The notes beneath the pieces are model-generated. The model saw nothing but the letters and a program-made list of their open reading frames with translations, was not told where the DNA came from and made no database searches. DNA of 64,000 nucleotides. It comes from Fontibacillus panacisegetis (GTDB lineage Bacteria; Bacillota; Bacilli; Paenibacillales; Paenibacillaceae). Positions 1 to 64,000 of the stretch are shown here, in pieces (position 1 is the stretch's first letter; each line of letters opens with the position of its first letter). Position numbers and translations under genes: made by a program. The stretch lies in NCBI RefSeq assembly GCF_900102215.1, contig NZ_FNBG01000003.1, forward strand, positions 1 through 64,000, written 5' to 3'.

Positions 1-1
1 T

Positions 2-1204
2 TATATGGAATTAACTAAAAAAGCACTAATTGACGAAGGCAATAAGAGATTTGGTTTGGTTGCAGAATATGTACGATATTATATTGGAAATGCGATGGAT
101 CACGAACGGATACCTACTTCTGAAGACATTTCTGGTCAGTTTGAAAGCTTAATGACAAGTGTGGTTAATGTATATGACGGGAAAAGATTAACACTGGATT
201 TTACTCTTTATCAAGTAAAGGATTTAAGTTTTTCTAATCTGAATGAATTAGCAAGATATGGTGATTATTTATTCCCGGATGAACGAGATAATAAATATTT
301 AAAAGATGCCATTGTAAATAACAAAAACCAGGTGTACACATATCATTACAATGATCAAGAAATAGAAAAATACTTCATGCCTCTTACAGTAAAAGATAAC
401 CGTTATGTTCTGCTCCTCTCATCAGATTATAAATTGATGACAGATGTTATTTACGACCAAGTATTTTTCTATATCTTCACGATCATAATCTGCTCAGCAG
501 TCTTTGCTGTATTGTGCTACATTGTGTATTACATTTTTATTAAGTATAAAGAAAATGCAGTGATGTCAGTGCATTCAGAGTATAAAGGCAGTATGGAGAA
601 TTTATTTAGAACAATTAGAGAACAACGGCATGATTATAACAATCATTTGTGTACCGTCCATGCTTTTGTGACTTTAAAAAAATACGATGATTTACAAAAA
701 TATGTTGAAAATCTAGTGGGAGAAACTGATGAAATCAATGATATATTAAACATTGATTGCCCTGCTATCATTGCATTAGTCCAGGCTAAAAAGTCACAAG
801 CTGTATCGAACAATATAAATTTCGAGTTTCAATTTTTCAAGTTCACTGGGAACGAATTTGATCATATTAAAGCTATTGATTTAGTGAAAATACTAGGTAA
901 TTTGATTGATAATTCCTTTGAGGCAATCAAAGAAAACACGACCAAAGATAATCGTCATTTATCCATAGTAAAATTGACAGGAAAAAAGAACGGCAGAAAA
1001 ATAACCTTTACAGTGTATAATAATGGACCTCAGATTCCTGAGAATGAGCTGAATAAGATTTTTGCTTCAGGGTATACTACGAAAAAACATGGTTCTGGTC
1101 TAGGCCTATCTATCGTAAAAAAAATCGTGGATAAAAATAATGGTTTTCTATTTGTAGAGTCTGATAGTTACGGAACTTCGTTTATAGTAGAATTTAGTGT
1201 TTAA
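2..1204 (+). CDS. Sensor histidine kinase, GHKL/Spo0B-like (5' truncated)
   Basis: Membrane sensor kinase of the CitA/AgrC type. The reading frame is open to the left window edge, so the N-terminus, probably with a first membrane segment, is missing. Visible from the Met at position 5: an extracytoplasmic sensor region to about residue 150, one membrane segment at about 153-179, an H-box with phospho-acceptor His209 in EQRHDYNNH, an N-box (LGNLIDNSFEAI, about 293-304) and a G-box (GSGLGLSIVKKI). The HDYNNH form of the H-box is typical of Spo0B-like kinases working with LytTR- or CitB-type regulators. No response regulator follows; it would have to lie upstream of the window. The ligand is unknown. 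Confidence 0.85.
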   Translation, partial: YMELTKKALIDEGNKRFGLVAEYVRYYIGNAMDHERIPTSEDISGQFESLMTSVVNVYDGKRLTLDFTLYQVKDLSFSNLNELARYGDYLFPDERDNKYLKDAIVNNKNQVYTYHYNDQEIEKYFMPLTVKDNRYVLLLSSDYKLMTDVIYDQVFFYIFTIIICSAVFAVLCYIVYYIFIKYKENAVMSVHSEYKGSMENLFRTIREQRHDYNNHLCTVHAFVTLKKYDDLQKYVENLVGETDEINDILNIDCPAIIALVQAKKSQAVSNNINFEFQFFKFTGNEFDHIKAIDLVKILGNLIDNSFEAIKENTTKDNRHLSIVKLTGKKNGRKITFTVYNNGPQIPENELNKIFASGYTTKKHGSGLGLSIVKKIVDKNNGFLFVESDSYGTSFIVEFSV

Positions 1205-1290
1205 CTTGTATGCATAAAATTATCGAAAAAGTAAAAGATAAGGTGGTATGTCAATACAGCTAATATGATGATTAAGGGAGGAAATATGAA

Positions 1291-1512
1291 ATGACACAAG
1301 TTGATACGAACGCATTAAAAAAAGCAGAGGCATCTACAACTATCGCAAAAGATATGATTACACAAGCGATCGAGCAATCCGCTTCTAATCAGACGTTATG
1401 TGAGGAAGCATTAAAGCAAGCTTCCAATGAAATTACTCAAGCTCAATCCATGGTTAAGCAAGTACAATCCTCATTACAGGCAGCTGCACAAGCTCAACAA
1501 CAAACAAAATAA
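1291..1512 (+). CDS. Small Ala/Gln-rich helical protein (hypothetical)
   Basis: A 73-residue hydrophilic protein rich in Ala, Gln, Thr and Lys, predicted almost wholly alpha-helical and possibly coiled coil. It has one Cys, no signal peptide and no membrane segment. The start is supported by GGGAGG about 9 bases upstream; another ATG at 1286 is out of frame. It stands alone between the kinase gene and a terminator hairpin. I do not recognise the family. Its style recalls small sporulation-associated or coat-like proteins of Bacilli, but nothing here proves that. Confidence 0.6.
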   Translation: MTQVDTNALKKAEASTTIAKDMITQAIEQSASNQTLCEEALKQASNEITQAQSMVKQVQSSLQAAAQAQQQTK

Positions 1513-1528
1513 TTAGCTTATGACGAAA

Positions 1529-1560
1529 GGACGCCCCTATCTTATAGGGACGTCCTTATT
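1529..1560. terminator. Bidirectional intrinsic terminator
   Basis: A 12-base stem with one mismatch (1529-1540 with 1544-1555) closes on a 3-base loop and is followed by TTATTT. It sits between the convergent ends of the small helical protein and the phosphodiesterase gene, whose stop codon abuts it. Confidence 0.75.
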
Positions 1561-3151
1561 TGCTATTTGATAATAGCTTAAGTAAAAAAGCTTTTAAATC
1601 AATAATGCGTAAATATTGTGGCTTTTGATCCGTTCCACATATGATTAATGGCACCAGCGACTCTTCCTGACGTATAGAGCCGTGTCCTCCTCCTCCCTTG
1701 TGCGTCGGTGAGCTTTGGTCAGCTAATTCATATCCTGGTTTTGCGGTGACAACTAAAAACTCTCCTTTGTGTGAGTGTAACGCTCCGGATAATCGTTCCA
1801 ATACATCGGGATATAATCCATATACTATCGAGTTATTTACTGCATTTACTTTTAAATCCAATACACCTAAATCCCCTTTGACTGCCCACTTTTGTTGATA
1901 ATGATCTTTTATCTTTCCATCTGCTTTATACTGAAGCATTTTGGCAGTGGCTCCTTGGACTGCGTACATCCATTCATTTTCTTTCCACGACACAAAATCG
2001 ATACGCGGATCAGTTGTTAGTAAGCGGGCGATGTCTTGTAGCGACTTATTCCTATTAAGCTTATAAACATAAGCCATGGTCTCATTTACTGCAAGAACAA
2101 TTTCTGTTTTGTCCGTGACATTTTCACCTGGCGAGAGAACGTTGTATCCTTTGAACATGGAAGGCAAATCAATTACCGGATTCTTTTCGGCAGGAAAGAT
2201 TCGAGTCATACCGCTATCTCCAGCAATGATAAAAATGACTTCTTTTAAAGCCTCTTCCGGTGAAGGAAAAGAACGTAATAACGAATGAAGCTGTTGATCA
2301 ACTTCCTTGACTCCATTCAGACTTGGAGGCCCGTCTTTATGAATCTTCTGATCCAAATCCGGTAAATATACAAACAAAAAATCAGGCAGCTTGTTTGCTT
2401 GTATCAAATGTTTGACTGTTTCGATGGAATATTGATTATTAATTCCTATCCGTCGGGTTATATCGTCTGGTAAGTTTTTGATTCCTTTGAGCGGATTAGT
2501 GAGCGATCCTAAGGCTAAGAAATCCGGTCCTTGTACCGGAATTTCCTTAGGTAATGAGGTTGGTCCATGAATCCAAGCAGGAATCGATAATTTATGATCC
2601 CTACTTCCACGATAAATCAAGCCGTTGATCGAACCTGCTTTTAATCCGCGTTTGGCCAGGTCCTCATAAATGGTTGGCAGCTTGGGATTCAAGTGTTTAT
2701 TATTCAGATGAATTAACCCATCAACTAATGTCGGATCGACCCCATGTCTTAATACTTCCATCGGTCCTGTCCCATAATTGATAACTTTTTTAGTGTCAGA
2801 TGAAAACCACGTCAATCCAGGTACGTGATTCTCATTCGGATAACTTCCTGTTAACAAAGAACTATCAATCGTTACAGACATCGTAGGAAACGAACTGACC
2901 ATATTTTTATTATACTGGCCATGGTTGATTAGATATTGAAAAGCTGGCAGTTCTTTTTGTTTTATTCCTTGATCAATCGCTTGAGACATCAGAGAATCAA
3001 TCAACAAAAAAATTATTTTCTTTGAATGTCCATCTTTGACCGATTTAACCTGAAATAAATCCTGTTCATTAGCTTTAGAATCCTGCCTTTGGCAACCTAA
3101 AACCAAGATAAAGATAAAGGCAATGTACAGAAACCGAATTATTTTAAGCAT
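1556..3151 (-). CDS. Type I phosphodiesterase/nucleotide pyrophosphatase-like lipoprotein
   Basis: Alkaline-phosphatase-superfamily hydrolase (PF01663 type) tethered outside the membrane. The start at 3151 is chosen because GAAAGGAG lies just upstream and because it yields a clean lipoprotein signal ending in LVLGC. An upstream in-frame start at 3190 lacks this. Superfamily signatures: FLLIDSLM (first metal Asp), SFPTMSVTIDSSLLTGSYP with the probable nucleophilic Thr, YLPDLDQKIHKDGP (metal Asp and His), IIAGDSGM, and the late GGGGHGS histidine. Likely substrates are phosphodiesters or pyrophosphates, but the sequence does not define which. It is monocistronic. Confidence 0.82.
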   Translation of the reverse strand: MLKIIRFLYIAFIFILVLGCQRQDSKANEQDLFQVKSVKDGHSKKIIFLLIDSLMSQAIDQGIKQKELPAFQYLINHGQYNKNMVSSFPTMSVTIDSSLLTGSYPNENHVPGLTWFSSDTKKVINYGTGPMEVLRHGVDPTLVDGLIHLNNKHLNPKLPTIYEDLAKRGLKAGSINGLIYRGSRDHKLSIPAWIHGPTSLPKEIPVQGPDFLALGSLTNPLKGIKNLPDDITRRIGINNQYSIETVKHLIQANKLPDFLFVYLPDLDQKIHKDGPPSLNGVKEVDQQLHSLLRSFPSPEEALKEVIFIIAGDSGMTRIFPAEKNPVIDLPSMFKGYNVLSPGENVTDKTEIVLAVNETMAYVYKLNRNKSLQDIARLLTTDPRIDFVSWKENEWMYAVQGATAKMLQYKADGKIKDHYQQKWAVKGDLGVLDLKVNAVNNSIVYGLYPDVLERLSGALHSHKGEFLVVTAKPGYELADQSSPTHKGGGGHGSIRQEESLVPLIICGTDQKPQYLRIIDLKAFLLKLLSNSK

Positions 3152-3458
3152 GGAGACACTCCTTTCTCCCCGATTACTACATTTTGTCACAGAATTCCTG
3201 TTATATTCGAGGGAGATTTTGGAGATGGAATTATGGAATGGTGGTCAAAATCAACAGTCAAAACGGATATCAGGCACTATAGGCTACCCTATCGATAATG
3301 CTGAAGCTGAAAGGAGCTTTACAATAAACGAACCAGTGTAGAACGCTACAATTCTTGAATAAAGGCCTGTCATGTCTGTTATAGCTCAGCTCTCACAACT
3401 GAGATTTCGTTATAGACTGACCATGATTCTGAATCGAAAATTGAATTATGCTAAATGC

Positions 3459-5243
3459 TCAAATATCAAGACTAAATTTATTCATCATCCAATTTGCTAA
3501 CCCTTCTGCTTCTGAATCATTTGATACCCGTTTAATAAACTCGGGCATATTTTTATTTAGTTGTTGTTCAATCTCTTTGATTTGATCCAATTCCTCACTG
3601 CTTAATTCAATCGGGTTATCACGGTCACCAAGGTATTTATTGTTAATCACTGATTTGATTTGTTCGTGAAATTCGCTCCATTGGCCTTCTAGCTCAATTT
3701 GTGAGTCTGGATGGTTAGAGCTGCTAGCTGATGTTTTTCCTTGAGCATATTGGTTTAACGAAATTTCCATTTGCAAGTATGAATAAGCGTTAACAATGTT
3801 CCACATCGTGCCTCCGCCTGTTTCGATGTAATGATAGCTATTGATATCAGCACTTAGATCACTCATCAGCTGATCATACTGCTCTACTTGAGCTTTTAAA
3901 GTATTTTTATTAACTAGAAGCTCCTCACGGTTTTTGGCAAAACAAGCTCCAACAGAACTAGGCAAATAACTTTCAGAAAATGTCGTACTATAAGAAAATA
4001 AATAAACAGATTCAGAAATAGCCCCGTAATCCAGATCACCAGTACTTAGCAGCTTGTCGGTGCAAATGAATGAGGATAGGACATCAAGATTTTCATCTGT
4101 TTGCTCACGTCTATCTTCAGAAGGTAATATCTTCTTAAGGATCTTGTTACCCTCTGCTACTACACTTTGGATGGAACGATTATTGCCGGAATTATTAAGT
4201 TGATCATTGTACCAAGGTAGACTCGAATACATCTCCCCTGACGAAAAATATACAGACACCAGTATTCCCTTATTTTGTCCTTGAGAATCCTTAGAGTACT
4301 CCCCAATTACAATAATATCTTTCATTTTATCTTCATTCATATCTTTAAAGCTTACGGCTTTAAGTCCTTCAAAATATAAGTCCTTTATATTCATATCTGG
4401 CGGTAAGGTAAATAATACTTTTTGTTCTGAATCTACGATGTGATACATAGGTTGTTTAAATTTATCTTCAGAGAGATAACCAGACACAAATCTTACATTG
4501 CCCCATGGCTGCAAAACGGCCTGAAAAGTTTGCTCTTCAATGATCTGATATCCAATTTTAATAAAATCATCAAGATGATCTCCTGCAGGTAATGCTGCAG
4601 CTTCGTCCAATGTATCGTAGGTATCATCGGTGAGAGAACTCGCTTCATCAGCGTCATCAAAACGCTCTACCTCTCCCAACTCTTTGATTACTTTAGTGAA
4701 TGGCTCAACATGTACTATGTACTGATTCCCATCCTCAGCATGATCTTTGAACAGCTGATATTCAATAAACCCATCTCCTATATAACCGTTAAAAAATGGG
4801 TCCAGATCAGAGTCAACGGAGTATCCCTTCTCTTTTAATATAGGGAGCACAAGCTCTTCAATAGCGGCTAAGTAGTCTCTAAAGCTAAGCTCATTCAAAT
4901 TCCTTGATTGAATAAAAAGATTATACAGTGGCATCCCGCTAATACCCTCAACAACGGTTCCTGTATTCGTATTGAGATGATAGACAGCACTTTCATAACC
5001 TTTCGAGACATCGGCGTAAAAGATCAGTAATTCATCGCTTATTCCCTCTAGCGTCTTCTTGCCGCGGTATTTTAATTTCTCATCAAAATTAGCTTGCATC
5101 TGTTTGGTTAGCTGATCTATGTCTGATGTAATGTCTGATGAGGTTTGTGGGGTTTCCTTTGCCGTGCAACCAGCTAGGCTAAATGTAATCATGATAATGA
5201 GTACCCATAATCCTATTCCATGTGTTCTGTACATAATCTTCAC
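3459..5243 (-). CDS. Large lipoprotein of unknown function
   Basis: A 594-residue lipoprotein with signal and lipobox FSLAGC. Translation probably begins at a GTG (5243) with GGAG 8 bases upstream; an ATG three codons later is too close to that site. The mature part is acidic, rich in Asp/Glu/Ser, and has one short stretch (FKDMNEDKMKDIIVIGEY, about 300-317) resembling an FG-GAP/VCBS calcium-loop repeat. I recognise no enzyme motif. The neighbours are unrelated, and the gene is followed by about 270 bp in which I see nothing. Confidence 0.7.
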   Translation of the reverse strand: MKIMYRTHGIGLWVLIIMITFSLAGCTAKETPQTSSDITSDIDQLTKQMQANFDEKLKYRGKKTLEGISDELLIFYADVSKGYESAVYHLNTNTGTVVEGISGMPLYNLFIQSRNLNELSFRDYLAAIEELVLPILKEKGYSVDSDLDPFFNGYIGDGFIEYQLFKDHAEDGNQYIVHVEPFTKVIKELGEVERFDDADEASSLTDDTYDTLDEAAALPAGDHLDDFIKIGYQIIEEQTFQAVLQPWGNVRFVSGYLSEDKFKQPMYHIVDSEQKVLFTLPPDMNIKDLYFEGLKAVSFKDMNEDKMKDIIVIGEYSKDSQGQNKGILVSVYFSSGEMYSSLPWYNDQLNNSGNNRSIQSVVAEGNKILKKILPSEDRREQTDENLDVLSSFICTDKLLSTGDLDYGAISESVYLFSYSTTFSESYLPSSVGACFAKNREELLVNKNTLKAQVEQYDQLMSDLSADINSYHYIETGGGTMWNIVNAYSYLQMEISLNQYAQGKTSASSSNHPDSQIELEGQWSEFHEQIKSVINNKYLGDRDNPIELSSEELDQIKEIEQQLNKNMPEFIKRVSNDSEAEGLANWMMNKFSLDI

Positions 5244-5346
5244 CTGTTCAACTCCATTATGCTATGTATTTGAATGCTTCATAATGGTGTTTCTACATAA
5301 CGTTTATAATTCCTTCCTCAAATTAGGAAACAATCCACAAAAAAAT

Positions 5347-5850
5347 GGGGCTGTCCCAAAAGTTGGTTTAGTGTCAAAACTAGTAGGGCATTTAGTGGAT
5401 TTACATGATCAAAGCCTGCACATTTGCAGTTGGGGTTTTCAGCCTATTTCAGAACTTCGGTAGCAATAAAGGAAAAAAGTTCCCCTATTCCATCAGGATT
5501 CGCTCAAGATCATAAAATAAAGGAACTTAATTCCTCTATTTTGGTGATAAACGCTTGTTTTTGGCATTTTAGGGCAATTTCAGTAAAGATAAAGGAAAAT
5601 GCTTCCTTTATTTTCTTTAAAATCATCTCATTTTCGAAAATAAAGGAGATTTTTTCCTCTACTGTGTTCAATCTGCAATCCTCTGACTTCTCACGAATAA
5701 GCTAGCTGTACTATTTCGATAAAGCGCAATTTGGAAATTTGGAGTATCTTATTTTCATTTTAGGCGGTGACGCTTGGGCGTCATAGTTGTTTTTACATGC
5801 TATTCCTGACGCCCCTCAAAGTTAAGTTATCTTAGATAACGACAGCCTCT
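5347..5850. repeat. Dispersed non-coding element, copy A (MITE-like)
   Basis: This fills most of the 670-bp gap upstream of the orphan lipoprotein. The left end (GGCTGTCCCAAAAGTTGG followed by TTTAGTGTCAAAACTAG) is the inverse of the right end of copy B at 34.7 kb. The right end (TTATCTTAGATAACGACAGC, then CTCT) is the inverse of copy B's left end. Inside are one CCTGCA..TGCAG hairpin and four AAAGGA(A)..TTCC(T/C) hairpins between 5466 and 5660. No ORF of substance and no transposase. The shared GGCTGTCCCAAAAG end recalls the termini of some insertion sequences in Bacilli; that link is inference. Confidence 0.6.
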
Positions 5851-5883
5851 AAAAAAGTATTCATTATGATTTCAGCCGTTAAC

Positions 5884-5913
5884 AAGTTAACATAACATTT
5901 TATATGTTAACTT
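5884..5913. terminator. AT-rich perfect inverted repeat at the decarboxylase stop
   Basis: AAGTTAACATA (5884-5894) is repeated exactly inverted at 5903-5913 around an 8-base loop. It overlaps the last bases of the decarboxylase gene. There is no strong U-tract, so it may be a weak terminator or an operator-like site. Confidence 0.35.
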
Positions 5914-7742
5914 TATAAAATTCTACTTAAACTTGCTCCCTTAACAAACAAACGCTCTATATTTTTTTCTACTGTCGGATCAGGTACTAACGGAGGTGCT
6001 TGGTGTGGCTTAGTTCGAGCATCAATGATCATATTATCGCAGCCCCAATGCTTGTTCGCATAAGAGCTGTTAACACCATAAATATCATGAGAAGGATTGC
6101 TTCGCGTGAAGGTAGCCCAAAGGAAATTGCTGATTGAAGCACTCATGAAAGAGCTGTCATCACAGAGAATGATCATTGGACATGACGGTATTGGCCCCTT
6201 CTCTTGAATAGATTTGGTTAGCCCTCTCAGCTCATCTTCTGCGTCTGCATAGCTGCTAAATTTAGGTCCTTGCATAGCCACAACGCCTGGCATTACGAGC
6301 TGTACATCTTCATACCCGCGAATATTTCTTAAATGATCAGGTACTTCTACACATAGCTCTCTTTGTTTGTCTCCATATGCAGCGATAACTACTTTACTTC
6401 CGCTGTTTAAGCCGGTTCCCGAATAATCAAGAGTATCAATCGTTGTATTTGTATGAAAATGAATATCTCTTTGAAGATCAACACGTTCTAAAATATACTT
6501 CAAAAATTTTAATTCATGATGTGAATCAATCCGTTCATTTTCTTCCGCTGTAATAAATAAATATTTCGCCAAGCTTAGTTGTCCAGTGCCTAATATGCGA
6601 TTGGCTAGAGTGAGAAGCTCTGCAGGCTTCTTCACCTTCTGATAAGGTGTATATCTTTCGCTCCCGATTGCAAATAGTAACGGATGAACACCCGCCGCAT
6701 CTACAGCATGGACTTCCTTTACACCTGGAATTTCATATTTGATTGCATCCCCAGTTAATTCATGAATAAGTTCACCAAATGAAGTATCTTCTTGTGGAGG
6801 TCTGCCAACTACAGTAAAAGGCCAAATTGCGTTTGGCTTTGCAAATACCTTATGAACCTTCATGACTGGAAATGGATGTACGAGACTGTAATAACCTAAA
6901 TGGTCGCCAAAAGGTCCCTCCGGCTTAGTCTCCTCAGGATAAATCTCACCGGTTATTACAAAATCAGCATCACTGCTAATACAGTATCCATCAACATAGT
7001 TATATCTAAAACTGCGCCCAGATAGCATACCCGCAACCGTCATTTCAGTAAGTCCTTCAGGCAAAGGCATAACCGCTGACAAGGTATGTGCTGGAGGACC
7101 ACCTACAAAACAGCTCACTTTGAGAGGTTGACCAAGTTTGTTTGCCTTGTCCTGATGGATGCCGATCCCGCGATGAATTTGATAATGCAGTCCAATTTCT
7201 TTATTCATTTCGTATTGATTGCCGCTGAGTTGAATACGATACATGCCCACATTGGAATTCATAATACCAGGCTTATCAGGGTCCTCTGAATACACTTGAG
7301 GCAGCGTAACAAAAGCCCCGCCATCATTAGGCCAATGATGAATAAGCGGAAGATCAGATATTTGAATTTCTTGCGCTGTAACAGGGAGTTTTCCCAATTT
7401 TTTGAGTGGAAGAGCTTTAATAGCAGCCAAGCCCGTGCCTAAATTTTTGAACGGCTGTTTGATCGCTTTCATCGGATCATTGCGGACTGCCATGACACTT
7501 TGAACGGAGTTCCACGTCTTTCGGAAAATGAATTTACTGCGCTCAACCGTACCAAACAGATTGGATACTGCACGAAACTTTGAACCTTTTACACGCTCAA
7601 ATAACAGGGCAGGTCCACCTGCCTCGTATACTTTCAAATGAATAGCTGCCATTTCAAGATAGGGATCAACTTCCTCTTGAATCCGTACTAAATGTCCATG
7701 CTTCTCTAAATCAATGAGGCAATCTTCTAAATTGCGATACAT
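5913..7742 (-). CDS. UbiD family decarboxylase
   Basis: A 609-residue member of the UbiD family of prenylated-FMN-dependent (de)carboxylases that act on aromatic or alpha,beta-unsaturated acids. Visible landmarks: the N-terminal YRNLEDCLIDLEKHGHLVRI, the central FVITGEIYPEETKPEGPFGDHLGYYS with Glu and Asp cofactor/catalytic residues, and FTVVGRPPQEDTSFGELI. It is longer than the roughly 450-500 residues of classical UbiD/BsdC, with the extra length at the C-terminus. GGAG lies 10 bases before ATG. No UbiX-type flavin prenyltransferase is nearby, but an LpdD-like flavin chaperone is encoded at 52.9 kb. The substrate cannot be named. Confidence 0.88.
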   Translation of the reverse strand: MYRNLEDCLIDLEKHGHLVRIQEEVDPYLEMAAIHLKVYEAGGPALLFERVKGSKFRAVSNLFGTVERSKFIFRKTWNSVQSVMAVRNDPMKAIKQPFKNLGTGLAAIKALPLKKLGKLPVTAQEIQISDLPLIHHWPNDGGAFVTLPQVYSEDPDKPGIMNSNVGMYRIQLSGNQYEMNKEIGLHYQIHRGIGIHQDKANKLGQPLKVSCFVGGPPAHTLSAVMPLPEGLTEMTVAGMLSGRSFRYNYVDGYCISSDADFVITGEIYPEETKPEGPFGDHLGYYSLVHPFPVMKVHKVFAKPNAIWPFTVVGRPPQEDTSFGELIHELTGDAIKYEIPGVKEVHAVDAAGVHPLLFAIGSERYTPYQKVKKPAELLTLANRILGTGQLSLAKYLFITAEENERIDSHHELKFLKYILERVDLQRDIHFHTNTTIDTLDYSGTGLNSGSKVVIAAYGDKQRELCVEVPDHLRNIRGYEDVQLVMPGVVAMQGPKFSSYADAEDELRGLTKSIQEKGPIPSCPMIILCDDSSFMSASISNFLWATFTRSNPSHDIYGVNSSYANKHWGCDNMIIDARTKPHQAPPLVPDPTVEKNIERLFVKGASLSRIL

Positions 7743-7825
7743 GATAGTTTAGCTCCATTCTGAATTCATAAAATGATAGTGTTACCTAGTATTAAATAGA
7801 TTATAAACAAGATTCGGCTCGAATA

Positions 7826-7863
7826 AAATAGAAAACCGACCGCAGATACGTTTCGCGATCGGT
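7826..7863 (-). terminator. Intrinsic terminator
   Basis: A 9-bp stem, ACCGATCGC with GCGGTCGGT on the minus strand, followed by TTTTCTATTTTATT. It ends the small helical protein gene upstream (7888-8160). Confidence 0.75.
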
Positions 7864-7887
7864 AAGGAATTACTTTATATGTGACAA

Positions 7888-8160
7888 TTACTTAAGCTGA
7901 TCTTCTACCTGACTAAGATCGTAGCGGTCTTGGCTAAGCTCTTCCCTTGCCCGTTCAACAGGTTCCGGTTGTTGGCTTAAATACTCTTCTGCCTGCTGTA
8001 ATGCTTTTTCTGCCTTATTCATTGCATTATATGCATTACTAACAGTATCCTCACTTGGATGGGATTGTGCTTGTCTCACAGCACGATGAGCTTTACCTAC
8101 TGATTGCTGTGCATCGGCTATGGGGCTTTGAGCTTGTAAACTGGAAAAAGGCTTCGGCAT
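7888..8160 (-). CDS. Small Gln/Ala-rich helical protein (hypothetical)
   Basis: A 90-residue hydrophilic protein starting MPKPFSSLQAQ, chosen because AGGAGG lies about 10 bases upstream of the ATG at 8160; the frame stays open further upstream but without a site. Composition (Gln, Ala, Glu, Ser) and heptad-like spacing suggest a helical bundle or coiled coil. Monocistronic with its own terminator. Not recognised. It resembles the 73-residue protein at 1.3 kb in style but not clearly in sequence. Confidence 0.6.
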   Translation of the reverse strand: MPKPFSSLQAQSPIADAQQSVGKAHRAVRQAQSHPSEDTVSNAYNAMNKAEKALQQAEEYLSQQPEPVERAREELSQDRYDLSQVEDQLK

Positions 8161-8312
8161 AGTTATTCCATCCTCCTGTACGTTCTGGTCGGTAATTAAT
8201 TCTTTTTTAATTTGTTTCATTTGAATGGAAAATATACTTCCCGTAATTTTATTGACATAAATATAGTTATGTAAACAAAAACAAATTAAAGGTGAACGAT
8301 AGCCTATTAACA

Positions 8313-8340
8313 CCAAAAAGCGCCCGTTTTCCGGACGCTT
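8313..8340 (-). terminator. Intrinsic terminator
   Basis: Minus-strand stem AGCGTCCG/CGGGCGCT with loop GAAAA and a TTTTT tail, just after the acetyltransferase stop codon. Confidence 0.8.
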
Positions 8341-8358
8341 GATCTTGCACAAATTGAT

Positions 8359-8919
8359 TTAAAATTTATCCTTCTTCTGATCATACTGCTTCTTCAATAA
8401 TGCAAAGATTACAGCATCTACAAATTGATTCTTCTCGAAAAAATAATCTTTCAAATAGCCTTCCTCATAGAAGCCGGTCTTTTCGAGCAAATATCTTGAA
8501 CCTATGTTGTCAGGATCTATAAAGGCTTCGATCCGGTTCAAGCCGAGATCCTCAAATCCGAAACGCATAATTTCCTGTATTACTTCAGTCATAACACCTT
8601 GCCGCCAATAGGTTGGATGAAGCTCATAACCGATTTCCGCTTTGTAATACTTCTTAACCCAGTTGTGAAAGCCGCAGGTTCCGATTACCCGATTGTCTGG
8701 TTTGACAGTAATTGCCCAGCGAAATCCTTTATTTTCTAAATATCGGCTGTTCCATCTTTGGATAAGCTCTTGTGCTTGCCTGACCTCTACAAAGCTTTCC
8801 AAATCGTAATACTTTGTTACCTCATCATTGGAGAAGTAATCAAATAAATCATCTGCATCTTCAAACGACAGATTTCTTAATATAAACCTCTCTGTTTCCA
8901 ACTGAGGAAACAATTGCAT
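8359..8919 (-). CDS. GNAT N-acetyltransferase, RimJ/RimL type
   Basis: A 186-residue acetyl-CoA-dependent acyltransferase of the Acetyltransf_3 group, which modifies protein N-termini or small amines. Signatures: the N-terminal LETERFILRNLSFEDADDLF, the GTCGFHNW strand, EIGYELHPTYWRQGVMTEV (acetyl-CoA pyrophosphate loop) and LGLNRIEAFIDPDNIGS with the LLEKTGF motif near the C-terminus. AAGGG precedes the ATG. Substrate unknown. It stands alone with its own terminator. Confidence 0.85.
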   Translation of the reverse strand: MQLFPQLETERFILRNLSFEDADDLFDYFSNDEVTKYYDLESFVEVRQAQELIQRWNSRYLENKGFRWAITVKPDNRVIGTCGFHNWVKKYYKAEIGYELHPTYWRQGVMTEVIQEIMRFGFEDLGLNRIEAFIDPDNIGSRYLLEKTGFYEEGYLKDYFFEKNQFVDAVIFALLKKQYDQKKDKF

Positions 8920-8999
8920 GGCGATCGACCCTTTCTTACAGGAATAAGTAATACTTATTATAGGTGAAAGGATGTCGTTGTTAAAGAGTTTATCGTTGC

Positions 9000-9638
9000 T
9001 TAAGACTCAGATACAACAGTAAAGCGTTCATTTATATGCTTGGGATTTTCAATTTCATCAACAACAGCAACGGCATAGTCCTCATAGCTTACATAGCTTT
9101 CACCCTTGGAATTAACAAGAAGGTTATCTTTGCCTGTTTGATATGATCCTGTACGTTGACCGATTGCGAACAATGCAGATGGACTAATAAATGTCCAGTT
9201 CACTCCGCTCGTGGCTTGAAGAATATCGAGATTTTTACCTTGATTGGAAGCAGTCGCAAAGAACATCTCCGGAAATTCAGGAGTTTCCAGCACACGGGTA
9301 GTTTTGTTTTCATCAACAAAAAGACTTCCTGCTCCACCAACAACAATCAGTCTCGTATTTGCAGTACCTTTGATGGCTTCGATCAACACATTCCCTGCAT
9401 CAACGTGAAGATGCTCTTGTCCAAACGGTGCGCCAAAGGCATTCACTACAACGTCAAACGGTTTAAGATCTTCAGCGGTCAAATCGAAAACATCCTTCTC
9501 AATAGCTGGAACGTTTTTCGTTTCCAATTTAGAAGCATTGCGAACGATAGCCGTAACCTGATGACCACGATCAGCAGCTTCCTTCAGAATACGACTTCCT
9601 GCTTTTCCTGTTGCTCCAATAACAGCAATGTTTGCCAT
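9000..9638 (-). CDS. NAD(P)H-binding oxidoreductase, YwnB-like
   Basis: A 212-residue Rossmann-fold protein of the NAD(P)H-binding/atypical SDR group, with dinucleotide loop GATGKAGSRI at residues 7-16 and no classical YxxxK pair. GGAGGG precedes the start. It lies 48 bp downstream of the dioxygenase gene on the same strand with no terminator between, so the two are probably co-transcribed. The next regulator gene is Rrf2-type; in Bacillus subtilis the related ywnB lies beside the Rrf2 gene ywnA, which supports a redox or electrophile-stress role (inference). Confidence 0.82.
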   Translation of the reverse strand: MANIAVIGATGKAGSRILKEAADRGHQVTAIVRNASKLETKNVPAIEKDVFDLTAEDLKPFDVVVNAFGAPFGQEHLHVDAGNVLIEAIKGTANTRLIVVGGAGSLFVDENKTTRVLETPEFPEMFFATASNQGKNLDILQATSGVNWTFISPSALFAIGQRTGSYQTGKDNLLVNSKGESYVSYEDYAVAVVDEIENPKHINERFTVVSES

Positions 9639-9686
9639 AATAAATACCCTCCAATTAATTAATAATATTCATTTCTATGTGTTAAT

Positions 9687-10553
9687 TTAGCTATTTGTAA
9701 TAACTAACTTAATACCGATACCAAAAGGATCTGACACTGTTACTTCATGATCATGTTCTTGATAAACAATACCCGATTTAGATAATCTGGATACTACTTC
9801 GTCAAGTGCTGCTTGATTAGGTAGTGATATCGTAAAATAACGCAGCCCTACTGCATCCTCTGGATTAGCTGGTGCACCCGTTCCTGCCCATGTGTTCAAT
9901 CCGATATGATGGTGATAACCGCCTGCGGAAATGAATAATGCCGCATTCCCATAATGCAAGGTGATCTCAAATCCCAGTACGTCACAATAAAATTGCTTGG
10001 CAACGGATAAATCTCCAACATGAAAATGTACATGACCGATAACGGTTTTTGGTTCCAGGCCCTTCCATACTCCATCTTCTGAAATGTTCAGAAGACCTTC
10101 GATGTCTACAGGATCAGTAGCCATCAAATATTCACCTTGGCTATTTCTTTGCCAAGCTTCGCGGGGGCGATCAGCATAAATTTCGATTCCGTTCTGATCA
10201 GGATCATTCAGATACAGCGCTTCACTTACTAAATGATCTCCCTGCCCTACAGGAATTTTATGCTTAATCAGATTTCGCAGCGATAAGCCTAGTGCTCTAC
10301 GATTAGGAACTAAAATCGCAAAATGATAAAGACCTGAAACAGAACGTTCTGGCATCACTTGAAGCTTCTCATTCTCCTCAAGGACAAGCAGTGGTGTTAT
10401 GCCATTAGCAGTCAGCTCGGCCACGCCTTGTTCTCTTCTTAGAACCTTAAATCCAATCACTTCTTCATAAAATGCAATGGATGTCTCCAAATTTCTAACC
10501 TTCAACCTGACAAGGCCAATCGTGGTATCCGGATCTATTATAGTCCAGGTCAT
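9687..10553 (-). CDS. Two-domain VOC dioxygenase, CatE-like (catechol 2,3-dioxygenase family)
   Basis: Two glyoxalase/bleomycin-resistance folds in tandem (about residues 10-125 and 165-285), the layout of extradiol ring-cleavage dioxygenases such as B. subtilis CatE (YfiE). Metal-ligand positions can be followed at LVRLKV, YHFAILV, HVHFHVGDL, YHHHIGLNTW and the late GIGIKL region. The start is set at 10553: AGGAGGT lies 9 bases before this ATG but touches the ATG at 10562. Expected role is detoxification of catechols or quinone precursors. It has its own promoter with two operator palindromes. Confidence 0.8.
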   Translation of the reverse strand: MTWTIIDPDTTIGLVRLKVRNLETSIAFYEEVIGFKVLRREQGVAELTANGITPLLVLEENEKLQVMPERSVSGLYHFAILVPNRRALGLSLRNLIKHKIPVGQGDHLVSEALYLNDPDQNGIEIYADRPREAWQRNSQGEYLMATDPVDIEGLLNISEDGVWKGLEPKTVIGHVHFHVGDLSVAKQFYCDVLGFEITLHYGNAALFISAGGYHHHIGLNTWAGTGAPANPEDAVGLRYFTISLPNQAALDEVVSRLSKSGIVYQEHDHEVTVSDPFGIGIKLVITNS

Positions 10554-10580
10554 ATGTGTCATACCTCCTATATAAAAGTT

Positions 10581-10597
10581 GTAACTTGGTCAGTTAC
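10581..10597 (-). promoter_or_regulatory. Rrf2-type operator, dioxygenase site 1
   Basis: GTAACTTGGTCAGTTAC is a GTAAC-N7-GTTAC palindrome in the leader between the -10 box and the ribosome site of the dioxygenase gene. The same motif with the same spacing precedes the Rrf2 gene. Confidence 0.6.
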
Positions 10598-10608
10598 ATT
10601 AACAACTT

Positions 10609-10643
10609 GTAATCAGTATAGTTACAATTAAATAACTTGTCAA
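10609..10643 (-). promoter_or_regulatory. Dioxygenase promoter with overlapping operator, site 2
   Basis: On the minus strand TTGACA (10638-10643), a 17-bp spacer and TATACT (10615-10620) form a near-consensus sigma-A promoter. A second operator, GTAAT-N7-GTTAC (10609-10625), covers the -10 box. Its centre is 28 bp from site 1, so two dimers could bind near the same helix face and block RNA polymerase. Confidence 0.68.
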
Positions 10644-10672
10644 CCTATATTGTTAAATAGAAGCTCGACATA

Positions 10673-10698
10673 ACAAAAAATGCCCCATATCGGGGCAT
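10673..10698 (-). terminator. Intrinsic terminator of the Rrf2 gene
   Basis: Minus-strand ATGCCCC..GGGGCAT hairpin followed by TTTTTTGTTA. It separates the regulator gene from the dioxygenase promoter. Confidence 0.85.
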
Positions 10699-10729
10699 CT
10701 TAGTAATGAAATAATTTTATTGCAATTAT

Positions 10730-11167
10730 TTAAAGCTGGGCAGGCACAAATTCATTAATATTGTGGACAATATCTTGAAGGGTAACTCCTGCTAAAGACT
10801 TCTCCATTGCAGATTGAGCGGTTGAAAATATCGGTTCGATAGAAGCTTGTATATGCTTGCCAACCGGGCAATCAGGATTTGGCTTATCATGAACTGAGAA
10901 CAGAGCATCCACCTCAACAACATGTACAGCGCGATAAATGTCGAGCAGCGTAATTTCTTCTACCGGTCGAGTTATTTTTGACCCTGCGACACCCGGGCGG
11001 GCTTCCACAAGTCCTGCCTTGCTAAGCATTCCCATAATTCTGCGAATGACAACCGGATTTGTGTTAACGCTAGCGGAAATATATTCAGAAGTATTGACAC
11101 CATCTTTATTGAATTCGAGCAGGGACAAAATGTGTATTGCTACAGCGAAGCGTGAGCTGATCGTCAA
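10730..11167 (-). CDS. Rrf2 family transcriptional regulator, YwnA-like
   Basis: A 145-residue winged-helix regulator. The Rrf2 signature is clear: RFAVAIHILSLL at the N-terminus, a recognition helix around NTNPVVIRRIMGMLSKAGLV, and the wing GVAGSKITRP. It has one cysteine, Cys100 in NPDCPVG, so it lacks the three-Cys iron-sulfur ligand set of NsrR/IscR; a single-thiol redox switch is possible. Translation starts at TTG (11167) preceded by a run of G. A GTAAC-N7-GTTAC palindrome lies 28 bp upstream of the start, suggesting autoregulation together with control of the dioxygenase/YwnB-like operon. Confidence 0.85.
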   Translation of the reverse strand: MTISSRFAVAIHILSLLEFNKDGVNTSEYISASVNTNPVVIRRIMGMLSKAGLVEARPGVAGSKITRPVEEITLLDIYRAVHVVEVDALFSVHDKPNPDCPVGKHIQASIEPIFSTAQSAMEKSLAGVTLQDIVHNINEFVPAQL

Positions 11168-11192
11168 GTGTATCCCCCCCTTTCCATTCTCA

Positions 11193-11213
11193 ATGTAACT
11201 ATTATTGTTACAT
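11193..11213 (-). promoter_or_regulatory. Operator palindrome upstream of the Rrf2 gene
   Basis: ATGTAAC-TATTATT-GTTACAT is a perfect 7-bp inverted repeat with a 7-bp spacer. It is the strongest copy of the motif that recurs twice at the dioxygenase promoter. Confidence 0.65.
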
Positions 11214-11254
11214 TATCGATGAATTGTCAATTACTCGCTGCAAAATATGGTTAA

Positions 11255-12043
11255 TTAACGTTCAAACAGGTTACCTAGATTACCAAGAATACTTCCTTCT
11301 TCCCGGCCACCGGAATGACGGGAAGCTGATATGATTCGATCTGCCATTCGGCTGAATGGAAGGGATTGTACCCAGACTTTGCCTGGACCTCTCAATGTGG
11401 CAAAAAATAACCCTTCTCCCCCGAACAGTGCACTTTTTACTCCCTTTACGAATTCGATATTATAATCGATAGTAGCCGTCATGGCTACTAGACAACCTGT
11501 ATCTAGACGAAGGACTTCACCAGGAGCTAAATTACGCTCAAGCACGAGACCGCCGGAATGAACAAATGCAAGTCCGTCCCCTTCAATTTTTTGCATGATA
11601 AAGCCTTCCCCGCCGAAAAAGCCGGTTCCCAGCTTGCGCTGGAATTCAATGCCTACAGACACACCTTTAGCCGCGCACAAAAAAGAATCCTTCTGGCAAA
11701 TTATCTTTCCGCCTAACAGCTGCAAATCCAGTGGTATGATCTTGCCGGGATATGGTGAAGCGAACGTAACACCTTGTCTTTGATAACCTGCATTTGTAAA
11801 AACAGTCATGAACAGTCCTTCACCAGTTAACAGACGCTTGCCTGCTCCCATCAGCTTGCCCATGATACCACCGTTTCCGCCGCTTCCATCTCCAAAAATC
11901 GTTTCCATCCGAATGTCTGGGTCCATCATCATGAAGCTGCCTGCTTCCGCAACTACGCTCTCCCCTTGATCCAGTTGAATTTCCACACACTGCATTTCAC
12001 TGCCTAAAATTTCATAATCAATTTCATGCGCATTCATCGCCAT
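11255..12043 (-). CDS. AIM24 / TIGR00266 family protein
   Basis: A 262-residue protein of the AIM24 (formerly DUF124) family, a beta-rich trimeric fold of uncertain function. Recognisable segments: VQIDQGESV-like EIQLDQGESVVAEAGSFM near the N-terminus, glycine-rich turns (FGDGSGGNGGIMGK), and FGGEGFIMQKI and FGGEGLFFATLRGPG in the second half. No signal peptide. The start has GGGGG 6 bases upstream. Monocistronic. Confidence 0.85.
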   Translation of the reverse strand: MAMNAHEIDYEILGSEMQCVEIQLDQGESVVAEAGSFMMMDPDIRMETIFGDGSGGNGGIMGKLMGAGKRLLTGEGLFMTVFTNAGYQRQGVTFASPYPGKIIPLDLQLLGGKIICQKDSFLCAAKGVSVGIEFQRKLGTGFFGGEGFIMQKIEGDGLAFVHSGGLVLERNLAPGEVLRLDTGCLVAMTATIDYNIEFVKGVKSALFGGEGLFFATLRGPGKVWVQSLPFSRMADRIISASRHSGGREEGSILGNLGNLFER

Positions 12044-12116
12044 TTTGTACCCCCACTAAATAGTAGTTTGCTTAAAAGATCATTAATAATTAATTATGTG
12101 AAATATTCTGGAAGTT

Positions 12117-12632
12117 CTACAATCGTTCGAGCATCATGACCATATGCTCTATCATTTGCGGTACATCCTCAATAACCTCTTCACCAAATTTGCGCCGAAA
12201 TGATACTGTAATTTCTTGAAGAGCGTTTGAATTGTGATCACCATAAGTATAACTGATCTTCTGAACTAAATGAGCATCACCCCAAATTTTATGAGCTAAA
12301 GTTTCTGACGCTACGCATTCAAGCTCAGCATTATCTTTATTTACGTATTTGTAGAAAACAGGTTGCAAGTGGCATCCGTGAATTTCAGCTAGTGTGCTGT
12401 CAAGTTCCAAAATTTCTCCTGCCAAATCTTTGGTTTCGGCCCACAAACGAAGCTCCGCGCTACAGTCAGTACGATCCGGCAGGGTAAACTTTATTGCGTA
12501 GTACCGGGACATTGTTGAGAGCTCAACACGATCATTCCGATTAACAACCTGCAATTCTCCGCACAAATCCAGATCATATACCGCACCTTCCACTACTACC
12601 TTTAAATTATCAAAAATCGTTGGGTCAAACAT
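12117..12632 (-). CDS. Hypothetical cytoplasmic protein
   Basis: A 171-residue acidic soluble protein with no signal or membrane segment and no family I recognise. Mixed alpha/beta composition, four Cys without CxxC pairing, and a helical C-terminus (MIEHMVMMLERL). AAAGGAGC precedes the ATG. It is a normal-looking chromosomal gene judged by its ribosome site and codon use. Confidence 0.65.
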   Translation of the reverse strand: MFDPTIFDNLKVVVEGAVYDLDLCGELQVVNRNDRVELSTMSRYYAIKFTLPDRTDCSAELRLWAETKDLAGEILELDSTLAEIHGCHLQPVFYKYVNKDNAELECVASETLAHKIWGDAHLVQKISYTYGDHNSNALQEITVSFRRKFGEEVIEDVPQMIEHMVMMLERL

Positions 12633-12695
12633 ATGTATGCTCCTTTATGCAATTCATGGTAAATCGTAGTTACATTATACTCTCAAATATAATCT

Positions 12696-12726
12696 AAAAA
12701 AACAAAACAGCCCACAAGTGAGCTGT
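12696..12726 (-). terminator. Intrinsic terminator
   Basis: Minus-strand stem ACAGCTCA/TGGGCTGT followed by TTTGTTTTTTT, directly after the AbrB-like gene. Confidence 0.8.
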
Positions 12727-12737
12727 TCTGCATCATT

Positions 12738-13205
12738 TTATTCATATACTGGTACGCCGCGGACTTGTTTCGCTAGTTCAATAAAAGGACCCTCTGAAAG
12801 ATTGTTAAATCCTAAATGTGTCGCTCTGAGGCTAAGCAGCTTATCCCCTGGAGCTACGCCAAATTCTTCCCAAGTTTGTACAGGCAGTTGAATGTAACGT
12901 TCACTGTTCAAATATGTCCAGCAAAATATACGATCCTTAAAAGCTACTGACTGACCCTTAGGAATGGAAAAGCTCTGAATCTCAGGTATACTTGCGAACA
13001 CTTTGGCAAGTGGTGAGTTGTCAATTAGCTCCTTGCATACGACACTAAAGCCTTTGGCGGTGTTACGTCCTGACATCAAAATGACATTGGTATCAGGTCT
13101 GATGCGATATTCCTGCAGGGCTTGATCCGGCAGGCAAAATGAACCATCAGGAAGTATTTTGCTCCAAGCATAAAAGTACTTCCCTCCCTTAGCAGTGACC
13201 GCCAT
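12738..13205 (-). CDS. AbrB/SpoVT-like duplicated-hairpin protein (hypothetical)
   Basis: A 155-residue protein. Two segments, LPDQALQEYRIRPDTNVILMSG (about 27-48, by pattern) and LPVQTWEEFGVAPGDKLLSL (about 113-132), share the LP-x5-6-G/R-(I/V)-x-P-(G/D)-(D/T) pattern of AbrB/MazE swapped-hairpin DNA-binding halves. The resemblance is by eye. If real, one chain carries two half-domains that could form an intramolecular fold. The ATG at 13205 is chosen because GGAGGG is 9 bases away; the ATG at 13214 touches that site. A perfect inverted repeat lies just upstream. Confidence 0.6.
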   Translation of the reverse strand: MAVTAKGGKYFYAWSKILPDGSFCLPDQALQEYRIRPDTNVILMSGRNTAKGFSVVCKELIDNSPLAKVFASIPEIQSFSIPKGQSVAFKDRIFCWTYLNSERYIQLPVQTWEEFGVAPGDKLLSLRATHLGFNNLSEGPFIELAKQVRGVPVYE

Positions 13206-13241
13206 ACTTATCATCCCTCCGAGAATTTTGATGAGATTATA

Positions 13242-13274
13242 ATGATTAATCTATCTCTTTATTAGATTAATCAT
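13242..13274 (-). promoter_or_regulatory. Perfect 11-bp inverted repeat upstream of the AbrB-like gene
   Basis: ATGATTAATCT (13242-13252) is exactly inverted at 13264-13274 with an 11-base spacer. It has no U-tract and lies 37-69 bp upstream of the start codon, so it reads better as an operator than as a terminator. Confidence 0.45.
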
Positions 13275-13345
13275 CACTCAAGGGACGGGAATTGAGATAT
13301 GACTAAAATCACGATTGCCAAGTAATTAGGAAATTTTGGGATTCG

Positions 13346-14428
13346 TTACTCCGTCATTTCTTCAAACTTTTTTGCAAAAAATAATTGATATAACCGTACA
13401 ACGATAATCTTGACCATCATATAAACCGGGATAGCAAGAATCATTCCAAGAATGCCTCCAAAATCTCCGGCGATTAACAAGAGAACGATAGTAGTTAACG
13501 GATGAATGCTAATGGTTTTCCCGTATATGTAAGGAGATATAAGATTACCTTCGATCTGCTGCGCAATCACTACGATAATAATGACCCATACTACCATCGA
13601 CGGAGATACAGTGAACGCTACAATCACACACGGAATTGCACCTAACAATGAACCGAAATAAGGTATAAAATTGAACAATGCTCCAACGATCGCAAGCATT
13701 AGCGGGTAAGGCAATCCAATGATCCAGAACCCGATAAAGCTCATAATGGCCAGTACGATCGCACTGATCATACGTCCGGCAATAAACCCCTTGAGCATGT
13801 TGTCAATTTGCTGGAACACTTCATTCCCATCACCGCGGTAACGTCCAGGAACCAGTCTTAGAATCGAAGGTTTTACTTTGTTATCTTCCTTCAGCATGTA
13901 ATAAAGCAAGATCGGGACTGTACCCACAACAATAAAAAAGTCATTAAGGAATGTGAAAACATGCGACATATATCCAGTAGCCGCTTCAATTGCAGAATTC
14001 ACATGCTCTGTGATTTTCTCCATAAATTTGGAATTATCACTGCTGACCATGGAGAAATATTGATTGTTTTGAATTTCATTCATTTGGCTCTCAAGCCCTG
14101 TAATCAGCTTAGGCACGTTGTTAATAAACTCAGTAACCTGTTCTTGAAGTGGCGGCCATACAACCATCAGAAATATAGTCACTACACCCATGAACAGCAA
14201 ATAAATGAGCAGGATGGACAGCATACGGTTCAGCTTCTTCCCTTCCAGGAAAGAAACGATCGGCCGCAGTAAATAATACAGGAACGCTGAAATCGTAACT
14301 GGAACAATAAGAATTGAAACAAGTGTTACGATCGGATTAAAAATAAAGCTTACCCTGTTCAGCAATAAAATGATCGTTAAGATCATAATGATGCCCAAGG
14401 ACCATCTGTAAAACGGTTTATTCAACAA
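13346..14428 (-). CDS. AI-2E family transporter (membrane permease)
   Basis: A 360-residue polytopic protein of the AI-2E/YtvI/PerM family, with about eight hydrophobic segments. An N-terminal membrane pair is followed by a long amphipathic loop (about 95-150), then membrane helices including a conserved GLPYPLMLAIVGALFNFIPYFGSLLGAIP segment (its FNFIPYFGS core is diagnostic) and LTTIVLLLIAGDFGGILGMILAIP. Members export small molecules or act as sodium/proton antiporters; the substrate is not deducible. Monocistronic. Confidence 0.88.
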   Translation of the reverse strand: MLNKPFYRWSLGIIMILTIILLLNRVSFIFNPIVTLVSILIVPVTISAFLYYLLRPIVSFLEGKKLNRMLSILLIYLLFMGVVTIFLMVVWPPLQEQVTEFINNVPKLITGLESQMNEIQNNQYFSMVSSDNSKFMEKITEHVNSAIEAATGYMSHVFTFLNDFFIVVGTVPILLYYMLKEDNKVKPSILRLVPGRYRGDGNEVFQQIDNMLKGFIAGRMISAIVLAIMSFIGFWIIGLPYPLMLAIVGALFNFIPYFGSLLGAIPCVIVAFTVSPSMVVWVIIIVVIAQQIEGNLISPYIYGKTISIHPLTTIVLLLIAGDFGGILGMILAIPVYMMVKIIVVRLYQLFFAKKFEEMTE

Positions 14429-14466
14429 AAACTTTCCCCCTCACATTACTTTTTCAGGAATTAAAG

Positions 14467-14733
14467 CTATTCAGGAAATGTATCTACTGCTGCATCCAGA
14501 AGATCGTCAAACAATGCATCATCCTGTTCAATCGCTTCATCAACCTGTAGAAATTGTTCTTCAACACCAGGCTCATTGGCGTAGTTCAAACTGTAGTCCC
14601 AGTCTTTTCCGTTTTTACTGAAGAACGTAATTTCATAATCAGCCGCATGAGATTCTACACGAAAAATCGTTTTACCTAAAAAAGATCCGTCCCCTTCTTT
14701 ATTCATTTCTGCATTAACAATAGTAAGATTCAT
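14467..14733 (-). CDS. Hypothetical small acidic protein
   Basis: An 88-residue, strongly acidic protein (Asp/Glu-rich C-terminal half) with no signal, membrane segment or known motif. It is transcribed divergently from the K+ transporter gene. AAGGAG precedes the ATG. Family unknown to me. Confidence 0.6.
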   Translation of the reverse strand: MNLTIVNAEMNKEGDGSFLGKTIFRVESHAADYEITFFSKNGKDWDYSLNYANEPGVEEQFLQVDEAIEQDDALFDDLLDAAVDTFPE

Positions 14734-14873
14734 TCAGTATTTACTCCTTTTTCATCGATATTTCCTAAAGTTTCTAATATAATCGATATGTTGCGACGTT
14801 TTGGTACATCCTATTGCATTATCGTACCATGTTTCACGTCAATAGCAAGAAAGATGTACGAGGTGAATATTGA

Positions 14874-16232
14874 GTGAATAAATTAAAGAAGAACACGGCA
14901 CATCCACTTACTCCGGCAAAGATTCTGTCATTCGGTTTTGGCATCATTATTATTTTAGGAACATTTCTATTATCGTTAGGCCCTGCATCTGCATCAGGGA
15001 AACCAATGCCGGTTATTGATGCATTCTTTACCGCAACATCTGCAACTTGTGTAACTGGTCTGGCCGTTGTAGATACAGGCACCCAGTTTTCGCTTTTTGG
15101 ACAACTTGTCATTTTGGCATTAGTGCAAATTGGCGGCGTGGGCTTCATGACATTAGGAACCCTCATCGCCCTTGCCTTTAACCGTAGAATTTCCCTGCGT
15201 GACCGATTAGTGCTGCAAGAGGCTATGAATTACAATTCCATGGAAGGACTTGTTTCACTGATTCGTCGTGTTTTCATATATTCTTTTGTTATCGAAATGA
15301 CAGGAGCATTACTATTAACGATCAGATGGGCAATGGATATGCCGTTCGGCAGAGCCTTGTTTTTTGGAATTTACCATAGCATTTCTTTCTTCAATAATGC
15401 CGGCTTCGATCTGTTCGGTTCAACACATGGTCCTTTTAGTGGTCTAGGTATGTATGCTGAAGACGTATACATTAACATTGTAGTCATGATTTTAATCTTT
15501 TTAGGTGGTATCGGGTTTATCGTTATGTCTGATGTACTTAAATATAGAAAAACTCGTAATTTGTCGCTTCATACAAAAATCGTATTATCTATGTCGGCCT
15601 TTTTAATTGTTGGTGGCGCTGTGATCATCTTTGCTCTGGAGAACGGCAACCCATTATCTATGCAGCCATTATCTTTGGGGGAACGAATTTTAAGTTCATT
15701 TTTTCATTCAATAAGCTCTAGATCAGGTGGAGTTACCACACTCAGCATTGCAGATATGGAGAACTCGACTCAATTTTTACTGATCATGCTGATGTTCATT
15801 GGTGCAGCACCGGGCTCAACAGGCGGCGGAATTAAGGTTACGGTGTTTGCTATATTGCTGGGTGCGATGTATTCCATGATTCGTGGTAGAGAGGATATTG
15901 TATTTTTCCGTAAACGCCTATCCAAAGGATCAATTTTGCGTGCGATTACTCAAACATGGTTGGCACTGTTTCTCGTCATCTCTGCTGCAATGGCGTTGTC
16001 TGCCCTTGAAGACCGGGAGTTTCTCCCCCTTCTTTTCGAAACGACCTCAGCATTTGCAACAGCTGGCTTGAGTCTTGATTTGACTCCAAAGCTGACTGAC
16101 ATCGGTAAAATTGTCATTTGTATCGTTATGTTCCTGGGGCGTGTCGGTCCAGTCACTCTCGCATACGCTCTAGCACCAAAATCAGGTAAAGAATTATACC
16201 GTTATCCGGAAGGTAAAATTACCATTGGTTAA
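14874..16232 (+). CDS. TrkH/KtrB family potassium transporter
   Basis: A 452-residue K+ channel-like transporter subunit with four M1-P-M2 repeats. Filter loops are visible at TATSATCVTGLAVVDTG (about 53), SISFFNNAGFDLFG (about 168), SSRSGGVTTLS (about 284) and TSAFATAGLSLDLTP (about 390), each with the conserved Gly. Membrane partner of a cytosolic RCK protein (KtrA) not found in this window. Start is GTG at 14874 with GAGGTG upstream. The family is often under c-di-AMP control, but no riboswitch is visible here. Confidence 0.9.
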   Translation: MNKLKKNTAHPLTPAKILSFGFGIIIILGTFLLSLGPASASGKPMPVIDAFFTATSATCVTGLAVVDTGTQFSLFGQLVILALVQIGGVGFMTLGTLIALAFNRRISLRDRLVLQEAMNYNSMEGLVSLIRRVFIYSFVIEMTGALLLTIRWAMDMPFGRALFFGIYHSISFFNNAGFDLFGSTHGPFSGLGMYAEDVYINIVVMILIFLGGIGFIVMSDVLKYRKTRNLSLHTKIVLSMSAFLIVGGAVIIFALENGNPLSMQPLSLGERILSSFFHSISSRSGGVTTLSIADMENSTQFLLIMLMFIGAAPGSTGGGIKVTVFAILLGAMYSMIRGREDIVFFRKRLSKGSILRAITQTWLALFLVISAAMALSALEDREFLPLLFETTSAFATAGLSLDLTPKLTDIGKIVICIVMFLGRVGPVTLAYALAPKSGKELYRYPEGKITIG

Positions 16233-16328
16233 TAAATTTGAACCAACAAAAAATATCAAAGTTGGATAGTGACACTGATTCGTAGTATGATATTACCATA
16301 TAGATTTCTAAAAAATGGAGGAGTGGCC

Positions 16329-17561
16329 ATGTCTGATTTCGGTCAAAAATTACAAAAATATGCAGAGCTCGCTGTTAAAGTAGGGGTAAATGTGCAGCCC
16401 GGTCAAAATATGATCGTGAATGCAACAATTGACTCCGCCGAGCTTATCCGTCTAATTGTCAAAGAGGCATACAATGCAGGCGCTCGCTTTGTCAAGGTTA
16501 ACTGGAGTGATGATGTAGTCACTAGATTAAGATACGAAAAGGCAGCGGACGAATCATTCCTGGATGATCCTAAGTGGTATGCAGGAGAAATGCTTGAATA
16601 TGTACAAAATGGTGCTGCCGTTCTGCACGTTATCTCTTCCGACCCTGATTTGTTAAACGGAATTTCGTCTGAGCGAATTACAAATCATCAGAAAACATAT
16701 GGTCATGCAATGAGCCAGTATCGCGATCTGCAGATGGCTGATAAATTCAGCTGGTCCATTGTTGCGGTTCCGTCCATTTCCTGGGCTGCTAAAGTATTCC
16801 CTGAGCTTCCGGAAAATGAACAAATCCCTGCATTATGGGAAGCTATTTTCCGTACGGTGAGAATTGATCATCCGGATACAATTGAAGCATGGCGTAATCA
16901 CATTGCGAATCTGTCTTCCAAAGCCCATTATTTGAACGATAAAAAATATCAAAAGCTGCACTATATCGCTTCAGGAACTGACCTGACGATCGGTCTGCCT
17001 GAAGGCCATATTTGGGTAGCAGCCGAGAGCATTAATGCACAAGGCAACACTTTCCTTGCCAACCTGCCAACGGAGGAGGTCTTCACTGCCCCGCTTAAAA
17101 CAGGCGTTGATGGAACTGTGTCCAGTACCAAGCCTTTGAGCTACAACGGCAACATTATTGATAACTTTAAGCTGACCTTCCAAAACGGACGTATCATCGA
17201 TTTCTCAGCCGAGGTTGGAGAATCCAGTCTGAAGCAGCTTGTTGAGCTGGACGAAGGCTCTCATTATTTAGGTGAAGTCGCTCTCGTACCGCATGGCTCA
17301 CCGATTTCTCAATCAGGCATTCTTTTCTATAACACCCTATTTGATGAGAATGCTTCCAACCATCTTGCGATTGGTAATGCATATGCCTTCAACCTTGAAG
17401 GCGGTAAATCCATGACGAAGGAAGAGCTTGAGCAGCATGGTCTTAATGCAAGTTTTAATCATGTTGACTTCATGGTAGGTTCTGCGGAAATGGATATTTA
17501 CGGTGTTACAAAAGACGGCAAGGAAGAACAAATCTTCTCCAAAGGCAACTGGGCGTTTTAA
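16329..17561 (+). CDS. M29 family aminopeptidase (AmpS/PepS-like)
   Basis: A 410-residue cytosolic metallo-aminopeptidase of family M29. The start MSDFGQKL is set by GGAGGAG just upstream; the longer frame from 16269 lacks a site. Recognisable segments: VQPGQNMIVNATIDSAELIR, KVNWSDDVVTRLRYE, DLTIGLPEGHIW, NLPTEEVFTAP (metal Glu), HYLGEVALVPHGSPIS (Glu and His ligands) and SFNHVDFMVGSAEMDIYG with the late His and Asp ligands. Length is normal. It releases N-terminal residues from peptides. A strong terminator follows. Confidence 0.92.
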   Translation: MSDFGQKLQKYAELAVKVGVNVQPGQNMIVNATIDSAELIRLIVKEAYNAGARFVKVNWSDDVVTRLRYEKAADESFLDDPKWYAGEMLEYVQNGAAVLHVISSDPDLLNGISSERITNHQKTYGHAMSQYRDLQMADKFSWSIVAVPSISWAAKVFPELPENEQIPALWEAIFRTVRIDHPDTIEAWRNHIANLSSKAHYLNDKKYQKLHYIASGTDLTIGLPEGHIWVAAESINAQGNTFLANLPTEEVFTAPLKTGVDGTVSSTKPLSYNGNIIDNFKLTFQNGRIIDFSAEVGESSLKQLVELDEGSHYLGEVALVPHGSPISQSGILFYNTLFDENASNHLAIGNAYAFNLEGGKSMTKEELEQHGLNASFNHVDFMVGSAEMDIYGVTKDGKEEQIFSKGNWAF

Positions 17562-17570
17562 TTACTGTTT

Positions 17571-17618
17571 AAAAAAACCTTCACCCCACTTCCATTGTGG
17601 GGCTGAAGGTTTTTTTGT
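17571..17618. terminator. Strong intrinsic terminator
   Basis: AACCTTCACCCCAC pairs with GTGGGGCTGAAGGTT (one bulge) around a 7-base loop, with T runs on one side and A runs on the other. It ends the aminopeptidase gene. Confidence 0.9.
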
Positions 17619-17662
17619 TATTTCAACAGAATCTTAACTCAGTTCAATTATGGAAAGTTTAC

Positions 17663-17713
17663 TTGACATAAATGTTTCTTTATTATATTTTACTTATGGA
17701 AAGGTAACTTTCC
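17663..17713 (+). promoter_or_regulatory. Promoter and palindromic operator of the HTH gene
   Basis: TTGACA (17663-17668), a 17-bp spacer and TATTTT (17686-17691) precede a perfect palindrome GGAAAG-GTAA-CTTTCC (17698-17713) lying at the expected transcription start. A half-site GGAAAGTTTAC lies just upstream of the -35 box (17652-17662). The layout suggests autorepression by the encoded HTH protein. Confidence 0.6.
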
Positions 17714-17735
17714 AATGTGTATTGGAGGTGACCAT

Positions 17736-17933
17736 TTGAAGAACAGGCTGGAAGAGCTTCGCAAATTGAACGGAATTAAACAGGAAGAATTAGCGTTAGC
17801 TTTGGAGGTGTCCAGGCAAACCATAGGTTCCCTTGAAAATGGGAGATACAATCCATCAATTCTCTTAGCCTATAAAATCGCTCGTTTTTTCAACTTGAGT
17901 ATTGAAGATATTTTTATCTATGAGGAGGAATAA
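17736..17933 (+). CDS. Small XRE-type HTH regulator
   Basis: A 65-residue protein that is essentially a single Cro/C1 helix-turn-helix: NRLEELRKLNGIKQEELALALEV, then SRQTIGSLENGRYNPS as recognition helix, and FNLSIEDIFIYEE. The start is the TTG at 17736, preceded by GGAGGTGA; a frame from 17715 would begin upstream of this site. Its stop overlaps the ribosome site of the following membrane protein gene, a common two-gene unit in Firmicutes in which the HTH protein represses the pair. Confidence 0.85.
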   Translation: MKNRLEELRKLNGIKQEELALALEVSRQTIGSLENGRYNPSILLAYKIARFFNLSIEDIFIYEEE

Positions 17934-17937
17934 AGCA

Positions 17938-18375
17938 GTGAAAAATTATAAATCCGGTAAGTATATAGTGTTTTCTGTAATTGGTCTTATGATTTTTACA
18001 GCAGGTCTTGTTCTGATAAAATCAATGCCGGATACACAGGACATTATGCGTGTATTGCCATATCTTTGTATAGGAATCGGAGCCGGCATTTTTGGACAAA
18101 ACCTGGGGGAAGTTCTGAAAAATATCGCAGTAAAAAACAATCCGGAAGTTGCGAAACAGATGGTAGTAGAGGCTAATGACGAGCGGAATTTAACGATAAG
18201 TAATAAAGCAAAAGCCAAAGCATATGACTTGATGCTGATGGTTTTTTCGGCACTGATGCTGACCTTTGCTTTAATGCAGGTTAATATGTATTTGATTCTG
18301 GCTTTTGTGGCTGCCTATCTGTTTATTGTTTTCTCACAAATTTATTATTTGAATAAATACCAAAAAGAGATGTGA
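17938..18375 (+). CDS. Four-helix membrane protein paired with the HTH regulator
   Basis: A 145-residue integral membrane protein. Start is GTG 17938 with GAGGAGGAA just upstream, overlapping the end of the HTH gene. Two hydrophobic helices (about 10-28 and 40-57) are followed by a charged cytosolic loop containing VVEANDERNLTISNKAKAKAY and two more helices. The loop DERN..I..KA.A is typical of DUF2178-like membrane proteins that accompany small XRE regulators. Function unknown. Confidence 0.75.
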   Translation: MKNYKSGKYIVFSVIGLMIFTAGLVLIKSMPDTQDIMRVLPYLCIGIGAGIFGQNLGEVLKNIAVKNNPEVAKQMVVEANDERNLTISNKAKAKAYDLMLMVFSALMLTFALMQVNMYLILAFVAAYLFIVFSQIYYLNKYQKEM

Positions 18376-18385
18376 ATATTTATGA

Positions 18386-18438
18386 AAAATAACCCGAGAG
18401 AAGGCACTTTTTTCAAAGTGTCCAGCTCTCGGGTTTTT
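18386..18438. terminator. Bidirectional terminator
   Basis: AACCCGAGAG (18391-18400) pairs with CTCTCGGGTT (18426-18435); an inner hairpin GGCACTTT..AAAGTGTCC extends it. It lies between the convergent membrane protein and ABC ATPase genes. Confidence 0.85.
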
Positions 18439-18442
18439 AACT

Positions 18443-19261
18443 TTAATGCTGTAGCAAACCTACGATCTCATGCTTTAATTCCAGAAATGCCCGATGCTCT
18501 CGAATATTTGCCGTTCTCTTCTCAGGCAGCTTCACTTCAAATTGCTTCAATATTCGTCCTGGATTTGCACCCATTACGACAATGCGCTGAGACAGGAAAA
18601 TAGCCTCGTCGATATCATGCGTAATAAACAGCACGGTTGTCTTCTCTCTTTCCCACACATCTAGCAGCATTTCTTGCATTTCAAGCTTCGTTTGAGCATC
18701 CAAGGCCCCAAATGGTTCATCCATCAGCAGCACTTTAGGCTGATTAGCAAGTGCTCGTGCGATGGCTACGCGCTGCTTCATTCCGCCGGATAACTCCTTC
18801 GGATAGGACTTGGCAAAACTCTCAAGCCTGATAATCTTTAAGAAACGATTGGAGATTCCCCTTCTCTCCAAAGTTGGTATGCCTTTTAGCTTTGGGCCAT
18901 ACTCAATGTTCTCACGTACTGTAAGCCACGGGAACAGTGTGTATCCCTGAAACACCATCCCCCGCTCCGCACCCGGTCCTACAATAGGTTCATTATCTAG
19001 AGTCAGCTCACCACCTGTTGCCTCATCAAGCCCGGCTACAATACGAAGCAATGTGGATTTTCCGCAACCAGAAGGTCCTATAATAGTTAGAAATTCATTT
19101 TCCTTAATATTCAGATCGATGTTCTCAAGTGCAGTAAAGCTTTTATTTTTGGTTTCATATGTTTTATGAAGTCCCCTGATTTCAATCTGTCCGTTCGTAT
19201 ACGTCGAAGGAGCATCCCCCACCTCTGTATACGTTTCACGTAAAGATAGCTCTGCTGACAT
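18443..19261 (-). CDS. ABC transporter ATP-binding protein (guanidine operon; SsuB/TauB-like)
   Basis: ATPase of a nitrate/sulfonate/taurine-type importer. Walker A GPSGCGKSTLL, Q-loop MVFQGYTLFPW, signature LSGGMKQRVAIARAL, Walker B VLLMDEPFGALD and the H-loop FITHDIDEA are all intact. The start at 19261 is chosen because GGAGG lies 9 bases upstream; the ATG at 19270 touches it. It is the last gene of the three-gene operon behind guanidine-I riboswitch 1, so the likely cargo is guanidine or a guanidino compound (inference from regulation). Confidence 0.88.
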   Translation of the reverse strand: MSAELSLRETYTEVGDAPSTYTNGQIEIRGLHKTYETKNKSFTALENIDLNIKENEFLTIIGPSGCGKSTLLRIVAGLDEATGGELTLDNEPIVGPGAERGMVFQGYTLFPWLTVRENIEYGPKLKGIPTLERRGISNRFLKIIRLESFAKSYPKELSGGMKQRVAIARALANQPKVLLMDEPFGALDAQTKLEMQEMLLDVWEREKTTVLFITHDIDEAIFLSQRIVVMGANPGRILKQFEVKLPEKRTANIREHRAFLELKHEIVGLLQH

Positions 19262-19319
19262 TATGCTCATCCTCCTCCGAAAAGATCATTACTTCACCAA
19301 TCTAACAACGATCCATTTT

Positions 19320-20120
19320 TTATGCCCAAGGAAACCACCTGCGGTTTAAAAATGCAAAAATCCGATCACTGATCAAGCCGAGCAAACCAATCACAATAAT
19401 TCCGACGAAAATTTGATCTGTATTTAGAAACCGCTGCGCCTTCATTATGGCATAACCCAAACCGCTATTAACGGCGACAAGCTCAGCAACAACGAGATAT
19501 GTCCACGCCCATCCAAGAATGAGTCGCAGCGTATGCATGAGCTGAGGCCGAATCGCTGGAATTAAGACAGTCTCAATGGCTTTGAGTCTACCTGCTCCAA
19601 GAGTGAATGAGGCGTGCAGAAGATCATGAGGTACACGTCTTGTAATATCGGCAACCATTAGAACTAGCTGAAAGAAGCAACCGATAAAGATAAGCAGAAT
19701 TTTGGCCCATTCTCCGATACCTGCCCATACCATAATAAGAGGAATAAATGCTACAGCCGGCATATATCTAATAAATTCCATAGGCGGTTCTATGAATGCT
19801 TCACCGTATTTAAAAGTACCTGCCAATATGCCTAGTGGAATGCCAATGAGACAAGCTAACAGAAATCCGGAGCTGACGCGAAATATACTTATTCCGATAT
19901 GATGCCAATAATCTCCAGTGCCTAATAGAGTGAACAGTTCGATTAACACCTCATGCGGAGCTGGTAAAAATGTTGAGTTCACTGCATGAGTGTAGCTTAG
20001 CAATGACCAGACTCCGAGCAGTGTCACGAAAGACATGATTGCAGTCAAGGAAAAAGCTCTGGTGCCGATTTCTTTAAAGATTTGAATTTTATGAGGCTTT
20101 CGCCGGATATTCCCTGCCAT
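19320..20120 (-). CDS. ABC transporter permease (guanidine operon; SsuC/TauC-like)
   Basis: A 266-residue permease with about six membrane helices and the EAA coupling loop around FTLGAGRLKAIETVLIPAIRPQL. The N-terminal 20 residues are basic and cytosolic. It sits between the binding-protein gene (7 bp upstream) and the ATPase gene (about 58 bp downstream), all on the minus strand and all downstream of riboswitch 1. Confidence 0.88.
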   Translation of the reverse strand: MAGNIRRKPHKIQIFKEIGTRAFSLTAIMSFVTLLGVWSLLSYTHAVNSTFLPAPHEVLIELFTLLGTGDYWHHIGISIFRVSSGFLLACLIGIPLGILAGTFKYGEAFIEPPMEFIRYMPAVAFIPLIMVWAGIGEWAKILLIFIGCFFQLVLMVADITRRVPHDLLHASFTLGAGRLKAIETVLIPAIRPQLMHTLRLILGWAWTYLVVAELVAVNSGLGYAIMKAQRFLNTDQIFVGIIVIGLLGLISDRIFAFLNRRWFPWA

Positions 20121-20126
20121 CCATCA

Positions 20127-21140
20127 TCACTTCCCTGCTGCTTTTTTTACGAACTGATCATCAAACAGAATGCTGATGTCATCAATGTCGCCGACCATAT
20201 CCAGTTTGTTTAAAAATTCCGCTGTTTTTGCACCTGTGTATTCTAGTGAAGTGTAGCTACCTCCCTTTTCAAATGCTGCTATATTATCTTCTGGCGTAAA
20301 CAGCTTGATGCTGTCTAGTCCAAGCTTGAAATCCTCCGGTGTGGTTTCTGCTTTAGCTGCCAGCAGCTGAATAGCTTCATCCTCATGTTCCTTGAAATAC
20401 TCAAGTCCTTCAAACCAGGCATCAACGATTTTTTGTACATCGCCTGGTCGATCCTTTACAACATCCTCGCGAAATACGAGTAAATCGGGAATGAGTCCGG
20501 GAGTATCTTTGGAGGAGAATAATACTTTACCCTTGCCTTCCTTCACTGCTTTCGTTTGGAATGGCTCCCACAACACAGCGGCATCGGATTTACCGGAAAT
20601 AAATGCAGGACCTGCATCATTTACTGTCATGTTCACATAGTTAATATCTTTCTCACTCATTCCGTGTTGTTCCAGCGCAGTCAGGAGGAGCAAGTGATCC
20701 ACTGTACCCAGTTCAGTAACGACCGTCTTCCCCTTTAAATCTGTAACAGACTGAATGTCAGGTTTACTGACGATGGCATCACCGCCATGGGAGTTATCGT
20801 TGACAAGAACTGCCTTTAGTTTAATTCCTTTTGAGACAGGAGCTAGCGAATCACTTAATGTTTGGCTGTTGGCATCTACCTTGCCTGTTGAGAGAGCTTG
20901 CAGAGAATCGCTGTATACCGGGAAAAATTCCAGCTTGACGTTAACGCCATGCTTTTCGAACAAGCCTTTCTCTTCAACCAGATACCACATATACCAGCCT
21001 GGCCATGGACTTAACGCAATAGTAATCGGTTCATCCGAACCGTCCTTTGCCCCTCCCTTTGTCTCGTTGCCACATGCTGATAAGGCGAGAAGTGACATTA
21101 TGAGAGAACAAGCCAGCGCAACCTTTAAAATCTTTTTCAT
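20127..21140 (-). CDS. ABC transporter substrate-binding lipoprotein (guanidine operon)
   Basis: A 337-residue NMT1/TauA-type binding protein with lipoprotein signal (LLALSACGN). Recognisable features: ITIALSPWPGWYMWYLVEEKGLFEKHGV, typical of nitrate/taurine-like binding proteins, YSDSLQALSTGKVDA, and DLKGKTVVTELGTVDHLLLL. First gene of the operon; the 5' leader is guanidine-I riboswitch 1. Riboswitch-linked ABC systems of this type are thought to import guanidine. The pocket cannot be assessed from sequence alone. Confidence 0.88.
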   Translation of the reverse strand: MKKILKVALACSLIMSLLALSACGNETKGGAKDGSDEPITIALSPWPGWYMWYLVEEKGLFEKHGVNVKLEFFPVYSDSLQALSTGKVDANSQTLSDSLAPVSKGIKLKAVLVNDNSHGGDAIVSKPDIQSVTDLKGKTVVTELGTVDHLLLLTALEQHGMSEKDINYVNMTVNDAGPAFISGKSDAAVLWEPFQTKAVKEGKGKVLFSSKDTPGLIPDLLVFREDVVKDRPGDVQKIVDAWFEGLEYFKEHEDEAIQLLAAKAETTPEDFKLGLDSIKLFTPEDNIAAFEKGGSYTSLEYTGAKTAEFLNKLDMVGDIDDISILFDDQFVKKAAGK

Positions 21141-21213
21141 CTACCCCACTCCTGTCTATTGGCCCTTATGCAGTCTCATAAAATTAGAGACGATGATTGG
21201 GCATATAATAAAC

Positions 21214-21400
21214 AAAAGCCCGGGAGACAGATCTCCCAGGCTTTTATCCTTCCGTGTTATATAGCTTAGCTTATGAGCTAATAGTTCTGACTTATATGCG
21301 CTTCGCTATACGCTGATCTCTCGGACCTGTCCTGAAAGCAATAGCAGTAGTTTATTCTCCTGCCGACATATGCGATCAACGGAACCCTAGACAGCTTTGT
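21214..21400 (-). ncRNA. Guanidine-I (ykkC) riboswitch 1
   Basis: Minus-strand landmarks in order: CTAGGGTTCCG (21380-21390), GGTCCGAGAGA, ACACGGAAGGATAAAAGCC, then the terminator stem AAAGCCTGGGAGA/TCTCCCGGGCTTTT (21215-21245). The 3' strand of the aptamer overlaps the terminator, as in known ykkC-type switches where guanidine prevents termination. It controls the ABC importer operon. Confidence 0.95.
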
Positions 21401-21446
21401 TGTTCCCGAAGAGATGCATATTCTTCAAGAACCGATATTTAATTGT

Positions 21447-21463
21447 TGTTAACTAACCTAACA
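21447..21463 (-). promoter_or_regulatory. GlnR/TnrA box downstream of promoter 1
   Basis: TGTTA-ACTAACC-TAACA matches TGTNA-N7-TNACA exactly. It lies immediately downstream of the -10 box at about +2 to +18, a repressing position. Confidence 0.72.
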
Positions 21464-21472
21464 TTTATCTGC

Positions 21473-21502
21473 ATTATAAATGGACGAAAAACAAAAAGTC
21501 AA
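21473..21502 (-). promoter_or_regulatory. Promoter of the guanidine ABC operon
   Basis: Minus-strand TTGACT (21497-21502), 18-bp spacer, TATAAT (21473-21478). It sits between two GlnR/TnrA boxes and drives riboswitch 1. Confidence 0.72.
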
Positions 21503-21508
21503 CACTTA

Positions 21509-21525
21509 TGTTAGGTTTCATTACA
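21509..21525 (-). promoter_or_regulatory. GlnR/TnrA box upstream of promoter 1
   Basis: TGTTA-GGTTTCA-TTACA matches TGTNA-N7-TNACA exactly, just upstream of the -35 box. Centre-to-centre distance to the downstream box is 62 bp. Confidence 0.72.
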
Positions 21526-21543
21526 TATATTCTATTGAAACAT

Positions 21544-23322
21544 TTAATTAACCTCATTAAATATAGGGAGAACTTTTCTCCATGAGCCTAAATGGCTAAT
21601 ATCCTCGGCGCCATCTGCGGCATATGCTTCACATAGAAATCCGGTAACCTCCGAAAGATCATCAAGTTCAATTTTTCCGAGTGATAATGGAGAAGGAATT
21701 GCGGATAAGAAACGCCCCAATTGGTCAGCAGGCATTTCCCAAACCTCAAGTTCAATGGATGCTCCATCGGCATCCCTTTCTTCAGGATTTCTTTTAATTA
21801 ACCCTGGTTTCTCAGGATTACCCGCAAGCTTTACAAAATTGTATTTCGGAGCAGTTCTCGCCTCGCGTATAAATACCGCCCCATGTTCTAGCATTTGCAA
21901 CTCAAGCGGATAACCTCGCATATGAAGGCCACATACTGCGATTTGAACTGTATTGCCGGCATTCGGGTAAATACATGGCTCGTCTGGAGCGATAAATCTG
22001 TCAGCAGTCCCAATCAGCAAGCCTTCTTGGTTCCATAAACCAAATAAGGTAATGCCAAAAGGCAGATCAACATCTGCATCCTCGGATGGTATGGATATGG
22101 CGCATAAATCCAATAAGTTGCAATGATTCGTGTAGATTCCCATTTGACTGTTGGTGTGAAGGGGTTCATCACTGACTTGCTGTCTCGTCCATGTACCGCC
22201 ACAGGTAGGCATAATGAGAACATGATCCTGCAACAACTTTCTTGCTTCCAGCTTATATCTTTGCAAGAGATGAGAAGCTTCAAACAGTGAGGATGCAGTC
22301 CACGCCGCAGCTGTCCCAGAGCGCAAAATAGTCTCAGTAATTGGCAATAAAGAAGCTGGATGATTGTTTACAAATGTCCCAAGGTCACTCCATCTCTCCG
22401 CTACCAAAGGTCCATCATACAAAATTTTTGCAGCTTCGGTAAAAATACCGATGTCAACATATTTTACAGGAATGCCCATGTTCTCGATCCGCTGAACAGT
22501 GGCATTCCAGGCTTTTCGGTACGCCGCTTCATACGGGCCGAAGAAGCGCAGCGGGCCCCGCGGCAGGCAGAGCTGCGCGGGAAGTGCCGGCGAGGGCGGC
22601 GGGACGTTGCGGGACCAAGGGTCCTGCGAGTCCATGCCGCGCACGGCAGCGTCAACGGCAAGCGCATCAGCCGCTGTGTGACCGAATACGGTCACACAGT
22701 CCAGGCTGGCGCAAGCCGGCACTACGCCGCGGGTCGGCCAAGCGCCCAAGCTGGGCTTGAGGCCGACCAGGCGGTTCAAGGCGGCCGGCACTCGGCCCGA
22801 GCCGGCCGTATCAGTGCCAAGCGCAAACGCCGCTTGGCCGCGGGCAACAGCTACGGCTGAGCCGGAGCTGGAGCCGCCGCTGATCAGCTCGCCGCGCAGG
22901 GAGTTGCGCGTCTCGCCATAGGGACTGCGCGTACCGACCAGCCCGGTCGCGAACTGATCCAGATTGCATTTGCCAACCGGGATCGCTCCGGCGTCAATTA
23001 ACCTCTTAACCACCGAGGCGTGCTCGGACGGGACATATTGATAATCTGGACAGGCTGCTGTGGTAGGCCAGCCTCCAACATCAATATTGTCCTTAACCGC
23101 AAAGGGAATCCCCCAAAGTGGATGGTCTTTGAAATTTTTGTCCTCCAGTGCATCGAGAAACTTCTGAATTCGCTCCATAGACGGTGGCGTAATCCAGATG
23201 TTGTAATGCTGGTCAATCGAAGCGCGACTAATAATTTCTTGAACCACTTCCTTGGGATGAAGTTCACCGCTGACATATTTCCCCCTTAGATCTTTAATCG
23301 TTAGAGCGAATGGAACGTTCAT
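21544..23322 (-). CDS. Allophanate hydrolase
   Basis: A 592-residue amidase-signature enzyme that splits allophanate into ammonia and CO2, the last step of the carboxylase pathway. Ser-cisSer-Lys triad: Lys77 in FAVKDNID, the GGSSSGS serines at about 151-153, and nucleophile Ser175 in DTAGSGR. A C-terminal domain of about 140 residues follows (from about 450), as in AtzF/DUR-type hydrolases. Last gene of the operon behind riboswitch 2, 15 bp after the carboxylase gene. The stretch at about 22540-22960 is strikingly GC-rich compared with the rest of the gene, though the frame is intact. Confidence 0.93.
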   Translation of the reverse strand: MNVPFALTIKDLRGKYVSGELHPKEVVQEIISRASIDQHYNIWITPPSMERIQKFLDALEDKNFKDHPLWGIPFAVKDNIDVGGWPTTAACPDYQYVPSEHASVVKRLIDAGAIPVGKCNLDQFATGLVGTRSPYGETRNSLRGELISGGSSSGSAVAVARGQAAFALGTDTAGSGRVPAALNRLVGLKPSLGAWPTRGVVPACASLDCVTVFGHTAADALAVDAAVRGMDSQDPWSRNVPPPSPALPAQLCLPRGPLRFFGPYEAAYRKAWNATVQRIENMGIPVKYVDIGIFTEAAKILYDGPLVAERWSDLGTFVNNHPASLLPITETILRSGTAAAWTASSLFEASHLLQRYKLEARKLLQDHVLIMPTCGGTWTRQQVSDEPLHTNSQMGIYTNHCNLLDLCAISIPSEDADVDLPFGITLFGLWNQEGLLIGTADRFIAPDEPCIYPNAGNTVQIAVCGLHMRGYPLELQMLEHGAVFIREARTAPKYNFVKLAGNPEKPGLIKRNPEERDADGASIELEVWEMPADQLGRFLSAIPSPLSLGKIELDDLSEVTGFLCEAYAADGAEDISHLGSWRKVLPIFNEVN

Positions 23323-23336
23323 ATCGAATCCCCCTT

Positions 23337-26300
23337 CTATATTTCAGCTGAAGCAAACGCCTTGAGCCCGATAACTAACTGACCAGCGTGAACCTCTTCC
23401 CCTGGACTAACGTAGATCGATGATATGATACCGTCACAAGGTGATATTTGATTAAATTCCATCTTCATACTCTCCTCAATAAGCAGAGTGTCCCCTTTTT
23501 TCACTTCATCACCCGGCTCGACGAGTATTTTCCATACACTTCCCGGCATAGAGCTGCGGACACCTGTAACGCCCTGAGGAAGCTCCTCTTCCGGAGCAGA
23601 TTTGTCGTGACCTGTGTCGGATACATATTCAGCGAGCCCAAGTGCCTTCCAGTGATCTCTTTCTTCCCGGAATGAACTTTGCTGCTTGGCGCGAAACTGC
23701 TCCACAGATTCTTCAATTTCATCAAGAAAGCTTAAATATTGACCTAAATCAAATGTTGTCTCCGTAATTTGCGCTTCATATCTGCCGCGCAGGAAATCCT
23801 CTCTTAGCACAAGGAGTTCATTAGCTGTGACAGGATAAAATACAATTTGATCAAAAAATCTAAGCAGCCAAGGCTTGCCTTCCTTGAAGCTCTGCGTACT
23901 GCGCAGTCGATTCCACATCTGGATCGTTCGGCCAACAAACTGATAACCTCCGGGACCTTCCATCCCGTATACACACATGTATGCTCCACCTATACCAACC
24001 GCATTTTCCGGAGTCCATGTCCGTGCCGGGTTATATTTGGTTGTAACTAGACGGTGTCTTGGATCAAGCGGTGTAGCTACTGGAGCGCCAAGATATACAT
24101 CGCCCAGCCCAAGAACTAAATAATTGGCACTGTAGACAATCTCTTTGACATCCTCAATCGAATCAAGACCGTTTATCCGTCGAATAAACTCAAGATTGCT
24201 AGGGCACCACGGAGCGTCTGGACGTACATTATTCTGATATCGCTCTATCGCCAATTGCGTAGCAGGGTCATCCCATGATAACGGGAGATGGACAATGCGA
24301 GACGGAACGCTAATAGACGCTAACGGTGGCAGCGCCTTATCCAGCGACAGGATGTATCTAGCCGCTTCTTTTACCGTAATTAGCGATGGGTTGATATGAA
24401 CCTGCAGGGAACGAATGCCTGGTGTCATTTCTATAATCGGCAACCGTTGATCCTCTTGAATACTCTGCATTAGAGCATGAACCTGAAAACGAAGCTTAAG
24501 ATCCAGCTCCATATCCCCGTATTCAATTAATAAATACTGATCTCCGGCACAACGAATCGTAATTGCGAATTCGCGATGTTTAGCTTCTGCTAGAATTGGA
24601 TATTCCGAATCGATTTTATTAATTTTGTCAGTTAATTGGGGCAGCGTTCTTAAATGAAACTCTGTTGTCGATTTCAAGAAAAGCTCCTGATCGCGTCTTA
24701 AGCTCTCAGCATCCTCCAGAGTAAGCAATTGAAATGACAATTTATCTCCAGGATGCAGTTGCCCAAGCTTCCAGAATTCTGCGCTTGCTACCGTAACGGG
24801 ACATACGAACCCTCCAAGGCTAGGTCCATCTGGCCCTAATAGAATCGGCATGTCGCCTGTAAGGTCAAGCGTTCCGATGGCATAAGCGTTATCGTGAATA
24901 TTAGATGGATGAAGTCCGGCCTCGCCGCCATCTTCTCTCGTCCATTTCGGCGCAGGTCCAATAAGTCTGATACCGGTTCGAGAGCTGTTAAAATGAATCT
25001 CCCAAACTGTATCTGTCAGCTGTCGCAAGTATCCCGGATCTAAAAACTGCTTTGTGCAATGCGGCCCGGGAATTACACCTATTGTCCAGCTTTTTGTAAG
25101 GGAAGGTTGAGCACTTTCATGTAAGGTAAGTGTTTGAGCTTGCTTCGCAAGATTAATCCCCAGAACATCCCCGCTTCGCAACGCCCTGCCCCCATGGCCC
25201 CCAAAACCGCCTAACGTAAAGGTAGATGAGCTCCCAAGCACCTTCGGCATATCAAAACCACCAGAAATTAGAAGGTAAGTTCTCATTCCAACTTTCGCTT
25301 CACCAAAAGAAAGAGTTTGACCTCGCTTGGCTGACAGTGGTGTATATAGAGGGATCGATGCATCATCCAATTTAGTCTCCATGTCAGCTCCGGTGATACA
25401 GAACGTTGCATCTCCGCGGAAACGATATGACCCGCCTCGCAAGGTTAGCTCTAACCCGCTCGCCTCTTCTTCATTTCCGAGAATCTGGTTGCCTATTCGA
25501 AAAGATAAAGGGTCCATCGGTCCGCAAGGAGGCACTCCAACATCCCAATGCCCCACGCGTCCCGGCCAATCCTGAACGGTAGTTTGCAGCCCTCCGTCAA
25601 GAACCTCCAAAGCTCCTTCAGCAGGCTTGAAATTCTCCAATAGACGAGTGTGGACATATCCATCACGAACTTCATCCTGATTTAATAGCGAGCGCAAATA
25701 AGAGAGATTGGTTGTGACTCCATAGAATCGTGTCTGCTCCAAAGCTGCGGCTAATTTCTCGATAGCCTCCTGACGATCCCTTCCTTTTACGATAATTTTA
25801 GCTAACATAGGGTCATAGAGCGGAGTAACGATAACGCCATTTTGAACCCAGGTTTCTACGCGAGCTCCATCAGGTAAAACTACAGCATCAAGCGACCCTC
25901 CGCTAGGCCGGAAGTCGTGGTGACAATCCTCGGCATAGATGCGAACCTGTATGCTATGCCCGTCAGGCTTTGACGATACATTAGAATCCAGATTAATTAG
26001 CATATCAGCAGCTTCCAAAACCATCCATTCGACTAGATCGATACCGAGCACTTCTTCAGTAACGCCATGCTCCACCTGAAGTCTGGTGTTCACTTCCAGG
26101 AAATAATATTGGCCCGCTTCTGGATCGTATAGAAACTCAACAGTCCCAGCGCTCCGGTAGCCCGCTTCCGCAGCAAGCCGTCTTGCAGCTTCATGCATAC
26201 TCTCCCTTAGCGATGATGGAAGCAATGGAGCTGGAGTTTCCTCCATCACCTTTTGGTTGCGGCGTTGAACAGAGCAATCCCGCTCTCCCAGAGCCACAAC

Positions 26301-26963
26301 TTCGCCAAATCGATTACCGAAAATTTGCACTTCGACATGGCGGGCACGCGCTATATATTTCTCGAGAAACAGTCCGCCATTTCTGAAATTGGTTTCTGCC
26401 AGATGTCGAACGGCTTCATAAGCCGAGATCAATGATGATTCATCATTACACACTCGCATGCCAATTCCGCCGCCACCCGCTGTACTTTTCAAAATAACCG
26501 GATATCCGATGGTCTCCGCTTCAGCAACGGCCTCTTCTACGCTAGAGATAAGCGGAGTCCCTGGCAATAGCGGCACTCCTGCATTAATGGCGATTTCCCT
26601 AGCCTCATGCTTTAGTCCGAACTTCACCATTTGCTCTGGTGTAGGACCGATAAATACGATTCCGTATTTGTGACAGGAGGCTGCGAATTCTGCGTTTTCA
26701 CTTAAAAATCCATAGCCCGGATGGATAGCTTCTACCCCTGTCTCAATCGCAATTCTTAGAATTAGCTCGCTATTCAGATAACTCTCCTTAACAGGCCCAT
26801 CTCCGATCAATACCGCCTCATCGGCCATTTCAACATGCTGACTATCTTGATCCGCCTTCGTGTACACCGCTACAGAAGCAATGCCCATTTTCCGCAAGGT
26901 GCGGATAATCCGGACGGCGATGGCGCCGCGGTTAGCTACTAATACTTTTGTGAACGACTTCAT
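23337..26963 (-). CDS. Biotin-dependent urea/guanidine carboxylase
   Basis: A 1208-residue enzyme. Domain order: biotin carboxylase (residues about 1-450, ATP-grasp loop GGGGIGMRV, EVNTRLQVEHGVTEE), KipA-like then KipI-like carboxyltransferase halves (about 460-1090), and a C-terminal biotinyl domain with biotin attachment Lys1167 in EESMKME. Historically called urea carboxylase. Enzymes encoded with the two DUF1989 subunits and a ykkC riboswitch are now known to carboxylate guanidine, so guanidine is the likelier substrate here. Product goes to the deiminase pair, then allophanate hydrolase. A separate hydrolase gene, not a fusion. Confidence 0.93.
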   Translation of the reverse strand: MKSFTKVLVANRGAIAVRIIRTLRKMGIASVAVYTKADQDSQHVEMADEAVLIGDGPVKESYLNSELILRIAIETGVEAIHPGYGFLSENAEFAASCHKYGIVFIGPTPEQMVKFGLKHEAREIAINAGVPLLPGTPLISSVEEAVAEAETIGYPVILKSTAGGGGIGMRVCNDESSLISAYEAVRHLAETNFRNGGLFLEKYIARARHVEVQIFGNRFGEVVALGERDCSVQRRNQKVMEETPAPLLPSSLRESMHEAARRLAAEAGYRSAGTVEFLYDPEAGQYYFLEVNTRLQVEHGVTEEVLGIDLVEWMVLEAADMLINLDSNVSSKPDGHSIQVRIYAEDCHHDFRPSGGSLDAVVLPDGARVETWVQNGVIVTPLYDPMLAKIIVKGRDRQEAIEKLAAALEQTRFYGVTTNLSYLRSLLNQDEVRDGYVHTRLLENFKPAEGALEVLDGGLQTTVQDWPGRVGHWDVGVPPCGPMDPLSFRIGNQILGNEEEASGLELTLRGGSYRFRGDATFCITGADMETKLDDASIPLYTPLSAKRGQTLSFGEAKVGMRTYLLISGGFDMPKVLGSSSTFTLGGFGGHGGRALRSGDVLGINLAKQAQTLTLHESAQPSLTKSWTIGVIPGPHCTKQFLDPGYLRQLTDTVWEIHFNSSRTGIRLIGPAPKWTREDGGEAGLHPSNIHDNAYAIGTLDLTGDMPILLGPDGPSLGGFVCPVTVASAEFWKLGQLHPGDKLSFQLLTLEDAESLRRDQELFLKSTTEFHLRTLPQLTDKINKIDSEYPILAEAKHREFAITIRCAGDQYLLIEYGDMELDLKLRFQVHALMQSIQEDQRLPIIEMTPGIRSLQVHINPSLITVKEAARYILSLDKALPPLASISVPSRIVHLPLSWDDPATQLAIERYQNNVRPDAPWCPSNLEFIRRINGLDSIEDVKEIVYSANYLVLGLGDVYLGAPVATPLDPRHRLVTTKYNPARTWTPENAVGIGGAYMCVYGMEGPGGYQFVGRTIQMWNRLRSTQSFKEGKPWLLRFFDQIVFYPVTANELLVLREDFLRGRYEAQITETTFDLGQYLSFLDEIEESVEQFRAKQQSSFREERDHWKALGLAEYVSDTGHDKSAPEEELPQGVTGVRSSMPGSVWKILVEPGDEVKKGDTLLIEESMKMEFNQISPCDGIISSIYVSPGEEVHAGQLVIGLKAFASAEI

Positions 26964-27013
26964 CGTCTAGTCCCCTTTTATCGTTAAGTTTGGATAGCAA
27001 TTAATGAATAGCA

Positions 27014-27661
27014 CTAATCCCAGATCAGAACACGAATTGGCGTAGGATTGTAGGCGTTGCAAGGATTGTTCAACTGCGGGCAATTACTGATGAGAATAAC
27101 TGTTTTACAGAGTGATGTAAGCTCCACGTAAGCACCTGGAAAGGAAATGCCGTCGGCAAATGTAAGACCGCCCTCCGGAGTTACTGGCACGTTCATAAAA
27201 AAGTTTATGTTCGGAGCTAAATCTCTCTTAGTGTAGCGCTCGTCAAAATTTGAGAGTTGCAACATGAACGTATCTCGGCAATTGTGCATTTGCAGCGTAT
27301 CGTGAGAGTACCTGACGGTGTTGCTTTGTGCCGAGCATGATCCGCCAATCGTATCGTGACGACCGCATGTGTCCGCAACGATTTCTAGCAATTCCTTCCC
27401 GGACTCGGAGCGAAGGATTGATCCTGTAGTCAGGTACACATTGCCTTGTGCTGTAATTGTATTGATTGCGCTGTAATGATCCTCGGGGTCTTCGGCATCG
27501 TAAAACAAAGTGTCAGCAGCTTGATTGCCGCATACATCTATAATCCGTATGGTTTGACCGGGTAAAAGCTCCTTCATAAATCCATTTCCTGCGAGAATGG
27601 TCTCATCGTAAATCGCATTTTCAACACAGCGTTTACTTTCAATCGGTTTTAAACTGGTCAT
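27014..27661 (-). CDS. Carboxyguanidine deiminase subunit (UAAP2/CgdB-like)
   Basis: A 215-residue DUF1989 protein, the urea-amidolyase-associated protein 2 type. The start MTSLKPIE is fixed by AGGAGG upstream and by the ATGA overlap with the preceding gene's stop; a longer frame to 27712 runs inside that gene. Typical segments: [29 protein letters not shown]-like [31 protein letters not shown] with Cys and His candidates for metal, and [15 protein letters not shown]. With its partner it deiminates carboxyguanidine to allophanate plus ammonia. Confidence 0.88.
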
Positions 27662-28401
27662 AGTCTGACACCTCCTGAAAATGCTTGCTCTTGAAGAGCG
27701 TAATATTGCCAAGTATTTTCAAATGCCCTGCGATTCTCTGGTCGATAATTCACACAGTAATCCAATGGATTAGAGGGAACTGCCGGAACGGATTCCAATT
27801 CTACGCTGGCAAGCGGGTATGTTGTTTCCGGATTCAGGGGGTGAGGAGTATTGGAAATAACCACGAGCACATCCATCTCCATGCGTAAAGTGATAAAATC
27901 CCCATCCGAAGCATGATCCTGCTCAAAATGCATCGTCCCATCCTCACCGCAATAAACCTTGGAAAAAAGATTAACGGTTGGACCGAGATCCCGCCGCTGC
28001 ATACCATTTCTGATCAACTCAACAATAAAATTCTCTTCTCCACTGCGATTCCAGGCATTTCTTTCTTCTTGATATGTGGTGAGACCGTATTTTTCATCAG
28101 TCAGCTTTCTTGTCGTATAGCCTCCGATCGGATCATGCCAGCCGAGGGTATCCTCTACAATGGAGGCAAGCACCCTTCCGTTATCACTCAGGAGTACGTT
28201 TCCCTTGGTCAAATGTGAGGTGTGTTGAGCTTTTAATGTATCCGGCATATTATATCGCTCTGACAAATCTTTTGCGTGAAACAGCATTAAGGAAACGTTG
28301 GAATGTTCCTGCAATGAGGTGAATCGAATGGCTTTACCTCGACCTACGACGCCAGACCATTTTGCACCGGGTTCTAATTTCAGCTTCCAGGCATTGTTCA
28401 T
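27658..28401 (-). CDS. Carboxyguanidine deiminase subunit (UAAP1/CgdA-like)
   Basis: A 247-residue DUF1989 protein, the first gene of the catabolic operon. It parallels the partner gene segment by segment: [55 protein letters not shown], and [16 protein letters not shown]. The stop overlaps the next start (ATGA), indicating translational coupling for a heteromer. About 30 nt separate its start from the terminator stem of riboswitch 2. Confidence 0.88.
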
Positions 28402-28433
28402 ATCATTATCCTCCTTCGTGTATAGAAAAATAG

Positions 28434-28565
28434 CAAAGCCCGGGAGATTTGATTCTCCCAGGCTTTTATCCTTCCGTGTTATACCTAAGGATGTTTTCTA
28501 TCTTTAGGTACATCCGTCTCTCGGACCAGCCTGTGTTAATACACAACGGAACCCTAGACGGTATT
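28434..28565 (-). ncRNA. Guanidine-I (ykkC) riboswitch 2
   Basis: Same landmarks as riboswitch 1: CTAGGGTTCCG (28546-28556), GGTCCGAGAGACGGATG, ACACGGAAGGATAAAAGCC, and the terminator stem AAAGCCTGGGAGA/TCTCCCGGGCTTT (about 28435-28466). It leads the CgdA-CgdB-carboxylase-hydrolase operon. Middle stems differ from copy 1 while conserved blocks are identical, so the copies are not a recent DNA duplication. Confidence 0.95.
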
Positions 28566-28602
28566 GGCGTTCTCTTTGAATCGAGAACTTATTTAGTTCA
28601 CC

Positions 28603-28619
28603 TGTCATATAACCTAACA
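28603..28619 (-). promoter_or_regulatory. GlnR/TnrA box downstream of promoter 2
   Basis: TGTCA-TATAACC-TAACA matches TGTNA-N7-TNACA exactly, immediately after the -10 box. Confidence 0.72.
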
Positions 28620-28628
28620 TTTAATTGG

Positions 28629-28658
28629 ATTATAAACGTGGTTAATATGTTCAGTCAA
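28629..28658 (-). promoter_or_regulatory. Promoter of the guanidine catabolic operon
   Basis: Minus-strand TTGACT (28653-28658), 18-bp spacer, TATAAT (28629-28634): the same elements and spacing as promoter 1. Confidence 0.72.
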
Positions 28659-28664
28659 TACTTA

Positions 28665-28681
28665 TGTTAGGTATTATAACA
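28665..28681 (-). promoter_or_regulatory. GlnR/TnrA box upstream of promoter 2
   Basis: TGTTA-GGTATTA-TAACA matches TGTNA-N7-TNACA exactly, upstream of the -35 box. Centre distance to the downstream box is 62 bp, as at promoter 1. Confidence 0.72.
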
Positions 28682-28784
28682 TATTTTTATTGAATTTAAC
28701 GCCTTTGATTTATTAACATAACATATTATGTTATATATTTCTCAAACAACTATTACTTCTTCCATTTGAAAGAGGTGTGAAATT

Positions 28785-28837
28785 TAAAAAAAGAGCACCT
28801 GGCAAAAGACCTAATTAGTCTATTGCACAGGTACTCT
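28785..28837 (-). terminator. Intrinsic terminator
   Basis: Long hairpin AGAGTACCTG..CAGGTGCTCT with inner pairing, followed by TTTTTTTAAATTT on the minus strand. It ends the small membrane protein gene. Confidence 0.82.
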
Positions 28838-28859
28838 ATAATGTGTACTCATAAAATCA

Positions 28860-29072
28860 TTAAAAAGAAAAAATACTCATAAGCAGCACAACGAGCATAA
28901 GAATGGAAACTCCGTATATGAGCGTTAATTTAACCAAGTTCTTTTTGGTCCGTTTGTCGTAATCAGGGTTCCCTGATTTGTTCTCCGGTGAATTACCAAT
29001 AATCAGCGTTGCAATCGCAGCAATGACAACTAGCAAAATTATTGCAATATAAAGCCACACTAATTTATTCAC
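28860..29072 (-). CDS. Small two-helix membrane protein (hypothetical)
   Basis: A 70-residue protein with two hydrophobic helices (about 4-26 and 48-68) joined by a charged loop (NSPENKSGNPDYDKRTKKN). Monocistronic, with its own terminator. Typical of small bacillar membrane proteins; no family recognised. Confidence 0.68.
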   Translation of the reverse strand: MNKLVWLYIAIILLVVIAAIATLIIGNSPENKSGNPDYDKRTKKNLVKLTLIYGVSILMLVVLLMSIFSF

Positions 29073-29284
29073 TCCTAGACAAAGTAATCATCATACTTGA
29101 AACCGTTTTCTCTTATTGTAATGGAATGTCGTTAATACGTCACTTCCTTTTTATTTAATGAGTCCCAGGAAGGTTTACTTTGATATTTTATGGTAAAACA
29201 TTCCTTTTATATTAAAAATATAGTAGAATCATTGTTATGGATAAAATAGATAGACACCGCCATTGCGTCGGAGAGGGGAATATC

Positions 29285-29890
29285 ATGCCGGAACGGTTGG
29301 ATTGGCTGCTCGATGCTGATTTTCATAATCTTGCCGAAAGCGTTCAGGAAGAAGTATATTATGCGTTCTATGACCTTGTGTATGGGGCCATTTGTTATGT
29401 AGTTAAAGACCATCAGACAACCGAGGACATTATTCAAGAGGCTTTTCTGAAGGTTGTCGAGAAGAAGCCCCGGTTTGAGCATGAGAGTGCCATGCGAGCT
29501 TGGTTGAAAACGGTTGCGCGAAACACAATGATTAATTTTTTGCGAAAAAATAAAAAATACAGTAACCAACTCAATACAGACAGTGTTTATATGAATATAG
29601 ATCCCACTCAATATGGAAGCACATCTGTAGAGCAAATAGTTGAGATCAAGCTTATGGAAGAAGCGATAATGAACCATTTATATACCCTGAAGCCTGAATA
29701 CAAAACAATGGTAGAATATCGCTGGAAGCTAGGGATGAGCTACAAGGAAATTGCCGAGGAGCTAGACCTTTGTGAGAACATTGTCAGACAAAGGCTGTTC
29801 CGAACCAGAGAAGGGATCAAAAAAATGCTGTTCAAAGAATGGGGTGGCGATTATCTCAATAAACCGGCCCAATCCCGGATATCCAGATGA
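29285..29890 (+). CDS. ECF-type sigma-70 family sigma factor
   Basis: A 201-residue alternative sigma factor. Region 2 is FYDLVYGAICYVVKDHQTTEDIIQEAFLKVVEKK with FEHESAMRAWLKTVARNTMINFLRKNKK; region 4 is LKPEYKTMVEYRWKLGMSYKEIAEELDLCENIVRQRLFRTREGIKK. Start at 29285, where AGAGGGGA precedes ATG; an ATG at 29237 has no ribosome site. A small unrecognised ORF overlaps its 3' end where an anti-sigma gene usually lies. Its regulon is unknown. Confidence 0.88.
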   Translation: MPERLDWLLDADFHNLAESVQEEVYYAFYDLVYGAICYVVKDHQTTEDIIQEAFLKVVEKKPRFEHESAMRAWLKTVARNTMINFLRKNKKYSNQLNTDSVYMNIDPTQYGSTSVEQIVEIKLMEEAIMNHLYTLKPEYKTMVEYRWKLGMSYKEIAEELDLCENIVRQRLFRTREGIKKMLFKEWGGDYLNKPAQSRISR

Positions 29891-30095
29891 GTATGAAAGC
29901 TTGTTTCAGCTTGCCTTCTTGAGGGCGGTGAACACCATGCCATCCATTACTGCTGCACCTGATCGGAACCGCTCCTGGAATAAAATGAAGGTAAAGCTGT
30001 TACAGGAAAAGGATCATATTAATGTTGTGAGCCCGTCGAGTTCTACTGCTGCCGACGAACCTGATCATGACGATTCAATCATGTTTTATTTGTAG
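29844..30095 (+). CDS. Small ORF overlapping the sigma factor (candidate partner)
   Basis: In another frame from GTG 29844 runs an 83-residue hydrophilic protein; the alternatives are GTG/ATG at 29931-29937, which have GAGGG upstream and give 52-54 residues. The segment NPGYPDEYESLFQLAFLRAV looks protein-like and argues for the longer form. There is no membrane helix, so it is not a classical membrane anti-sigma; a soluble antagonist or co-factor is possible. The start is uncertain. Confidence 0.45.
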   Translation: MAIISINRPNPGYPDEYESLFQLAFLRAVNTMPSITAAPDRNRSWNKMKVKLLQEKDHINVVSPSSSTAADEPDHDDSIMFYL

Positions 30096-30121
30096 ATTAG
30101 ATTAGTAAATTGAATCCATAC

Positions 30122-30158
30122 AAAAAGGCGGGCACTCCATTATCGGAATGTCCGTCTT
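30122..30158. terminator. Bidirectional terminator
   Basis: AAGGCGGGCACTCC pairs with GGAATGTCCGTCTT around ATTATC, with A/T runs on the left side. It lies between the sigma-linked ORF and the CBS transporter gene. Confidence 0.75.
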
Positions 30159-30175
30159 CATCGTTGTTTTCTATG

Positions 30176-31495
30176 TTAAGCGCCGGCTTCTTCAATAGGA
30201 AGAAATTGCTGCTTTAGCAGCTTTACGCGGGAAATTCTCTTGTTGTCGATTTCTTCCACCATGTATAAATAATCTTCATGCTCTACGGTATCACCTATTC
30301 GGGGTGGTAGTATTTCAATTCTGGAATAAAGCCATCCCCCGATGGTGTCATAATCCTCAGAGTCCAGCTCAAATCCAAACCGATCGTTAACTGATTCTAT
30401 GAGCATAAGTCCATCGATAGAATACGTATCTTCATCGACTTGCTCAATACCTGGACGCTCTTCATCAAATTCATCCTGTATTTCCCCTACGATCTCTTCC
30501 ACGATGTCTTCCAGTGTAACCAGACCAGATGTTCCTCCATATTCATCAATCAGAATTGCAATTTGCGTCTTGCTTCGCTGCATGCGTTTCATCAAATCGC
30601 TAATTTGAATGGATTCTGGTACAGCCATAATCGGTCGTAGAATTTTACGATAATCCTGCGTATTGGAACGAATCAGATCTTTAATATGAATAAATCCAAT
30701 AATATGGTCCTTGTCGTTGTTGCATACCGGGTAACGTGTTCGTGTACCATCCAGTGCAACTTCAAGGTTCTCATCCAGAGAGTTTTGTGTATAGAGGCAG
30801 ATCATTTCAGTACGAGGTATCATGATCTCTCTCGCGGTCGTATCCGCAAATTCAAAAATATTATCCATAAGCGACATCTCAGTACTATCAATCAGACCGC
30901 TCTCACTGCTCTCCTTCATCATGACTCTGATCTCTTCTTCAGTAAGAAGGGAATCATTTCCTGACCTTGGTGCAATGCCAAACAACCGCAGCAATGCTGT
31001 TGATAAACCGTTTAATACCCACACAATCGGGTACATTAATTTGTAGAATACTCTCATCGGTCTAGCGGTTAGTAACGTTACAGTTTCCGCCTTGTTAACG
31101 GCAATGGTCTTCGGTGCCAGTTCACCGAGAACAATATGAAGTACAGCAATGATAATAAAAGCAACCGTTATAGAAACAACATGAACAGCTGCCTCTTTAA
31201 ACCCTGCGAGTTCAAATAGCGGATTCAACATGGCAGCGATAACTGGCTCACCTAGAAATCCTAGTCCTAGTGAACATAATGTAATACCAAGCTGGCATGC
31301 GGATAAATAACCGTCCAAATGATTTAGTATGCTTTTAGTTATAATGGCACTCTTTCGCCCTTCTTCGACTAACGTATCAATCCGGCCATTTCTGATTTTT
31401 ACAATAGAAAATTCAGCCGATACGAAAAATCCGTTAAGCAGAACCAACAGTAACATTAGTCCTAAATAAAAAAGACTCGGTAAAGGGTCACTCAA
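30176..31495 (-). CDS. CNNM/CorC-type transporter with CBS pair (hemolysin-like family)
   Basis: Membrane protein with three N-terminal helices (DUF21/CNNM domain, with LLNGFFVSAEFSIVKIR and LSACQLGITLCSLGLGFLGEP), a CBS pair (REIMIPRTEMICLYTQ to VPESIQISDLMKRMQ, then DEYGGTSGLVTLEDIVEEIVGEIQDEFDEE) and a C-terminal CorC_HlyC domain. Likely Mg2+/divalent cation efflux. The frame extends to a GTG at 31537, but that codon lies inside the AGGAGG sequence, so I place the start at TTG 31495; this is uncertain. Confidence 0.85.
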   Translation of the reverse strand: MSDPLPSLFYLGLMLLLVLLNGFFVSAEFSIVKIRNGRIDTLVEEGRKSAIITKSILNHLDGYLSACQLGITLCSLGLGFLGEPVIAAMLNPLFELAGFKEAAVHVVSITVAFIIIAVLHIVLGELAPKTIAVNKAETVTLLTARPMRVFYKLMYPIVWVLNGLSTALLRLFGIAPRSGNDSLLTEEEIRVMMKESSESGLIDSTEMSLMDNIFEFADTTAREIMIPRTEMICLYTQNSLDENLEVALDGTRTRYPVCNNDKDHIIGFIHIKDLIRSNTQDYRKILRPIMAVPESIQISDLMKRMQRSKTQIAILIDEYGGTSGLVTLEDIVEEIVGEIQDEFDEERPGIEQVDEDTYSIDGLMLIESVNDRFGFELDSEDYDTIGGWLYSRIEILPPRIGDTVEHEDYLYMVEEIDNKRISRVKLLKQQFLPIEEAGA

Positions 31496-31561
31496 TAGTT
31501 TTCCTATTCCCGCTCCGTTCGCAGAGAATAGGTGCACCTCCTTCGCGGTTTAAAATGATAA

Positions 31562-31590
31562 ATATTAATAAATCGATTGTATATCGTCAA
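31562..31590 (-). promoter_or_regulatory. Promoter of the CBS transporter gene
   Basis: Minus-strand TTGACG (31585-31590), 17-bp spacer, TAATAT (31562-31567). No metal riboswitch is recognisable upstream. Confidence 0.5.
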
Positions 31591-31730
31591 CTTCCCAATG
31601 GGTCCATCTCCCTTGCTTGGCTGTAAATTGATGCCGAAATATGATTTAGTTTAATTATATTATTATACACTACACAGTCAAACCTTTGTGTATGACAGTA
31701 TTACAAGCTATATCCATACAATTTCTTTAA

Positions 31731-31780
31731 CAAAATATAGAACGGAGTTTCCCTATGTGCAGGAAAACCCCGTTCTATAT
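31731..31780 (-). terminator. Intrinsic terminator of the cwlJ-gerQ operon
   Basis: TATAGAACGGGGTTTTCC pairs with GGAAACTCCGTTCTATA on the minus strand, followed by a T-rich stretch. Confidence 0.8.
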
Positions 31781-31795
31781 TAGATTATGAAGGTA

Positions 31796-32245
31796 TTATG
31801 CTCTTCTAGTTGGCGGGTTGCCTATTGTGCCTGGATATTGATATACAAGCGGTTGATCAAATGTTGCGTAATCCAAATTTACCATCAGGAGAATGGTGCG
31901 CATACCTGTATTTGGATCACTAATAATAATGTGATCGCGTCCTGCTGCCTCAAGTACTCCTTTGAATATTTTGGCATTCCATTCGGAGTTGTTCTCGTAT
32001 GTCATGTAAAACGTACCGACTTTGCCAAGATTTAAACGTAAAATGTTCTCAATATAAGATTGCTCAAACGTAGGGATTTGTGTAGGAACCACAGTTCCAG
32101 TAGTTGTCATTGGGCTGCCGCTTGGAACCTGAGGCGGTGTTTGCTGCTGTGGCATTTGCTGTTGCTGGTAACCAACAGTACCCCAAGACCCTGGATTGCT
32201 GTTGCCGATTTTATATGTTACTGGACGATAAGGCTGATTAAACAT
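31796..32245 (-). CDS. gerQ: Spore coat protein GerQ
   Basis: A 149-residue protein beginning MFNQPYRPVTYKIG, set by AAGGAGGAA upstream. The N-terminal third is Gln/Pro/Thr-rich (transglutaminase-substrate-like) and the C-terminal domain (SYIENILRLNLGKVGTFYMTYENNSEW..FKGVLEAAGRDHIIISDP) is the conserved GerQ core. GerQ sits in the coat, is cross-linked by Tgl, and is needed for CwlJ localisation. The cwlJ gene is directly upstream, 20 bp away, on the same strand. Confidence 0.93.
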   Translation of the reverse strand: MFNQPYRPVTYKIGNSNPGSWGTVGYQQQQMPQQQTPPQVPSGSPMTTTGTVVPTQIPTFEQSYIENILRLNLGKVGTFYMTYENNSEWNAKIFKGVLEAAGRDHIIISDPNTGMRTILLMVNLDYATFDQPLVYQYPGTIGNPPTRRA

Positions 32246-32265
32246 ATGAAATTCCTCCTTAGATA

Positions 32266-32688
32266 TTAATACACACTTGGACAATCTTCTCCGCTTGGGG
32301 CAAAGAAACAGTGAGCTCTGAAACGACCGGTATTTTGCTGGTTGTACCATGTATCAGGGCAATCTCCTGCCGGTCTGAAAAACCAGAGAGCATTCGATGC
32401 TGGCCATGTTCTCTCTCCATTAATAACTCGCTGCGCGAGTCGGATATCCCGATCACGTGCTCTTTGATAAAAATATCCCTTTTGAGTTGCTTCAAAGCCA
32501 CCTGGAGATTGAAATACCATATCATTCATATTCCTTATGTTCTTGAAATCAAGGCAATTGCCGAGAATTCTGTTCACACCTACGTTGCCAACCATCATCA
32601 TTCCCTGCTCACCTTCGCCTTCAGCTTCTGCGCGCATCAATCGAGCAAGCAAACTTACGTCTGATGAGTTCGTTTTAATTACTGCCAC
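32266..32688 (-). CDS. cwlJ: Cortex-lytic cell wall hydrolase CwlJ
   Basis: A 140-residue SleB/CwlJ (Hydrolase_2) enzyme that degrades cortex peptidoglycan at germination. Signature LLARLMRAEAEGEGEQGMMMVGNVGVNR carries the catalytic Glu; ASNALWFFRPAGDCP and the GRFRAHCFFAP end are diagnostic. Start is GTG 32688 with a purine-rich site about 9 bases upstream; the frame opens further but without a site. Operon with gerQ, presumably expressed in the mother cell. Confidence 0.93.
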   Translation of the reverse strand: MAVIKTNSSDVSLLARLMRAEAEGEGEQGMMMVGNVGVNRILGNCLDFKNIRNMNDMVFQSPGGFEATQKGYFYQRARDRDIRLAQRVINGERTWPASNALWFFRPAGDCPDTWYNQQNTGRFRAHCFFAPSGEDCPSVY

Positions 32689-32982
32689 GTCACGTCTTCC
32701 CCCTTTCCTTCTTGCTGAACGGTACATCATATGTGCAAGTGCCTATCTTGGTGCAAATGAGACAGAAACCTATTGAAATTTATCTGATTTATGATAAGAA
32801 TCAAAAATAACAAGCGATGTAAACGATTGCAATTTTGAACTTTTGGTGACTTTTTTCTATGGACGCGCTTACATGAATAGCATATACTGAGAGTAAATAA
32901 AATTTTTCCAATTATTATTTCTTTTTAGATTCACATCTTTCATCAGGTTCTCGATTCATAAAGCCTTTTAGGAGGTTCTCAC

Positions 32983-34308
32983 ATGAAAATCGCGATTATT
33001 GGCGGTGGCCTTGCCGGGTTAACTGCCGCTGCTTATTTGTCAGACAGCCCTGATACTGAAGGAATAGTGTTCGAACGCAGCCCACAGCTTGGTGGTCGGG
33101 CATTTACGTATGAAAAATCCGGATTTACGTTGAACTATGGAGCTCATGCCGTATACGGGATTGATCGCCATACCCTTCAATTTATGGAGCAGGAATTGGG
33201 ACTTAAGTTCCAGAGCAAGCAAGTGGATAAACGCAAGGTTATGTATGCCAAGCATGGATCTCTAACCCCTGCCCCACTCGATTTTGTGAATATTATGAAA
33301 ACCGACGTGCTTACTGCGATGGAAAAAGTTAGGTTTGTGGCGGAAATTGCTGCAGTGATCGCAAATATTCATCAATTGAAGCATTATCCAACCTTGGGAG
33401 ATTATCTGAACCGTTCGCACGCCTCATCTGATGTTAAAGAGCTTTGGGAGCATCTTGTGAGCTCGAATTTTTTTATTACACCTGAGGATGCAAGAAAAGT
33501 TACTGGAGAGGCCATTGCGGAGTATTACCACAACCTTTTCCTTTCTCAGAAGCCTGTCAATTATATTCTTGGCAGTTGGGCAACGATTACGAATCAGCTG
33601 GTTGAGAAAATTGATTGTAATGAGCATTGGAATATTGCGGTAAAGGAACCGGTAGAGTCCATTACGAAAGTGAACGGGAAATTTATTCTTAATACTAAGA
33701 CACGCGAAGCTCTCGAATTTGATGAAGTTATCTTTGCTATGCCTGTGCAGCAGGTAGCAAAATTACTGGAGTCAACGCCTTGGAGCAGCAACATGGAACC
33801 TTATAAGAACAATACTTCTACCGAAGTTCTCGTCTATGATATCGGTTTTTCCAAAGTAGTAGCCCGCCCATTCCATTACATTAGTGATATGGACAACAAG
33901 CTGTTTATCAGCGATGTATCGGCCACGGATCATACGGTTGTACCAGAAGGTGGCCAGCTACTGCAAGGGATTGCTTATCTTAATGATGATTTTGCCGATG
34001 AAGAATTAAGAAAGCAGTATCTGGACAACAAGACACAGCAAATGGAAGTGCTTTTTGATACTTATTATCCCGACTGGCGTGAACATACAGCGGTTAAGCG
34101 AGTATCCAAGAAAGCGATGGTATCCAGCGTAAAAAATATTCATTCCAACAAATTGTTGCCTAATCGCGTTCAAGATGTACCATTCCTCTTCTGCGGAGAC
34201 GGATGCACAGGAAAAGGCGAGCTCGCTGAACGCGCATTTTCCAGCGGTCGTGCCGTCGCGCAAATGCTGCTCAAAGAGAAAGCAAGAACTAAAGCACTTA
34301 TTCATTAA
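32983..34308 (+). CDS. FAD-dependent amine oxidase/phytoene desaturase-like oxidoreductase
   Basis: A 441-residue flavoprotein. The dinucleotide loop IAIIGGGLAGLTAAAYL and the following FERSPQLGGRAFTYEKSGFTLNYGAHAVYG belong to the NAD(P)-binding-8/amino-oxidase superfamily; the C-terminal FLFCGDGCTGKGELAERAFSSGRAVAQ is the second FAD-contacting region. AGGAGG precedes ATG. No carotenoid gene is nearby, so desaturase activity is not implied; substrate unknown. Monocistronic and divergent from cwlJ. Confidence 0.85.
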   Translation: MKIAIIGGGLAGLTAAAYLSDSPDTEGIVFERSPQLGGRAFTYEKSGFTLNYGAHAVYGIDRHTLQFMEQELGLKFQSKQVDKRKVMYAKHGSLTPAPLDFVNIMKTDVLTAMEKVRFVAEIAAVIANIHQLKHYPTLGDYLNRSHASSDVKELWEHLVSSNFFITPEDARKVTGEAIAEYYHNLFLSQKPVNYILGSWATITNQLVEKIDCNEHWNIAVKEPVESITKVNGKFILNTKTREALEFDEVIFAMPVQQVAKLLESTPWSSNMEPYKNNTSTEVLVYDIGFSKVVARPFHYISDMDNKLFISDVSATDHTVVPEGGQLLQGIAYLNDDFADEELRKQYLDNKTQQMEVLFDTYYPDWREHTAVKRVSKKAMVSSVKNIHSNKLLPNRVQDVPFLFCGDGCTGKGELAERAFSSGRAVAQMLLKEKARTKALIH

Positions 34309-34352
34309 TTGCTGTTTGATTTGAGCAAAGGTGAATTTTCAAGACAAACAAA

Positions 34353-34753
34353 GAGGCTGTCCCAAAAGTTATCTAAGATAACTTTGAGGGACACTTCTTG
34401 TTTAGCAGTGTAAAGGCAAGATATCAGGAAAAGGATGCAAAAATACAGTTTGTTTAAAGTAGCCATGAAAGAATGAACAAAAGCCTGCAAAAATGCAGGA
34501 ATATGTTTCAGAATAGACTAGTTTGAAGAGAATCCTTAGAGAAAGCCTGCACATTTGCAACAATTTAGGGCATTTAGAGACTTTACATAAACAAAGCCTG
34601 TATATTTGCAGGAATTTCAGGAATTCCGCATCATGACACGATTACACATGAGATACGGTCATAGAATTTGTGGCAGGATCAAGCGGTGCAGGGATCAGCT
34701 TCCTTGCACCGCTATTTCTAGTTTTGACACTATCTCTACTTTCGGGACAGCTC
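34353..34753. repeat. Dispersed non-coding element, copy B (MITE-like)
   Basis: Left end AGGCTGTCCCAAAAG followed by TTATCTAAGATAACTTTGAG; right end CTAGTTTTGACACTATCTC then ACTTTCGGGACAGCTC. The two ends form an imperfect terminal inverted repeat (AAAGAG(G)CTGTCCC with GGGACAGCTCTTT). Both ends recur, inverted, at 5347-5850. Internal hairpins of the form CCTGCA-N4-TGCAGG occur near 34483, 34547 and 34597, and a longer stem GCGGTGCA/TGCACCGC at about 34684-34713. No ORF. Confidence 0.62.
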
Positions 34754-34788
34754 TTTGTGATATGAGAGATTTTGTCTAACAGGCTCAT

Positions 34789-35196
34789 CTAATATTGACG
34801 ATGTTGCTGCAAACCGGCATGATATATTTTACTTAAACGTTCAAAACCAAAATATCGAGTCCCTTGAAACTTTAAATTGCCCTCATCACCTTCAGAACAT
34901 TGGCCATATTCAGGACCCGTTAACAGAAACTCCAAGCGCTCTCCGCTCTCCACTTCAAACGTCACGTAATAGCGAGTGTCCGAGCGATTTACAGTCAACT
35001 CAGCATCATGCCTATGGGAGACATCGGTTCGTTTACTAACGATGGTCGAATGAACGATTAGGACAGGTTGCCTACTGTTAACATAGTAACGTCTTAAGCT
35101 GCTTCCAACAGACGCAATGATAATGCCTAAAATAATGACAAAGAAGATCGGAAAAGCAGTATTCATCACTCCAAGCATTTCCATCCATGATTGCAT
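34789..35196 (-). CDS. DUF2500 family membrane-anchored protein
   Basis: A 135-residue protein with one N-terminal membrane helix (FPIFFVIILGIIIASVGSSL) and a C-terminal beta-rich domain (VLIVHSTIVSKRTDVSHR.., YYVTFEVESGERLEFLL) matching DUF2500. The start is the ATG at 35196: AAGGAGGGG lies 6-9 bases before it, whereas the upstream in-frame GTG (35214) precedes that site. Function unknown. Confidence 0.82.
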   Translation of the reverse strand: MQSWMEMLGVMNTAFPIFFVIILGIIIASVGSSLRRYYVNSRQPVLIVHSTIVSKRTDVSHRHDAELTVNRSDTRYYVTFEVESGERLEFLLTGPEYGQCSEGDEGNLKFQGTRYFGFERLSKIYHAGLQQHRQY

Positions 35197-35290
35197 CCTT
35201 CTCCCCTCCTTCACTAATTTATATGCCGTCCAATCGGAAACTTGTTATTCATTAGAAGTGTAAAATATGCCACCTTGTCCTTCTATGTGA

Positions 35291-35336
35291 AAAAAATAAA
35301 TAACCTCCGGCTCCTGGACAAGAACCGAAGGTTATC
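35291..35336 (-). terminator. Intrinsic terminator
   Basis: ATAACCTTCGG/CCGGAGGTTAT stem with a T-rich tail, after the Cys-rich small protein gene. Confidence 0.8.
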
Positions 35337-35365
35337 TAGAATGGTCTGATGATGTTGTTGATGTA

Positions 35366-35551
35366 CTAAGCATAGTAAGTGAGAAGGAGTTGACGAGTTT
35401 CTTCTGCTCCATCCATTTCATTGTCCAGAAGGTTCTTATCAGCCCAACATGCTTGGCAAGCTTCTTCTGTTGTACATAAATGAGCGTCTTCACATGTGTA
35501 GCAGAATTGAAGGTAATTGCGGGTTACTGTTTCTTGGTTTGCTGTTTTCAT
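35366..35551 (-). CDS. Cys-rich small protein (hypothetical, FNR-type promoter)
   Basis: A 61-residue soluble protein with five cysteines, four of them in two pairs (CYTC at 17-20, CQAC at 32-35, with Cys26 between), suggesting zinc or iron-sulfur binding. Acidic C-terminus. TAGGAG precedes the ATG. An FNR-like palindrome about 42 bp upstream of the probable transcription start suggests anaerobic activation. Family not recognised. Confidence 0.7.
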   Translation of the reverse strand: MKTANQETVTRNYLQFCYTCEDAHLCTTEEACQACWADKNLLDNEMDGAEETRQLLLTYYA

Positions 35552-35629
35552 ATTGAATCACTCCTAAGTTTTTTTGGAGCTTCTCAGCTCCTTTATTTTT
35601 GTTTGGTTTGTGATCTTTCTTACAAGTTA

Positions 35630-35673
35630 AATATATCACATAGTATCAAAATGTAAATGTGATAAATTTCACA
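35630..35673 (-). promoter_or_regulatory. FNR-like site with class-II spacing
   Basis: TGTGA-TAAATT-TCACA (35658-35673) fits the Bacillus FNR/CRP consensus exactly. A TATATT -10 box (35630-35635) puts the start near 35623, so the site is centred near -42, the usual activating position for Bacillus Fnr. Confidence 0.55.
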
Positions 35674-35701
35674 AATTGATGAACATCACAATTTTAATTA
35701 T

Positions 35702-35730
35702 AAAAATTGACGTGTTCTTAAAGAACACGC
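35702..35730 (-). terminator. Intrinsic terminator overlapping a stop codon
   Basis: CGTGTTCTT/AAGAACACG stem followed by TCAATTTTTAT on the minus strand; the stem includes the stop codon of the BNR-like lipoprotein gene. Confidence 0.7.
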
Positions 35731-37001
35731 CAACTAATTCCTCCATCTTGTGTTTGCAGCAACAATGATCGCTTATGATCGCTTTTGGAAACAAGAAGCC
35801 AGCCTACGCTTTCGGAATAGAATTGCATTTTGACTATTTCCCTATATTCAAGCAGTACTTCTGTTAGTTTCTCGCTCTCAGGAAGCGCAACCCAGTCTTT
35901 CCCTTGATTCATCGTGTGAAGAACGGTTGTACCTTGAATACTCCACCCTGTTTGTTCGTTTAAAAAATAAGGAGCTTGCAGCTCATGATCCTCACTCTTC
36001 ACACTCTGCCATGGCAATCCAAATGGCGCTAATGTCCAAGAGGCTCCTGAATCTGATGTAAAGTATCCATTAAACTTCATTGTATCCTCTTTGCTGCAGC
36101 CAACGGGTACGTATCCTGACTTAGTGTTATCAGAAAAAAAAGTAGGTGTGCCTACTACAAAGCTCTTGCATTTTGTGTACTTGCTAGGGTTGAAGAATTG
36201 TTTATTCTCCTTCCATTGTGCCCCGCCGCTGTTTGTCATGAACAGCTTGGGCTGTCCCTGATCAAGCGTCGTAACATATCCGTTGCTCTTGTTTGTAAAT
36301 GTCATAGCAACAGCATGCCCAGCTCTTGGAAGTACCAGCTCATTTTCAGTGTTTTCATGAATCAGCGGTGAGCTCATCACTTTATTCCACGAAGCGCCAC
36401 CATTAACGGTCCGATATAATGTTTTGACTCCATCACTATTTTCTGTGAGAATCCAACCATATTGTTGATCAATAAAATAGATGGCTGATACAGAACTTGC
36501 CTCAGGCAGGGATGACATTTTCCAGGTCAAACCGCCGTCAATCGTACGAAGCACGATGGCCTCTCCAGAACCTAGAGAATTACGTACGATCCAACCGTTT
36601 ATAGGATCAATAAAGAACAAGTCCTTGCCAAATTCAAGGCTGTTCGGGAATTGTACAGAAGACGCAGGTGAAATATTGGTCCATGTTTTTCCTCGATCCT
36701 GGGTCAGGTAAAGCCGAAGCTCGTTACGAGTTGCTCCCCAAGCCAATCCTGTAGTTTCGCTTAACAATTTAAAATCAGTAAGCCTGGTTTGTATCTGATA
36801 TTTCTTGCCTTCTTCAACTTTAGTGTCTACAGCTGTATTGTTGATAGACTCAGGGTTAACGACTGTTAAAGTCTGACCTTCTTCTGTAACGCTGGCTTCT
36901 TCTTGAACCGGTGTCATGGCCGAAGGCTGTTGAGAGGTACAGGCTGTTAACAAAATACAAGCCAGCGCTACGCATCCGGTTAGTTTGCACCACCATTTCA
37001 A
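35718..37001 (-). CDS. Ycf48/BNR-repeat beta-propeller lipoprotein
   Basis: Secreted lipoprotein (lipobox ILLTAC, about residue 21) followed by a Ser/Thr-rich linker and a propeller made of repeated blocks such as DRGKTWTNISP, DGGLTWKMSS, NGGASWNKVMSS, DSGASWTLAPF and DGGISWRVL, the Asp-box pattern of sialidase/Ycf48-like proteins. TTG 37001 is preferred because GAGG lies 9 bases before it; the frame extends to another TTG at 37022. No catalytic sialidase residues identified; probably a binding protein. Confidence 0.8.
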   Translation of the reverse strand: MKWWCKLTGCVALACILLTACTSQQPSAMTPVQEEASVTEEGQTLTVVNPESINNTAVDTKVEEGKKYQIQTRLTDFKLLSETTGLAWGATRNELRLYLTQDRGKTWTNISPASSVQFPNSLEFGKDLFFIDPINGWIVRNSLGSGEAIVLRTIDGGLTWKMSSLPEASSVSAIYFIDQQYGWILTENSDGVKTLYRTVNGGASWNKVMSSPLIHENTENELVLPRAGHAVAMTFTNKSNGYVTTLDQGQPKLFMTNSGGAQWKENKQFFNPSKYTKCKSFVVGTPTFFSDNTKSGYVPVGCSKEDTMKFNGYFTSDSGASWTLAPFGLPWQSVKSEDHELQAPYFLNEQTGWSIQGTTVLHTMNQGKDWVALPESEKLTEVLLEYREIVKMQFYSESVGWLLVSKSDHKRSLLLQTQDGGISWRVL

Positions 37002-37065
37002 GAAATTCAACCTCGCTTTCAAATTCTAGTTGTCCTACTAATTATATCATATGAAATATAAACGA

Positions 37066-37989
37066 TTACAACCGCTCATCCTTAGCAAAGTTAACCGAAA
37101 TATGCTGATTCGGTTTGTAGACAGCAAATGCATAACCTTTATTGTGTAAATAATCTATGATTTTAGGTAAAACTTCTACTGTTTGAGATTTCTCATGCAT
37201 CAAAATAACTTCAGTGTCTTGATCAACCTGTCGTTTAACCTCTTGCAAAATTCGGTCAGGCTTCCCTGTATAATACCAGTCCTTGGAATCTACGGTCCAA
37301 TCCCACATTTTAAATCCTGCATCAGCAATATCATCAAGAAACTTGCCTTTTATTTCTGGTTTGCTGCCATATGGAGCACGGATCAGTGCAGGTTCATAGC
37401 CAAGAATGTTATTAACTAATTGCTGCTCCTTCTGAAACTCTTTGATGAACCTAGCAGAACTACCACTATTATATAATATCTTTTTACTATGCGTCATACT
37501 ATGTAGCCCAATATAGTTTCCAGCATCATGAGCATCCTTTAGTTTTTGTTCATTTCCCTTTAATTGATTACCGATAACAAAAAAAGTTGCATGAATTCCT
37601 TTTTGCTCAAGAATGCTGACGATTTGATTTGTATACTTACTAGGACCGTCATCAAATGTTAAATACACTATTTTTTTCGCTTTAGGGCTGACTGGCTTAG
37701 TCACTGGCTGCTGCTTGGTCTCAGTCTGTTGTTGTTCAACTTCAGTTGTTATGTTGCCGTCTTCACTTGAAGTATCTTTAGGCGATGTGGCTTGTTGTAC
37801 TTTCGTAACATCGGGATCATTTGCAGTATCTGTACTAGATAGCTTTTGTGAAATGATATCCCCACTCGATGAGCCTTTATTCTGACTATAGAGCACCGAA
37901 CCTGCTGCCGCTATAGAAAATACCAAGGAAATGGCTGATAATATAATCGCTGTAGAAATCATGAATTTCATTTTCTTTTTGTATGACAT
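37066..37989 (-). CDS. Polysaccharide deacetylase with N-terminal membrane anchor
   Basis: A 307-residue NodB-domain enzyme. One N-terminal membrane helix (about 10-32) and a Ser/Thr/Gln-rich linker lead to motif 1 TFDDGP, motif 2 HSMTH (metal His pair), motif 3 RAPYGSKP and motif 4 around DWTVDSKDWYYTG. LMHE near the end supplies the last catalytic His. All key residues are present. Likely removes N-acetyl groups from peptidoglycan or exopolysaccharide. Confidence 0.9.
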   Translation of the reverse strand: MSYKKKMKFMISTAIILSAISLVFSIAAAGSVLYSQNKGSSSGDIISQKLSSTDTANDPDVTKVQQATSPKDTSSEDGNITTEVEQQQTETKQQPVTKPVSPKAKKIVYLTFDDGPSKYTNQIVSILEQKGIHATFFVIGNQLKGNEQKLKDAHDAGNYIGLHSMTHSKKILYNSGSSARFIKEFQKEQQLVNNILGYEPALIRAPYGSKPEIKGKFLDDIADAGFKMWDWTVDSKDWYYTGKPDRILQEVKRQVDQDTEVILMHEKSQTVEVLPKIIDYLHNKGYAFAVYKPNQHISVNFAKDERL

Positions 37990-38120
37990 TTTGTATCACC
38001 ACTGCCTCTCTATCTCTGTACTTGTATTATATAGCATAATATATTAATAGAGTATCGTCCTTACAGAATGGTTACATAGATGGTTACAAAGTCCTCATAT
38101 ATTAACATTTTTAGTAAGTT

Positions 38121-38134
38121 AACATAATTATGTT
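38121..38134. promoter_or_regulatory. AT-rich palindrome upstream of ldh
   Basis: AACATAATTATGTT is a perfect 14-bp palindrome 127 bp upstream of the ldh start codon. It is not a Rex or FNR consensus. It could be a regulator site or chance in AT-rich DNA. Confidence 0.25.
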
Positions 38135-38260
38135 TATGTCGATTATTGAAGATCTTTTTTTCAAATACTAATGTTTTATTTTAAATTTTGGGTGTTTCAT
38201 GTAAAATGAAGGAAAGCAAAAGTAAACACATTAATTAAATGAAATTAAGGAGATGGATCC

Positions 38261-39187
38261 ATGGACATTCAATTGCGTTCCAGTAGAGTAGTCATTATTG
38301 GGACAGGGGCAGTTGGCGCTACTACTGCCTATACTCTATTTCTTCGGGAACGGGCATCGGAAATCGTATTAATTGATGCAAATAAAGAAAAAGCTCTAGG
38401 TGAAGCTTTGGATATGAACCACGGCTTGCCTTTTACAGGTGGTGTAAAGCTGTGGGCCGGTGATTACAGTGACTGTGCCGGAGCTGATATCATCGTAATT
38501 GCTGCAGGTGCATCCCAGCGTCCTGGTGAAACAAGAATTGACTTGCTGAAACGTAATGCTTCCATTTTTGATACGATTATCAAAAATATTGTGAAATACA
38601 ATACTCAGGGTATTATCCTTGTCGCAACAAACCCGGTTGATATTTTATCTTATGTGTCCTTGAAGCAAAGTGGGTTCCCTTCCAATCGAGTGATCGGTTC
38701 AGGTACATTGCTTGACAGTGCCAGATTCCGTTATCTGATCGGACAAAGCAAAGGCATCAACCCACGCAGTATTCATGCACATATTGTTGGTGAGCATGGT
38801 GATTCTGAGCTGCCGCTTTGGAGTTTAGCTAACGTAGCAGGTATCGGACTTGAAATTTCTGAAGAAGAAAAAGTAGATATTTTTAATAATACGAAAAATG
38901 CTGCTTACGAGATCATTAATGCTAAGGGCTCTACATCATATGCTATCGGTTTGGCGCTTGATCGGATCATCACCTCCATCCTTCTGGACGAAGGCTCGGT
39001 TCTGAACGTATCTACACTGCTCACCGATTATAATGGTGTTTCGGACGTGTATCTTGGAGTTCCAAGTATCGTAGACCGCTCTGGTGTTCGTCAGGTGCTT
39101 GATTTGGAGCTTAGTGATCAAGAGCTTCAGCAATTCCAAAGCTCAGCTAACAAGCTGAAGGCAGCTATTGCTGAACTGGATCTGTAA
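38261..39187 (+). CDS. ldh: L-lactate dehydrogenase
   Basis: A 308-residue NAD-dependent enzyme converting pyruvate to L-lactate. NAD loop VVIIGTGAVGATTAYTL; substrate loop GASQRPGETR with Gln86 (lactate rather than malate specificity) and Arg92; Asp152/Arg155 and catalytic His179 in VGEHGDSELPLWS. AAGGAGAT precedes ATG. Monocistronic with a strong terminator. Slightly short of the usual 313-320 residues but complete. Confidence 0.93.
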   Translation: MDIQLRSSRVVIIGTGAVGATTAYTLFLRERASEIVLIDANKEKALGEALDMNHGLPFTGGVKLWAGDYSDCAGADIIVIAAGASQRPGETRIDLLKRNASIFDTIIKNIVKYNTQGIILVATNPVDILSYVSLKQSGFPSNRVIGSGTLLDSARFRYLIGQSKGINPRSIHAHIVGEHGDSELPLWSLANVAGIGLEISEEEKVDIFNNTKNAAYEIINAKGSTSYAIGLALDRIITSILLDEGSVLNVSTLLTDYNGVSDVYLGVPSIVDRSGVRQVLDLELSDQELQQFQSSANKLKAAIAELDL

Positions 39188-39204
39188 TCAACAATGTAAT
39201 CAAT

Positions 39205-39240
39205 AACAAAGGGAACTTCCTTATTGGAGGTTCCCTTTAG
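39205..39240. terminator. Bidirectional terminator
   Basis: AAAGGGAAC..GTTCCCTTT stem with a TTATT-containing loop, between convergent ldh and the ABC-F gene. Confidence 0.82.
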
Positions 39241-39245
39241 TTCGT

Positions 39246-41123
39246 TCATTGTATTTCTTTCTGATCATCCTGATATTGAATCCAGTCTTCATAGCATTGA
39301 TCCAGCGCTTTTTGAAGCTCATGCTGTTGCTGCAATTGAACCTCGTATTTTGTCCAATCTGTCTCGTCAGCATTTTGAGATTGAATGGATTCGATTTCTC
39401 GCTCAAGCAGCGCGATCTCTTGTTCAAAATTACGTATTTTCACTTTTTCTTTCGTACGTGGTTCCTGTGGTGACACTTGTTTTTTGTTCTGTACGATCGG
39501 CCGCGGCTCATTAACTAGCTGTATTCTCTTTGTAGCTACCCAATCATAATCTCCTTCATAAATGGCCACTTGCTGCTGCTCGATCCATGCTATTTTCGTA
39601 AAAATCTGTTGCAGGAAATACCGATCATGCGATACTGCAATAATGGTTCCGTCAAATGCTCGCAAAGTATCTTCCAATACCTCCCGCGATTCAATATCCA
39701 GATGGTTCGTCGGCTCATCCAGAATAAGCAGATTAACCTCTTCATACATAAGCTGGGCTAAACGCAGACGCATTTTTTCTCCGCCACTTAGACTTTTAAC
39801 CTTTTTGAATACATCGTATCCGTAAAAAAGAAACTGAGCTAATATATGTCGCGCTTCCCCTTCAGCAACAGCAACTGAATCTCTGAAAACATCGATTAAT
39901 CGCGCCTCATCATTGTCGTAGACAAACTTTTGTGAAAGATAGCCCATTTTTACGTTACTACCAATTTTACATGAGCCAAAATCAGGTTTCGTCTCGCCTA
40001 AAATAATTTTCAGCAAGGTTGACTTGCCGGTTCCGTTCTCACCAACAATCGCCAATTTGTCCTGCCAGTACACCGAGAAGTTAACATCCTTAAACAAGGG
40101 CTTTTCGTAGGATTTTCCCGTCTCTTCAAAGATGATCACTTCCTTGCCGCTTCTCTCTGACGTCTCTAAATTCAAATTCAATTTCTTAGGCGTGATCGGC
40201 TTTTTGACTAGTTCGATTTTTGCTAATGCTTTTTCCATGCTTTTTGCCCGACGATGCAGGGAAGCGTTAGGCGGATTAGACTCGTTAGCCCGTTGCTTAA
40301 GTCGCTTTATCGTTTCTTTCATCTTTTTAATTTTCTTTTGCTGTTCCTTATATTCTGCGAACTCACGCATCATTTTGGCTTCTTTCTCTTGTACGTAAGC
40401 ATCGTAATTTCCTACATAAGTACACGCTTCTCCGTCCTCAATTTCAATAACTTTCATAGCGATATTATTAAGAAATTGGCGGTCGTGAGAAACTGCAATG
40501 ACAGTGCCGGAGAAGTCTCCAAGATAACCTTCCAGCCACTCTATAGCATTCATATCCAAATGATTGGTCGGTTCATCCAGCAACAAAATGGTGGGATTCT
40601 TCAAAAGAATTTGGCCTAACATCACCTTCGTTTGCTCTCCGCCGCTAAGAGAAGTAAATGGCTGGTCGATTAGAGATTGAATTCCAAGCCCGGTTGAGAC
40701 ATTCGCTATTTGTGAATCCATCTCATATCCGCCCTGCTGAAAAAATGTCTCCTGCAGCTCACCGTATACTTTTAACGTCTGTTCTGTATCATTGACTGCT
40801 GTAGACATCATTTTCTCCAGCTCAGACATCCGTTCTTTAATTTCTAGAAGACCCGAATAGGCTTCCAGCAGCACGGCCTCCACACTCATCCCAGGATAAT
40901 GTGGAATTTGATGCAGATAACCGATCGTAGACTCCTTCTTTTTAATGATCCTTCCTTGATCCGGATCTTCCATCCCGGCGAGCATGTGTAGAAGCGTTGT
41001 TTTCCCGCATCCGTTACGTCCTACAATGGCAACATGCTCTCCTTCTTCAACTTCGATTTCAAATTTTTCAAACAATATATTTCCACCGATAATTTTTTGA
41101 ATATTTTCAGCTTTAATTTGCAT
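39246..41123 (-). CDS. ABC-F family ATPase (ribosome-associated)
   Basis: A 625-residue soluble protein with two ABC domains and no membrane region. First domain: GRNGCGKTTLL, LSGGEQTKVMLGQIL, ILLLDEPTNHLD. Second: GENGTGKSTLL, LSGGEKMRLRLAQLM, LLILDEPTNHLD. A charged interdomain linker (about 235-310, EYKEQQKKIKKMKETIKRLKQR) reaches toward the ribosomal P-site in this family, and a C-terminal coiled coil (about 565-620) follows. Start 41123 has GGAGG 8 bases away. Could be housekeeping (YfmR-like) or antibiotic-protective (VmlR/Vga-like). An upstream terminator and leader ORF favour induced expression. Confidence 0.88.
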   Translation of the reverse strand: MQIKAENIQKIIGGNILFEKFEIEVEEGEHVAIVGRNGCGKTTLLHMLAGMEDPDQGRIIKKKESTIGYLHQIPHYPGMSVEAVLLEAYSGLLEIKERMSELEKMMSTAVNDTEQTLKVYGELQETFFQQGGYEMDSQIANVSTGLGIQSLIDQPFTSLSGGEQTKVMLGQILLKNPTILLLDEPTNHLDMNAIEWLEGYLGDFSGTVIAVSHDRQFLNNIAMKVIEIEDGEACTYVGNYDAYVQEKEAKMMREFAEYKEQQKKIKKMKETIKRLKQRANESNPPNASLHRRAKSMEKALAKIELVKKPITPKKLNLNLETSERSGKEVIIFEETGKSYEKPLFKDVNFSVYWQDKLAIVGENGTGKSTLLKIILGETKPDFGSCKIGSNVKMGYLSQKFVYDNDEARLIDVFRDSVAVAEGEARHILAQFLFYGYDVFKKVKSLSGGEKMRLRLAQLMYEEVNLLILDEPTNHLDIESREVLEDTLRAFDGTIIAVSHDRYFLQQIFTKIAWIEQQQVAIYEGDYDWVATKRIQLVNEPRPIVQNKKQVSPQEPRTKEKVKIRNFEQEIALLEREIESIQSQNADETDWTKYEVQLQQQHELQKALDQCYEDWIQYQDDQKEIQ

Positions 41124-41164
41124 ACATAATTCCTCCATGTAACGCACCAAAAGCCATTCAAGCA

Positions 41165-41196
41165 CAAAAAAGACTGCTTGATTAACAAGCAGTCTT
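41165..41196 (-). terminator. Terminator/attenuator in the ABC-F leader
   Basis: AAGACTGCTTG/CAAGCAGTCTT, a perfect 11-bp stem with a 5-base loop and a TTTTTT tail. Only 41 bp separate it from the ABC-F start codon, and I see no promoter there, so ABC-F expression appears to need read-through. Confidence 0.8.
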
Positions 41197-41238
41197 CGTC
41201 ATTTCGAGTTGTCTCGTTATGTGAAAAAGAATGGTCAA

Positions 41239-41376
41239 TCAGCTACGTGTTATTATTTGATTTGCTCTGGAAATGGACAGACTTATCCCGTTAGCCGCAA
41301 AATCAAATGTAATGACACGTGCAATATACATAAAAATATCCATTGTCGCACATGTCTTCGTAGTAGATTGAGTCAT
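41239..41376 (-). CDS. Leader ORF upstream of the ABC-F terminator
   Basis: A 45-codon ORF starting MTQSTTKTCATMDIF and ending ANQIITRS. GGAGGTG lies 6 bases before the ATG and a TATAAT box lies further upstream. Its stop is about 43 bp before the attenuator hairpin. It could be a ribosome-sensing leader peptide for the ABC-F gene or simply a small gene with its own terminator; no family is recognised. Confidence 0.5.
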   Translation of the reverse strand: MTQSTTKTCATMDIFMYIARVITFDFAANGISLSISRANQIITRS

Positions 41377-41447
41377 CTTTTTCACCTCCGTTCAGTCATA
41401 ATGCTTAATTATAATATATTCTTGTTCATTTGAAAACATTTTTTCCT

Positions 41448-43001
41448 TTATTGAATAACGATATTACCCTCGCGTTCTCTCTCTTGGTGGTTAACCAGTC
41501 GGTTAATAGCTTCCAAATAAGCTTTGGCGCTGGCTTCAACAATATCTGTGCTTACGCCTCGTCCTGATGCCGTATGTTCCCCCTGTCTAATTACGACGTG
41601 GACCTCGCCTTGAGCGTCAGTACCATGCGTTACTGAATGAATGGAATAATCGTCAAGCTCAACGTTGACACCAGTAGCTTTTGCAATCGCTTGATACACT
41701 GCATCAACTGATCCGTTGCCTACCGCAGCTTCATCTACAACAGTTCCATCTTGCTTAATGATGCGAATAGCGGCTGTTGGCATAGAACGGTTGCCGTAAG
41801 ATACTTGGATACTATCCATAACAAAAGGACGCGGTCCCTCCATTGTACTATCATCCATCAATGCTCTAATGTCTTCAGACAGAATATTTTTCTTCCGATC
41901 GGCAAGAGCTTTAAATTTTGCAAAGGCGATATTGATCCCTTCTTCGTTCAGATTATAGCCGAGATCGATCAGCTTTTCCTTGAAGGCATGGCGTCCTGAG
42001 TGCTTCCCAAGCACCAGTCTGCTGGAGCTTGCACCGATAGTTTCTGGAGTGATGATTTCGTAAGTGCTGCGATTTTTGAGCATGCCGTCTTGATGAATTC
42101 CTGATTCATGGGCAAAAGCATTCGCTCCCACAATCGCTTTATTGCCTGGAACGCTCATTCCGGTGTACTTACTCACCATGCGACTTGTACGATAGATTTC
42201 ACTCAGGTTCAAGGACGTTTTGGCTCCGTAAAAATCACTTCTTGTTTCCAGTGCAAGTGCTACCTCCTCGAGACAGGTGTTCCCAGCTCGTTCCCCAATC
42301 CCGTTAATCGTTGCTTCGAATTGATCGACTCCGTTAGCAATGGCAGCAAGTGTATTGGCGGTAGCCATTCCCAGATCATCGTGACAATGCGTGCTGAGCT
42401 GTATTTTCTCAATACCAGGTACTTTCTCTTTGACTGTTCTAAACATAGCACCGAATTGATCTGGTGTAGCAAAACCAACAGTATCCGGCAAATTGACAAC
42501 TGAAGCGCCTGCCTCTATTGCCACTCTGGTTACTTCACAAATAAAATCAAGCTCAGTACGGCTAGCATCCTCTGCTGAAAATTCGATCCGGTCAAAAAAC
42601 TTCCGACCATAACGAATTGCAGCTTCAGCAGTCTCCAGCACTTTCGCACGATCCATCCGCAGCTTATATTCCCGATGAATCGGTGACGTTGCCAGCACGA
42701 GGTGCAGACATGCATTTTCTGCATCTTTTAGCGCTTCATAAGCGGCATCTATATCCTTCACATGACAGCGGGCAAGACTGAGCAATGTCGCATTCTTTAC
42801 TTGTTTTGCCACTTCACGAATACTTTCAATCTCACCTGGCGAAGTTGCTGCAAACCCTGCCTCGATCCGATCTACTCCGAGCCGTTCCAGTTGGAGCGCA
42901 ATCTCCACCTTCTCATTTGTCGTCAAGCTAACTCCCGGTGATTGCTCACCATCACGCAATGTTGTGTCGAATACATAAATTTTTCGCACTGTCTTTCCCA
43001 C
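41448..43001 (-). CDS. leuA: 2-isopropylmalate synthase
   Basis: A 517-residue first enzyme of leucine biosynthesis (2-ketoisovalerate plus acetyl-CoA). DTTLRDGEQSPGVSLTTNEK, the catalytic Arg-Asp pair, STHCHDDLGMATANTLAAI (metal His residues) and NGIGERAGNTCLEEV are intact. The C-terminal LeuA regulatory domain (from about 385) with the GNGSVDAVY segment provides leucine feedback. Two tandem Leu-specifier T-box leaders precede it. The remaining leu genes are not next to it; downstream is the leader ORF/ABC-F unit. Confidence 0.95.
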   Translation of the reverse strand: MGKTVRKIYVFDTTLRDGEQSPGVSLTTNEKVEIALQLERLGVDRIEAGFAATSPGEIESIREVAKQVKNATLLSLARCHVKDIDAAYEALKDAENACLHLVLATSPIHREYKLRMDRAKVLETAEAAIRYGRKFFDRIEFSAEDASRTELDFICEVTRVAIEAGASVVNLPDTVGFATPDQFGAMFRTVKEKVPGIEKIQLSTHCHDDLGMATANTLAAIANGVDQFEATINGIGERAGNTCLEEVALALETRSDFYGAKTSLNLSEIYRTSRMVSKYTGMSVPGNKAIVGANAFAHESGIHQDGMLKNRSTYEIITPETIGASSSRLVLGKHSGRHAFKEKLIDLGYNLNEEGINIAFAKFKALADRKKNILSEDIRALMDDSTMEGPRPFVMDSIQVSYGNRSMPTAAIRIIKQDGTVVDEAAVGNGSVDAVYQAIAKATGVNVELDDYSIHSVTHGTDAQGEVHVVIRQGEHTASGRGVSTDIVEASAKAYLEAINRLVNHQEREREGNIVIQ

Positions 43002-43021
43002 CTTTAATTAGTTTTGTATAT

Positions 43022-43362
43022 AGAAAAAACCTCTTTCGCTCTGTGACAGGCAAAACAGGTCCTGTCACAGGGGCGAAAGAGGTTGCTTTCACGGTACCAC
43101 CCTGATTCACCGTTATTCACTAAATAACGGTCTTTGTGCAATTCATGCTATCTAAATCCATCCTTTGCATGATTGCAGTACGGTAACGAGTACGAATCGG
43201 CGATCCCTAGTGATGATAATAAAGTAAAAATGCTGCTTGCTATTATTCATCATCATTCGAAGATCGCAGCTCGAAGGTGAGAAGGCGTTCGGATTAAGAC
43301 GGTGATTTCAGCTTGCTCACCGCTCTCTGGACTTAAGAGCCTGTGCCTATTCCTTGTCATTG
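43022..43362 (-). ncRNA. T-box riboswitch, Leu (CUC), proximal to leuA
   Basis: Minus-strand stem I with AGAGAGCGGTG and the specifier loop CTT-CTC-ACCTTCGAG; the CUC codon is at 43279-43281. T-box AGGGTGGTACCGTG follows, then the terminator CCTCTTTCGC..GCGAAAGAGG with a TTTTTT tail ending about 20 bp before the leuA start. Uncharged tRNA-Leu(GAG) would pair with specifier and T-box and prevent termination. Confidence 0.93.
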
Positions 43363-43375
43363 CCACAATATAAAT

Positions 43376-43675
43376 CAAAAACCCCTTTCATCCCGCACGC
43401 AACATAAATCACGTGTCTTAAGGGACGAAAGGGGTTAACTTCCGTGGTACCACCCAGATTCACCGGCATTCCACAGGGAATGCACAGCCTCAGGAGAGCG
43501 AGCACTTCGCTTCTCACGCACGGTAACGAGTGCTAATCGGCCATCCCTACATCATACGGTTCAGGATAACAGCTCCAAGGCGAGTCGGCGTCGGGATTAA
43601 GACGGTGATTTCAGCGTATTCACCGTTCTCTGAACATAAGAGCCCATGTTGCCTGATCCTTTTCACAGCCAGTAG
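43376..43675 (-). ncRNA. T-box riboswitch, Leu (CUC), distal to leuA
   Basis: Second complete T-box directly upstream of the first: AGAGAACGGTG, specifier loop GA-CTC-GCCTTGGAG with CUC at 43582-43584, T-box TGGGTGGTACCACGGA, and terminator ACCCCTTTCGTCCC/GGGATGAAAGGGGT followed by TTTTTGATTT. The two copies share layout but differ in many bases. Confidence 0.93.
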
Positions 43676-43836
43676 TTGTAAACTTGGTGCTATTATATGC
43701 CGATCTACAAAAAATAGTCAACAAGCTTTTCAAAATATTTATTAATTAATGTCATTAATTATAATAGTTAATGTTATTAATTAATGTAGATTCAATTCCT
43801 TATTTTGTCCTTAGAACGGCGGTAACCAAGCAGGCT

Positions 43837-45756
43837 TTAATCTATCATTTTGTCTCGAATTTCTTCTCGAATTGTATCTATAATGTTCAAAATTTTTATT
43901 GTGCCGAGATCACCCTTTTCCCGCTTCCTGACAGATACGGAGCCTGCATTTTTTTCATTCTCGCCAACCACCAGCATATATGGAATCTTTTCGAGCTGCG
44001 CTTCGCGAATTTTGTAGCCAAGCTTCTCATTGCGAACATCAATCTCTACTCTAATTTGGACTTCTTCCAGCATTTGTTTCACTTGCAAAGCATAGTCGAC
44101 GTAATTCTCTGACACAGGCAGTATTTTCACTTGAACAGGGGCTAGCCATAGAGGGAATGCACCGCTGAAATGCTCGGTTAAAATTCCGATGAAACGTTCA
44201 ATCGATCCATACAAAGCACGATGAATAACGACAGGTCGATGTTTGAGGCTGTCCTCGCCAATGTAGGAGAGGTCAAACTTCTCAGGCATTTGGAAATCGA
44301 GTTGAATCGTTCCGCATTGCCAGCTTCGCTTTAGCGCATCGAATATGTGAAAATCTATTTTGGGCCCGTAAAATGCGCCATCGCCTTTGTTGACATGATA
44401 CTCGATTCCCAGATTATCCAGCACATTCTGCAAAGCTTGCTCAGCCTGATTCCACAGCTCCTCTGAGCCCATTGAATCCTCAGGCCTTGTAGAAAGCTCG
44501 ACCTTATATTCAAAACCTAAAACTTGATATACGTGATCAATCAAAGCAATGATTCGGCTAATTTCTTCCTCAATTTGCTCTGGTAGTACAAACAAGTGCG
44601 CATCGTCCTGACAAAATGTACGCACCCGCATCATCCCGTTAAGCGCACCGGAGAATTCGTGCCGATGTACCTGACCAAATTCAGATAATCGAATCGGTAA
44701 TTCTCTGTAGGATCGTAATTTGTTTTTGAAAATAAGCATGTGCCCCGGGCAGTTCATCGGTTTTAACGCAAATTTAGTTTCGTCTACGTTCGTGAAGTAC
44801 ATGTTGTCCTTATAATGATCCCAATGGCCTGATTGCTCCCAAATCCGATTATTCATCATAAGTGGTGTACGTACTTCCTCGTAATCACGTTGTCTCTGCA
44901 ATTCGCGTGAGAAGTTCTCAAGCTCTGTCCGGATCGTCATTCCCTTTGGAAGAAAGAAAGGCATGCCTGGTGCTTCTTCCGAGAACATGAACAATTCCAG
45001 CTCTTTCCCGAGTTTACGATGATCACGCTTTTTAGCTTCCTCAAGAATGTGCAGATGTTGATCCAGCTGAGCTTTTTTCGGAAATGCAGTTCCATAAATA
45101 CGCTGCAGCATCTTGTTATCAGAATCGCCACGCCAATATGCACCTGCCACACTCATAAGCTTGAAGGCCTTGATCCGACCTGTGGATGGAAGATGCGGCC
45201 CCCTGCATAAATCCACGAATTCACCTTGCTCGTAAACCGTGATTACCGAAGCCTCCGGCAGATCATGAATAAGCTCTACTTTTAGCGGTTCCTCTAAATT
45301 GTGAAAAATCCTGATTGCTTCCTCACGACTGACAACTCGACGTACGATGCGGTGATCCTCTTGAATGATCTTCTCCATCTCTTGTTCAATCGCTGTCAGA
45401 TCGTCAAGGGATAATGGCTGATTTATATCAATATCATAATAAAAACCGTCCTCAATCACGGGTCCGATCCCAAGCTTGACTGCCTCAGCACCATATACTC
45501 GTCTCAGTGCTTGAGCCATTAAATGTGCTGTGCTGTGTCGATATATCTCTAATCCATCCTGTCCTTCAAGTGTAACAATTTCAATCAGGGTGTCAGACTC
45601 GATGGGATGGTTAAGATCATAGAGCTTTCCATTCATTTTTCCGGCAATGGCTGATTTCTTCAGGCTTGCACTGATGGACTCCGCTACTTGATCAAATGTG
45701 GTTCCTTCTTGATACCTCCTAACATTTCCATTCGGTAAAGTTACCTTGACCTCCAT
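43837..45756 (-). CDS. thrS: Threonyl-tRNA synthetase
   Basis: A 639-residue class II synthetase. N-terminal TGS domain (1-60), editing domain with HSTAHLMAQALRR (zinc-type HxxxH) and later VDLCRGPHLPSTGRIKAFKL, catalytic core with MNCPGHMLIFK and RMRTFCQDDAH-like VRTFCQDDAHLF, motif 3 around GSIERFIGILTEHFSGAFP, and a C-terminal anticodon-binding domain. Full length. Expression is controlled by a Thr T-box. Confidence 0.96.
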   Translation of the reverse strand: MEVKVTLPNGNVRRYQEGTTFDQVAESISASLKKSAIAGKMNGKLYDLNHPIESDTLIEIVTLEGQDGLEIYRHSTAHLMAQALRRVYGAEAVKLGIGPVIEDGFYYDIDINQPLSLDDLTAIEQEMEKIIQEDHRIVRRVVSREEAIRIFHNLEEPLKVELIHDLPEASVITVYEQGEFVDLCRGPHLPSTGRIKAFKLMSVAGAYWRGDSDNKMLQRIYGTAFPKKAQLDQHLHILEEAKKRDHRKLGKELELFMFSEEAPGMPFFLPKGMTIRTELENFSRELQRQRDYEEVRTPLMMNNRIWEQSGHWDHYKDNMYFTNVDETKFALKPMNCPGHMLIFKNKLRSYRELPIRLSEFGQVHRHEFSGALNGMMRVRTFCQDDAHLFVLPEQIEEEISRIIALIDHVYQVLGFEYKVELSTRPEDSMGSEELWNQAEQALQNVLDNLGIEYHVNKGDGAFYGPKIDFHIFDALKRSWQCGTIQLDFQMPEKFDLSYIGEDSLKHRPVVIHRALYGSIERFIGILTEHFSGAFPLWLAPVQVKILPVSENYVDYALQVKQMLEEVQIRVEIDVRNEKLGYKIREAQLEKIPYMLVVGENEKNAGSVSVRKREKGDLGTIKILNIIDTIREEIRDKMID

Positions 45757-45787
45757 GACTTATCCTCCATTCTGAATTCATAATTTT

Positions 45788-46085
45788 GAACGCAAAAAAA
45801 CGCATCTCGTCCTCAAAGGGACGAGTGCGTTCATCTCGTGGTTCCACCCTAATTTGATCTGCAGCAAGTTATCACTCGGGAATACCTTCCAAAGTTAATG
45901 CTACAAAATCCTTATTGGTATCCGATATCGTAGATAAAACGGCGCCGCTTACTATCGCGAATACTGATCAACGGGTTCAACGCCACGGCTACAAAGTGGT
46001 AATTTCAGAGCCGTGACTGGAGAAGCTTGCAGCGTTTGCCCCTCTCTCTGTACAGTCCGTGCAGGAAATCATGTCTTTGATTCTC
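45788..46085 (-). ncRNA. T-box riboswitch, Thr (ACC)
   Basis: Minus-strand specifier loop GAAATT-ACC-ACTTTG with ACC at 45998-46000, the T-box AGGGTGGAACCACGAGA, then terminator GCACTCGTCC/GGACGAGATGC followed by TTTTTTTGCG just before thrS. Confidence 0.94.
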
Positions 46086-46182
46086 GCCATATGAAATGAT
46101 AATGGTGTTATTTTACTTTTTTATTAATCATAAAGTCAAGAGGTTTTTTACCATGACTACGAAAATAGTTTATTACCTAACC

Positions 46183-47340
46183 TTATTTTTCATCAAGCTT
46201 GTAGGTAAAATTGTGCTTTTGTCCATCAAAAATGCTGTTGTAGGAAAAGAATAATACACCGTCTTTTTCCCTTTCGAACTTGATCTCATCCCCATGATAC
46301 GGAACATCATTATGCTCTGCGTATTCTTGTTCTTGTCCATTTAGCTGTTTGTATAACTGAACCGTATCAAGCGTTTGCAAGTTAATCAGGGTTAACAAGC
46401 CGGTACTGTTAGGTCTGACAAGCGCAAAACCTTCTCCAATTCCCTCCACGGAATAGATTTCATCCAAACCGACTATTTTAACTAAATCGTACTCCAGCTT
46501 GACCTCTCCTGCCGAATCTAACACATAAAGCATTTTTCCGTCTGTCATCACAGGCCGATCACCCAAGTATGTCACATTAAACACAAAACGTTGCCAGTAA
46601 TGAACTTTTGTTTGTTTTACTAATGAGCCGTTAACCATTAATGCAGAATATAGATTTGTGTTTATCATAGGTTCGCCGTAACTATCGGTTAAAATTAATT
46701 GTTCTAATTTCCCAGAAGATACCAGATCTAAATTACTAAATCCTTTAATATCAAGCGTCATAATCCCCGCTAATTTAGCTTCAGCAATAGAACTGGAAGC
46801 ATAGTGAACCTCGCCATTCGTGCGGTTTAGCCAATAAAAATGAGAAGGCCCTCTTACCATCATAAGGCTGGTATTTGGAGTTACCTCTACAAATTGATCT
46901 CTTGAATTCCAGTTTACTTTAGCCTGCATCAGCTCTGCTACGGAGCGAATAGATACATAAACTTGGTTATTTTTGATAATCGGGGTATTGGCAAGCTTAA
47001 CCTCTTTATTATTTCTAGTTGCAGTAGCCTTACCTAGCGTCATTATGATCTTCTGACCTGGCTGTGAAATGGTGATTTGTTTGTTCTGACTGTTCCAGGT
47101 CACTGCAGAGCTTAGCCCGTTGGATACCTCCCTCAATGGAATGTAGACTGTTCCATTCCGTAGAAAAGGCTGTGACTGGACAGAATATGAACTACCTTGA
47201 ATAATAATCGATATGTTTTGTGCTTGATGGCTGCTTGATACGGTTTGAGCAGTAGCTTGCGAACTGTTTTGAGAAAACAATAAAGATGTCATACAGCCTG
47301 TTAGGATGCATGTTTTTATGAGAATACTTTTTAAATTCAC
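46183..47340 (-). CDS. Secreted copper-amine-oxidase-N (stalk) domain protein
   Basis: A 385-residue exported protein. GTG 47340 has GGAG 5 bases upstream and gives a signal peptide ending near AQTVSS. Two stalk-type beta blocks follow: PFLRNGTVYIPLREVSNGLSS..VTWNSQNKQITI and TPIIKNNQVYVSIRSVAELMQAKVNWNSRDQFVEV. The C-terminal 230 residues are beta-rich, with no known catalytic motif. It is a clear paralogue of the protein at 61.9-63.0 kb, with the same block order. Confidence 0.78.
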   Translation of the reverse strand: MNLKSILIKTCILTGCMTSLLFSQNSSQATAQTVSSSHQAQNISIIIQGSSYSVQSQPFLRNGTVYIPLREVSNGLSSAVTWNSQNKQITISQPGQKIIMTLGKATATRNNKEVKLANTPIIKNNQVYVSIRSVAELMQAKVNWNSRDQFVEVTPNTSLMMVRGPSHFYWLNRTNGEVHYASSSIAEAKLAGIMTLDIKGFSNLDLVSSGKLEQLILTDSYGEPMINTNLYSALMVNGSLVKQTKVHYWQRFVFNVTYLGDRPVMTDGKMLYVLDSAGEVKLEYDLVKIVGLDEIYSVEGIGEGFALVRPNSTGLLTLINLQTLDTVQLYKQLNGQEQEYAEHNDVPYHGDEIKFEREKDGVLFFSYNSIFDGQKHNFTYKLDEK

Positions 47341-47431
47341 AATTTCTCCAACCTTTCCATACTTTAGTTCCACAAATATAAACGCAAAATAAATAATATT
47401 GTTTCATAGTAATGAGAAAACAGCCTGAAAT

Positions 47432-47460
47432 TTGACATCCACTTCCAATTTATCTATAGT
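47432..47460 (+). promoter_or_regulatory. Sigma-A promoter of the spermidine-synthase-like gene
   Basis: TTGACA (47432-47437), 17-bp spacer, TATAGT (47455-47460), 70 bp upstream of the start codon. Confidence 0.6.
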
Positions 47461-47529
47461 CAAAGTTAACTTGGAGCTTACATCTGCAATCTGATGTTCT
47501 AGTGGAAGGCAATGGAGGTGCAGCATCAC

Positions 47530-48204
47530 ATGAATTACAGCAATTGTCCTGTTGAAATTATTGAACGAGCAATTACACCAAGAGGGGAAATCCAGTTACA
47601 ACGCAGAGGCGAGTATTTTGAGGTAATAAGCAATGGTACATTTCTGATGGCGACATATAACGGCGAGTCAGAGCGACTGCTCGTTCGCAGCGCACTTCAG
47701 CATGTAGCAAATCCGAAGACTGTGCTTATAGGCGGGCTTGGTGTTGGTTTTTCACTTCAGGAAGCTCTGTTGGATAAACGTATTAAGCAGGTTACTGTTG
47801 TTGAAATTGAGGAAAAAGTAATTGAATGGAACAGGTCTGTCCTTGGCCCTGCTTCAAATTATGCTTTGTCACATCCTAAATGCAAATTAGTAAATGATGA
47901 TCTGATCTCCTGGATACAAGAAACAGGGGATTCTTTTGATTTGATCTGTCTCGACATTGATAATGGTCCGGATTGGAAAGTGTTTGAGGGCAACAGCTTA
48001 CTCTATGATGAATTGGGCTTGAAGACATTAACTCAAAGGCTTAATCCCGGCGGAAGTATTACATTCTGGAGCGCAACGCCGTCTCCGAATTTTAAAGATC
48101 TATTAGAATCGTTCTTTGGAGAGGTTTTTGTATACGAAATCCCCCAATCTCATGGTGATCCCGATTACATTTTCCTTATACAGAATGATACAATAGCTCT
48201 ATAA
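47530..48204 (+). CDS. Spermidine-synthase-like methyltransferase-fold protein
   Basis: A 224-residue class I SAM/dcSAM-binding fold. VLIGGLGVGFSLQEAL is the glycine-rich loop, VTVVEIEEKVIEWN the acidic second strand, and FDLICLDIDNGPDW the fourth strand. True spermidine synthases have a Y-Q and DD pair in the active site; here the Asp motif is DIDNGP, so activity may differ. Start 47530 has GGAGGTG 9 bases upstream. xerS follows 24 bp after its stop, probably in one operon. Confidence 0.78.
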   Translation: MNYSNCPVEIIERAITPRGEIQLQRRGEYFEVISNGTFLMATYNGESERLLVRSALQHVANPKTVLIGGLGVGFSLQEALLDKRIKQVTVVEIEEKVIEWNRSVLGPASNYALSHPKCKLVNDDLISWIQETGDSFDLICLDIDNGPDWKVFEGNSLLYDELGLKTLTQRLNPGGSITFWSATPSPNFKDLLESFFGEVFVYEIPQSHGDPDYIFLIQNDTIAL

Positions 48205-48228
48205 CCGCATCTTGTGGAGGTGTACCGA

Positions 48229-49305
48229 ATGAACATACAAAAGATAATTGATCGCAAAAGGCTGGATGAAAAAACGGTACATATGCCTTGGTTCGTTCAG
48301 CAGTTTATTGATTATAAACTACCCGACCTCTCTCCTTCTACTCTGCTGGAATATGTAAGAGATTATGAGCAGTTTTTTGGATGGTTAAGAGCTGAAGGCT
48401 TGTCTGTAGCGGACAATAATGCGGGTGTTACTCTTCTGGAGCTAGAGACACTGCATATGGAGAGTGTGGTAGGTTATCGACTTCATTTAACGACCAGAAC
48501 CGAAGGGACGAATTCCAAAATTACAGTCTCTCGTAAAATGTCTTCCCTTCGCTCACTATTTCATTACTTGAGTCAAATTGCTGAAGACGAGAATTTCTAC
48601 CCGTTGCTCAAGCGTAACATTATGGCCAAGGTGGAAATCAAACGGATTCATAAACCAAAGGATACCGCAGCCAAGCTTAAAGGTAAAATCCTTGAGGAAG
48701 ATGAATTAATAGAATTCATCAGCTATATTGCTGAGGGTTACGGTCAGGATATCCATGACAACAAGCAGGCACTTTATTCCTATGAGCAAAATAAAGAGCG
48801 CGACGCCTGCATTGCGAGTCTGATTCTGAATTCAGGGTTACGGGTATCGGAAGTTGTGAATATGAATGTAGATGATTTAGATCTCGCTAACAAGCTGCTA
48901 TACGTTTTTCGTAAAGGCAACAACGATGAATCATTTAAGACGCCTGTATATTTCCGGGATCAATCTAAAGATGATTTATCCCATTACTTAAATTTAAGAA
49001 CGACACGATATCGTACACCCAAACGGGAAAAGGCGCTCTTTGTCGCCGTTCCGAACGGGCAAAAAGAGGGCAAACGCATGACAAAACGCGCCATTCAGGC
49101 GATGATCATCAAATACGCCAAACGGTTTGGCAAGCCATATTTAACGGTTCATAAACTTCGGCATTCTTTTGCTACCGACTATTATTTACAGAACGATATT
49201 TATAAGACCAAAGAACAGCTTGGACATGCTTCTACCGAAACAACAGAAGTATATGCGCATTTGACTGACAAGACGATGTCTGAAGCGATTGAACGTCGTG
49301 CATAG
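48229..49305 (+). CDS. xerS: Tyrosine recombinase XerS-like
   Basis: A 358-residue site-specific recombinase. N-terminal SAM-like core-binding domain (about 15-140), catalytic domain with Arg in ILNSGLRVSEVVNM, Lys in the beta-hairpin FRKGNN, HKLRHSFATDYY (His-x-x-Arg), LGHASTETTEVYAH with the nucleophilic Tyr. Length and the insertion before the catalytic domain fit XerS, the single-recombinase chromosome-dimer resolution type. GGAGGTG is 8 bases before ATG. Not a phage integrase by context. Confidence 0.85.
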   Translation: MNIQKIIDRKRLDEKTVHMPWFVQQFIDYKLPDLSPSTLLEYVRDYEQFFGWLRAEGLSVADNNAGVTLLELETLHMESVVGYRLHLTTRTEGTNSKITVSRKMSSLRSLFHYLSQIAEDENFYPLLKRNIMAKVEIKRIHKPKDTAAKLKGKILEEDELIEFISYIAEGYGQDIHDNKQALYSYEQNKERDACIASLILNSGLRVSEVVNMNVDDLDLANKLLYVFRKGNNDESFKTPVYFRDQSKDDLSHYLNLRTTRYRTPKREKALFVAVPNGQKEGKRMTKRAIQAMIIKYAKRFGKPYLTVHKLRHSFATDYYLQNDIYKTKEQLGHASTETTEVYAHLTDKTMSEAIERRA

Positions 49306-49322
49306 AGTGAAGGTTTATTACA

Positions 49323-49360
49323 GGGACTATCTCCATAATTTCTAGGAATAGTCCTTTTTG
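49323..49360 (+). terminator. Intrinsic terminator of xerS
   Basis: GGGACTATCTCC..GGAATAGTCC stem with one bulge and a TTTTT tail, separating xerS from the receptor promoter. Confidence 0.7.
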
Positions 49361-49388
49361 ACATATTTTCAAACTTAATAGAAAATTA

Positions 49389-49417
49389 TTGACCACCTAT
49401 CAAATATATGATTATAT
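49389..49417 (+). promoter_or_regulatory. Promoter of the AloR-like receptor gene
   Basis: TTGACC (49389-49394), 17-bp spacer, TTATAT (49412-49417), about 99 bp upstream of the start codon. Confidence 0.5.
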
Positions 49418-49515
49418 TGATTTGTAATATATTAACAAAATATGTATGTAGTAACACGACATATGAGTTATTTCCATTTAGAAAAACTAATTTTCTTTAA
49501 AAGGTGATATTTTAT

Positions 49516-50910
49516 ATGAACAATTCAACCTCGATTCTCGAACGAGTAAATTCCTTTATTTTGCAGGAAAACTTATGCTTAAGTAAAATAGCCAAAAAAG
49601 CAGAAGTAAACGCAGGTACGCTGAGCTCTATTTTTAATAGGAACAAGATATTTACAATCGATCAGTTAGATCGGATTACCGCTGTGATGAATTTGCCTGA
49701 GGGTCATTTATATGACCAATACATTGTAGATTATTTGAATGAATCATCACCAAACTGGCGCAGAATCCGCCCCTTTCTGTATCGCTGTGCAGATTTGGAC
49801 AAGCTGGACTGTATAAAAAAAGTAGTGAGTCTATTAATGGAAAATCTTATGTATGCTCCACTGTTATTTGATGTCGCAGAGGATTTTTTTCAGACTCAAA
49901 AGTTTGCCGCTGCGAGATTTTTGTATGAAAGTGTCGCTGAAAGCGAAAAGCAGCAGCATTCGGAACGACTTGCTTTGTGCAAATACAGATTATTTAATTT
50001 GAGCCTCGGAAATGATCAAATCAAAAATCAACATGCTGCTATCCAATTTGAACCCTATTTAGAACGGCTGGATGAGATTGACCAATTGGAAGCATTAAAG
50101 GATCTGGCAAATTTATATCGCTCTTTACGAGATTGGGATAAGCTCGAGGTACTGGCAAAGCGGATGGAGGAAAAAGGCAAGGCCTACTATTTCTCTAAAA
50201 GTAGATCTCACAGTAAAGATAAGATTAAAAAAACAAGCAGGCCTGCATTTGTTTATATTGCTTTCCCTTATTTACTGCTGGGGGCTGTTTATGAGGCACG
50301 TAAACAACGCGATTTGGCTTTACACTTTAATTCTTTATATGCAGATTTAGACTGGGTTAAAGAGAAGGATGAAGAAACATTATATTGGAAAAGTCTATTT
50401 AAAGAGTGGTCAGTAGCTAATATTTTTGTATCCAAGCTGTTCTTAGGAGATGTGAGTATTCTTCCAGACTATGTAGTCTATTTTGAATCCAAAGATCACG
50501 AAATTTTAGTCGCATTATTAAATATTGTTGAAGCAGCAAATCAGCATTACTATAATGTGGATGACATTCTTCAACAATTTGCATCTAATATTTCAAATTA
50601 TTTGGAAAATCAAGAAGAAAGTCCCTTTTATTCATCACATATTATCTCAGATGTAACCATAAATTTATCAAACGAACTTGCGGAATATTACCTGCGTAAT
50701 GAAAAATATGAAGTTGGGTATACCTATTTATTAATATGTTTAGAAAAATCATCCAAAAATAGGGATAAATCTGGTATAATCAAATGTGTAGGTTTATTTG
50801 AACTCTACAAAGATGAGGCTTCTTGTGAAGTTAAATCAACCTACCAAAAATTAATTAAAGAGGTGTATGAACATGAAAAAAAAATTAACTTATCTTCTGA
50901 TGACATCTAG
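49516..50910 (+). CDS. AloR/AimR-like peptide-responsive TPR regulator
   Basis: A 464-residue protein with an N-terminal helix-turn-helix (LSKIAKKAEVNAGTLSSIFNR, then FTIDQLDRITAVMNL, about residues 20-65) and about 390 residues of helical repeats of TPR style (e.g. FDVAEDFFQTQKFAAARFLYESVAESEKQ; VYEARKQRDLALHFNSLYADL; LAEYYLRNEKYEVGYTYLLICLEKS). This is the architecture of phage AimR and of Paenibacillus AloR receptors, which bind a short imported peptide. Start ATG 49516 lies after AAGGTGAT; the in-frame GTG 49504 is inside that site. A secreted peptide gene overlaps its 3' end. Confidence 0.8.
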   Translation: MNNSTSILERVNSFILQENLCLSKIAKKAEVNAGTLSSIFNRNKIFTIDQLDRITAVMNLPEGHLYDQYIVDYLNESSPNWRRIRPFLYRCADLDKLDCIKKVVSLLMENLMYAPLLFDVAEDFFQTQKFAAARFLYESVAESEKQQHSERLALCKYRLFNLSLGNDQIKNQHAAIQFEPYLERLDEIDQLEALKDLANLYRSLRDWDKLEVLAKRMEEKGKAYYFSKSRSHSKDKIKKTSRPAFVYIAFPYLLLGAVYEARKQRDLALHFNSLYADLDWVKEKDEETLYWKSLFKEWSVANIFVSKLFLGDVSILPDYVVYFESKDHEILVALLNIVEAANQHYYNVDDILQQFASNISNYLENQEESPFYSSHIISDVTINLSNELAEYYLRNEKYEVGYTYLLICLEKSSKNRDKSGIIKCVGLFELYKDEASCEVKSTYQKLIKEVYEHEKKINLSSDDI

Positions 50911-50995
50911 TCTTTTTGTTTTAATTCTCAGTCCAATTACAATCATATCAGATAATGGCAGTATAACTCCTCTTTATTTTCATGGTGGCGTTTGA
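50873..50995 (+). CDS. AloP/AimP-like pre-pro signalling peptide
   Basis: A 40-codon ORF in another frame, overlapping the receptor's last 38 bases. GAGGTG lies 8 bases before ATG. The product has a Lys-rich start (MKKKLTYLLM), a hydrophobic core (SSLFVLILSPITII) and a polar tail SDNGSITPLYFHGGV. That is the layout of Phr/AimP/AloP precursors: Sec export, then protease release of a C-terminal 5-8 residue peptide. Candidate mature peptide lies within ITPLYFHGGV. Its position directly after the receptor and before a terminator strongly supports a cognate pair. Confidence 0.78.
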   Translation: MKKKLTYLLMTSSLFVLILSPITIISDNGSITPLYFHGGV

Positions 50996-51054
50996 TTAAT
51001 ATTCCTGAAGAAATAGTAATGATAGACAAGCTTAAAAAATCGATTTGAAACAAG

Positions 51055-51096
51055 AAACCACCACAACTAGGCAATAGCCTGTTCGGTGGTTTTCCT
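51055..51096. terminator. Terminator after the peptide gene
   Basis: AAACCACC (51055-51062) pairs with GGTGGTTT (51085-51092), extended by inner pairs GGC/GCC; followed by TTCC. It closes the receptor/peptide unit and faces convergent mobB. Confidence 0.72.
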
Positions 51097-51126
51097 TGTC
51101 TTTAATCTTCTTAACTACACTGTTCT

Positions 51127-51660
51127 CTATAAACTTCCAATCATAAAATTAACGATCTCTCTATCCTGTTTCACCTCAAACAATTGTAGACGTTCCTCTA
51201 TTGACAGCGCAAGTACTAAATCTCGCTCTTTGTCATTCAGACCACGGTACACAATCCCAATAACCTGACTCAATTCTCTAACAAGTTGCATATCCTCAGT
51301 CGAAGTTACCAGAACCAATTTTGGATACTCCTCTTGTTTAAATCCTTCCAAAATGACAAGATCATACTCGCGAAAATAATCTATTAAACTCTGAACCGAA
51401 GTCTCTCGCTCCTCCATAATCGCTGTTCTCCAAGGAGATGTGATTGCTGTAGCTAAAGCGCCAGCTTGCCGCAGCTTATAGGTATCGGTTCCTTCTACAT
51501 CGCTATCGAAGCCGTGAACATCATGCTTGATCACAGCTATTTTATAATTCATGTCATTAAGTATAGGGATTAGCCTTGAGATCAAGGTGGTTTTACCACT
51601 ATTTTTGTAGCCTACGATTTGAATAATCTTCTGATCAGTCCTACTAGCTACCTCAATCAT
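51127..51660 (-). CDS. mobB: Molybdopterin-guanine dinucleotide biosynthesis protein MobB
   Basis: A 177-residue P-loop GTPase helping to convert molybdopterin to the MGD form. GYKNSGKTTL at residues 17-26, then VIKHDVHGFDSDVEGTDTYKLRQAGA (switch region), and DLVILEGFKQEEYPKLVLV. Overlaps moeA by 4 bp (ATGA). Last gene of the pyrK-pyrD-lpdD-like-moeA-mobB cluster. Confidence 0.93.
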   Translation of the reverse strand: MIEVASRTDQKIIQIVGYKNSGKTTLISRLIPILNDMNYKIAVIKHDVHGFDSDVEGTDTYKLRQAGALATAITSPWRTAIMEERETSVQSLIDYFREYDLVILEGFKQEEYPKLVLVTSTEDMQLVRELSQVIGIVYRGLNDKERDLVLALSIEERLQLFEVKQDREIVNFMIGSL

Positions 51661-52961
51661 GTTGTACCCCTTGGCAGCTTCAGCACCTTAACCATCTCTC
51701 CTGCATGAACTCCAGTGGTCGTTGGAGGAATAACGATCAAAACATCGCTATCCTTGATTGTGATCATTACGCTTGATTCATCCAACTGAGCCGGATAGAC
51801 CATAACCCTTCCATCTGAATAATCTAGTCGACCTCTTACAAAACGGGTAAAGCTGTTCACTTTACTGTAAGCTTTGCCCAATGAAGCTGAGAATTCAGGT
51901 AGGAATAGCTGTGAGCTTCCAAGCATCTTTTGAATAGCGGGTCTGACGAAAAGCTCAAATCCAACAAAACAAGCTCCAGGATTCCCCGACAGTGCAAATA
52001 GCAGCTTGCCATCCTTCACAGCAGCCGTTGTTACACTACCTGGTCTCATCTGTACCTTGTTAAATAGCATTTGGACATCATTGCCTGTAACTAAATCAGC
52101 CATAATGTCAAAATCTCCGACAGAAGCTCCACCTGTAGTTACAACGATATCGTGTTGGGCAAATGCCGCTGCAACCTTGCTGCGCGCAAGCTCCAGGTTA
52201 TCCTCTATCGCATGGAGAATATATGGTTCTCCACCTGCTTCGCGTATTTGATTCGCCAGCATGTATGTGTTGCTGTTTCTTATTTTGCCATCTTGCAGTG
52301 GCTCTTCTACACTAAGCAATTCAGAACCGGTAGAGAATACCGCCACGCGCGGTCGTCTAACGACTGGAACCTGATGGATGCCAAATGTAGCCAACACCGA
52401 AATCTCGCCAGTTCCAATATGCCGTCCCTTCTCAAGAATGAGATCACCGAGGGCCAATTCCAGACCGACAGGGGTTAAGTTTTTACCTACTTCAATTTCA
52501 CGTCTGATCTCAATATATTTTTTCTTCTGATGATTAGCATCCTTCTTATGGATCTCTTTCGTCATTTCAAACATAATGACTGCATCTGCTTCATCAGGAA
52601 CCTTGGCGCCTGTCATAATGCGTGCTGCTGTTCCAGACACCAGCTTTACATTAGGCAGGCTTCCACAAGGTATTTCATCCACTACTTCAAGCTCAACAGG
52701 CTGCTCTGAGGAGCAACCTTTCGTATCAGTGCTAATGATAGCAAAGCCATCCATTCCTGAGCGGCGAAAATGTGGGTACGGATGCGGTGCAGTAATATTT
52801 TCCGCTAAGGTGCGTCCTTGCGCTTCTGCCAAAAGAACCCGTTCACAGTCAAGTAAACGTGCATACGGTAATATGGATGCTTGGGCTGCACTTACTTCTA
52901 TAGCTTGACGACGGAATTTTTCAGCCTTTCCTCCCGCTTCGCTTCCAGCTAAATTACTCAT
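51657..52961 (-). CDS. moeA: Molybdopterin molybdotransferase MoeA
   Basis: A 434-residue enzyme inserting molybdate into adenylylated molybdopterin. RSGMDGFAI, ARIMTGAKVPDEADAVIM, VAVFSTGSELL, TTGGASVGDFD and ALSGNPGACFVGFELFVRP are the family landmarks. Full length. The start overlaps the stop of the LpdD-like gene (ATGA) and the stop overlaps mobB, so the three are translationally coupled. Confidence 0.94.
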   Translation of the reverse strand: MSNLAGSEAGGKAEKFRRQAIEVSAAQASILPYARLLDCERVLLAEAQGRTLAENITAPHPYPHFRRSGMDGFAIISTDTKGCSSEQPVELEVVDEIPCGSLPNVKLVSGTAARIMTGAKVPDEADAVIMFEMTKEIHKKDANHQKKKYIEIRREIEVGKNLTPVGLELALGDLILEKGRHIGTGEISVLATFGIHQVPVVRRPRVAVFSTGSELLSVEEPLQDGKIRNSNTYMLANQIREAGGEPYILHAIEDNLELARSKVAAAFAQHDIVVTTGGASVGDFDIMADLVTGNDVQMLFNKVQMRPGSVTTAAVKDGKLLFALSGNPGACFVGFELFVRPAIQKMLGSSQLFLPEFSASLGKAYSKVNSFTRFVRGRLDYSDGRVMVYPAQLDESSVMITIKDSDVLIVIPPTTTGVHAGEMVKVLKLPRGTT

Positions 52962-53302
52962 TGTTGTGACACCTCCGACGTTAATTGCTCTAAATGGTCT
53001 TTAAACTTAGATTCTGCTATTTCCGAGACCTTCATAATTTCTTCCTTTGTTAAGTTATCATAGTGAATTCCCATAACGAGCGTTACCGTACGCTTCAGAA
53101 CTTTTGCTGCTTGTCTGGCCATCTCCACACTTAAGGTATGTTCTTTATGTCCTGGGACAATTGAGGTCTGCACCTGAAGCTCCTGATCCTCATAATAAGC
53201 AGTCGATGCTGCACCAATATGTTCCTCGCCTCCGGTAACCATAATTAAAAGATCACGCCCCATGGGGAGTGATCTCACAGTAATGTCATCAAAGTTCATC
53301 AT
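52958..53302 (-). CDS. LpdD-like prenylated-flavin chaperone domain protein
   Basis: A 114-residue protein. Start at ATG 53302, with AAGGAG 9 bases upstream; the frame is open further but enters pyrD. The MVTGGEEHIGAASTAYY block and the later TLVMGIHYDNLTKEEI block fit the small LpdD family that helps mature prenylated-FMN (UbiD-type) decarboxylases. The match is by recall of the pattern. It lies 37 bp after pyrD and overlaps moeA. A UbiD-type enzyme is encoded 45 kb away. Confidence 0.6.
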   Translation of the reverse strand: MMNFDDITVRSLPMGRDLLIMVTGGEEHIGAASTAYYEDQELQVQTSIVPGHKEHTLSVEMARQAAKVLKRTVTLVMGIHYDNLTKEEIMKVSEIAESKFKDHLEQLTSEVSQQ

Positions 53303-53339
53303 TCGCAATCTCTCCTTAGAGCACACTCTGTCCTCTATT

Positions 53340-54272
53340 TTATAGGATACCGCGAATTTCGTCCAAAGATGAAATATTTTCTTGAAGCATAAAGTTCTCA
53401 AGCTCTTGAAGCAGTTGCTCACCAGCTCGTAAATTGACAAAGTTATAGGTTCCGACTTGAATTACCGTTGCGCCTGCCATGATGAATTCAATAATATCGG
53501 TAGCATTGCTGATTCCCCCCATGCCGATCACTGGAATCGTAACTGCCTTGCTAACCTGATGTACCATTCGCAGCGCAATCGGTTTAATGGCTGGACCTGA
53601 CAGACCCGCATATAAATTGTTGAACACACTGCGACGTTTGTATACATCTATTTTCATTGCAGAAAAGGTATTGATGAGGGAAACGCCCTCCGCCCCTTCT
53701 TCCTGACACATTGCCGCCATTCCGACAATATCCTCTGCATTCGGTGACAATTTGACTATCAAAGGCAAGGAAGTAGCTTGTCTCACCTGTCTTACAACTT
53801 CCCGCGCGGTTACAGTCTGAATGCCATAAGCCATTCCGCCTGCTTTGACATTGGGGCATGAGATGTTCAATTCAATAATATCTACAGCTTTACGCCCTTC
53901 ACGTTCTCTATTCATGTTATCTTCATTAATTAGAGCTGCACCCTCAACGTACTCTTCAATCGTGTTGCCACCCAAATTTACGATCCGTGCAATATCAAGC
54001 TTTTCCCATCTGGAACATTCCTGTTGCAAAAAAGCACGTACACCAGGGTTCTCCAAGCCAACACTGTTAAGCATGCCTGAAGGTGTCTCATACACTCGTA
54101 TCCCGTCATTACCTTCTTTGGGATGCAGAGTTAATCCTTTACCCGATATGCCTCCAAGCCGATTAATATCATAATACTTAGCATATTCTTTACCAAAACC
54201 AAATGTACCCGAAGCCATAACGATCGGATTTTTAAAATCAACGCCTGCAATCGTACAATGTAAATTGGTCAT
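53340..54272 (-). CDS. pyrD: Dihydroorotate dehydrogenase, class 1B catalytic subunit
   Basis: A 310-residue FMN enzyme of pyrimidine synthesis. [41 protein letters not shown] with the class 1B active-site Cys, [13 protein letters not shown], and [19 protein letters not shown] (FMN phosphate site). Works with PyrK, whose gene overlaps it by 4 bp. The rest of the pyr operon is not in this window; here the pair is linked to molybdenum-cofactor genes. Confidence 0.95.
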
Positions 54273-54964
54273 TCAAAAACCACCTCCTCCGCGAGAAATA
54301 CCGGGCCGTCGGCGCATGCCTTTTTACGACCATCCTTACATTTCACGCTGCATACGAGGCAGGCTCCTATGCCACAGGCCATTCTATTTTCAAGAGAAAC
54401 GTAGATCTTCGCTTTACTTCCTGATTCAATCTGTTTACGCTGTACCGCATGTAACATAGGATGTGGACCACAGGTATAAATCGTATCGTAAGCATTGAAG
54501 TCAACTGAATTTAAAATTATTCCACCAATATCAACATAAACATTGCCTGTGGTAGCCTTACGAAATTCATCAACCATGTAAGAATCTCGGCTAAATCCTA
54601 AATATACGTCAGCATTTTTGATTTCACGTAGTGCATAATAGAACGGTGCAATTCCGATACCACCGCCGATAAAAGCGGTTTTTCCCGTTGGTTTCTCAAA
54701 ACCGTTGCCAAATGGTCCTTCTAACGAAATAGGATCGCCAGTTTCCAAACGAGAAAACATTTCAGTACCTTCACCAGCTACAATATACAGAAATTCAATA
54801 ACATCCCTGGAGATGTCGAAAATGCTTATGGGTCTGGACAACAGGGGATATCGATCCCAAGCTCGCAACATATAGAATTGCCCCATGCGACCTCCATCAT
54901 GTCCTTTAACTGCTAATCTAAATACTCCTGGTGCTACTTGTACATTAGACAACACTTCTGCCAC
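54269..54964 (-). CDS. pyrK: Dihydroorotate dehydrogenase electron-transfer subunit
   Basis: A 231-residue FAD/[2Fe-2S] subunit that passes electrons from dihydroorotate to NAD+. SRPISIFD is the FAD motif, GPFGNGF and [16 protein letters not shown] the NAD-binding region, and [27 protein letters not shown] carries the four cluster cysteines. Two GTG codons compete; 54964 is better spaced from GGAG than 54973. Confidence 0.94.
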
Positions 54965-55045
54965 GCCGCTCACTCTCCTCTATCTCTCCGTATCTAAATA
55001 TCTAGTATCGCTCATTATAAAATGCAATTTTTAAGTAAACAAGTC

Positions 55046-55061
55046 TGTGATAAACGTCACA
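55046..55061. promoter_or_regulatory. FNR/CRP-like palindrome
   Basis: TGTGA-TAAACG-TCACA matches the FNR/CRP consensus exactly. It lies between divergent pyrK and the deacetylase gene, about 58 bp upstream of a possible deacetylase transcription start. Confidence 0.42.
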
Positions 55062-55142
55062 CTGCTGTTGATTGACATAATCTGGCCTTAAATCGGGAAT
55101 AATTATTTTTACCATTGTTACGTGAAAAGGAGAGGTATAGCT

Positions 55143-55949
55143 ATGTCCAACAAAATAATGCGCCTACGGTTGCTAGTGACAACTCTTGTCATTATTTTGA
55201 TCACACTAGTCACTTGCCATGCTACCGTACAAGCCCATCATAAGCCAGTCACTGAGGACATGGCCACCGAAACTTCCAATTCAGTTGAAGAACCGCTCAG
55301 CCTTGGAGAGCTGAGAAAAAAATATTCCGAAACCTTCAAATTCAGAGGCCCTGAGGTAAAACAAATTGCTTTGACATTTGATGATGTCCCTGACCCCCGC
55401 TTTACACCAAAGGTTCTCGAAATCCTTCGTAAGCAAGGTGTTAAAGCAACTTTTTTTGTTGTTGGCAGTCGGGCACAGAAGCACCCTGATTTGTTGCGGC
55501 AAATCCATCAAAACGGTCATCTTATCGGCAACCACTCCTATAGTCATCCTCAGTTCAAAAACCGTTCGGTTAAACAGTTTCAAAACGAAATTCAGCGCAC
55601 CGAAAAAATTATTCAGAGAACCATAGGATATCGTCCCAAGCTTATTCGACCTCCATACGGTGAGATCAATGAAGGACAAGTCAAATGGGCGAAGTTAAAC
55701 GGGTACAAAATTATAAATTGGAATGTAGATTCACTGGACTGGAAAGGGCTTGGGAAGGAGAAGGTGAAGGCTAACATTTTAAATGCTGTCGGCCCTGGAT
55801 CTATTGTGCTGCAGCATGCCGGCGGCGGAGTAGGCTCCAATCTTAGCGGTTCCATTGATGCACTACCTGATGTTATACAGTCGCTGCGAGCGAAAGGATA
55901 TCATTTTGTAACTTTAGATGAGCTGCTTCATACAAAGAAATATAAGTAG
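55143..55949 (+). CDS. Polysaccharide deacetylase (variant motif 1)
   Basis: A 268-residue secreted NodB-domain protein with signal peptide or anchor (about 8-30). Motif 1 is TFDDVPDPRF rather than TFDDGP; both Asp residues remain. Motif 2 NHSYSH, motif 3 RPPYGEI, motif 4 NWNVDSLDW and the final LQHAGG His are intact, so it should be active. AGGAGAGG precedes ATG at 55143. Probably acts on peptidoglycan, possibly in sporulation. Confidence 0.9.
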   Translation: MSNKIMRLRLLVTTLVIILITLVTCHATVQAHHKPVTEDMATETSNSVEEPLSLGELRKKYSETFKFRGPEVKQIALTFDDVPDPRFTPKVLEILRKQGVKATFFVVGSRAQKHPDLLRQIHQNGHLIGNHSYSHPQFKNRSVKQFQNEIQRTEKIIQRTIGYRPKLIRPPYGEINEGQVKWAKLNGYKIINWNVDSLDWKGLGKEKVKANILNAVGPGSIVLQHAGGGVGSNLSGSIDALPDVIQSLRAKGYHFVTLDELLHTKKYK

Positions 55950-56037
55950 CCAGTACTATAAAAGAGAGGAATGGATATGGGCTTATGCCTCATTATCCAT
56001 TCCTCTAACTTTTTTGAGATATATCGAAACAAGTAAA

Positions 56038-56730
56038 TTATTGAAGGATATACAATTTGACATCCTGGAAACCGAAAGTGCTCACTGTTTGTGCACTGCC
56101 TGGAATGAAAATGTCGATACGATGTCCTTTTATAGCTCCACCCTGATCTGTCGCAGTAGCTACGAATGCTTTATCAGGAAGATTGTTGTGACTGTGTCCT
56201 GTAACCAACACTTTAGTACCCATTGGAATAACACTCGGATCAACTGCGATTGTGCCAAGCTCTAACGGTTTGCCAAAGTAATCAACAGCTCCCCATTTAC
56301 CATTCTCACTTGCTGCGGCGGAGTATGCGGTTGCTGTGACATTAACGGTTTTGGAATATTTGAAGGTTTTTCCCCATGCTTCAACGACTTTATCACTAGA
56401 TAGTACTTTAAGTGACGGCAATATAGTAGCAGTGCCAGTGGAATTCGCATTAGCCGATGCTGCAGATACAATTGCGTTAGAGTTATTGCCTGCGTCTGGA
56501 ACAGTAATTTGCAGTCCCTCATAAATGTTGTTCTCTTTGACCGATGGATTCGCACTCATTAGCTTGTCTAAACTCACACCATACTGCTTGGAGAGTTTGT
56601 AAAACGTGTCCCCCTCCTTCACACTATGTATTGAATCTGCATGAACAGGTACTGTCTGTAACAAACCTGCCAAGCCTACTGCAATAACTGCTGCTCTGAT
56701 CGTTCTTGTAAATCCTGGATGTTTACTCAT
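56038..56730 (-). CDS. LysM plus 3D-domain secreted protein (YocH/lytic transglycosylase-like)
   Basis: A 230-residue exported protein. Signal peptide to about 31, LysM (HSVKEGDTFYKLSKQYGVSLDKLMSANP..YEGLQITVP, about 34-78), a linker, then a C-terminal 3D domain (VTATAYSA.., GTIAVDPSVIPMGTKVLV, ATDQGGAIKGHRIDIF) with the three conserved Asp residues of the MltA/RpfB-type muralytic fold. Likely remodels peptidoglycan. A c-di-AMP riboswitch occupies the leader. Confidence 0.92.
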   Translation of the reverse strand: MSKHPGFTRTIRAAVIAVGLAGLLQTVPVHADSIHSVKEGDTFYKLSKQYGVSLDKLMSANPSVKENNIYEGLQITVPDAGNNSNAIVSAASANANSTGTATILPSLKVLSSDKVVEAWGKTFKYSKTVNVTATAYSAAASENGKWGAVDYFGKPLELGTIAVDPSVIPMGTKVLVTGHSHNNLPDKAFVATATDQGGAIKGHRIDIFIPGSAQTVSTFGFQDVKLYILQ

Positions 56731-56747
56731 GTTGTCCTCCTTTTTAT

Positions 56748-56905
56748 ATCACCTGCGGAGTTAGTTGTCGGATTCGGGAAAAAGGATTACACCCTACGCA
56801 ACGTTTGCGCTTCACCCCAAGAAGGCCATCACCAGTTCAAAGAGCATTTGCTCTACATTTGTGGCTCTTCATAAATCGTCCCCCGCACTTGCTTCAGCAA
56901 GTTTT
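56748..56905 (-). ncRNA. c-di-AMP (ydaO-yuaA) riboswitch
   Basis: Minus-strand order: closing hairpin ACTTGC..GCAAGT, GCGGGGGACGATTTATGA, CTTGGGGTGAAGC, GTAGGGTG, CTTTTTCCCGAATCCGACAA, CTAACTCCGCAGG. These are the conserved blocks of the ydaO class. It is an OFF switch that shuts the LysM-3D gene when c-di-AMP is high, tying wall hydrolysis to turgor and K+ status. Confidence 0.93.
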
Positions 56906-57176
56906 GGCTATTTGAATATATCACAATTTTGTTACCTTTTGACCATGAAAATGTTACCAAAGCGTTGAAACCATTGATGTATATAGGTTTTTAAAGGTAA
57001 ACTTTTTGTAAAAAATAAATTATTTCCGTTTTTTTATGCGGACACCAGCATCGTTATTGTTGTGATTTTTGGTGATTCCAAGTTTGCCGCTCATCCTCCC
57101 GTTTGCCGCTCCACCCCACCATTTCTGTTCTTCTTCTCATTGTTGCCCACATCCCTATTACTCTTGTTCCCACAAT

Positions 57177-57228
57177 TAAAAAACGAAGCTTCCACGCAAG
57201 TTGTATTACTTGCGCTAAGCTTCGTTTC
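57177..57228. terminator. Intrinsic terminator of the amino-acid ABC operon
   Basis: AAACGAAGCTT (57181-57191) pairs with AAGCTTCGTTT (57217-57227), with an inner GCAAGT/ACTTGC stem and a T-run on the minus strand. The rest of 56940-57176 shows no gene. Confidence 0.85.
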
Positions 57229-57240
57229 AATCAAAATCCT

Positions 57241-57963
57241 TTACAGCACCTTACTAAGAAAATCCTGAGTCCGCTGGTGCTTAGGTGCATTGAAAACTTC
57301 CTGTGGAGTACCCTGTTCCATAACAATTCCTTGATCCATAAAAATAATCCGATCGCCTACTTCTCGAGCAAAGCCCATTTCATGGGTTACGATCACCATC
57401 GTCATTCCACGTTCTGCAAGCTTCTTCATAACATCAAGCACTTCTCCGACCATTTCAGGGTCAAGCGCAGACGTCGGCTCATCAAACAGCATTACATGAG
57501 GCTCCATGGCAAGTGCGCGAGCGATTGCAATGCGCTGCTTCTGTCCACCGGACAGCTGAGAAGGGTAAGCATCTCGCTTGTCCTCAAGGCCAACTGTACG
57601 AAGCAGATCAACAGCGATGGCTTCTGCTTTGGCCTTATCAAGCTTTTTGACCCGGATGGGTGCCATCGTAATGTTATCCATTACCGTTTTGTGCGGAAAC
57701 AGATTAAACTGCTGGAACACCATCCCCATTTTTTCACGCGTATTGTTAATGTTGTGACGTTTATCGGTAATAGATTTACCTTCGAACTTAATCTCGCCAT
57801 CTGTTGGTTGCTCCAAAAGATTCAAGCAGCGCAGAAAAGTACTTTTACCTGAACCACTAGGTCCGATGACGACAACAACCTCCCCTTTTTTAATTTCGAG
57901 GTCAATGCCTTTCAAAATGTGAAGGGGCCCAAAGTTTTTATGCAAATTTTTAACGGTGATCAC
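57241..57963 (-). CDS. Polar amino acid ABC transporter ATPase (GlnQ-like)
   Basis: A 240-residue ATPase: Walker [12 protein letters not shown], signature [16 protein letters not shown], Walker [16 protein letters not shown]-loop VTHEMGFA. The strong GlnQ/HisP-type residues identify the PAAT family. Overlaps the permease gene by 14 bp. Third gene of the binding protein-permease-ATPase operon. Confidence 0.93.
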
Positions 57964-58612
57964 TGGCCTTCAACTTCCTTTCGAACACGCCCAAAATACG
58001 GGAGAGGGTAAATGTCAAAATAAAGTACATGATCGCAGCGATCAGATAAGGTGTCATAGGGTCATAAGTAATACCGACAATAACACCGGACTGGAATATG
58101 ATTTCAGTTACCCCGATCATCGATACAATGGATGATTCCTTAATAATCGTAATAAACTCATTACCGATCGCAGGAAGAACGGATTTTAACGCTTGTGGAA
58201 TGATGATAAATCGCAAAGTCATCCCTTTGCTCATGCCAAGAGAACGAGCAGCTTCACCTTGCCCACGGTCCACCCCTTCAATACCTGCTCTGAATATTTC
58301 CGCAAGGTAAGCGGAGCTGTTGATAGTAAGTGTTATGGCCCCCGATTCGATGGGGCTGAAGCTAACACCCAGTACAGTAGCGAAACCGTAATGTATAATG
58401 AGCAACTGAACGAGCATCGGCGTACCACGTAGAAATTCTACCCAGGCATGACCGAAAAAACGAACGATTTTCCAAGAAGACATTCTGAGCAGGGCAATGA
58501 TGAGTCCTAATACAAAACCGCATAATACACCGATCGCCGCCAATATCAGTGTGTATTGCACACCCGTGAGGAAATAGCTGCGGTATTCCCAAAACATAGT
58601 AAACAATTCCAT
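57950..58612 (-). CDS. Polar amino acid ABC transporter permease
   Basis: A 220-residue HisM/GlnP-type permease with about five membrane helices and the EAA loop [39 protein letters not shown] at 58612 is preferred; AGGAGG lies about 12 bases upstream. One permease gene only, so it is probably a homodimer. Confidence 0.9.
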
Positions 58613-58654
58613 GAATTTAATCGACCTCCTATTTAACAACTTAATGCCAATTGG

Positions 58655-58693
58655 CAAAAAAACAGAAAACAGCGAACAGCTTCGCTATTTTCT
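58655..58693 (-). terminator. Attenuating hairpin between binding protein and permease genes
   Basis: AGAAAATAGCGAA/TTCGCTGTTTTCT stem with a GTTTTTTT tail inside the operon. It probably makes the binding protein more abundant than permease and ATPase by partial termination. Confidence 0.72.
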
Positions 58694-58724
58694 GCAGGAC
58701 ATTCAGTAAACGCTAAATTCGCAA

Positions 58725-59507
58725 CTATTTCTTCTCAGCAAGAGCACTGGCTTCTGCAACGAATTTATCAATGCTGCCATCAGCAATCAGACGATCCAAT
58801 GTAGTGTTGACTTGATCAAGCATTTCTTTGTTGCCCTTTTTCACACCAACCACATAACCTTCATCCTCATTTGCAGGCTTCGCATCGGTAATTGTAATGC
58901 CATCAACTTGTTTCACAAACGATTCAGCAACAGGTCCTTCAAGCACTGCAACATCTACACGGCCAGAAGTAAGCTGCAGCACGATATCAGAAATTTTAGA
59001 TAATGAAGTTAATTTTGCGTTAGGAATTTCTTTAGCGATATCCTCTTGAATCGAACTCTTTTGAACACCGATCTTCAAGCCTTCAAGTGATTCCATCGTA
59101 GTATATTTGTCTTTGTCAGCAGTACGGGATACTACCGATTGTTCCGCTTTGTAATAAATCTTGGACATGTCGATTTGTTTCAGGCGCTCTGGTTTAGGGC
59201 TCAGACCCGAAATAACGAGATCTACACGGCCGCTCTCCAATTCGTTAAGCAGGGATTCAAATTTCATATCCTTGATTTCTACTTCTGCGTTCAAATCCTT
59301 TGCAATTTCCTTTGCGATTTCAACGTCAAAACCTACAACCTCATCTTCGCCTTTTTCATTTTTGATGTGGAATTCATATGGCGGGAAGTCGGCACTCATG
59401 CCTACAATAATTTTTTTGCCTGCAGTGTTTGATTTATCGTTACCGCACGCTGCGAGTACACTTGTTACCATCAATAACGCTACAAATAATATGCCCCATT
59501 TTTTCAT
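58725..59507 (-). CDS. Polar amino acid ABC transporter substrate-binding lipoprotein
   Basis: A 260-residue binding protein with lipobox VLAACG. GMSADFPPYEFH, VVGFDVEIAKEIAKDLNAEVEI and LESGRVDLVISGLSPKPERLKQIDMS are SBP family 3 signatures. The start at 59507 has AGGAGAGA upstream; a longer frame to 59612 has none. Ligand not certain: the Arg in KPERL and Asp in DVAVLEGP-type positions fit an alpha-amino acid such as cystine or glutamine. Confidence 0.9.
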   Translation of the reverse strand: MKKWGILFVALLMVTSVLAACGNDKSNTAGKKIIVGMSADFPPYEFHIKNEKGEDEVVGFDVEIAKEIAKDLNAEVEIKDMKFESLLNELESGRVDLVISGLSPKPERLKQIDMSKIYYKAEQSVVSRTADKDKYTTMESLEGLKIGVQKSSIQEDIAKEIPNAKLTSLSKISDIVLQLTSGRVDVAVLEGPVAESFVKQVDGITITDAKPANEDEGYVVGVKKGNKEMLDQVNTTLDRLIADGSIDKFVAEASALAEKK

Positions 59508-59562
59508 TTGTCTCTCTCCTGTCTGCTTATGTCGAAATATGTTATTCCGAACTACTGGGCTA

Positions 59563-59591
59563 ATTATAAAGCAATATGCATATATATGCAA
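59563..59591 (-). promoter_or_regulatory. Promoter with palindromic operator of the amino-acid ABC operon
   Basis: Minus-strand TTGCAT (59586-59591), 17-bp spacer, TATAAT (59563-59568). A perfect palindrome TGCATATATATGCA (59577-59590) covers the -35 side, so a dimeric repressor could block it. The rest of 59592-59919 is AT-rich with no gene seen. Confidence 0.5.
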
Positions 59592-59919
59592 AGGATTTTT
59601 CAAGTAATTCATTTTATTTTCACACTTGAAAGTTTATAACCGCTATTTTTACTGTTTGTATAATAAAACTGTGGTTAATAATTTAAATGCTTAATAAACT
59701 GAGCAAAATCGTTGGATTACATAAAATTTTACATAAAAAATCAAATATTCAATTCTAATAATACAGTTACAATACATCATTTCAGCAAACCTCATTCTTG
59801 GATTATTATGTATATTAATATTAATAACGTGCATAAAACTTCTATCCGTATACATTCATGATGTATAAAAAGATCGGGAATAATGTATATCAAAATAGTT
59901 AAAAAGAGGTGCGCCCTGT

Positions 59920-61665
59920 ATGCTGTTAGAAGCGCTATATCATGTTCCCCGAGATAAATGGGCTTACGCTTATGATGTTAAGACCATTCATTTACGTTTT
60001 CGTACCAAAAGAGACGATGTCGCTGAGGTACATGCTCTAACTGGAGACAAATATAACTGGGGAGGAACATTTCAAGAACTCCCGATGGAAAAAGCCGCTC
60101 ATGACGGTATGTTTGACTATTGGGAGGTGGACGTCAGACCTAGGTATAAACGATTGGCTTATGCTTTCAAACTGAGCTCCGGCAATGAAACAGTGTATAT
60201 GCTCGACACAGGTATACAGCACGAGCCCCCTGCCCCTCCAGGTGAATTGTTCGAGTTTTCTTATATTCATGAAATTGATGTTTTTAAAGTGCCGGAGTGG
60301 GCAAAACAAGCTGTATTTTACCAAATCATGCCGGAGAGATTTGCTAACGGCGATCCGTCCAATGATCCTGATACGGTCGAGCCCTGGGGTGGAAAACCTA
60401 CTCGTCTTAACTTCTTTGGTGGTGATTTAAAAGGAGTGCTGGATCATCTGGACTATTTGTCCGAACTTGGAATTAATGCGATTTATTTTACACCGTTATT
60501 CGTTGCTCCCTCTAACCATAAATACGATACAGTGGATTACAAGCTGGTTGATCCTCATTTTGGAACCAATGAGACTTTACGTGAATTAGTTGAAGCATGT
60601 CATAAGGTGGGGATTCGCGTGGTTCTTGATGCCGTTTTTAACCATAGCGGAGAACATTTTCCTCCTTTTCAAGACGTGTTGAAAAACGGTGAGAAATCGA
60701 AATACAGAGACTGGTTTCATATCAACCAGTTTCCTCCCGAAGTAAAGGATGGTATTCCTTCGTACGATACCTTTGGTTTTTTTGGGAATATGCCAAAATT
60801 CAACACCGCAAATCCGGAGGTTAAACAATATTTATTAGGTGTTGCAGAATATTGGATCAGAGAAATCAAGCTTGATGGATGGCGGCTTGACGTGGCAAAT
60901 GAGGTTGATCATCACTTTTGGCGGGATTTCCGTCAGGTTGTTAAACAAGCAAATCCTGAGGCGTATATCATTGGTGAGGTTTGGAGTGATTCACTGAATT
61001 GGCTGCTTGGCGATCAATTTGATTCAGTGATGAACTATCCTTTTGCAGACAAAGTTCTGGAATTTTTTTGCGGGGGCATGGATGGATACAACTTTTCCAA
61101 TGAGATGGGCTCACTTATCATGCGCTACCCTCAGCAGACAAATGAAGTCGTCTTCAATATGCTGTGCAGTCATGATACTCCCCGCCTGCTGACAAGGGTA
61201 GGCAATGACAAAAGAAAGCTGAAGTTGTGTGTCGTGTTTCTGTTCACATATATCGGAACACCATGTATTTTTTATGGCGATGAGGTTGGTATTTTGGGCG
61301 ATAGTGATCCGGATTGCCGTAAATGCATGGAATGGGATCAAGCCAAGCAGGATCGTGAGCTGCACGATTTTTATAAGCTGATGATTCATCTTCGCAAGCA
61401 ACATAACGCTCTTAGACAAGGACGATTTCGTTTTTTACAAGCGACAAGCAATGATCCTTGCATCGTGTATGAACGTCTGGACGACAAAATGCATTTTACG
61501 GTATGGATGAACAATACAGATAAGCCGAGAACGTTATCACATCCAATGGAGACCGAGGATTGGCGTGATGCTTTGAGTAATGAAATCGTCAAGCCCAAGA
61601 ACAAAATGATGAACATAAGCCTTGACCCGTTCGCTTTTAGAATTCTTTACAGACATTTAACCTAA
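59920..61665 (+). CDS. GH13 alpha-glucanase (neopullulanase/cyclomaltodextrinase type)
   Basis: A 581-residue cytoplasmic enzyme. N-terminal CBM34-like domain (1-120), (beta/alpha)8 barrel (about 130-500) with nucleophile Asp324 in GWRLDVANEV, acid/base Glu353 in IIGEVWSD and stabiliser Asp419 in LCSHDTPRLL, and a C-terminal beta domain. The N domain, the NAIYFTPLF and MPKFNTANPEV segments and the lack of a signal fit the maltogenic/neopullulanase group. AGAGGTG precedes ATG. Hydrolyses cyclodextrins or maltodextrins; monocistronic. Confidence 0.93.
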   Translation: MLLEALYHVPRDKWAYAYDVKTIHLRFRTKRDDVAEVHALTGDKYNWGGTFQELPMEKAAHDGMFDYWEVDVRPRYKRLAYAFKLSSGNETVYMLDTGIQHEPPAPPGELFEFSYIHEIDVFKVPEWAKQAVFYQIMPERFANGDPSNDPDTVEPWGGKPTRLNFFGGDLKGVLDHLDYLSELGINAIYFTPLFVAPSNHKYDTVDYKLVDPHFGTNETLRELVEACHKVGIRVVLDAVFNHSGEHFPPFQDVLKNGEKSKYRDWFHINQFPPEVKDGIPSYDTFGFFGNMPKFNTANPEVKQYLLGVAEYWIREIKLDGWRLDVANEVDHHFWRDFRQVVKQANPEAYIIGEVWSDSLNWLLGDQFDSVMNYPFADKVLEFFCGGMDGYNFSNEMGSLIMRYPQQTNEVVFNMLCSHDTPRLLTRVGNDKRKLKLCVVFLFTYIGTPCIFYGDEVGILGDSDPDCRKCMEWDQAKQDRELHDFYKLMIHLRKQHNALRQGRFRFLQATSNDPCIVYERLDDKMHFTVWMNNTDKPRTLSHPMETEDWRDALSNEIVKPKNKMMNISLDPFAFRILYRHLT

Positions 61666-61676
61666 CAAAAATGGAC

Positions 61677-61726
61677 TACCCCCAAAGCTTAAGCCATGAC
61701 GGTTGAAAGCTCTTTGGGGGTATTTA
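61677..61726 (+). terminator. Intrinsic terminator
   Basis: TACCCCCAAAG (61677-61687) pairs with CTTTGGGGGTA (61712-61722), followed by TTTA. Confidence 0.82.
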
Positions 61727-61871
61727 GTGCTGTATTCACCTTACGATGACACTAAACTGATCTCTCTTATTTATACTTATAACCTCAGTAAAGAAGTTGT
61801 TCTATAGTCTAATACAATTATAAGAATAACAAAGCCGATCATATGCATTGAGAACACTGGGCAAGCTTTGT

Positions 61872-63014
61872 TTAATTAGGGATATTGAATTGGAGAGAAG
61901 ATACCTCATTACTGAACCACCATTCTGTAAAAGTAAGAGTCAATTTTTGACCATCTCTTTTAATAAATGAAAGTCCATCTCCTTGGAAGCTCATATCGGT
62001 CTTATCCCATGTATCAACCCTCTGCTGTTGTTCTTTGGTCAACAGTGTCTTGTACAAAGCAACTGCTTCGTTTGTACTCCGATCTATTAACCACAACGTT
62101 CCATAGGGATGTGCTTTCACAAGTAAATAGTCATCAAATACCGCCTCGACGTTAAAAGTATTCTCATCTAAATTGGTTAACTTAGCTAAGTCAAAGCTTT
62201 TATTGATTGAACCATTTGGATTTACAAATATTACAGTTGAACCATCTCGCATGATAACTTCCCCGTTGTGCTCAACTTGGTTACTATCAACTATACCATC
62301 AAAATATCTTACCAATGCTGTTTTAACTATTTTTGAATCATGAATCAATATTTGATAATGATCTCTCAACGCTAATGTAGTGCCGCCATGCCTAGTTATG
62401 TTAAACAAATAAGTATCAGGATCAATAAGAGTTATTGAACTGTATAGAGGGCTAATACCTTCAATTTTGAATGTTGTATCTCCCAACTTTGAAATCGATT
62501 TATTATTGAATAAGGCATATACACTACCAGAGTGATTATCTAACCAGAAATATTCTCCATTAGAGGATGCGCTAGTAAGTTGTTCACCTGTGGTTACACT
62601 AACCAAGGACTCTTTAGCATTCCATGAAACATCAATACCAAATGCAGTTACAGTGAAACGAAGTGGAACGTAAGTTACACCCTGCATAACAAAAGGAGGG
62701 GAATCAAACGAAATAGCTTTGTCATTAACTTTAGCGCTCTTGGAGCCAATGTTCAGACTAATGGTTGTTTCTGGTCGTTGAATCGTAATCGTATTTGTTT
62801 TCTTGTTCCATACAGTCACGCCTTGCAGAAGATCAGTGGTCTTTCTAAGCGGAAGATAAACTCTCCCCTCCTTAACGATAACTTTCACTTCTGGAAGGGA
62901 ATTATCATTCCATATGACTTGAATAGGAGGTGCTACATCAGCATGTACTCCTTGCGAAAAAAAAGATGGCAAACAAAAAGCAACAAATAAGGTATATAAA
63001 ATCTTTTTCCACAT
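61872..63014 (-). CDS. Secreted copper-amine-oxidase-N (stalk) domain protein, paralogue 2
   Basis: A 380-residue exported protein: signal MWKKILYTLFVAF..VHA, stalk blocks VKEGRVYLPLRKTTDLLQGVTVWNKKTNTITI and PFVMQGVTYVPLRFTVTAFGIDVSWNAKESLVSV, and a beta-rich C-terminal domain. It parallels the 46.2-kb protein through both halves (for example YFWLDNHSGSVY with FYWLNRTNGEVH, and DLAKLTNLDENTFNVEAVFDD with DLVKIVGLDEIYSVEGIGEG). Start ATG 63014 is preferred; ribosome sites are weak. Function unknown. Confidence 0.75.
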   Translation of the reverse strand: MWKKILYTLFVAFCLPSFFSQGVHADVAPPIQVIWNDNSLPEVKVIVKEGRVYLPLRKTTDLLQGVTVWNKKTNTITIQRPETTISLNIGSKSAKVNDKAISFDSPPFVMQGVTYVPLRFTVTAFGIDVSWNAKESLVSVTTGEQLTSASSNGEYFWLDNHSGSVYALFNNKSISKLGDTTFKIEGISPLYSSITLIDPDTYLFNITRHGGTTLALRDHYQILIHDSKIVKTALVRYFDGIVDSNQVEHNGEVIMRDGSTVIFVNPNGSINKSFDLAKLTNLDENTFNVEAVFDDYLLVKAHPYGTLWLIDRSTNEAVALYKTLLTKEQQQRVDTWDKTDMSFQGDGLSFIKRDGQKLTLTFTEWWFSNEVSSLQFNIPN

Positions 63015-63111
63015 TACAATCGCATCCATTTCTATTGAATTTTATTACTACGACTAATCCATATAAACAAACGTTAAATTCTTACTTAAAGTTACATTAT
63101 ATGGATAATAA

Positions 63112-63142
63112 AAGAGAAGTTCATTAAATTGAACTTCTCCCA
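63112..63142 (-). terminator. Intrinsic terminator
   Basis: Perfect 10-bp stem GAGAAGTTCA/TGAACTTCTC with a 6-base loop and a TTTTATT tail on the minus strand, ending the repeat-protein gene. Confidence 0.82.
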
Positions 63143-63159
63143 CTTTGGTTGGAATTCAT

Positions 63160-64000
63160 TTAAGGATTTGAAACAGTAATTGTTGCTGTACCAGTGCCAA
63201 CAGTAATAGTAGCGTAATCTGCTCCATCAGCTACTGGTGTTTTTGTAACACCATCAACATTTACTCCAGTAAATTTAGCATAGCTTTTACCTTTGACTGA
63301 ATCTGATCCTGCTATTGTTGCTAAAAGTTTCCATTTTGTTACTGACGAGACATTAGTTCCTGCTACTTCTACTATGGAAGTAAGGAATGTTTCTTTTTGA
63401 GAATAACAATTTACATCACTACATATTGCAGTACCTAATTGCGATAATCGTGTATTTCCATTTACATTTCTGTAAATGGTCATCGTTACATTCGAACCCA
63501 TTTTAAATCCATTTTGATCATTAACTACATTGTTAGAAGGTAGATGAGTACCAAAACCAAAAGTGTTATCAGCACTCCATTTTAAGTATGGTTTCCATTT
63601 AAATGTTCCATTATTATTCTTACTATATTGAAGCCCCATATCTGTTTCAATGGAAGCCCCCGACGACTTCATGCCACTGAATCCAGAGTAGATATAGGCT
63701 ATCCCCGTTTGCGTATTGCCCATTTGAGTAGTAGTAGGGAGTGTAACTGTACTGGTAATATAGTTCCCATTTCCAGCTATTTTGACTCTTCCACCAATTC
63801 CGTCTGGAAGGTAATTAGCTGAAAGAACATTAAATAAACCGATTTCTTGTGCATTAACTAATTCGTTATCTTGTGTATTAATAAAATCGTTATCTTGTGC
63901 ATTAACCAATTCGTTATCTTGTGCATTAACCAATTCGTTATCTTGTGTATTAATAAAATTATTATCTTGTGCATTAGATGTATCAACAGTGCTTTCGATA
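63160..64000 (-). CDS. Secreted-looking protein with octapeptide repeats (5' truncated)
   Basis: The frame is open to the right window edge, so the true start lies outside; the codon at 63933 that could look like a start is a TTG inside the repeats. About 280 residues are visible. The N-terminal visible part is a tandem octapeptide ((L/F)(V/I)N(A/T)QDN(E/D), about five copies), followed by a beta-rich domain with two Cys (SDVNC region) and a Thr/Gly/Val-rich C-terminal strand segment (ATITVGTGTATITVSNP). No enzyme motif. Looks extracellular by composition; not recognised. Confidence 0.7.
   Translation of the reverse strand, partial: IESTVDTSNAQDNNFINTQDNELVNAQDNELVNAQDNDFINTQDNELVNAQEIGLFNVLSANYLPDGIGGRVKIAGNGNYITSTVTLPTTTQMGNTQTGIAYIYSGFSGMKSSGASIETDMGLQYSKNNNGTFKWKPYLKWSADNTFGFGTHLPSNNVVNDQNGFKMGSNVTMTIYRNVNGNTRLSQLGTAICSDVNCYSQKETFLTSIVEVAGTNVSSVTKWKLLATIAGSDSVKGKSYAKFTGVNVDGVTKTPVADGADYATITVGTGTATITVSNP
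63838..63990 (-). repeat. 24-bp tandem coding repeats
   Basis: About five to six copies of a 24-bp unit (core AATGCACAAGATAACGAA) encode the octapeptides. Two subtypes alternate, LVNAQDNE and FINTQDNE, differing at both DNA and protein level. The array reaches almost to the window edge. Confidence 0.85.

Follow-up and report, generated by a model that had tools for sequence, protein, structure and literature searches.

The stretch of Fontibacillus panacisegetis DNA analysed here (the window; 64,000 nucleotides) contains what is very probably an AloR–AloP receptor–peptide pair of the Paenibacillaceae Alo family, arranged, as far as the sequence indicates, as an operon of two genes flanked on either side by an unrelated gene. 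The individual pair is new; the kind of system is not. The original prediction had rated the locus as a candidate for a previously undescribed system, a claim overtaken by the description of the Alo family in 2020 (PMC7425212). According to the text of that paper, the family consists of HTH and TPR receptors followed by ORFs of 32–50 aa and numbers 1,050 receptors from 149 bacteria, virtually all of them Paenibacillaceae; fragments of nine of 14 pro-peptides were seen by mass spectrometry, and one pair, Alo13 (mature peptide SHGRGG), was functionally tested: AloR13 activates the next gene, spo0E, and the AloP13 peptide shuts spo0E off and changes other alo genes (PMC7425212). Orphan receptors are also known in the family (PMC7425212), and AloR is listed among the RRNPP receptors in the texts of PMC10075063 and PMC9765709. 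The features of the locus and its immediate neighbours are as follows:

48214–49305, plus strand: tyrosine-recombinase gene, left neighbour, outside the system (Pfam Phage_integrase match)
49389–49418, plus strand: candidate alo operon promoter, TTGACC, 18 nt, TATATT (block recurs before homologous receptor genes)
49516–50910, plus strand: aloR, encoding a 464-aa receptor (ORF calling, homologue searches, model, fold comparison)
50860–50865, plus strand: GAGGTG, putative RBS of aloP, inside aloR (sequence, comparison with homologues)
50873–50995, plus strand: aloP, encoding a 40-aa pro-peptide with a Sec-like signal (ORF calling, detector counts, alignment)
50908–50911, plus strand: receptor stop codon TAG, whose AG plus the next T forms AloP codon 13 (AGT, Ser) (alignment, stop-codon counts)
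51050–51099, plus strand: stable hairpin (−22.2 kcal/mol, z −4.6)
51127–51660, minus strand: mobB, right neighbour, outside the system (Pfam MobB match), followed by a moeA-like gene

Homology and predicted structure of the receptor

Reading of the ORFs confirmed the predicted extents of both genes: aloR runs from an ATG at 49516 to a TAG at 50908–50910, and aloP from an ATG at 50873 to a stop ending at 50995. Neither the receptor nor the 40-aa AloP gave a match above cut-off when both window proteins were scanned against Pfam and NCBIfam; the receptor itself had no Pfam HTH or TPR match at E ≤ 0.01, and PHROGs returned weak matches only for the two proteins (best E for the receptor, 0.013). 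Across 33 aligned receptors, however, Pfam recognized HTH_3 in 25 and TPR_12 in 13, and an AlphaFold2 model of the receptor built on 33 sequences (mean pLDDT 90.3) displayed N-terminal HTH helices (residues ~7–57) and a TPR-like helical solenoid (residues ~66–460). Comparison of this model with PDB chains returned TPR superhelices, the highest scores belonging to eukaryotic LGN TPR domains (Z 18.6); bacterial TPR receptors among the matches listed were RapI (Z 15.4), NprR with NprX (15.3), RapH (14.0) and a Rap with its competence and sporulation factor (13.5). Because LGN outscores RapI and NprR, the predicted fold is consistent with, and not proof of, an RRNPP receptor: what the comparison points to is a TPR solenoid, not specifically a receptor of that class. 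The absence of AimR among the 50 entries listed excludes nothing. These data bear out the HTH-plus-TPR architecture that had been predicted. Of the receptor families proposed for profile searches, AloR is the one to which the receptor is homologous; AimR gave no match at E ≤ 1, and a sequence profile run against the PDB found no RRNPP receptor, its matches below E 0.01 being HTH proteins.

All 35 genomes searched in the genus (35 of 35) contained a homologue of the receptor with E ≤ 1e-10, and the 80 loci kept from 345 confirmed relatives came from Paenibacillus, Fontibacillus or Paenibacillaceae MAG records. Using SHGRGG as a guide, we located AloR13 orthologues in P. brasilensis (L214) and Paenibacillus sp. 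BJ-4 (L215); both begin ENATTI, as encoded by the published AloR13 cloning primer in the text of PMC7425212, and in both the pro-peptide overlapping the receptor gene ends in SHGRGG. These orthologues align with residues 1–460 of the window receptor at 32–33% identity (E 6e-69 and 9e-71, at the chosen database size). The AloR of a P. polymyxa ATCC 842 plasmid (NZ_CP024796.1, CUU60_RS27080) is 43% identical over 456 residues, and an annotated 43-aa ORF (CUU60_RS27275) overlaps its gene by 35 nt. A FastTree tree places the window receptor with those of L131, L141 and L014 (support 0.85), all at long distances. Together with the small ORF found after most homologous receptors, the similarity to the AloR13 orthologues sustains the earlier assignment to an AloR/AloP-type pair.

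A signal-bearing small gene overlaps the receptor gene

The aloP frame is shifted by one from that of aloR, and the two genes overlap by 38 nt. Its product of 40 aa, MKKKLTYLLMTSSLFVLILSPITIISDNGSITPLYFHGGV, begins with a Sec-like signal, a call made by a hydropathy and charge rule and not by a signal-peptide predictor, and ends in the tail ITPLYFHGGV. The GAGGTG site ends 7 nt before the ATG at 50873; an alternative ATG at 50867 lies too close to it. Ribosome-binding site, signal and tail were thus all found as predicted.

Evidence that this ORF is a gene comes from its recurrence across the family. We scored homologous loci with a detector for ORFs of 26–70 codons whose start falls in the interval −150 to +250 relative to the receptor stop and which carry at least two K/R in residues 2–7, a hydrophobic stretch and an RBS core. 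The first set, drawn from the genus and its relatives, consisted of 134 unique receptor homologues with a profile coverage of 80% or more (four matches below this were left out, and six of the 134 had at most 2 nt downstream and could not be scored); a signal-bearing small ORF followed 89 of the 134 as compared to one of 438 unrelated ORFs at the same loci. A larger set, in which named loci were added and near-identical receptors dropped, comprised 182 receptors whose downstream sequence reached 300 nt or more, and such an ORF followed 131 of them; since homologues are related, these counts are not independent events. The pro-peptide start lay exactly at −38 nt, the offset seen in the window, in 71 of the 131, making this the commonest position. 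The other 51 homologues yielded no peptide. In some of these the detector passed over plausible peptides: in a small sample of peptide-less homologues, such peptides were found at L131, L139, L039 and L040 (L131 being the locus of the closest receptor) and none at the others.

The detected pro-peptides share a common plan. In the −38 class (n = 71), residues 2–4 are mostly K/R, a hydrophobic run comes next, and a variable linker leads to an end rich in Gly; across all 131, HG falls within the last seven residues in 101 and within the preceding seven in six. Pairwise comparison revealed that for receptors at least 70% identical, identity of the pro-peptides was 0.72 in the signal part, 0.45 in the eight residues preceding the last six, and 0.63 in the last six, as compared to 0.28, 0.11 and 0.23 for receptors less than 45% identical. 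The tails thus track their receptors. A comparison of tail and signal region had been proposed; by these figures both exceed the linker in conservation, and the tail does not surpass the signal.

These features suggest that the mature signal most likely lies inside the C-terminal ITPLYFHGGV, in agreement with the original prediction, and we predict it to be the hexapeptide YFHGGV, its length taken by analogy from AloP13 as described in the text of PMC7425212. The ending YFHGGV is not shared by any of the other 130 pro-peptides detected, two of which end in EQHGGV; the signal of the window pair would apparently be private to it.

The receptor stop codon lies within the signal sequence

Where the two genes overlap in the common frame, a signal-sequence codon takes its first two bases from the last two of the receptor stop codon, such that a TGA stop would encode Asp or Glu at this position. 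Receptor stops in this frame were TAG in 88 cases, TAA in 23 and TGA in none (n = 111), as compared to 108 TAG, 235 TAA and 131 TGA for unrelated ORFs at the same loci (n = 474). Within the −38 class, the codon is AGT/AGC (Ser) in 67 of 71 and AAT/AAC (Asn) in the remaining four. The detector is not the cause of the missing TGA, because placing an acidic residue at this position would leave 110 of the 111 pro-peptides within its hydropathy rule. TGA was present among receptors without a detected peptide (TAG 19, TAA 25, TGA 7; n = 51), receptors without overlap had TAG twice and TAA three times, and in all 15 pairs whose pro-peptide starts at −4 or −1 the stop was TGA, which the ATGA overlap forces. 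Both this test and the promoter test below ignore kinship and their P-values are indicative only; as the homologues are related, the exact stop-codon P-value carries no weight. The constraint speaks for translation of the pro-peptide, and would provide a sequence-only sign of a translated overlapping pro-peptide that helps to find aloP genes missed by annotation. We found no mention of this feature, or of the TTGACC promoter, in the text of PMC7425212.

Candidate promoter and hairpin

By itself, the candidate TTGACC promoter of the window, whose first base is the start that the original prediction gave for the locus, would count for little, because the scanned stretch held seven such promoter-like sites as compared to 8.2 expected. 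The motif recurs in homologues: 86 of 178 receptor genes (the set of 182 without those lacking a placeable start) have TTGACC in the 250 nt before them, while 50 shuffles gave a mean of 6.9 and a highest count of 12, and 81 of these upstream regions have a −10-like hexamer 16–19 nt further on. When distinct TTGACN sites with a −10-like hexamer were compared, 70 of the 114 in front of aloR genes were TTGACC, and in the remainder of these loci the figure was 35 of 153. The window promoter block is common to the nearest clade of the receptor and is single-copy in its own genome, even with up to three mismatches allowed. An inverted repeat, CAAAT...ATTTG, spans the candidate promoter (~49399–49422) and is a possible autoregulatory site. 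No palindrome common to all aloR upstream regions was found (n = 178); the most frequent, CAAATA-N7-TATTTG, occurred in six of 178, all in the nearest clade, and others occurred in small groups. The recurring TTGACC promoter gives searches for AloR binding a definite starting point. A separate idea, that TTGACC is an AloR site controlling a downstream spo0E, is not supported, as the motif lies between receptor and Spo0E-like gene in five of 40 such loci (L107, L109, L110 and L111, which have nearly the same sequence, and L215).

Downstream of aloP, the terminator that had been predicted corresponds to the stable hairpin at 51050–51099. A simple terminator scan did not pick it up, and it may serve as a terminator of alo, of the convergent mobB, or of both.

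Genomic setting

The neighbouring genes tested are a spermine-synthase-type gene, the tyrosine recombinase gene, mobB, the moeA-like gene and a dihydroorotate dehydrogenase gene. Across the genus, a copy of the recombinase 83–92% identical was present in 38 of 38 other genomes searched; the gene is therefore shared by these genomes and does not point to a mobile element. In the same comparison, mobB was matched in 34 of the 38 and not found in four. Going by match coordinates, recombinase and mobB lay 65–356 nt apart in 31 of 38 genomes and were separated in three. Inspection of 14 recombinase–mobB regions revealed both genes in 13, with 9–151 nt between their stop codons; in the window, this distance is 1,821 nt. 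Because the two genes adjoin in relatives, the alo pair is an insertion between them, one found only here among the genomes compared.

No Spo0E-like gene follows the window pair, the next gene being the convergent mobB; a Spo0E-like gene follows 40 of 182 homologous receptors. Elsewhere the same genome encodes three Spo0E-like proteins, eight PF00496 proteins (oligopeptide-binding type) and three more receptor homologues. One of these, L003 (C44), belongs to a second complete Alo pair, with a 37-aa pro-peptide (1395–1508, minus strand) that has a GTG start and the tail PYTNGVGG; its relatives L043, L045, L046 and L055 combine ENGVGG tails with GTG starts, and L042 has ATG. A second, L002 (C68; 990–1238 and 1471–2922, minus strand), is a paralogue of AloR for which no peptide was detected; a Spo0E-like gene (PF09388) comes immediately after it. 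The third, L004 (1495–2730, plus strand; C52:63255–64382), is AloR-like and lacks the HTH, its match to the window receptor (26% identity) beginning near residue 78 of the latter; by reading, a putative XRE-like ORF lies just upstream on the opposite strand (947–1336), and a 187-aa ORF with a putative signal-like start lies downstream.

Other loci showed further variation. Several aloR genes occur within ~6–11 kb at L042, L043, L045, L046, L055 and L093, some with no peptide detected, and the receptor matches at L044, L048, L054, L058 and L067 contain one or two in-frame stops, where the match possibly overruns the true stop. In Brevibacillus phage SecTim467 (L212, 2161–3984), a 27% identical receptor homologue sits beside an annotated putative Spo0E gene and is overlapped by a 45-aa ORF without an obvious hydrophobic signal.

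Proposed action of the pair and alternative explanations

By extension from Alo13, AloP would be exported by Sec, trimmed outside the cell to a short C-terminal peptide of about six residues, most likely YFHGGV, and re-imported by an oligopeptide permease; the peptide would then bind the TPR groove of AloR and alter its action on DNA. As a first guess, AloR would control its own operon, since no spo0E-like gene follows the pair and the promoter block has no second copy in the genome. This latter argument is weak, because the block is only a candidate AloR site, and we give a little less than an even chance to the pair acting mainly on a target elsewhere, such as a Spo0E-like gene: AloR13 controls spo0E and its peptide alters other alo genes (text of PMC7425212), and one of the three Spo0E-like genes of this genome adjoins the peptide-less paralogue L002, whereas the single-copy promoter block speaks against such a target.

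Two further explanations concern the identity of the pair. The receptor could be a genuine AloR that is an orphan, the 40-aa ORF being a chance frame or decayed remnant and the peptide made elsewhere; orphan receptors exist in the family (text of PMC7425212), and L002 is among the 51 of 182 homologues for which no peptide was detected. However, an RBS precedes the window ORF at a suitable spacing, the start is at the family's commonest offset, and the usual TAG stop and Ser13 are combined with a family-type tail, which makes this explanation very improbable. Improbable to the point of being negligible, in our view, is a phage arbitrium system governing lysogeny. In AimR–AimP systems the receptor gene is followed by the peptide gene, the same order as here; the NCBIfam AimR model recognizes six of the 33 aligned receptors at E ≤ 0.01, and one of 50,697 phage records encodes a homologue, at 27% identity. 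The window receptor itself, however, gives no such match even at E ≤ 1, its neighbours are chromosomal genes common across the genus and not phage genes, and its best matches lie on bacterial chromosomal contigs and plasmids; we rejected the arbitrium explanation on the first two of these grounds. A cognate AloR–AloP pair is the reading that we retain.

On a more speculative note, Alo pairs might be transplantable, self-contained cassettes (TTGACC promoter, receptor, signal gene and terminator) that land at neutral core-gene junctions and diverge into private signals, with the stop restricted to TAG or TAA by its second role as a signal-sequence codon and the shared promoter serving as a family autoregulatory switch; we regard this scheme as rather unlikely in its entirety.

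Comparison with known systems

The window pair opens no new kind of system. To a family with, going by the text of PMC7425212, one functionally tested pair in 2020, it contributes a further pair that is clean, complete and testable. Like Alo13 of P. polymyxa (as described there), it has an HTH and TPR receptor and an overlapping downstream pro-peptide with a hydrophobic signal and a short His/Gly-rich tail. It differs from Alo13 in receptor sequence (32–33% identity), in tail (YFHGGV as compared to SHGRGG), in overlap and stop codon (38 nt and TAG as compared to 50 nt and TAA), and in the spo0E-like gene that lies downstream in Alo13 and not here. The plasmid pair of ATCC 842 resembles it in its receptor (43% identical) and its 43-aa overlapping ORF, and differs in its plasmid location, its tail (TQGYIGGA) and its 35-nt overlap. 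The closest receptor among the 80 loci kept from 345 relatives, that of P. fonticola (L131; 55% identity), shares the −38 start and the TTGACC block; its tail is GFTHGYG, and it is not a same-site orthologue, recombinase and mobB being adjacent in P. fonticola (G001).

Beyond the Alo family, NprR–NprX and Rap–Phr likewise use a TPR groove for a short imported peptide, and the receptor model scores Z ~15 against NprR and RapI; neither NprR nor Rap matched the receptor sequence among PDB chains at E ≤ 10. AimR–AimP is alike in placing a peptide gene after an HTH and TPR receptor (text of PMC9765709) and in the weak match of its model to six of the 33 aligned receptors, and unlike in that the window protein lacks such a match and any phage context. 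AimR would thus be at most a distant cousin of the window receptor, whose nearest known counterparts are the AloR proteins of the Paenibacillaceae.
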